Positions 1-24,692 of a stretch of DNA of 24,692 nt are shown piece by piece. Positions within the stretch are counted from its first letter, which is position 1. Each line of letters opens with the position of its first letter. The notes under the pieces are model-generated. The model had not been told where the DNA came from. It saw only the letters and a program-made list of their open reading frames with translations, and made no database searches. The position numbers and the translations under genes are program-made. The stretch is from a virus: the IMG/VR virus record IMGVR_UViG_3300050821_000615, positions 1 to 24,692 of that record. One strand, 5' to 3'.

Positions 1-2
1 AC

Positions 3-296
3 TTCAGAATCGTTGAAGTGCTGCAAAGCCTCGGAGTATATCCGAAGAATCTCGGGAACCTCACTAAGACTGAGTTCGTGTTTAAGGCTCACGTTGCCAA
101 GGGCGGCGGTGTAAACGTCGCACCAGTTGCGAATGAGGCCGAACTCAAGACCATCGAGGCGCAGGAAGCAAAGATGCTTCCGGGTGCGCACGAGTCTGAA
201 GAGGACCTTGCGATCCGCGCGCAGCTTGCTGCTGAGTTCGCGGAGACGCCCCAAGAATTGAAGACCCCGATCCGTGGCACGCCATCAGGCTCCTAG
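3..296 (+). CDS. Partial gene upstream of terminase, unknown (possibly small terminase subunit)
   Basis: The reading frame is open from the left edge of the window, so the true start lies outside; a GTG at 18 is the first internal start-type codon but has no convincing ribosome binding site. About 97 residues are visible, ending at TAG 294-296. The visible part is acidic and rich in Ala and Glu toward its C-terminus, with no membrane segment and no catalytic motif that I recognise. It overlaps the GTG start of the large terminase by 23 bases, which implies translational coupling. Position directly before the large terminase is where small terminase subunits usually sit, so that is a reasonable guess from context only; the sequence itself does not prove it. 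Confidence 0.6.
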   Translation, partial: FRIVEVLQSLGVYPKNLGNLTKTEFVFKAHVAKGGGVNVAPVANEAELKTIEAQEAKMLPGAHESEEDLAIRAQLAAEFAETPQELKTPIRGTPSGS

Positions 297-1719
297 GTTC
301 GAGGCTCACAGCAGCCGCACATTATCGCAGGTCATGCGACAAGTCCCTGTCGAACTTCACCTGCCAGCGGCTCACCCGAAACAAGCAGAGTTAATCAACG
401 CGTTTGATGCGCGCAGGCTGCCCGATGGCCGGGTCATATTCAACCCCGGCACTGGCGGCTTCGACTACAGAACCTACCAGAGCTTACCGCTCGCATACCC
501 CGATCTGAAGTTTGTCGTCGGAGCTTGCGGCACGAAGTTCGGTAAGACCTACGGGTGCTCGATTCTGGTTGCGCGCATGGCGTGGGAAGTGAAGGACTCA
601 CTCAACTGGTGGGTTGCGCCGTCATACCGACAGTCGGAGATGGCGTACAGGTTGGTGAAGCGCCTTCTTCCCAAGGACAGCTACCTCGAATTGAAAGCTG
701 ACCTTCGACTCGAACTGATCGAACCGGATGGAGAGTTCCATTCCGCGATTGAGTTCAAGTCAGCAGAGAACGACGACAACCTTCGAGGGTTCGGTGTCCA
801 CTTCGCCATTCTGGACGAAGCGGCCCGTATCTCTCAGGCGTCATACGAGTCCGTGTGGACCACGATGACTCAGACCGATGGCCGCATGGTCATCATCTCG
901 ACGCCGAAGGGTCGCAACTGGTTTTACGACGAGTATCAGAAGGGCGAGAAGTCGGGGCTGTTACCCGGCGACGTGGATGAGAATCCAGAGTGGCTCTCGA
1001 TCCGAATGCCCACGTGGACGAATCCCTACGTCAAGCCACAACGAATCTTGACGATGAAGAAGAACATGCCAGCCGACGTGTTCGAGCAGGAAATCGCTGC
1101 TCGATTCATGTTGGAGTCGGCAGGTGTCTTCCGAGGGATCGAAGGCTGCATCAAGAAGGGTCTGGTCGATGCACGCGGCCTACCCATCAACGAGACGCCG
1201 CAAGCTGGTCAACGGTATGTGGTCGGAGTCGATCTTGCTCGCAAGAAAGACTACACAGTCATTACCGTGATCGACGTTCTGCGACGCCACGTTGTGTATT
1301 GGGCGCGCTTCAACGACATGTCATGGGCGGTGCAGAAGCGCCGCATCATCGAAGTATCCATGCTCTACAACAGAGCACGGGTGTACATGGACGGCACCGG
1401 ACTCGGTGATCCAATCGTCGAAGACGTAAGGAACGCAGGCGTACCAGTCGAGTGCTTCATCATCTCGAACCGCTCCAAGCAGGAGTTGATCGAGAAGCTG
1501 AGAGCAGACATCGAATTCGGTCGCATCTCGTTCCCGCAGCTTCCCATGCTCATCAAGGAGCTTCGCAACTTCGAATACGAAATCAATTCAAACGGAAACA
1601 TCAAGTACAGCGCGCCTCCGGGTCAGCATGACGACTGCGTAATCAGTCTCGCTCTTGCGGCTCATGGAACGAACATACGCATGGGCATTAGTCGTGCCTT
1701 GCAAGTTCGCGGCGTTTAA
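274..1719 (+). CDS. terL: Terminase large subunit (packaging ATPase and nuclease)
   Basis: This is the motor that pumps DNA into the procapsid and cuts it. Numbered from GTG 274, the ATPase domain shows a Walker A-type loop GACGTKFGKT at 83-92, a Walker B strand FAILDE at 178-183 with Asp181 and Glu182, and a coupling motif STPKG near 209-213. The C-terminal RNase H-like nuclease shows GVDLA near 318-322 (Asp320), YMDGTG near 371-376 (Asp373) and QHDDC near 451-455 (Asp453/454), the acidic residues expected to bind metal. At 481 residues the length is normal and both domains look intact. GTG 274 overlaps the preceding gene; an in-frame ATG at 334 is an alternative start that would keep all motifs. 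The protein works at the portal vertex, encoded by the gene at 3135. Confidence 0.96.
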   Translation: MARHQAPRFEAHSSRTLSQVMRQVPVELHLPAAHPKQAELINAFDARRLPDGRVIFNPGTGGFDYRTYQSLPLAYPDLKFVVGACGTKFGKTYGCSILVARMAWEVKDSLNWWVAPSYRQSEMAYRLVKRLLPKDSYLELKADLRLELIEPDGEFHSAIEFKSAENDDNLRGFGVHFAILDEAARISQASYESVWTTMTQTDGRMVIISTPKGRNWFYDEYQKGEKSGLLPGDVDENPEWLSIRMPTWTNPYVKPQRILTMKKNMPADVFEQEIAARFMLESAGVFRGIEGCIKKGLVDARGLPINETPQAGQRYVVGVDLARKKDYTVITVIDVLRRHVVYWARFNDMSWAVQKRRIIEVSMLYNRARVYMDGTGLGDPIVEDVRNAGVPVECFIISNRSKQELIEKLRADIEFGRISFPQLPMLIKELRNFEYEINSNGNIKYSAPPGQHDDCVISLALAAHGTNIRMGISRALQVRGV

Positions 1720-1769
1720 GTCCCTGACAACCCGAGCAGTACAGCAAACAACTCTTGGTGGGGAGTGCC

Positions 1770-2120
1770 ATGCGTAGTGATCGAAGTCTGAAACGGTGGT
1801 ACTCCCTCGCCAACAAGAAGTTCTTCTATGGCGAGTTACCGCAGAACGTAATTCTGCGAAAGGTCGGACCTGAAGAAGAGAACGACCAAGCAGGAACATA
1901 CGAGACGGAACTCAAGCGATACAAGTACGAGATTCGTTTCAACAGAGAAAAGAATCCGACGAGAACGATCCTACTCAGTGCGTTGTTGCACGAGATGATC
2001 CACGTCGCTACCGGGCTGCGAGACAACCACGGCCCACTGTTTCATGAGTGGCACCAAAAGTTAATGGAGCGCGGAGCATTCAAAAAGGGCGCGCTTCTCA
2101 AAGGAATCAGTTTGTTCTGA
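1770..2120 (+). CDS. SprT-like zinc metalloprotease
   Basis: Start ATG 1770 is chosen because GGTGGGGAG lies just upstream; a longer reading from TTG 1755 is possible but less likely. The 116-residue product carries HEMIH at 74-78, the HExxH zinc and catalytic motif, followed by HGPLF at 87-91, which fits the third His ligand and the HG..F pattern of SprT/Spartan-type minigluzincins. The N-terminal part (residues 8-35) resembles the short strand-rich lead of that family. Cellular relatives cleave proteins crosslinked to DNA; phage versions are known but their targets are mostly unknown. It sits between terminase and glycosyltransferase and ends three bases before an alternative start of the next gene. 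No separate zinc ribbon is seen after the catalytic core, so this is a minimal version. Confidence 0.82.
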   Translation: MRSDRSLKRWYSLANKKFFYGELPQNVILRKVGPEEENDQAGTYETELKRYKYEIRFNREKNPTRTILLSALLHEMIHVATGLRDNHGPLFHEWHQKLMERGAFKKGALLKGISLF

Positions 2121-2135
2121 CTCGTGGGGGAGTCC

Positions 2136-3125
2136 ATGAACTTACCAAGTTTGGTTCCATCGTCGGGCCTACAAGCCCGCCCGGTGGACGTGAGCGTAAT
2201 CATCGCTCATCGCGGCCCTGAGATGGGCCTGTGGTTCACAATCGAAAGCTGCATGATCGACTTGGAGAGGTCCGGCCTCTCCTATGAGTTCCGCATCTGC
2301 GTCAACGGCGAGGAGATGATCTCCGAGGATTTGCGGCGGATCAAGCACTTCACCGAGAAGACTGGTCACATGGGAGAGTTACTCCATGTGGCGCAACCGA
2401 TGTCGCCGCCCACTGCGCGGCAGATGGTCACGGAGAACGCGAACGGGAAGTACCTGTTCTTCTTCGACAACCACTGCCTGCCAACACCGGGTTACTTCAG
2501 ACGCGGCGTCAGCATGATGGATGCTCAGAACATTGACTTCATGCACTCGACCACGCGGTTCTTTCATGGTGAGCAGATTCACTACGAGTACAAGCTTTCG
2601 CTAAAGCGAGATTTTTGGACTCTGGCACCATACCTCGATGCGCTTAACCCTGACCTACCGTACCGCGTCGCGGTCGCGGGTCACGGTGGATTCGTGGTGC
2701 GCAACAGCGCATGGAAAGAATGCGGCGGCTACTGGCAGGGCTTCGAAGGCTACGGTGGTGAGGAGACGTACACCGACCTGAAGTTCTGGATGCTCGGCAA
2801 GGAAGTTTGGATCGACCCGCAGATGGTCCACTTTCATTGGGCAGGTGAGCGGCAGTACTCGCGGCACTTCACCGACGACTACTACAAGAACATGTTCATG
2901 TCCGCCAACCTAATCGGCGGCGACGAGTGGTTGCACAGAGTTTTCAGCAGCGCCACGCGCTGCACGCGGTTCGTCAAGAAGGGCCAGACCGCAACACCGA
3001 TGTACGACTTGATGGTGGAGGCCCAAAGCAAAACCAAAGAGCACGCGAAGTGGATCGCAGAGCGCCGCACGCGGACTCTGGACGAACTGCTTGCGTGGTT
3101 CAAGGACAACGGAATCCGCACGTAA
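2136..3125 (+). CDS. GT-A glycosyltransferase, family 2/27-like
   Basis: The product (329 residues from ATG 2136, behind GGGGGAG) is a nucleotide-sugar-dependent glycosyltransferase of the GT-A fold. Residues 17-24 (VDVSVIIA) form the typical first strand, FFFDNHC at 108-114 supplies a DXH metal/sugar-nucleotide motif (Asp111, His113), and GYGGEETYTDLKFWMLG at 205-221 followed by VHFHW at 231-235 matches the acceptor-side acidic pair and late His seen in family 2 and, more specifically, polypeptide GalNAc-transferase-like enzymes. DXH rather than DXD points toward the latter. There is no membrane segment, so it is probably soluble and acts in the cytoplasm. Between terminase and portal it could modify a virion protein or a host surface precursor; the acceptor cannot be read from sequence. 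Confidence 0.88.
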   Translation: MNLPSLVPSSGLQARPVDVSVIIAHRGPEMGLWFTIESCMIDLERSGLSYEFRICVNGEEMISEDLRRIKHFTEKTGHMGELLHVAQPMSPPTARQMVTENANGKYLFFFDNHCLPTPGYFRRGVSMMDAQNIDFMHSTTRFFHGEQIHYEYKLSLKRDFWTLAPYLDALNPDLPYRVAVAGHGGFVVRNSAWKECGGYWQGFEGYGGEETYTDLKFWMLGKEVWIDPQMVHFHWAGERQYSRHFTDDYYKNMFMSANLIGGDEWLHRVFSSATRCTRFVKKGQTATPMYDLMVEAQSKTKEHAKWIAERRTRTLDELLAWFKDNGIRT

Positions 3126-3134
3126 AGGAAGCGC

Positions 3135-4904
3135 ATGGCAGACATTCCAATGGGGAGTACGGGGACACTTACTTACCCCGGCTCCAGCGTCAACACGGGC
3201 AATGAGGCGTCCTTCCCGACTAGCGTCGTGAATGTGAAGACGCCCAACGTTGGCGTGGCGGACGACGGAAAGCAAGACAAGGACAAGCGAGAGATCGAGC
3301 GGTTGAGGTCCACCAGCGCGTTGTACCAGAAGTACGCGCCGCTATGGAACTTCTTCCTCGCGGCCTACGAGGGTGGTAGGGACTTCGCATCTGCGTCAAA
3401 CATCTTCCGTCACCCACGTGAGCACCCGGACGATTTCAACGAGCGCGCAAAGCGCTTGTACTACCACAACTACTGCTACCCGCTGGTGGACTTCTTCACG
3501 ACGTTCATTTTTACGGAGACGATCCAGAGAGACGGCGAGAGCAACCGCGATTGGTACGACGGCTTCATCACCGACGTGAACAAGAAGGGCGAAGACATCA
3601 CCCAGTTCATGATGCAGGTGAGTGATGACATGCAGATTTTCGGCATGTCTTACATTCTCGTCGATGCTCCGCCTGCACCCCCAGAAGGAATGACCGAGGC
3701 GCAGCAGAAGGAGCAGGGCATCAGACCTTACTGGGTGCTGGTGCGGCCAACAGAGGTCCTCGACTGGGCAACTGATTCGTTCGACCAGTTCACGTACCTA
3801 AAGCGTGTTGAGTTTCAGACACGCATCAGTGGGGGATTCTCTAAGAGAAACATTGAGCGCTACAGCGAGTGGTCGCAGGACGAGATCAGGGTATCCGAGG
3901 TTGACATTACAAACCCGGACGAGCCTGTTCTGCTTTTCACTGGACAGATCATTAAGAACGAGATGGGAAAAGTCCCGTTCAATGTCGCGCGATACAAGCG
4001 CAGCAAAACCGATAAGTTCATGGGCATCTCGTTCCTGAATGACATCGCGTTCATCAGTCGCGAGGTTATGAACCTCACGTCGTTGTTGCAGGAATTCCTC
4101 TACCGCCAGTGCTTCAACATTCTGGCGATGGAGTCTGATCCGAACGTCCCTGAGATCGAACAGATGCAGGGCGAGATCAGCACTGCGAACATGCTGAAGT
4201 ACGCGCAGGGAACCAAAGAGCCTAAGTACATCACACCGCCTGTTCAGCCCGCCAAGTTCCTTCAGGACGAGCGTTCAGCCAATGTGATGTCGATGTACAA
4301 GATCGCTGCACAGGACACGATCAACGACCTGTTCAACGGTCAGAAATCCAGCGGCTTCTCGAAGTCGCAGTCGTTCCAGAACACCGTACCGAAGATCGCA
4401 ACCCGCGCTGAGACGTTGCAGCAGTGCGAGATGCAGTTGATGAAACTGACCTTCGAGTACATGGGTAAGGAATGGGACGGCACGATCAAGTACAAGGATC
4501 ACTATCAGATCACTAACTTGACCGATGCGCTCAGCCAACTGAGCACGCTATTCAAAGACTTGCAGATCAACTCCAAGACGTTCGCTGAGATGCAGATGAA
4601 GCGAATGATCGACGAGTTCGACGGTAGGTTGACTCCCGACCAACGTAAGAAGGTTTACGAAGAGATCGAGGCAATCGACTGGGATGAGTGGTTCGACGTT
4701 ATGAAGCTCGCGTTCTTGGGCCGCGCTGCATTGGCACCGGAAACGGCATTGATGATGGACGAACCAGACGTTAAGGCTGCCGCAGCGAAAGCTGAAGGCG
4801 CGACACCAGTCAAAGGCAAGGACACACCCACAGCGGCGTCAACGCCACAACGGGCAACGTCCGGGTCCGCCGAGATTGCAAAGGAAGCACGCAGTAAGAA
4901 GTAG
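3135..4904 (+). CDS. Portal protein
   Basis: The 589-residue product follows the terminase block and precedes scaffold and capsid, as portals do. It starts at ATG 3135 behind AGGAAG (3126-3131). The N-terminal 40 residues are low-complexity; after them comes an alpha/beta region with the look of the portal wing (YYHNYCYPLVDFFTTFIF around 110-127, YWVLVRPTEVLDW around 199-211), then a helical stem and crown region, and a tail rich in Ala, Thr, Pro and Lys over the last 40 residues. Portals form a dodecameric ring at one vertex through which the terminase threads DNA and to which the connector binds. Assignment rests on size, order and overall pattern; I see no single diagnostic motif. It is close in style to the portal family often found in siphoviruses without an obvious head protease. 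Confidence 0.87.
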   Translation: MADIPMGSTGTLTYPGSSVNTGNEASFPTSVVNVKTPNVGVADDGKQDKDKREIERLRSTSALYQKYAPLWNFFLAAYEGGRDFASASNIFRHPREHPDDFNERAKRLYYHNYCYPLVDFFTTFIFTETIQRDGESNRDWYDGFITDVNKKGEDITQFMMQVSDDMQIFGMSYILVDAPPAPPEGMTEAQQKEQGIRPYWVLVRPTEVLDWATDSFDQFTYLKRVEFQTRISGGFSKRNIERYSEWSQDEIRVSEVDITNPDEPVLLFTGQIIKNEMGKVPFNVARYKRSKTDKFMGISFLNDIAFISREVMNLTSLLQEFLYRQCFNILAMESDPNVPEIEQMQGEISTANMLKYAQGTKEPKYITPPVQPAKFLQDERSANVMSMYKIAAQDTINDLFNGQKSSGFSKSQSFQNTVPKIATRAETLQQCEMQLMKLTFEYMGKEWDGTIKYKDHYQITNLTDALSQLSTLFKDLQINSKTFAEMQMKRMIDEFDGRLTPDQRKKVYEEIEAIDWDEWFDVMKLAFLGRAALAPETALMMDEPDVKAAAAKAEGATPVKGKDTPTAASTPQRATSGSAEIAKEARSKK

Positions 4905-4914
4905 TTGACAAGCG

Positions 4915-4938
4915 GGGCGGTTGCACTTTCAACCGCCC
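4915..4938 (+). other. Strong hairpin between portal and scaffold genes
   Basis: Perfect 9-base-pair inverted repeat GGGCGGTTG / CAACCGCCC with a six-base loop, ten bases after the portal stop. No T-run follows (next bases are TGTCTGAG), so it is not a canonical intrinsic terminator; RNA stabilisation, pausing or processing between the genes is more likely. A TTGACA at 4905-4910 precedes it but has no matching -10 element at normal spacing. Confidence 0.7.
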
Positions 4939-4999
4939 TGTCTGAGACGCACACGCCGCGTCACTAAACAATGGCGGACAAAACCCAAAGGAACAATTT

Positions 5000-5761
5000 A
5001 TGTCGACACCAGCAGTTACACCCGATCCGAACAACCCTCCTGTGAAAGTGGAGTTCACCCCCGAGCAGCAGGAGCACATCAACGGACTCTTCAATTCTCG
5101 GTTCGCCAAGATTCAGTCGAAGCATGAGCAGGAGATGCAGGCCATGTCTCAGAAGCTCGAAGAACTGAAGGCCGCGATTCCGCAGAAGAATGACCCGCCC
5201 ACCAACGGCGGTAACAACGGCGGCGGCAACGCTGATGAAGAGAACAAGCGACAGATGAAGGCGCTGCTGGACGCAGAGAAGGCTGAGAAAGCCAGCCTGC
5301 GCAACCTGCTCGACGCTGAAAAGCAGGAGAAGGCGAAGATCGTTGAGGAGAACAAGAAAATCCTCAAGGACAACGCCATTAACGACGCGGCCTCAAGCCT
5401 TCCTAACGGTGTGGAGTTCCACGAGTTGAAGACTGTGAAGAAGCTGGTGGAAGACGACATTGTGTTCGATCAAGAAGCGAACCAGTGGGTCGTGAAAGAG
5501 AACGGCGCGACGAAGATGAACAGTTCGTTGCTGCCGATGACATTGACTGAGTATTTTGCTCAGTTCGCCGCAGCCCGTCCGTACCTCGTTAAGGGGACCG
5601 TGAAGGGCGGAAGCGGCTCTGCCGAGAGCGGACGGAATGGTTCGCATCAAGGCGGCGTCGGCGTGGTGAGAACCAAGGCCGACGTGAAGACCACGAAAGA
5701 CAAAGTGGACTTCATTGCAAAGTTTGGCTACGACCAATGGGCGAAGCTGCCCACTAAGTAG
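5000..5761 (+). CDS. Capsid assembly scaffolding protein
   Basis: The 253-residue product lies directly between portal and major capsid genes, where scaffolds are encoded. ATG 5000 is preceded by AAAGGAA. It is highly charged and helical: residues 19-60 and 80-125 read as coiled coils, separated by a Gly/Asn-rich linker (NGGNNGGGN, 69-77). A ten-residue motif occurs twice, LLDAEKAEKA at 89-98 and LLDAEKQEKA at 103-112, i.e. two turns of the same heptad pattern. A more globular part (130-200) and a Gly/Ser-rich tail follow. Scaffolds guide coat subunits into a procapsid and are then removed. I see no Ser protease triad or ClpP-like motif fused to it, so unlike many HK97-type modules it does not obviously carry a maturation protease. 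Confidence 0.83.
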   Translation: MSTPAVTPDPNNPPVKVEFTPEQQEHINGLFNSRFAKIQSKHEQEMQAMSQKLEELKAAIPQKNDPPTNGGNNGGGNADEENKRQMKALLDAEKAEKASLRNLLDAEKQEKAKIVEENKKILKDNAINDAASSLPNGVEFHELKTVKKLVEDDIVFDQEANQWVVKENGATKMNSSLLPMTLTEYFAQFAAARPYLVKGTVKGGSGSAESGRNGSHQGGVGVVRTKADVKTTKDKVDFIAKFGYDQWAKLPTK

Positions 5762-5768
5762 CACAAGA

Positions 5769-5793
5769 TTCTCCCGGTTAATAACCGCGAGAA
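5769..5793 (+). other. Hairpin after scaffold gene
   Basis: Inverted repeat TTCTC-C-CGGTT / AACCG-C-GAGAA with a three-base loop AAT and one C-C mismatch in the stem, eight bases after the scaffold stop. No T-run follows. It is the first of two hairpins in the 102-base gap before the capsid gene. Confidence 0.6.
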
Positions 5794-5812
5794 CCACCCG
5801 CACTAATAACTA

Positions 5813-5845
5813 CGGGACGCGCTCAACGCGTCCCGAAATCTTTTT
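5813..5845 (+). terminator. Intrinsic terminator-like hairpin before major capsid gene
   Basis: Perfect 9-base-pair stem CGGGACGCG (5813-5821) / CGCGTCCCG (5827-5835), five-base loop, then AAATC and five T residues (5841-5845). The T-run starts a few bases late, so termination may be partial. It lies immediately upstream of the ribosome binding site of the capsid gene, where it could also protect the 5' end of a processed capsid message. Confidence 0.7.
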
Positions 5846-5863
5846 CGAAAAGGAAATGCATTT

Positions 5864-6847
5864 ATGCCTAGCACTATCGGCACAGAAACCGATTTCGTAA
5901 TCTACAACGCTCAGTTTTGGGGCGGCGTGGTTGAAACGCTGCAACAGAACACCGAAGCGTTCAACGCGGCTTCACAGAACGCCATCCGCCTCGTGACCCG
6001 GAGCATCTTGGGTCAGTACGAGCGTGAGTCGTTCCTGAAGTCCACCGCTTCACTGATCTCCCGTCGGGATGTCACCGTGACGACCGCCGTGTCCGACAAC
6101 AAACTGTCGGCTGGTGAAATGGTTGGCGTGAAGGTCAACCGTCGGCTTGGCCCGGTTACCCAGTCCCGCGACGCCTTCCGCAAGATCGGCGTGTCGCCGG
6201 AAGAGTTCAGCTTCATGCTCGGAGAGCAGAGCGGCCCTGCAATCGCTGTCGACTACATCAACCTCGCGGTTGGTTCGGTGCGCGCGGCGATCAGCAATCA
6301 GGCTGCGTTGCAGTACGACGCAACTCAGGACACCCTGAAGACCCTGAACCACACCGCGATGGTTCACGGCCTGTCGAAGTTCGGAGATCGCGCGGCCCGC
6401 ATCGTTTGTTGGGTCATGCACTCCAAGAACTACTTCGACCTGATGGCTCAGCAGATCGCTGACAAGCTGTACGAAGTCGCTGGCGCGACTGTGTACGCTG
6501 GCACCATCGCCACGTTCGGCAAGCCCGTCGTGGTGCTGGATAGCCCGAACCTATTCACCGTGGGTTCAGCCTCGACCACGTATGACGTGCTCGGCCTCGT
6601 CGAGAACGCCGTGGAAGTCGCTGAGTCTGAAGAGCGCGACATCATCTCGCAGCCCGTCACCGGGTTGGAGAACTTGGTGGATCGCATTCAGGGTGAGTAT
6701 GCGTTCAACCTGCGCGTGAAGGGTTGCGCTTACGACACCACGCAGGGTGCGAACCCGCTGGATGCGACGCTGTTGACTGCGGCCACGTGGTTGAAGGTGG
6801 TTGCGGACAACAAAGAGATGCCCGGAATCCGGGTCAGCACGAACTAA
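5864..6847 (+). CDS. Major capsid protein
   Basis: The 327-residue product follows the scaffold, is isolated from neighbours by hairpins on both sides, and has the order and size expected of a major coat protein. ATG 5864 is used with AAAGGAAA about ten bases upstream; the ATG at 5856 is out of frame. No membrane segment or enzyme motif is present. The N-terminus (residues 1-60, with helical RLVTRSILGQYERESFL around 42-58) would form the N-arm region, the middle carries alternating strands and helices, and the C-terminal part (about 190-320) contains strand-rich axial-domain-like sequence such as KPVVVLDSPNLF (219-230). An HK97-type fold is assumed because tailed phages use it; it cannot be shown here. 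No propeptide cleavage site is evident. Confidence 0.87.
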   Translation: MPSTIGTETDFVIYNAQFWGGVVETLQQNTEAFNAASQNAIRLVTRSILGQYERESFLKSTASLISRRDVTVTTAVSDNKLSAGEMVGVKVNRRLGPVTQSRDAFRKIGVSPEEFSFMLGEQSGPAIAVDYINLAVGSVRAAISNQAALQYDATQDTLKTLNHTAMVHGLSKFGDRAARIVCWVMHSKNYFDLMAQQIADKLYEVAGATVYAGTIATFGKPVVVLDSPNLFTVGSASTTYDVLGLVENAVEVAESEERDIISQPVTGLENLVDRIQGEYAFNLRVKGCAYDTTQGANPLDATLLTAATWLKVVADNKEMPGIRVSTN

Positions 6848-6871
6848 CAGTTCGTATCTCTGGAAACCCAT

Positions 6872-6904
6872 AGGGGCGGCTTCGGTCGCCCCTTACTTTT
6901 CTTT
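6872..6904 (+). terminator. Intrinsic terminator with UUCG tetraloop after major capsid gene
   Basis: Stem AGGGGCGGC (6872-6880) / GTCGCCCCT (6885-6893), nine pairs including one G-U, closed by a C(UUCG)G tetraloop, followed by a T-rich tract TACTTTTCTTT. This is the best-formed terminator in the window and lies just after the most highly expressed structural gene, right upstream of the AGGAG of the next gene. The UUCG loop is an exceptionally stable RNA loop. Confidence 0.87.
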
Positions 6905-6918
6905 AGGAGTCCGCAGGC

Positions 6919-7500
6919 ATGAGCTTCGCAACAATCAACGCAACCATCGCGGACGAACGCGCCAACAGCTACGTCGATGTTCCCACGTTTCAGGCGTACT
7001 GGACGCAGCACTGGGATCAGGTAACCGCATCCTCCATGCTTGCGATTGCCGACCCTACGCTGCTGCTCATCAGAGCGTGCCGCACCATTGAGACGCTTCA
7101 CTTCACGGAGCCAGTCGATCCTCTCGCTGACTACCACTTGGTGTACGACTCGCGGCAACAGCAGATTCGCTCGGTCAAGACCAACTATGGTCGCCCGCAG
7201 AAATACAACTACTACCAACACCTTCAGTTCCCTCGCACGTTGGACATTTACCAAGACGGGACGCTCTACATTCCACCCGAGATTCTGGCCGCTCAGTGTG
7301 AGCAGGCCGCATATGAGTTCAGCTTCGATACGAGCATCCTTGAGACGAGCTTGCAGGGAGTCGACCGAGAGGCCATCAACGTCGGTGGGGTTCAGATCAG
7401 CCAGCACATGCGAGCAAAGGGTTCGATGATCTGCGCGGCAGCCTACAACATGTGCAAGCCGTACATCATTAACCAGAACATGAGATTGCAGAGGGCCTAA
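6919..7500 (+). CDS. Head-tail connector / adaptor protein (DnaT-like type)
   Basis: ATG 6919 is preceded by TAGGAG and yields 193 residues. The opening (ATINATIADERANSYVDVPT, 4-23, then FQAYW) has the form of the so-called DnaT-like phage family, usually encoded directly after the capsid gene and interpreted as the adaptor that binds the portal ring. The protein is mostly helical with a Tyr-rich middle (PQKYNYYQHLQFPR, 93-106) and no membrane segment. Its stop overlaps the next start in TAATG at 7498-7502, consistent with coupled translation of connector subunits. The link to DNA primosome protein DnaT is only a family name; in this position a structural connector role is much more likely. 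Confidence 0.75.
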   Translation: MSFATINATIADERANSYVDVPTFQAYWTQHWDQVTASSMLAIADPTLLLIRACRTIETLHFTEPVDPLADYHLVYDSRQQQIRSVKTNYGRPQKYNYYQHLQFPRTLDIYQDGTLYIPPEILAAQCEQAAYEFSFDTSILETSLQGVDREAINVGGVQISQHMRAKGSMICAAAYNMCKPYIINQNMRLQRA

Positions 7501-7919
7501 TGCCGACAGCAAACTCGCTCATCAACAAAGTCGCCAAAGCGATCAAGAAGGTTGGCCCGATGGCCCGCACGTCCTACAAGCGAGTCACCACCATCACTGG
7601 CGGCGACGAGTTGATTGGACGAGGCGGCACGACCAGTCACGTTGACACGCTGTTCAATCCACAACCGATCTTCCGGCAGCTAGGGCACAGGCAAGCGATG
7701 TATCTCAGTACCGCTACCTTGCAGTTAGTGGCCGACGACTACCACTTCACCTTCCCCGTGACTCAGGTGAGTGAGCTTGACTTCCAAGGCGCGAACACAA
7801 CCATCGTCCTGAAGGACGGCAACGGCGAAGAGAGCCTTCGGATCGTTTACATCATCACCGACCAGTTCGGTGGCAAGGACATCGTGGTTAATGTCTTCGC
7901 AAGGAGCATGGGTCACTAA
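7500..7919 (+). CDS. Putative head closure / neck protein
   Basis: A 139-residue product starting at ATG 7500, overlapping the previous stop by one base. After a basic N-terminus (Lys/Arg-rich, residues 10-27) the protein is strand-rich, with no enzyme motif. Second gene after the major capsid protein, before the tail terminator and tube genes, it sits in the slot of the head-closure protein that seals the connector and docks the tail. The assignment is from synteny and size, not from a recognised motif. It ends with a one-base overlap with the next gene, again TAATG. Confidence 0.62.
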   Translation: MPTANSLINKVAKAIKKVGPMARTSYKRVTTITGGDELIGRGGTTSHVDTLFNPQPIFRQLGHRQAMYLSTATLQLVADDYHFTFPVTQVSELDFQGANTTIVLKDGNGEESLRIVYIITDQFGGKDIVVNVFARSMGH

Positions 7920-8347
7920 TGGCAAACATGCGCGCCGCGCGGGACACATTTCTGCACTACCTTGCAGACAACCTTCCGTCCCTGACGTTTCACAATTTAC
8001 GCGTTGACAAGACTGATCCGAAGCTGAACGAGATCATGTTGAACGCTGTCAACGTCACGTTCCACAACAGCGATTTAGTTGGGCCTAGCGATCTGTCGAA
8101 CACGCTCGTCACCGTAGATGTGATTAACGACAGCGAGCTTGCGGCAGTTGACCAAGTGGAACAAATAAGTCAACTGCTTTTCACGGCAGCTTACGCCCCG
8201 TTGATGGATTACACAAACCCATCAGCACCAGTCCAGATCGGCAGTGAGCGGTTGTTCTGGGCCTTGACAATGAGATTTAAGCCTGTACATGCGGATAACT
8301 TCTTCCACCTGTCGGCGTTGCTTCACCTGTTCGTTCACTTTTCATAA
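7919..8347 (+). CDS. Putative tail terminator protein
   Basis: The 142-residue product starts at ATG 7919 overlapping the previous stop. Its plan, an N-terminal helix (ARDTFLHYLADNLP, 6-19), a short strand region, a central VTVDVIND strand (75-82) and a following helix (AAVDQVEQISQLLFTAAY, 86-103), fits tail terminator proteins that form a hexamer capping the tail tube at its head-proximal end. It lies immediately before the tail tube gene, as these usually do. The C-terminus is oddly rich in Phe, His and Leu (residues 124-142). Assignment is by order and pattern only. Confidence 0.62.
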   Translation: MANMRAARDTFLHYLADNLPSLTFHNLRVDKTDPKLNEIMLNAVNVTFHNSDLVGPSDLSNTLVTVDVINDSELAAVDQVEQISQLLFTAAYAPLMDYTNPSAPVQIGSERLFWALTMRFKPVHADNFFHLSALLHLFVHFS

Positions 8348-8369
8348 CCTGCATTCATAGGAGCCACAC

Positions 8370-9035
8370 ATGGCAGTCATCGTTAACAAGAACACCCAAC
8401 AGACTCCTCTCGGTAATCCGACCGGGGCTGTGACAGGCGTTCAGTCCATCAAATTCATTCCGGCAGGTCGCGTATACATCAAGTCCGCCCCCGACTCGAC
8501 AACCGCTGCTCCTGTCAACGTTTACGCCGCGTACACCCAGAAATCCAACGGGCAGACCATCACGGCTCCCGTGGGCACTGGCGTGACCCCCGGCACGTAC
8601 ATCGACCTCGGGATCATGCTGACCCCCGGCAAGCTGACCTACAACAAGGTCCAGAAGAAAGTTCAGACCGGACTCGACAAGATCACCCAGTTGATCTACG
8701 TCGAAAGCCGCGACGCGAACCTTGAGTTCGAACTGACGCAGCTTGACGATTTCCTCTTGCAACAGCTTGGCTTCACGGCCTCGGTCATCACAGCCGGGTC
8801 GTCCATCAACTTCCAAGTTGGTCAGGAAGATGTCATCAACGTTGCGATGGTGGTCGTGTACCAGAACAAAATCGACGGCAAGGAAATCCAGTGGTATCAC
8901 CCGTCCGCTGCGTTCACCGTGACGTTCAATCAGAACGGTGACGAACTGAGCGTGAAGGTGATGGCGGAAATGATCGCCTTCCAAGCCGCAGGCGCGAACC
9001 TGCTGAGCTTGGTGTCTACGACCGTTTTCAAATAA
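8370..9035 (+). CDS. Major tail tube protein
   Basis: ATG 8370 has AGGAG at 8359-8363. The 221-residue product is strand-rich, with Val/Thr/Gln-rich stretches such as TQLIYVESRDANLEFELTQL (110-129) and a later GKEIQWYHPSAAFTVTF region (170-186), as expected of a tube subunit that stacks in hexameric rings. It is the last gene before a terminator and then the G/GT chaperones, which is the standard siphovirus order. There is no sheath gene beside it, supporting a non-contractile tail. No obvious Ig-like extra domain is present at the C-terminus. Confidence 0.83.
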   Translation: MAVIVNKNTQQTPLGNPTGAVTGVQSIKFIPAGRVYIKSAPDSTTAAPVNVYAAYTQKSNGQTITAPVGTGVTPGTYIDLGIMLTPGKLTYNKVQKKVQTGLDKITQLIYVESRDANLEFELTQLDDFLLQQLGFTASVITAGSSINFQVGQEDVINVAMVVVYQNKIDGKEIQWYHPSAAFTVTFNQNGDELSVKVMAEMIAFQAAGANLLSLVSTTVFK

Positions 9036-9071
9036 ACGGTTGACACATTCACTGGTTTACAACCGCACTAT

Positions 9072-9108
9072 AGGGCAGACACTTACTCGGTGGCTGCCCT
9101 TAATTTTT
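9072..9108 (+). terminator. Intrinsic terminator after tail tube gene
   Basis: Stem AGGGCAG (9072-9078) / CTGCCCT (9094-9100) with an inner CAC/GTG pairing, followed by TAA and five T residues (9104-9108). A smaller dyad CGGTTG / CAACCG (9037-9042, 9060-9065) precedes it. The position, between the abundant tube protein and the low-abundance chaperones, suits partial termination that lowers downstream expression. Confidence 0.8.
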
Positions 9109-9122
9109 CCATGAGGAGCCTT

Positions 9123-9698
9123 ATGGCAAGGAAGAAGTCTGCAACACCTGAAGTCACTCCCGCCCCTGAATCACCCGTCACTCCGGCCCCAACGCCGACC
9201 CTCACCGCAGAGCAGATCGCGCTCGGCGCTACCAACGATCCAGCACTCTCGAAGGACAGCTTTACTTTGTGTGGGAAGACGTACAAGTACGTCCATCTGT
9301 CCTACGACTACTACATCGAGTTCATGTTGAAAATCAAACCGCTACTGGCAGCAGTTGTGGGAACCGTCACCGCGAAAGCGAAAGCGACGGTCAATCTGCC
9401 CGGTATCGAGTTGTCTGAAAGCCCTCTGTCTGGCGTTATGCAGTTCTGTGGGTCTGATGTGCCGGACATGGTGCGCATCATCGTAAACAACTCTCTTGAA
9501 GCGGACGGGCGCGACGCAGAGAGAATCACTGTCGCGGACATCAAGAAATTCCGTGGCATCACACCCATGCAGCTTTCCGAAATCATCATGGGACAAGTTC
9601 TGTACAACAACATGATTTCGGAGTTCGCAAGTTTTTTCGTGCAGATGATGCCTCTCCTGACGCAGATGGGGATTCTGACAAAGCCTCAAGCAAAGTAG
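9123..9698 (+). CDS. Tail assembly chaperone G (zero-frame product)
   Basis: ATG 9123 follows GAGGAG (9113-9118) at good spacing; an upstream in-frame GTG at 9090 lies inside the terminator and is rejected. The 191-residue product begins with a Pro/Ala/Thr-rich segment (residues 7-35) and continues as a helical globular domain. Position between the tube and tape measure genes and the slippery site near its end identify it as the lambda G-like chaperone, which coats the tape measure protein before tube assembly. Most ribosomes terminate at TAG 9696-9698 and make this short form; a minority shift frame at 9632-9638 to make the longer GT form. Confidence 0.83.
   Translation: MARKKSATPEVTPAPESPVTPAPTPTLTAEQIALGATNDPALSKDSFTLCGKTYKYVHLSYDYYIEFMLKIKPLLAAVVGTVTAKAKATVNLPGIELSESPLSGVMQFCGSDVPDMVRIIVNNSLEADGRDAERITVADIKKFRGITPMQLSEIIMGQVLYNNMISEFASFFVQMMPLLTQMGILTKPQAK
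9632..9638 (+). promoter_or_regulatory. -1 programmed ribosomal frameshift site (T TTT TTC)
   Basis: In the frame of the chaperone G gene the bases read agT TTT TTC, a heptamer of the X XXY YYZ slippery type at 9632-9638. Slipping back by one base here puts ribosomes into a frame that is open from 9638 to the stop at 9992-9994, bypassing TAG 9696. This matches the G/GT arrangement conserved across long-tailed phages. I could not confirm a clear downstream stimulatory structure by eye. Confidence 0.86.
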
Positions 9699-9994
9699 AC
9701 GACAAGGGCAATCCTTTCGTCTTGGTCGACACCCTCTGTCAGAACTACCACTGGACTCTGACAGAGGCAATGCGTCTGACCATGCCGCAGATTTTCATGC
9801 TCAACCACGCCGCCACTGTGAACAGCAGACGCATGGACGAGCGCATTGAGCGGAAGAAAGCGGCTGAGGAGAAGGCTAAGAAGGGCAAGGCGCTACGCGA
9901 CGAGCGCGATCCAGTCATCCCCAGTCTCGGCAAGAGACTGTCGGAATGTACCAGCGAGGAGATCGCCTCGCAGTTTGCACCCGGAGCGTGGTAA
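9638..9994 (+). CDS. T domain of GT tail chaperone, made by -1 frameshift
   Basis: This is not an independent gene: it has no ribosome binding site of its own and a downstream GTG/TTG would cut the domain short. Read in the -1 frame from 9638 it begins with an Asp-rich flexible stretch (RADDASPDADGDSD) and then a helical, Lys/Arg/Glu-rich domain (MDERIERKKAAEEKAKKGKA near its middle). The fusion of chaperone residues 1-172 with these 118 residues would give about 290 residues. In lambda the T part recruits tail tube subunits while G binds the tape measure, and the G to GT ratio is critical for tail assembly. Confidence 0.82.
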   Translation, partial: RADDASPDADGDSDKASSKVDDKGNPFVLVDTLCQNYHWTLTEAMRLTMPQIFMLNHAATVNSRRMDERIERKKAAEEKAKKGKALRDERDPVIPSLGKRLSECTSEEIASQFAPGAW

Positions 9995-9998
9995 CCCA

Positions 9999-10529
9999 AT
10001 GCCCATCGGCACAATTTCTTTTGACATCGGAAGTTCCAGCTTCCTCAAAGAGCTTGTTAAGCGGCAGATCGACTTCGTTCAGAGGCCGACTGTCGCTTAC
10101 AAGATCGTCGTACCAGAGGACCTCAAGTGGTGGTACTGGCTTGAGTTCGGCACCGCTGGACGGCAGGACGCGGATGCCCCGCACAAGACTACCCATAGCG
10201 GCACCTACCCAATCGACCCAGTTAACGCCAAGATGCTGCGCATCCCAGATGCACGCGATCCAAGCTCATCCGATGGCGCACGATTTCTTTTCCACGTAGA
10301 CCACCCCGGCATTCGCCCGCGACTCATCTATCGCGGCGTCCGCGCAGAGATTCTAGATTTCGCCAAGCAGGTCATCGCTGGTTCACTCGCTGGCGGCGTC
10401 CGCGTCGCATCGTTCGAGTTCGTGCTCCGAGATCAGATCATGCCATTCGCACTGAAGCGCATGGGCGAGCGCCTTGAAGAGCAGGCCCCCGGCGTTAAGG
10501 AGCGCGGCAACAACCCATTCGGAAAGTAA
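9999..10529 (+). CDS. HK97 gp10-like tail/neck protein
   Basis: ATG 9999 is chosen over upstream in-frame codons that would run deep into the GT region; GGAG lies at about 9982-9985. The 176-residue product has WYWLEFGTAGR at 46-56, the L-E-F-G-T pattern of HK97 gp10-like proteins, a short spacer and GTYPI, and later HPGIRPRLIYRGVRAEI at 104-120, equivalent to the conserved HPG...P segment of that family. Such proteins help join or complete the tail and normally sit between the head-closure and tail terminator genes. Here the gene lies after the tail chaperones, immediately before the tape measure block, so either the gene has moved or the protein acts at another point of tail assembly. Confidence 0.65.
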   Translation: MPIGTISFDIGSSSFLKELVKRQIDFVQRPTVAYKIVVPEDLKWWYWLEFGTAGRQDADAPHKTTHSGTYPIDPVNAKMLRIPDARDPSSSDGARFLFHVDHPGIRPRLIYRGVRAEILDFAKQVIAGSLAGGVRVASFEFVLRDQIMPFALKRMGERLEEQAPGVKERGNNPFGK

Positions 10530-10532
10530 CCC

Positions 10533-10856
10533 ATGAGCGAAGGAAGATCAGCGGGACAGGTGTGGATTGAAGAAGCCAAGATCATCCCCGCCGATGAGCA
10601 AGTCACGATCAACGCCTCAGGAGAATCAGGCGCATCCCTTGAAGCCATAAATCGGCAACGATCAGAGCGGATGCAGGGCAGTAAGCGCGTAGTCATCGAC
10701 ACGCGAATTGGCGAGCGAAGCGCACGCCCGTTACTTGGAGCCGACGCGGTTGACTATGTACCGCGCCCGTACGAGTCGGTGGAGTTCCGGGGCGGCAGCA
10801 GGCATGGAGAAGTGATCGACCAAGGACGGATGGCACGTCCTTACAAGAGGAACTAA
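10533..10856 (+). CDS. Small hydrophilic protein, unknown
   Basis: Starts at ATG 10533 four bases after the preceding stop, giving 107 residues. It is very polar, rich in Arg, Glu, Gly and Ser, with no membrane segment, Cys pair or enzyme motif; much of it is probably disordered. It sits between the gp10-like gene and the tape measure gene with tight spacing, so it is likely co-translated with tail genes. The sequence supports only a role in, or near, tail assembly by association. I do not recognise a family. Confidence 0.7.
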   Translation: MSEGRSAGQVWIEEAKIIPADEQVTINASGESGASLEAINRQRSERMQGSKRVVIDTRIGERSARPLLGADAVDYVPRPYESVEFRGGSRHGEVIDQGRMARPYKRN

Positions 10857-10866
10857 AGGATAAGTC

Positions 10867-13800
10867 ATGGCGACAGGCGGAAACGCGATATTCACAGAAG
10901 TATTACAAATCGGTATCGACACCAGCGTCTTCGCTGCACAGATGAAGCAGGTGGAGCAGATTTACGCAAACTCCATCAAGAACATGCCGAACTTGGCGCA
11001 GGTCGGGAATATCGCTGCGAACCAACAGGTTCAACAATTCGGTAATCAGTTCACGAAGTTGGCGACGGAAATCAGGGATGCAACGCAATCCATTGAAAGC
11101 AATGTCATCCACATGTCGCAGCAGGTGGGGCAGGGCCTTCAGCAGATGGCGAACAATGCTTCGTCCGCTGCAAATACAACCAGAAAAGCATTTGATGATC
11201 TGAGTTTTGGTGAGAAGTTTGCCAACGCCCTTGAGCGCGCGTTTATTCGCGTGCCTGCTATGGCGCTTGCTTCAACTGCACTGCTGGCCGTGATGACGGC
11301 ACTGGGCGCTCCCATCAAAGCGATAGTCGACGGGTTCGAGAACTTAGGGAACCAGACCCCGGCCTTCAAGCAGGTGCGGACGCAGTTGGCCGACACCCTG
11401 TCGGTGATCGAGTCCATCGCAGCCAAGCCGCTGTTCGATGTGATCCTCGTACAGTTGCAGAGTTTAGCAAAATGGCTGACCGACAACAAATCGTATGTTG
11501 AGCAGCTTGCGCTGGCGTTCGGCCACATGATCGCTACCTTCGCGACGATCTTGATCGACTTCGCGAAGATGGACATCGTGAAGGACACCTTCAAAGGGAT
11601 TGCTGAGTTCGTCTCAATCGCCGTATTCGGTGTTCAGCAGTTGGTCATCGAACTGAAGACCATGCTCGGTCTGGTTACGACCATTGGAACAGAACAAGGC
11701 AAAGATAACGGAGACGGAACGGTTGGTGGTTGGTTCAAAGCAATCGGGCACAATATCAAGAACGTGTTCACCAACGACAAGGTTGGTGGTGTTCTCGATC
11801 AGCACGAAGCTGAAAGCCAAGATAACGCCAACGCTCTAACGCAGGCCCTCGACGCCATCAACGGTAAAGGCACTGCCCCGGTACCGGAAGTAACAGCCGC
11901 TAGCCAGTTAAAGACCTCGCAAGAGATCATGGCTGACTTCCGCGTTGACCTTGCAGACATCAAGGAGAAGGCGAAGGCAGCGACCGACGAAATCGCTGAG
12001 AAGGTGACTAATCTCACACTCAGCAAGACCGCAGCGCTTCCGAAGGTTCTCGCCGCTGACGCGGAAGAGAAGAAGTCAATCGACGAGTTGATCGCAAAAT
12101 ACCGCGAGAAGCTCAAGGCTGCTACCGACCTGCCCACGCTGGATTCATCCAAGATGCGGCAGATCGAAGATCGCCTACTACTTGGCGGACGGAGCGGAAG
12201 CCCCAACAGCCCGTATAGTCAGTCCGAAGCCCGTGATAAAGCTGCGCGTGAAGCAGCCAACAAGGAGCGGATTGAGGATGAGAAGATCACGTCAGCCGCG
12301 CTGCTGAAGATCAACGAAGAGTACTCGAAAGAGGAAATCGCCCTCATCAAGAAAGCTGTCTCCGAAGGTCACCTAACTCGTGAACAAGGAGTGCAGGCTG
12401 ACATCGCAGTTGAGCAGCAGCGGCACTACGCCGCGCTTCTCGACATCACGAGTCGCCCCGCTGCGCCCGGTTCTAAGGAAGAAGCACAACGCAGCGCTGC
12501 CTTGGCAGAAGAGAATGCTAAGCACGACATCGCCAACAAGGAAGCTCAGCAGGCACTAACGGACGCTCGCATTCAGGACGCCCGCGTTCTTGAGCAGCAC
12601 CGCGAGGCAATGGCGAAAGACAACATCGCCTTGGTAGAAGCAACGCGCGCAGAAGAGTTGGCGCTCGGTAGCAAGAAGAAGCACATCGACGCTACCAAAG
12701 AGATCATCCAGCTAAAACTGCAAGAAGCAGCCGCCGAACTGAAGGTAGCTCAAGCTAATCTTGCACGAGACGGCGCGGGAACTCCTGCTGGCAACAAAGA
12801 CCAAGAGACAATCCTGCGGCTGCAAACCCAGATTCGGCAACTGCAAAATCAAGCCGATGCCAGTAAATATGGGAGCACCGCACTCGGCAAGGTCATACAG
12901 GGTGAGGACATCGGTCATTCACAAGACGTGGGTGACATGCTCAAAGAGAGCCTTCATCTTGATGACGCGGCTCGGGACTGGGACAACGCCAACAACGGAC
13001 TTCAGAAGTTTACTTCTGTATTAGAGGGTACGGTAGGTGTACTCCAAGGTCTAGCGAGCGCCGTCACTGGTGCTGTATCCGCCTATCAAAAAGGTGGAGC
13101 AGTCGGTGCCGCTGGCTCGCTGCTGTCCAACAAGTCCTTCGATGAAGGGCTTGGCAGTCTGATTGGGAAGGTGAGCGAGTCCGTCGGAAAGATGGTCCCG
13201 GTCATCGGCCCTCTAATCGGCGGGATGTTCTCAGCGATCTCATCGCTGTTCTCTGCTGGTATTCAGCAGATGGTGCAGAACATCAACGACAAGATCGCCG
13301 CTATCAACGAGCAAGCGAAGATCGGACAGATCACGCTCAGTCAGCAGATCACGGAGTTGCAGCAAGAGAAGCAGGACGCAATCAACCAGCTTGGAGGCTC
13401 CAAGAAAAAAGGCGCATCCAGCGAACTGAAGAAAATCCTCACTTCTCTTAATGACGAGATCGCGCAGTTGCAAAAACAACAGCACGACATCATCACCAAC
13501 TTCAACCAGATAGTTGCGGCTGCCTCTCTCGGCACCCCTGTGTTTCAGCAGTGGTACCAGACGTGGGACCAGATCAACAGGCAAGTAAAACAGTACATCG
13601 ACGCTGGTGGATCACTCACCACGGCAGCGCAGTTCCTCACCCAACAGTTGCAGCAGCAGAGGCAATCTCTGCAAGACCAACTGAATCAGGCCGACCAGAC
13701 CGCTATTGGCGATGCCATTCAACTGAACAACCTGCTCCTACAGCGCGTTCAGATGATGAAGCAGGAAGCTGAAACGGAGTTCGGTTTGATTAACGGTGAC

Positions 13801-14316
13801 TCTGCGGAGCGCCGCACGTCGAACGCTGTGAAGCTCGGCACGGAGTTGACCAAGCAGCGCGCACAGTATGCGCAGCAGTTGACTGACCTGAACAACCAGA
13901 TCAGCCTTGAGCAGCAGAAGGTGGACGCTGAGTCGAAAATCTTCGACATCAACAAGAGCATCGCGGACCTGCAAAAGGCGAGCAACGCTCTGACCATCGC
14001 CTCGCTGGATGAGCAATTGGCAAAGTATCAGGACATGGCGAAGATACTGGCCTCTACAGCCAGCTTGCAGTTCGCGGCTTCAAGCCTGAATCCATACACA
14101 GGTGCGACAGCTACGCTCCCCATCCCCGGAGAGCCGAACGTCAATGGAAGCTACCCAACTGTCGGACAGCCCAAGGGAGGGCCAGTCCGCCCGGTGAACA
14201 TTACCATCAACCACACTGGTCCAATCAGTGAGGCCGGAGCAGCGTCGTTGGGGCAGGAGATCGACCGCAACATCCGTAGTGGTCGAACCACCTTCAGCAC
14301 CACCAGCAACTACTAA
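10867..14316 (+). CDS. Tape measure protein
   Basis: At 1149 residues this is one of the two largest genes and follows the chaperones, as the tape measure does. ATG 10867 has AAAGGA upstream. The protein is overwhelmingly helical and coiled-coil forming (about 360-700 and 800-1080, rich in Gln, Lys, Glu and Ala), with a hydrophobic segment at about 128-155 and a Gly/Ala/Val-rich membrane-like stretch at about 720-800, as in tape measures that insert into the host membrane during ejection. The C-terminus (about 1090-1149) is Pro/Gly-rich and ends in a small domain. It sets tail length; at the usual 1.5 angstrom per residue it would span roughly 170 nm, an inference. No lytic transglycosylase or peptidase motif was seen. 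Confidence 0.92.
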   Translation: MATGGNAIFTEVLQIGIDTSVFAAQMKQVEQIYANSIKNMPNLAQVGNIAANQQVQQFGNQFTKLATEIRDATQSIESNVIHMSQQVGQGLQQMANNASSAANTTRKAFDDLSFGEKFANALERAFIRVPAMALASTALLAVMTALGAPIKAIVDGFENLGNQTPAFKQVRTQLADTLSVIESIAAKPLFDVILVQLQSLAKWLTDNKSYVEQLALAFGHMIATFATILIDFAKMDIVKDTFKGIAEFVSIAVFGVQQLVIELKTMLGLVTTIGTEQGKDNGDGTVGGWFKAIGHNIKNVFTNDKVGGVLDQHEAESQDNANALTQALDAINGKGTAPVPEVTAASQLKTSQEIMADFRVDLADIKEKAKAATDEIAEKVTNLTLSKTAALPKVLAADAEEKKSIDELIAKYREKLKAATDLPTLDSSKMRQIEDRLLLGGRSGSPNSPYSQSEARDKAAREAANKERIEDEKITSAALLKINEEYSKEEIALIKKAVSEGHLTREQGVQADIAVEQQRHYAALLDITSRPAAPGSKEEAQRSAALAEENAKHDIANKEAQQALTDARIQDARVLEQHREAMAKDNIALVEATRAEELALGSKKKHIDATKEIIQLKLQEAAAELKVAQANLARDGAGTPAGNKDQETILRLQTQIRQLQNQADASKYGSTALGKVIQGEDIGHSQDVGDMLKESLHLDDAARDWDNANNGLQKFTSVLEGTVGVLQGLASAVTGAVSAYQKGGAVGAAGSLLSNKSFDEGLGSLIGKVSESVGKMVPVIGPLIGGMFSAISSLFSAGIQQMVQNINDKIAAINEQAKIGQITLSQQITELQQEKQDAINQLGGSKKKGASSELKKILTSLNDEIAQLQKQQHDIITNFNQIVAAASLGTPVFQQWYQTWDQINRQVKQYIDAGGSLTTAAQFLTQQLQQQRQSLQDQLNQADQTAIGDAIQLNNLLLQRVQMMKQEAETEFGLINGDSAERRTSNAVKLGTELTKQRAQYAQQLTDLNNQISLEQQKVDAESKIFDINKSIADLQKASNALTIASLDEQLAKYQDMAKILASTASLQFAASSLNPYTGATATLPIPGEPNVNGSYPTVGQPKGGPVRPVNITINHTGPISEAGAASLGQEIDRNIRSGRTTFSTTSNY

Positions 14317-14323
14317 CCCGAAC

Positions 14324-14347
14324 GCGGGCAGGACATACCCTGCCCGC
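14324..14347 (+). other. Strong hairpin after tape measure gene
   Basis: Perfect 9-base-pair stem GCGGGCAGG / CCTGCCCGC with a six-base loop, in the 53-base gap after the tape measure stop. There is no T-run after it (TCCCTACTC), so it is not a classical terminator. It ends 12 bases before the GGAGG of the next gene. Confidence 0.68.
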
Positions 14348-14369
14348 TCCCTACTCATTGGAGGACAGA

Positions 14370-14735
14370 ATGCTTCGCGCTTTGAAAGAGAAGCACATCG
14401 ACGAAGTGTTTACCGAGGTCCCCGAACCAAAGGACCACGCAGAGTTTTACGACTGCACCTTCCACAAGCTCAACGGCGCAGTTCTGAAGGATTGCACCAT
14501 GATGGGCAGCAAGCTCGTAATGACGAAGCCTGAGGACATCATTGGGGCGACCGTCACGATGGACTGCTTCTTCTTCAATGAGCTTGAGCTATCACCAGAA
14601 GTGTTCGACCTTCTTCTGCTCCTCATCTGTCGAACAAAAGGCAACACAAAGAAACGGCTAGCGATCATCGAGAACATTGTGGGTCATGACCGCGCTGTCC
14701 AGTTGTTAAGAGAAACCGAACGACTCGAAAGGTAA
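14370..14735 (+). CDS. Small tail-region protein with beta-helix-like repeats
   Basis: ATG 14370 follows TTGGAGG; the upstream TTG at 14358 overlaps the ribosome binding site and is unlikely. The 121-residue product contains a run at about 25-70 where short units recur (YDCTFHKLNGAVLKDCTMMG, then a GATVTMDCFFFNELEL stretch), in the manner of a few pentapeptide-type rungs, followed by a helical C-terminal half (75-121) rich in Leu, Arg and Glu. It lies between tape measure and tail hub, where siphoviruses usually encode distal-tail or hub-assembly proteins, but it is shorter than typical distal tail proteins. The function is unknown; the repeat reading is by eye and uncertain. Confidence 0.66.
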   Translation: MLRALKEKHIDEVFTEVPEPKDHAEFYDCTFHKLNGAVLKDCTMMGSKLVMTKPEDIIGATVTMDCFFFNELELSPEVFDLLLLLICRTKGNTKKRLAIIENIVGHDRAVQLLRETERLER

Positions 14736-14738
14736 GCG

Positions 14739-17700
14739 ATGGCACTCGCATTTTTCAGCACGGCTCCCAACACAAGCGCGGACTATCGCAAGTATATCTA
14801 CGACACCCCGGTGAAAGATGATCGCGACGGCGACGCGATCCTTCTGGACTTTACTCTTGCCAATACCGATTCGAGCTTCAAGAGGCTCTCGCGCGGCAAC
14901 TACATAAAGTTCACCACCAATACCTACCCGATCTGGTACACGGGGTACATCACCAACGAACCGGAGTACGTTTACCTCGGTGAGAAAGCTGGTGTGCCAC
15001 ACTGGGGCTATCGGTACGAAGCATCAAGCGATGAGATCATCCTGAGCCAGAATGCGCTCGGCATCATCCCTCCGTTCCTGAACATGACGCAGGGAGAGAT
15101 CATCAAAGCTCTGGCGGCAATGATCGCCCCCGGATTGTTCGACGTGAGCAACGTGCAGGACGGACTCACCCTCGCGCGTTACGTCGTGGACCCGACGAAG
15201 AAGTTCAGCGACGTTGTGAAGGAGTTCTCAACCGCAGCGGTCTACCGCTTCTATGGGCAGGACCACAAGCTGTACTTTGTACCGAAGACCAGCATCACGC
15301 AAGGTCTGACGGTTGACGGTCATAGCCTGAGGTTCACGCCGTCCGACCTGACGGTCAAAGCCAGCACCAACGTTCCGATCATCAACGACGCCGTTGTCAT
15401 GGGCGGTGTCGAGCCGCAGCGGTTCACGACTGAGTATTTCGTGGGCACTGGGTTCGACGGCGCATTCAAGTTGTCGTCCTCAGTGTTCGGCGTTGAGAGC
15501 GTCATCATGTTAGATGACGACTTCAGCGGCACCAGCTTCGACTCCTCAAGGTGGACGGTGTACGACCAGCCCACGAACTACATGCTGCTGACCAACGGCT
15601 TCCTGAACGTAATCGGAGGCACTGGCACCGGAGCATACAACGTTCATTTGGACTCGGCTAACCTGATCCAACTCAGCGGCTCTATGCGCATTGCGCACGG
15701 AGAATTCGACTTCGTTCCGCAGACCACAGACAACCTGACCTGCGGAGTCATCGGCGGTCTGTGGACGCAGGCACCCAACTCCTCGTTCACTGGTTGCGTG
15801 TACGGCCTACGGGTATCGAAGGCGTCCGGTGTCGTAAAGCTGAACCCGATAGTCGGCGGGGTCGTGGACACCACCCAGTCCTTGACGGTGGACACCAACG
15901 GCACAGCGGGCAACCCTCCGGCGTGGAGCAGCAGCACGTCCTACAATGTGGGTGCCGCAGTGTACTACGGCGGAGCGTACTACGTTTGCATTGCTGCCAC
16001 GTCACCCGGAATCGTTCCGACCAACCCGGCGTACTGGGCGCTGGCACAAGCGAAGCGGTACGTTATACGCACGCTTGTTTCCAGTCAGACAATTTACACG
16101 TCGGGGATGTCGTACAACTACATCGCCAGCGACGGGACCATCAAGAACTACGGCGGCGGACAGAAGGTGTCGGTCCAGACCTACCACACCTACATCACTG
16201 AGATCGACCCGAACACCGGGCTAATCACCAGTGGGTTCCCGATTGTCTGGACGAACACACTGGTTCCTACGACCAACCAGACGTTTGCGAACTACATCAT
16301 TGTGGCCTCGAACGATCTGCATGTGACGGTGACTGGCCTGACGATCAGCACGCCGATGCAGGCGACGCTCGGACTTCAGACGTTCGGGCAGACAGGCAAC
16401 GGAGGGTTCCTCAACAAGCTGGTGGGGCCTAACGAGATCGACGCGACGGACGGACTCGCGCCGTACGCCACGATCTCACAGTCAGGAGGGCAGAACACTA
16501 AGTCGAACGTGCTCGGCACGCCGCAGTACCACTTCGGTGATCCGACGCTTCAGTTCTTCAAGGATAGTTCCAACCTGACGGCTACTACTCCTCAAAAGGG
16601 AGACATCATCCGATTGGAGTATCGCTCGGCTGGTGTTGCTGTCGGTCGGTCCAGAGACAACGGCTCCGTCAATACTGAGGCTATGAACTGGGGCGACGCT
16701 GGTATACGCAGCGTTGTTCGTAACGGCGACATCACCCCTGTGCCTCAGACCTCAGATGACTGCGAGGCTGCGGCTGCCGCCATCATCGGGCAGAACGCCT
16801 ACACCCACTACGAGGGAACGTACAGAGTCCCCGCGCAGAACGTGACGGCTGAGCCTGTGGCTGGTGCGATCCTGCCATTCACCAACCTGACCTCTGATTT
16901 TCCGGTGAGCAGCTTCAACGAACAGATCAGCGAAGTCAAGACCAACTTTCAGGGTTTGAATGGTAGCACCGAAATCTTCATTCACGAGATAACGTTCGGA
17001 TTGAAGAACGACAGCATCAGATTGCTTTCTACGCTATCCAAATTCGCGCTGCAATCTGACGTGTTCACGACAATCGACTCCACGGAGATACCGAAGTACA
17101 TTCCTGTGAGCGGCGTGAGCTTAGGTGCTTATGCCCCGGATGTCACGAATCCTCGTATGGACCTCACCAACGGTGGGACCTACGGAGCGTGGCAGGCCAG
17201 CCATGATTATTCTGGTGTCGGTCACATCACCATCTTGGACAGCAACGGCAATCTGCAACACCTAAGCACCGTCGGTATATCCGGTTCGACCGTACCAACA
17301 TGGGCCAACCTCCAGAACAACATTGTTCCCATCGGTTCGATTGTTGGGTGCGTGTTCGTCACGGTTGCAAGCGGTGTGCTGACCCTCGAATCACCCGTCG
17401 ATGTCACGGCTATGCTGAACGTCGGCACCGTTCTTGCTTTGTCCGGCTTCACAACCGCGATATGGCTGAACGGCACGTCGATCACGGTCACTTCGATCAA
17501 CGGCAAGACGTTCACGGCCACGACCGGGCACGCTGACGTTGCGCGAGCTTCTGACTCGGGCATCGGCACGGTGACGGCCAGCGGCGGGCTTCCTCTTACC
17601 ACGCCGGACGGAACCTGCACGTGGACCCTTCTGGGACACGCGTACGGAGTAGATGCGACACACTTCTACTTCGACGTGGGTTCTGCCCCTCCCACGGGAG

Positions 17701-19163
17701 GCGCATACGAAGTTCGTTACACGGACACTGGATGGGGGTGTGATGACGGAAGCAATTTGGCGGGCCGTTTCACGACACAGAAGTTCTCACTGCCGCGAAA
17801 CAAGCGCAACAGTGTCGTGTTTATCAAGGCGCAAGATGTTCGTAATGTGCTCTGTAGCTCGGAAACATGGGTCGCTTATGATGGAAGTAACCAGTATGTA
17901 AATACACCTTGGCAAGGTTTTTCTGGCAGCGGTCACTATGTCACATTGGTGCAAGCTCTAGACCCGGACGGGCACTTGGGATTCATAAACAAGTGCGTCT
18001 TACCGGGTAGCCACGGTATCGGCGGATACATCAACACTGTGACCAAGACCTTCACTGTCTCACCGGACCAGAAGGCTACCTTCTCCGTTAGTGTTAAAGG
18101 CACGGCGGGGCAAATGTTGTGGGTGCAATTGTACGATGGAGTAGGCGGCGACCCAGTGGTCACGCAGTACTTCACGTTCACTGGGCAATGGCAGAGAATC
18201 TCCGTGTCATATACCTTCCCACATACCGCATCAGGTTCTTATCAGCTTTTTGCCAATATGGGCAACCTCGGCAGTGGCGAAGTCGGAGGGTATACGCCTC
18301 CCGCAACTCTAACGTTCTACGGTACCCGCGCCTCGGTAGAGAGCAATTCCGCTGCCGAGACGGTGTATTGCAAAACACAGGACTCTGGGTTGTCCAACGT
18401 AGCTGTACTATCGGCGTATGGCGCGACCAGCAGGTTTGCAGCCAGCGTTGCGTGTTCCTTCCCCTTCGTGCCACAACCCCCGACAGGGTTTATGGACACG
18501 ACGGACATTGCCAACCCAATCGTCAACGTTCTTCTACCGAGCGTGGCCGATGATGTGTGGGGTGTCGAGATCAGGGCCAGTGACAACGCGACGGTTCTGT
18601 ACCAGTCGAACCTGACAGACTCAGGGTACGCTCCACAATACACCGTGGCGAACAACACGAGTAGGAGCTTGAACTTCTACTTGTACACTTACAACCTGTT
18701 AGGAGAGTACAGCGCGTCGTACAACTTGATTCAGACCATCCCGACGCCAAGCGCGAGCAGCCTGAGTGTGGATGAGGTCACGAAGACGCTGAAGTGGACC
18801 GGATCGAGCGCCACTGGTTACACGGTGGAGATCGACGCCACGGATAACACATTCACACACGATGTGCTCAATAAGACAACTCCCAACCAGTACTTCACTC
18901 TGGGTGATCCTGATTTCTTTAAGCAGAGATACTTCAGAGTAACTCCCTACGATGCCATTGGGAATGGGAGTTCCATCACTGCGAGCCATGTATACACGCC
19001 TGACGCGGTTGCTGAGTTCAACGGCAACGAGGTATACGCGATCCCCGCACCGAGTAACCCAACCACGAACCCGACTGTGCCTACCGGAATTCAAGGCAAG
19101 TACGATACGGAGTTCATTGAGCAGATTTGGAAAGAGTTCCACATCAACCTAGGAGGATTCTAA
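14739..19163 (+). CDS. Large tail hub / central fibre protein with carbohydrate-binding-type modules
   Basis: The 1474-residue product follows the tape measure and small tail protein and is the likely tail-tip hub. Residues 1 to about 258 look like a hub domain (GNYIKFTTNTYPIWYTGYI, 53-71), which seems to resume at about 615-765 (GDIIRLEYRSAGVAVG, then DDCEAAAAAIIG). Between them lie a concanavalin/LamG-like strand-rich region (about 259-390, opening with DDDFSGTSFDSSRW) and a CBM5/12-type module at about 393-437 (YNVGAAVYYGGAYYVC, then PTNPAYWAL). Further on come a WQASHDY...DGTCTWTLLG module (about 817-966) that contains an inserted segment, a CBM4/9-like jelly-roll region (about 1060-1200) and one or two fibronectin type III-like domains (about 1244-1420). 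This suggests attachment to a polysaccharide. No depolymerase active site was recognised. Confidence 0.8.
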   Translation: MALAFFSTAPNTSADYRKYIYDTPVKDDRDGDAILLDFTLANTDSSFKRLSRGNYIKFTTNTYPIWYTGYITNEPEYVYLGEKAGVPHWGYRYEASSDEIILSQNALGIIPPFLNMTQGEIIKALAAMIAPGLFDVSNVQDGLTLARYVVDPTKKFSDVVKEFSTAAVYRFYGQDHKLYFVPKTSITQGLTVDGHSLRFTPSDLTVKASTNVPIINDAVVMGGVEPQRFTTEYFVGTGFDGAFKLSSSVFGVESVIMLDDDFSGTSFDSSRWTVYDQPTNYMLLTNGFLNVIGGTGTGAYNVHLDSANLIQLSGSMRIAHGEFDFVPQTTDNLTCGVIGGLWTQAPNSSFTGCVYGLRVSKASGVVKLNPIVGGVVDTTQSLTVDTNGTAGNPPAWSSSTSYNVGAAVYYGGAYYVCIAATSPGIVPTNPAYWALAQAKRYVIRTLVSSQTIYTSGMSYNYIASDGTIKNYGGGQKVSVQTYHTYITEIDPNTGLITSGFPIVWTNTLVPTTNQTFANYIIVASNDLHVTVTGLTISTPMQATLGLQTFGQTGNGGFLNKLVGPNEIDATDGLAPYATISQSGGQNTKSNVLGTPQYHFGDPTLQFFKDSSNLTATTPQKGDIIRLEYRSAGVAVGRSRDNGSVNTEAMNWGDAGIRSVVRNGDITPVPQTSDDCEAAAAAIIGQNAYTHYEGTYRVPAQNVTAEPVAGAILPFTNLTSDFPVSSFNEQISEVKTNFQGLNGSTEIFIHEITFGLKNDSIRLLSTLSKFALQSDVFTTIDSTEIPKYIPVSGVSLGAYAPDVTNPRMDLTNGGTYGAWQASHDYSGVGHITILDSNGNLQHLSTVGISGSTVPTWANLQNNIVPIGSIVGCVFVTVASGVLTLESPVDVTAMLNVGTVLALSGFTTAIWLNGTSITVTSINGKTFTATTGHADVARASDSGIGTVTASGGLPLTTPDGTCTWTLLGHAYGVDATHFYFDVGSAPPTGGAYEVRYTDTGWGCDDGSNLAGRFTTQKFSLPRNKRNSVVFIKAQDVRNVLCSSETWVAYDGSNQYVNTPWQGFSGSGHYVTLVQALDPDGHLGFINKCVLPGSHGIGGYINTVTKTFTVSPDQKATFSVSVKGTAGQMLWVQLYDGVGGDPVVTQYFTFTGQWQRISVSYTFPHTASGSYQLFANMGNLGSGEVGGYTPPATLTFYGTRASVESNSAAETVYCKTQDSGLSNVAVLSAYGATSRFAASVACSFPFVPQPPTGFMDTTDIANPIVNVLLPSVADDVWGVEIRASDNATVLYQSNLTDSGYAPQYTVANNTSRSLNFYLYTYNLLGEYSASYNLIQTIPTPSASSLSVDEVTKTLKWTGSSATGYTVEIDATDNTFTHDVLNKTTPNQYFTLGDPDFFKQRYFRVTPYDAIGNGSSITASHVYTPDAVAEFNGNEVYAIPAPSNPTTNPTVPTGIQGKYDTEFIEQIWKEFHINLGGF

Positions 19164-19167
19164 AGTC

Positions 19168-20841
19168 ATGGAGGGAACAAAAGTCGGGTCTATATTCGTT
19201 CATAGCTTGAAGAGCACTTCTAGGTACTGCTCAAGTTTTGTTGTGGAGTGCTATTCCGACTCTGGTTTAACGATCAGAGTTGGGGTAGCCACTTCCGCAG
19301 TCGTATGGGACGGCACGTACTGGCAGCAGAAGAGTTTGATGTCGTTTGGTGGTCTAGTGAAAGGCACCACGTACTACCTGCGCGCGGGTGTGGTATCTCC
19401 CGATAGTGGAGCGATTTCGTGGAGTTCTTCATACTCGATAGCGGCGACAAACGGTACGGCTCCAACCACGACGTATGCGGCGACGTACGACGTTATTTCC
19501 ACAGGAATCTCCTACACGGTCACGCCCACGGGTGTGCCAAGTGACATCAATCACTTCGAAGTTTATTACAACTTCACAGGCACTGCACCCGTATCAACAA
19601 CAATTCCACAATTCCGTATACCGTTCACTTACTCAATAGACACGACGTTTCATTTCTTCGTGTCTTGTAAAGCAGGCACTAGCGTTTACGTATGGGTTCG
19701 CGCGTATAACACTTCCGGGCAGACCCAATCATGGACTGCGCTAACCACAAAAACTGCAATAGCGTTTAGCGGCACAATGGACGACATCGCAGATGGATCA
19801 ACCTACGCTAGAGTTAAATCGACCGCCCTTAGTTCTGGTCAGATAGCCAGCATCCAAGGTAAGACAGTAGACCCTACTGCTCCGTCCGCTAACCAAGCAC
19901 TCGTGTGGGATGGAACCAAGTATACGCCAACCACGGTTGTCGCTGGTAGCGGAGGAACAGCAAGCGGACCGTTGACCGGAGATGTAGTAAAGGCAGACGG
20001 TAGCACCGCATGTATCGTCGGAGCCATCTATGGTAACCCAGTTAAAAACACGGGCGCTCTAGGATCAGCCGATAATGGAAAGGTACTGACGTGGGTGAAC
20101 GCTGCTAATCAATGGCAGCCCGTCACTCCGTCGGGCGGCGGGGGAACTCAGGTCGGACCACGCCCCGGTTTTGGTAGCTGGAGCTACACCAGAGTTTGTC
20201 CAAATATAAACCCTACTACACTGAATGGCTTCGATTCTGTTGCCCAAGTGTTAACAAACAATCTTGGAGGCTTTAGTACTTGGAACTCTCCGTCCGCCAC
20301 AGAAAGCGCGTCTGTGCAAGTAAACACTTCTGGCACAGCTAACAGTGTTGCTTGGGTGAAGAACGACATTAGTAATGGTAGCGGTACAAACAGCGGAACA
20401 TTTGGACTTTACCAATGCTTCCAGACGAGGCTAAAGGTTGACCAATCCACCCTTGTGCGTTACTGGATTGGCTATGCTTCGGTCGCCACTCCCGGCACTA
20501 CATTTGATTCGGACACTCCCAACACGAATTACGCAGCTTTCAGATTTTCCACGCCTGCTTCTGATGCACACTGGCAGGCAGTTGTGGGAACAAGCAACGT
20601 AAATAAGACGGTCGTGGACACTGGCGTGGCTATCGACACCAGTACAAGTCATGTGTTCATGATTTTGCAATCATCAGGCACGTACACATTCTACATCGAC
20701 GGTACTTTGGTCGCGACGATAAGCACAACCACACCATCGACATCCACTGGTTGCGACTTCTTTGTATCAATAGACAATGCTGCCGCAGCTAACGTAAGAG
20801 GGTTGTCTATGCAATGGTGTTACACCGAGTTCAATAGGTAG
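19168..20841 (+). CDS. Tail fibre / receptor-binding protein
   Basis: ATG 19168 has AGGAGG at about 19151-19156, overlapping the end of the hub gene, with a rather long spacer. The 557-residue product opens with fibronectin-like strand-rich sequence (1-110 and 110-200), then has two copies of a 32-37-residue unit at about 229-260 (QGKTVDPTAPSANQALVWDG) and 285-321 (GNPVKNTGALGSADNGKVLTW), a Gly-rich hinge (SGGGG) and a C-terminal lectin-like beta-sandwich of about 230 residues. The combination of attachment, shaft and receptor-binding head is typical of fibres, and it is last in the tail block. Its DNA looks more AT-rich with different codon choices than the genes around it. No endosialidase, hydrolase or chaperone motif was recognised. 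Confidence 0.8.
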   Translation: MEGTKVGSIFVHSLKSTSRYCSSFVVECYSDSGLTIRVGVATSAVVWDGTYWQQKSLMSFGGLVKGTTYYLRAGVVSPDSGAISWSSSYSIAATNGTAPTTTYAATYDVISTGISYTVTPTGVPSDINHFEVYYNFTGTAPVSTTIPQFRIPFTYSIDTTFHFFVSCKAGTSVYVWVRAYNTSGQTQSWTALTTKTAIAFSGTMDDIADGSTYARVKSTALSSGQIASIQGKTVDPTAPSANQALVWDGTKYTPTTVVAGSGGTASGPLTGDVVKADGSTACIVGAIYGNPVKNTGALGSADNGKVLTWVNAANQWQPVTPSGGGGTQVGPRPGFGSWSYTRVCPNINPTTLNGFDSVAQVLTNNLGGFSTWNSPSATESASVQVNTSGTANSVAWVKNDISNGSGTNSGTFGLYQCFQTRLKVDQSTLVRYWIGYASVATPGTTFDSDTPNTNYAAFRFSTPASDAHWQAVVGTSNVNKTVVDTGVAIDTSTSHVFMILQSSGTYTFYIDGTLVATISTTTPSTSTGCDFFVSIDNAAAANVRGLSMQWCYTEFNR

Positions 20842-20851
20842 TCCTTGGGCG

Positions 20852-20868
20852 GCGCGACGGCGACGCGC
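20852..20868 (+). other. Weak GC hairpin in gap before membrane protein gene
   Basis: GCGCG / CGCGC with a seven-base loop, ten bases after the fibre stop, no T-run. The remaining 60 bases of this 88-base gap are C/A-rich, with no convincing promoter or Shine-Dalgarno sequence. Confidence 0.4.
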
Positions 20869-20929
20869 TGGCTCTGCAACCACAACCTCTAACCCTGCAC
20901 TCATATCTCAACAACCAACGGATCAACCT

Positions 20930-21208
20930 ATGACCGCAATCGCATTGTACGCGGCAGTCAAATTCTGGTTGCCTCTTCTCACAGCTTTCGGCTTAGTCAT
21001 AAAAGCCTACGGCAGCACGAAGCGAGGCATCACAGCTTGGGCTGACACCCTGATGAATAACCACCTGAGCCACATTCAGGCAGCTACCGAAGAAACAGCT
21101 AGATTGCTGCGGGACGCAATCAAGTCTGATGAGGAGCACCGCAAGGCGGACTTGGAAGTTCTTCAGGAGATCAAAACGGGTATCGAGGTCCTCAAGGACC
21201 GCCCGTAA
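20930..21208 (+). CDS. Single-helix membrane protein, holin candidate
   Basis: The 92-residue product begins at ATG 20930 with a hydrophobic helix at about 9-27 (VKFWLPLLTAFGLVIKAYG) and then a charged amphipathic helix to the C-terminus (about 45-90, alternating Glu, Arg, Lys and Ala). This one-helix-plus-coiled-coil form is shared by some holins, and the gene follows the fibre gene, where lysis genes often begin. No ribosome binding site of usual strength precedes it. No endolysin gene is visible in the window to support a lysis cassette, so a membrane-anchored scaffold or other small membrane protein is also possible. Confidence 0.7.
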   Translation: MTAIALYAAVKFWLPLLTAFGLVIKAYGSTKRGITAWADTLMNNHLSHIQAATEETARLLRDAIKSDEEHRKADLEVLQEIKTGIEVLKDRP

Positions 21209-21259
21209 ACCCCCGCCAACCGCACACTTTGGCCCCTAACCGACTGACACATATTATAG

Positions 21260-21288
21260 TTGACTTTAGTACTATACTATGTTAGACT
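21260..21288 (+). promoter_or_regulatory. Sigma-70-like promoter before phosphoesterase gene
   Basis: TTGACT (21260-21265) and TAGACT (21283-21288) are separated by exactly 17 bases, matching the -35 consensus at 5 of 6 positions and the -10 at 4 of 6. The surrounding 40 bases are strongly AT-rich in an otherwise GC-rich region. The spacer holds the palindrome TAGTACTA (21268-21275), and ACTAT occurs three times (21271, 21276, 21286), with the inverse ATAGT at 21256, suggesting an operator. Confidence 0.66.
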
Positions 21289-21320
21289 ATTTGTGTTGGT
21301 GGGAGCAAGGCTTTCACCTG

Positions 21321-21359
21321 TGGGCAGCCAGCCCTTTGTCTGGCTGCTCAATTTCTTTT
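21321..21359 (+). terminator. Terminator hairpin in the leader of the phosphoesterase gene
   Basis: Stem TGGGCAGCCAG (21321-21331) / CTGGCTGCTCA (21340-21350), eleven pairs with one G-U, eight-base loop, then ATTTCTTTT. It lies between the promoter at 21260-21288 and the start at 21369, so transcripts from that promoter must pass it; the GGAGGG ribosome binding site begins directly after its T-tract. This arrangement resembles an attenuator or a protective 5' hairpin. Confidence 0.75.
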
Positions 21360-21368
21360 GGAGGGTTC

Positions 21369-22814
21369 TTGTCCAAGATCGACCTGACGCCCCACGAGCT
21401 TAGTTTGCTCGACCGGGCTATTCCGTTCGCCTCAGAGATTCAAGCGACGGAAGAGCGGTTCCCCACTCAAGAGGAACTGAAGCGGCACCTTCATTGCTCA
21501 AGCGCATCGTCCGTACGGTTGCAGCGTTACATCGCCGCGAACAACCTGCCGAAGATCGCCGCGAGGCTGGAGTCGTCGCATGACAAGGCCGTAGCGAAGG
21601 CCCTTACCCAAACCGCAACTGACAAGCCGTTCAAATCGAATGAAGAGTACCTCATCCGTGAGAACGCGAAGCTGGCACGCTCGCTTGCCAAGATGCGGCT
21701 CGACTTGAATGCCGAGCGGGAGATGCGGAAGCATCTCGCAGAGAACCACGCAGGCTACGACGACCTGCTGGCAAACATTCATGAGTTCACTCAGGTGATG
21801 GGAGACTTCTCATCCCCTGTGTCACGTACCAAAGCGGCTAAGCCGCAGGCTGTGCCTCCTGTAAAAGAAGGCCACAGCGAAGACGCTGTTCTCGTCATAT
21901 CGGACACCCACTTCGGTGATGTGATCCGCCACGGCGACACTAGCGGGTTCCCTGAGTTTGACTTGGAGATCGCGGCCAATCGCTTCGGCTATATCGCAAA
22001 GAAGGCCAAGATGATTCTCGGTCTGCACCGTGCGATGTATCCGATCAAGCGGCTGTACGTTCCGATCCTAGGCGACATTGGGAACGGTGACCTGCACGAT
22101 GCTCCCAAGAGCAATGCACTCTTCATCCCGGCGCAGATTCACTTCTCGTACCACATGCTGCGCTTCATGATCGAAGACCTTCAGCAGTTGATTGACGAAG
22201 GCGTCATCGAGGAGATCGTCCTGCTGTTCAGTGTGGGCAACCACATGCGTATGGCAGAGGACAAGAAGATGCCGACGAAGTTGCAGGCGCAGCGCACGTT
22301 CGACTGGTTGATCTACCAGATGCTCATCGACCGTTTCAAAGGGGTGAAGGGGTTCACCATTAAGCAGGACATGTCCCCGTTCATCTTCGAGAACATCCGT
22401 GGACATCGGTATGGATTCAATCACGGCATGGAAGTCGGCTACAAGAACAGCCCTGAAGCACAAGCGAAGAGCATCTCGTCGTTCATCAATCACACGCGCG
22501 CATTGTTCGACTCACCGATCTATCGGTCGCACGCGGGTCTTGAAGGAGCAACGTTTGATCGCTTCGTCATCGGTGACATTCACGTCCCGGTCAGCTTCCC
22601 GCGACTGCTGTCCAATGGCAGCCTCAACGGGCAGAACGAGCTTGGCGTCAACTGGGGTCTGGAAGTGATCCCGGCTGGTCAGTGGCTCTTCGGAGTCTCG
22701 AACAAGCAGATTCAAACATGGCAATACTTTTTGGACTGCACCCACGTGCAGAGGCAAGACCCCAACGGCTATTGCGAGTTCGCAAAGGACTACAAGGAGC
22801 GGTGGGGACGCTAA
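21369..22814 (+). CDS. Calcineurin-like metallophosphoesterase with putative DNA-binding N-terminus
   Basis: TTG 21369 is taken as start because GGAGGG (21360-21365) precedes it and the longer reading from ATG 21279 would be translated through promoter and terminator sequence. The 481-residue product has all metallophosphoesterase motifs: SDTHFGD (Asp179, His181), LGDIGNGD (Asp236), GNH (Asn291, His292), NHG (His352) and GDIH (Asp403, His405). Two metal ions bound there would hydrolyse a phosphodiester or phosphomonoester. The first 60 residues contain PTQEELKRHLHCSSASSVRL, which reads like a helix-turn-helix, and a charged coiled coil follows (about 95-140). Similar proteins occur in phages without known substrate; nucleic acid or a nucleotide signal are both possible. 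Confidence 0.84.
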   Translation: MSKIDLTPHELSLLDRAIPFASEIQATEERFPTQEELKRHLHCSSASSVRLQRYIAANNLPKIAARLESSHDKAVAKALTQTATDKPFKSNEEYLIRENAKLARSLAKMRLDLNAEREMRKHLAENHAGYDDLLANIHEFTQVMGDFSSPVSRTKAAKPQAVPPVKEGHSEDAVLVISDTHFGDVIRHGDTSGFPEFDLEIAANRFGYIAKKAKMILGLHRAMYPIKRLYVPILGDIGNGDLHDAPKSNALFIPAQIHFSYHMLRFMIEDLQQLIDEGVIEEIVLLFSVGNHMRMAEDKKMPTKLQAQRTFDWLIYQMLIDRFKGVKGFTIKQDMSPFIFENIRGHRYGFNHGMEVGYKNSPEAQAKSISSFINHTRALFDSPIYRSHAGLEGATFDRFVIGDIHVPVSFPRLLSNGSLNGQNELGVNWGLEVIPAGQWLFGVSNKQIQTWQYFLDCTHVQRQDPNGYCEFAKDYKERWGR

Positions 22815-22821
22815 GGAGAGC

Positions 22822-22989
22822 ATGAGCACAACCGAGTACATCATTCGCAAGGAAGGCACAGGGACGTTTGGCATCGGGCAGGAAGTCGCCCCGAACTGTG
22901 TCTTCTTCAAGGCGGGCGACTACGGGCTTACCAAGGAAGAACTGACTGCCCGCATCGCTGCGAAACAGCAACCGCAGCCCAAGAAATAA
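22822..22989 (+). CDS. Small protein, unknown (55 residues)
   Basis: ATG 22822 has AAGGAGAG right before it, overlapping the end of the phosphoesterase gene region by a 7-base gap. The 55-residue product begins MSTTEYIIRKEGTGTFGIGQ, has a short strand-rich N-terminal half (VFFKAGDYG) and a helical, Lys/Gln-rich, Pro-ending C-terminus. It is followed immediately by a possible GTG start of the membrane protein gene. The strong ribosome binding site, the tight fit between neighbours and consistent codon use make it a real gene despite its size. No family was recognised. Confidence 0.72.
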   Translation: MSTTEYIIRKEGTGTFGIGQEVAPNCVFFKAGDYGLTKEELTARIAAKQQPQPKK

Positions 22990-23028
22990 GTGGCTGACAA
23001 ACCAATCGAGTGTGGAGACAACTATTCA

Positions 23029-23280
23029 ATGAGTCTGAAAGGTAAGTTGGCCGTGGGCTTCGGTCTGTTCCTAGCAACTGCTCTGGCGGTTCTCGGAATG
23101 ATAGCCCTCGGCGTGGTGATCGACACAGGCGTAATCGCCGCGATCATCTTCTGCCTGAACGCCGCGTTCCACTGGTGCGGCGGCTGGCAGTTCATCGGTC
23201 TGTACAAGACGCTGGCCTATGGCTTCGCGTCAGCCCTCGTCTTCCGAGTGCTCAGAATCATCTCGGCGGTGCTCTCGTAA
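23029..23280 (+). CDS. Multi-pass small membrane protein, holin candidate
   Basis: From ATG 23029 (GGAG at 23014-23017) the product has 83 residues; a GTG at 22990 directly after the preceding stop would add 13 polar residues. It shows a helix at about 5-28 (LAVGFGLFLATALAVLGMIALG), a second at about 34-45 running into a Trp/Cys-containing turn (FHWCGGW), and a hydrophobic third stretch near 57-80. Basic residues lie before the first helix. Two to three membrane helices in under 100 residues fit a holin or antiholin. Its stop overlaps the start of the kinase gene (TAATG). Without an adjacent lysin the role is not proved. Confidence 0.74.
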   Translation: MSLKGKLAVGFGLFLATALAVLGMIALGVVIDTGVIAAIIFCLNAAFHWCGGWQFIGLYKTLAYGFASALVFRVLRIISAVLS

Positions 23281-24002
23281 TGGAGAACACCATCGTAGTT
23301 GGTTTTGGCTACAAGGCCCGCCACGGGAAAGACGAAGCCGTGAAGTCGATCATCGCAGCCCGCGCTGGTCAGTACGATGTACGCCGCTACGCGTTCGCCG
23401 ATGTCCTTAAGAAGGAAGTCAACGACGCGGCAGTCGCGGCAGGCGGGATGCTTGAGTTATTCAAGCAGGGTGGAACGTTTGAGGTAGGCAAGGATGACTT
23501 CACTCCGTTCCCGTCGTGGGTCCAGTACGACCCGGATGCGGACATGACTGACCCGCTGTGTCCCCTCGGCAAGCAGCGCACACTGCTGCAATGGTGGGGC
23601 ACAGAGTACCGTCGCAATCAGGACCCGAACTACTGGATCAAAAAGCTGAACGATGTACTGCTGGTTGAGAAACCACGCATCGCACTCGTCAGCGACATGC
23701 GGTTCCCGAACGAAGTGTCATGGGTCAAGCAAGACCCGTCCTCTGGCTTTGTGGTCCGCGTGGATCGCCTCGGGTACAAGAGCAATACCCCTCCGCACGA
23801 GTCCGAGAAGGCTCTGGACTTCATGGCAGACGAAGACTGGCACTACATCATTCAGGTCAACGATGGAGACATCGACGAACTGAAGCGTGATGCAGTCGTG
23901 GTGTTCGATCTGATCGTCGAGTTTCTCACGCCGCCAGACTTGAGCGAGATCGAGGCGTTCGAGGAGAAGGTCGTGAAGACCGAGGAGGTTGTCAATGGGT
24001 GA
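23280..24002 (+). CDS. Deoxynucleoside monophosphate kinase
   Basis: ATG 23280 overlaps the previous stop by one base. The 240-residue product starts with VVGFGYKARHGKDEA (6-20), a P-loop with Gly, Lys17 and Asp18 of the phage dNMP kinase family (T4 gene 1 type), then AFADVLKKEV (38-47), LLQWWGTEYRR (102-112) and LVSDMRFPNE (136-145), all characteristic of that family, which binds dNMP and ATP and forms dNDP for phage DNA synthesis. HESEKAL (173-179) near the lid is also typical. The acidic C-terminal tail (about 220-240) is an extension. The gene lies outside the structural block and marks the change to nucleotide metabolism. Confidence 0.88.
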   Translation: MENTIVVGFGYKARHGKDEAVKSIIAARAGQYDVRRYAFADVLKKEVNDAAVAAGGMLELFKQGGTFEVGKDDFTPFPSWVQYDPDADMTDPLCPLGKQRTLLQWWGTEYRRNQDPNYWIKKLNDVLLVEKPRIALVSDMRFPNEVSWVKQDPSSGFVVRVDRLGYKSNTPPHESEKALDFMADEDWHYIIQVNDGDIDELKRDAVVVFDLIVEFLTPPDLSEIEAFEEKVVKTEEVVNG

Positions 24003-24306
24003 ACAACAGCCCACGGTCATAATCCCCGAGCCACAAATCTCGCAACTCAACGCGGCGCACTACAGATTGATGCTGGCAGAGTCCGAGCTTGCACACGCAA
24101 AGCGCAACCTGCTGGACGCAGAGCAACTGGTATCGCGTCGGCGCGGTGAGCGCACGAAGATCAGGTTCGAGATCGGGCAGGCACTCGGTATCGAAATCCG
24201 AGGTTGGAATGAGACGACTGGAGAGGCGCAATACTCGCCTCTCCCGAAGCCGACCGATCCGGCACCTGAGGCTCCTTCCATGTCAGCAGAAAACGTGGCG
24301 TCCTAG
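23995..24306 (+). CDS. Small coiled-coil protein, unknown
   Basis: ATG 23995, with GAGGAGG at 23982-23988, overlaps the last eight bases of the kinase gene, so translation is probably coupled. The 103-residue product has a helix at about 18-60 (LNAAHYRLMLAESELAHAKR onwards) with alternating Leu/Ala and charged residues, a basic patch RRRGERTK (50-57) and a Pro-rich tail (about 84-95). It could form a coiled-coil dimer that touches nucleic acid, but no family is recognised. A terminator follows directly. Confidence 0.74.
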   Translation: MGEQQPTVIIPEPQISQLNAAHYRLMLAESELAHAKRNLLDAEQLVSRRRGERTKIRFEIGQALGIEIRGWNETTGEAQYSPLPKPTDPAPEAPSMSAENVAS

Positions 24307-24308
24307 GG

Positions 24309-24328
24309 CCGGAGATGACTCCGGTTTT
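24309..24328 (+). terminator. Intrinsic terminator after coiled-coil protein gene
   Basis: Six-pair stem CCGGAG / CTCCGG with a four-base loop ATGA and an immediate TTTT. Compact and well formed, three bases after the stop of the preceding gene; it would close the operon that begins with the phosphoesterase gene. Confidence 0.78.
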
Positions 24329-24342
24329 CTCACCGCCATATT

Positions 24343-24380
24343 GCCCCACGGCAGGAGGAAACCCGTGGGGCTTGTATTTC
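24343..24380 (+). terminator. Second hairpin with Shine-Dalgarno sequence in its loop
   Basis: Perfect 9-pair stem GCCCCACGG (24343-24351) / CCGTGGGGC (24363-24371), 11-base loop containing AGGAGG (24353-24358), followed by TTGTATTT. The T-tract is interrupted, so termination is possible but weaker than the hairpin upstream. The loop AGGAGG faces no good start except a GTG at 24365 inside the stem. Confidence 0.6.
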
Positions 24381-24392
24381 ACGGGAGGTTCA

Positions 24393-24617
24393 ATGCCCTA
24401 CCCGCATCACCAGCGTCTTCTCGATCTGTTGAAGGCGCTTGATCTTAAATGGCCGAAAGGCACGCGGTTCGCCATCGAGTTCAACGATGATGTCGCTTCC
24501 GACCTCACCAGCAAGACGATCAAGACGGCAACCATTTCCATCCACCAAGACAACGCGGACCCACAATGGGATCACGTTGCTCTTGCCCTGAACGACCTAC
24601 CTGTAGGACACGCTTAA
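24393..24617 (+). CDS. Small protein, unknown (74 residues)
   Basis: ATG 24393 follows GGGAGG (24383-24388) at ideal spacing; longer readings to 24315 would start inside the first terminator. The product opens MPYPHHQRLLDLLKALDLKW, with a helix at 7-17, then a strand region (TRFAIEFNDDVASDLTS, 24-40) and a ISIHQDN segment (48-54), suggesting a small alpha/beta fold. No enzyme motif is recognised. It is set apart from the upstream operon by two hairpins and may be expressed separately. Confidence 0.7.
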   Translation: MPYPHHQRLLDLLKALDLKWPKGTRFAIEFNDDVASDLTSKTIKTATISIHQDNADPQWDHVALALNDLPVGHA

Positions 24618-24654
24618 CACCGAACAGAGGGCCGCATTCATGCGGGCGGTGCCC

Positions 24655-24687
24655 GAGACAGTAAGTGCTCTGTGATGTCCCTGTCTC
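24655..24687 (+). repeat. Inverted repeat at right edge
   Basis: GAGACAG (24655-24661) and CTGTCTC (24681-24687) form a 7-base inverted repeat with a 19-base spacer. A smaller hairpin CCGCA / TGCGG precedes it at 24632-24645. The window ends at once, so whether it is a terminator, an operator or part of another element cannot be judged. Confidence 0.45.
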
Positions 24688-24692
24688 AGGAA

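Follow-up and report, generated by a model that had tools for sequence, protein, structure and literature searches.

What is the function of a glycosyltransferase encoded in the head operon of a phage, directly upstream of the portal gene? The question is raised by a 24.7-kb virus record of a soil phage, analyzed over its whole length and referred to here as the window, which carries a head and tail module of siphovirus type in the same gene order as Tunturiibacter phage Tunturi_4. The preliminary description proposed that a soluble enzyme with the GT-A fold, related more closely to polypeptide GalNAc-transferases (GalNAc-Ts) than to ordinary family 2 (GT2) enzymes, lies between terminase and portal and could decorate the virion. 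The 329-residue open reading frame contains DNH at residues 111–113 and GGEE at 207–210 exactly as claimed, and the HFH motif falls at 232–234. An in-frame GTG at 2124 is also present, with the better Shine-Dalgarno sequence, GGGGGAG, preceding the ATG at 2136. The position between terminase and portal is right, but the small SprT-like gene that shares this interval had gone unmentioned. The slot 3′ of the terminase gene is occupied in contig L012 (1345–1764) by a JAB/JAMM peptidase, an unrelated metalloprotease in the same position. The placement of the enzyme among head and capsid genes is supported by the operon as a whole, with 9 bp between its stop codon and the portal start, and the predicted solubility agrees with the lack of a transmembrane segment (KD19 maximum 1.03).

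Table 1. Coordinates of the genes and motifs discussed, in window positions.
Feature	Position	Strand	Basis or remark
Terminase large subunit (TerL)	274..1719	+	phrog_2, E 9e-42
SprT-like metallopeptidase, between TerL and enzyme	1755..2120	+	PF10263, E 6e-8
GT27-like GT-A glycosyltransferase, 329 aa	2136..3125	+	intact ORF, ATG 2136, stop 3125
DXH motif D111-N112-H113, putative metal/nucleotide binding	2466..2474	+	aligns with GalNAc-T4 D227-C-H229; near-invariant
YGGEE 206–210, counterpart of GalNAc-T WGGEN	2751..2765	+	profile alignment, family conservation
H232-F-H234	2829..2837	+	H234 aligns with GalNAc-T4 H362, third metal ligand
R239-Q-Y241	2850..2858	+	aligns with R...Y of GalNAc-T flexible catalytic loop
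Portal protein, disordered C-terminal tail	3135..4904	+	phrog_145, E 4e-56
Portal tail motif KDTPT, candidate acceptor	4818..4832	+	pattern K[SDQ][ST]x[TS]
Head scaffolding protein	5000..5761	+	synteny and homology, Tunturi_4 gp4
Major capsid protein (MCP), candidate acceptor	5864..6847	+	homology; second enzyme copy after MCP in L016, L021, L047, L048
Kinase gene	23274..24002		in window

Assignment of the enzyme to a glycosyltransferase class relies on profile and structural comparisons. Queried alone, the enzyme matches the Pfam GT2 model (Glycos_transf_2) below cut-off; its Pfam matches are to this generic model, no separate GT27 catalytic model is among them, and PHROGs assigns the enzyme to no family. 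A phmmer search of solved structures with the single sequence returned GalNAc-T10 as the best match (E 6e-4). When a profile of 17 family members was compared with PDB sequences, the best 15 matches were all GalNAc-Ts of family GT27 (best E 1.1e-10), well ahead of the GT2 lipid and wall teichoic acid enzymes; the first matches outside GT27 were the GT2 enzyme GalT1 (E 1.2e-5) and then RmlT (1e-4). A Corndog-type glycosyltransferase submitted to the same PDB sequence search gave no GalNAc-T match, a small control indicating that not every phage glycosyltransferase matches GalNAc-Ts. The AlphaFold (AF2) model of the enzyme is confident (pLDDT 88.9, pTM 0.89), and the first 44 PDB chains retrieved with it by Foldseek are all GalNAc-Ts, with E values down to 5.8e-16. 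VIA-align placed 29 GalNAc-T entries at Z 25.7–28.0 over 275–290 residues, corresponding to residues 135–437 in GalNAc-T2 numbering, and every listed GalNAc-T entry scored above the other GT-A enzymes. The GT2 enzymes WrtF, RmlT, K4CP, and SpsA share the GT-A core and the Pfam Glycos_transf_2 assignment but have lower structural scores, as do other GT-A families (Z 20.3 or less); GT2 enzymes mostly carry DXD rather than DXH. The best fold match among GT-A families is thus the GalNAc-T catalytic domain by AF2, Foldseek, and VIA-align, and the proposed proximity to GalNAc-Ts over ordinary GT2 enzymes is borne out by the profile and by both structural methods.

The active-site residues follow the same pattern. 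In the 17-member profile alignment, DNHC of the enzyme falls on DCHC of GalNAc-T4, and H234, R239, and Y241 fall on H362, R367, and Y370 (GalNAc-T4 residue numbers obtained by counting along the printed alignment). GalNAc-T2 binds its metal through Asp224, His226, and His359 (PMC4432651), and GalNAc-T1 does so through Asp209, His211, and His344 (PMC4202792); the corresponding DXH and downstream histidine ligands of GT27 are represented in the profile alignment by D111, H113, and H234. Conservation of 96% or more for eight residues (D111, H113, E209, E210, H232, H234, R239, and Y241) across 28 non-redundant family members with pairwise identities down to 30% shows that the motifs are not accidental. 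The phage enzyme resembles the GT27 catalytic domain in its whole-domain GT-A fold (Z up to 28), DXH, third histidine, GGE, and loop R/Y, but has about 14–18% sequence identity to it, is encoded by phages of bacteria, and has no signal anchor. The C-terminal ricin-type lectin domain is absent, as nothing follows the catalytic domain, which runs to the last residue, 329, and so is the strict WGGEN motif, in which GGE is kept while Trp is replaced by Tyr and Asn by Glu; in L016, the copy beside the MCP carries WGGEE. Because the lectin domain and strict WGGEN are missing, the enzyme is termed GT27-like rather than filed as GT27. Its description as a metal-dependent GT-A glycosyltransferase with GalNAc-T catalytic-domain architecture is well supported, as is its linkage to the portal.

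To avoid circularity, the query used to examine this linkage in viral contigs was the portal rather than the enzyme. Among the 43 portal loci recovered, the enzyme lies upstream of the portal on the same strand in all 31 that could be tested; in the remaining 12, the contig breaks off no more than about 520 bp from the portal. Among these short contigs, L051 shows the C-terminus of the enzyme at its edge, and in L035 the gene that ends beside the portal is a different one, so that the enzyme could lie at a greater distance or be missing. The contigs are partly redundant; at a cut-off of 93% identity, 28 sequences remain, the window and Tunturi_4 among them. Of 25 gaps measured between enzyme and portal, 24 fall in the range of −1 to 42 bp, and the remaining large gap, in L008, holds an HNH endonuclease gene (6976–7680) inserted exactly between the two. 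Identities of enzyme and portal are strongly correlated (r=0.91, Mantel 0/2000), and the enzyme is under purifying selection relative to 80% identical relatives (omega 0.09–0.14). The cargo genes between terminase and enzyme vary, encoding collagen-like and lectin-like proteins and JAB or SprT peptidases, while the enzyme–portal pair is kept. Some large cargo proteins beside head genes (L018 1625–5966, L059 4341–6740, and L066 1200–6040), which include a collagen-like protein with CBM_5_12, a weak prolyl-peptidase match, and others, have signal-peptide-like hydrophobic N-termini, which are unusual for virion proteins.

Distant phages of the same portal family (Rhizobium X66, Nican01, HTVC112P, Cyrano, and DSL-LC06) have no enzyme gene, and their terminase adjoins the portal. 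The enzyme was therefore probably gained at the terminase/portal junction in an ancestor of the window lineage. On comparative sequence grounds, it is not a stray moron but behaves as a core morphogenesis gene. Such strict coupling with the portal gene would also be expected of a non-catalytic assembly factor that uses the glycosyltransferase fold structurally near the portal, a role that is very unlikely given that nothing in the family is better conserved than its full complement of presumed metal and catalytic residues.

Catalysis on a virion protein is the reading we favor. The description of the enzyme as a cytoplasmic O-glycosyltransferase acting on a virion protein, most likely the portal, the capsid, or another head-associated protein, has a somewhat better than even chance of being correct, and sugar-coating of a virion protein is probable because the enzyme is both fixed beside the portal and built like animal enzymes that glycosylate proteins. 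The synteny strengthens the decoration of virion proteins suggested earlier; we infer the protein acceptor, the particular virion protein, the UDP-HexNAc donor, and the alpha-retaining chemistry. Late in infection, the enzyme would be made from the head operon and translated beside the portal protein, would bind Mn2+ and a UDP-sugar from the host nucleotide-sugar supply through D111, H113, and H234, and would place the sugar on Ser/Thr of a head protein, either ahead of assembly or in its course.

One GT-A fold serves lipids, glycans, and proteins as acceptors, and for this reason fold likeness does not fix the acceptor. The enzyme might instead act on a glycan of the host surface or on a lipid-linked precursor for receptor masking or superinfection exclusion, as GtrB-type phage glycosyltransferases do. 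All members of the enzyme family match Pfam GT2, a family that includes such enzymes, and its distant relatives have Polysacc_synt_2 and GT-B genes in their vicinity. This alternative is nevertheless unlikely, as the enzyme lacks a transmembrane segment, belongs to the head-operon core co-inherited with the portal rather than to variable morons, and has a fold matched less well by GT2 lipid and wall enzymes than by GalNAc-Ts. Phage-encoded glycosyltransferases are also described as modifying DNA (PMC12619734, citing Pyle 2024), and glycosylation of a modified base, as by the T4 glucosyltransferases, would be in keeping with the kinase gene of the window and with the dNMP kinase and DNA methyltransferases annotated in Tunturi_4. 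DNA hypermodification is the least probable of the functions weighed: a search with a working control detected no thymidylate-synthase/hydroxymethylase gene (PF00303) in 8 related records, several of which may be incomplete, a TET/JBP (PF12851) search run without a positive control gave no match, and the enzyme is placed in the late head operon.

If a head protein is glycosylated, the portal tail offers a candidate site. The pattern K[SDQ][ST]x[TS] occurs in 27 of the 32 portal tails of the lineage, compared with a shuffle mean of 1.3, and in none of the five portals of the enzyme-less outgroup (0/5). This Ser/Thr motif is conserved within an otherwise variable C-terminal tail. It is a lead to the acceptor site rather than a test of it, since the pattern was picked after viewing the tails and the sequences are related, and it could equally be a scaffold-binding site. 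An acceptor role of the MCP alone is less likely, since phages of the lineage differ in capsid protein type but retain the enzyme. The MCP of L012 (10028–10936) differs in type from that of the window, with scaffold, portal, enzyme, and tail genes still homologous. The second enzyme copy that directly follows the MCP gene is intact in all four records, which represent two contigs, each seen twice.

Enzyme homologues are present in many viral contigs, although Tunturi_4 is the sole annotated phage with one and a scan of GTDB species genomes found no relatives. An early idea that the enzyme is confined to portal-linked loci was dropped, as a 44% identical relative (L102) and weaker ones (L023 and L103) sit elsewhere. 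The L102 relative belongs to a phage with an unrelated TerL and portal and lies, with its neighbors, about 6 kb upstream of the TerL, portal, and capsid genes; L023 is downstream of a major head gene. The L102 neighbors comprise two GT31-like genes of the Galactosyl_T family (PF01762), a gene for a PseB-like UDP-GlcNAc 4,6-dehydratase, an HNH gene, and a short gene similar, on visual inspection, to the JAB gene of L012. In both L102 (3953–8740) and L105 (424–9033), which represent a different phage lineage, an enzyme relative, two Galactosyl_T genes, and a PseB-like gene lie within about 6 kb upstream of TerL, portal, and MCP, a set that recalls an animal GalNAc-T with core-1 galactosyltransferase. 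PF01762 takes in the animal core-1 galactosyltransferase, and PseB is part of flagellin glycan synthesis. The PF01762 and PseB-like neighbors of the L102 relative are compatible with protein glycosylation but do not prove it. The L023, L102, and L103 relatives share their cassettes with further glycosyltransferases and with methyltransferases, a setting that would be equally in keeping with glycan extension or a change in surface polysaccharide. The grouping of several glycosyltransferases in L102, and the activity of several GalNAc-T isoforms on glycopeptides (PMC11074326), would fit an enzyme that extends an existing virion-protein glycan or acts on a host protein and does not itself start virion glycosylation. 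Such a role is rather unlikely for the window enzyme, as most genomes examined have one copy of the family in the head operon and no partner enzyme is fixed beside it.

Glycosylated virions and glycosyltransferases in the head gene block are already known from mycobacteriophages. In Corndog, glycosyltransferases lie between portal and protease, and mycobacteriophage capsid and tail tube proteins are glycosylated (PMC4351075 and PMC12363180). Corndog gp36–38 and Che8 gp110 resemble the present case as glycosyltransferases in or near the virion structural gene block. The Corndog-type enzymes belong to a multi-gene cassette, in contrast with a single core gene tied to the portal, and hhalign of the enzyme with two of three Corndog-type enzymes gave probabilities of 10.8% and 0.1%, that is, no convincing homology. 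The closest known counterpart is Tunturi_4 gp2, a 49% identical orthologue between terminase and portal that is annotated ‘glycosyltransferase’; the passages on gp2 in the Tunturi_4 paper add nothing to this annotation, and no mention of virion proteins, mass spectrometry, or SDS-PAGE was found in that paper. Tunturi_4 is a siphovirus with a prolate head that grows on an Acidobacteriota host.

What is new is a GT27-like enzyme that behaves as a core morphogenesis gene and shows no convincing homology to the two Corndog-type enzymes with which it was aligned. A stronger version, in which a GT27-like O-glycosyltransferase is obligatory for head assembly in soil phages, glycosylates the portal-tail motif or the capsid, and is followed in some phages by GT31-like extension, is conceivable but doubtful. 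Phage virion glycosylation has been known from a few mycobacteriophages, which use other kinds of glycosyltransferase; here a GalNAc-T-like enzyme keeps a fixed place beside the portal throughout a wide phage lineage whose members are mostly uncultured. As the lineage has one cultured member, acceptor and purpose are directly testable. The finding bears on the origin of the mucin-type GalNAc-T catalytic domain and could yield small, lectin-free, soluble protein O-glycosyltransferases for study. If the stronger version holds, these phages would possess a counterpart of animal mucin-type O-glycosylation.
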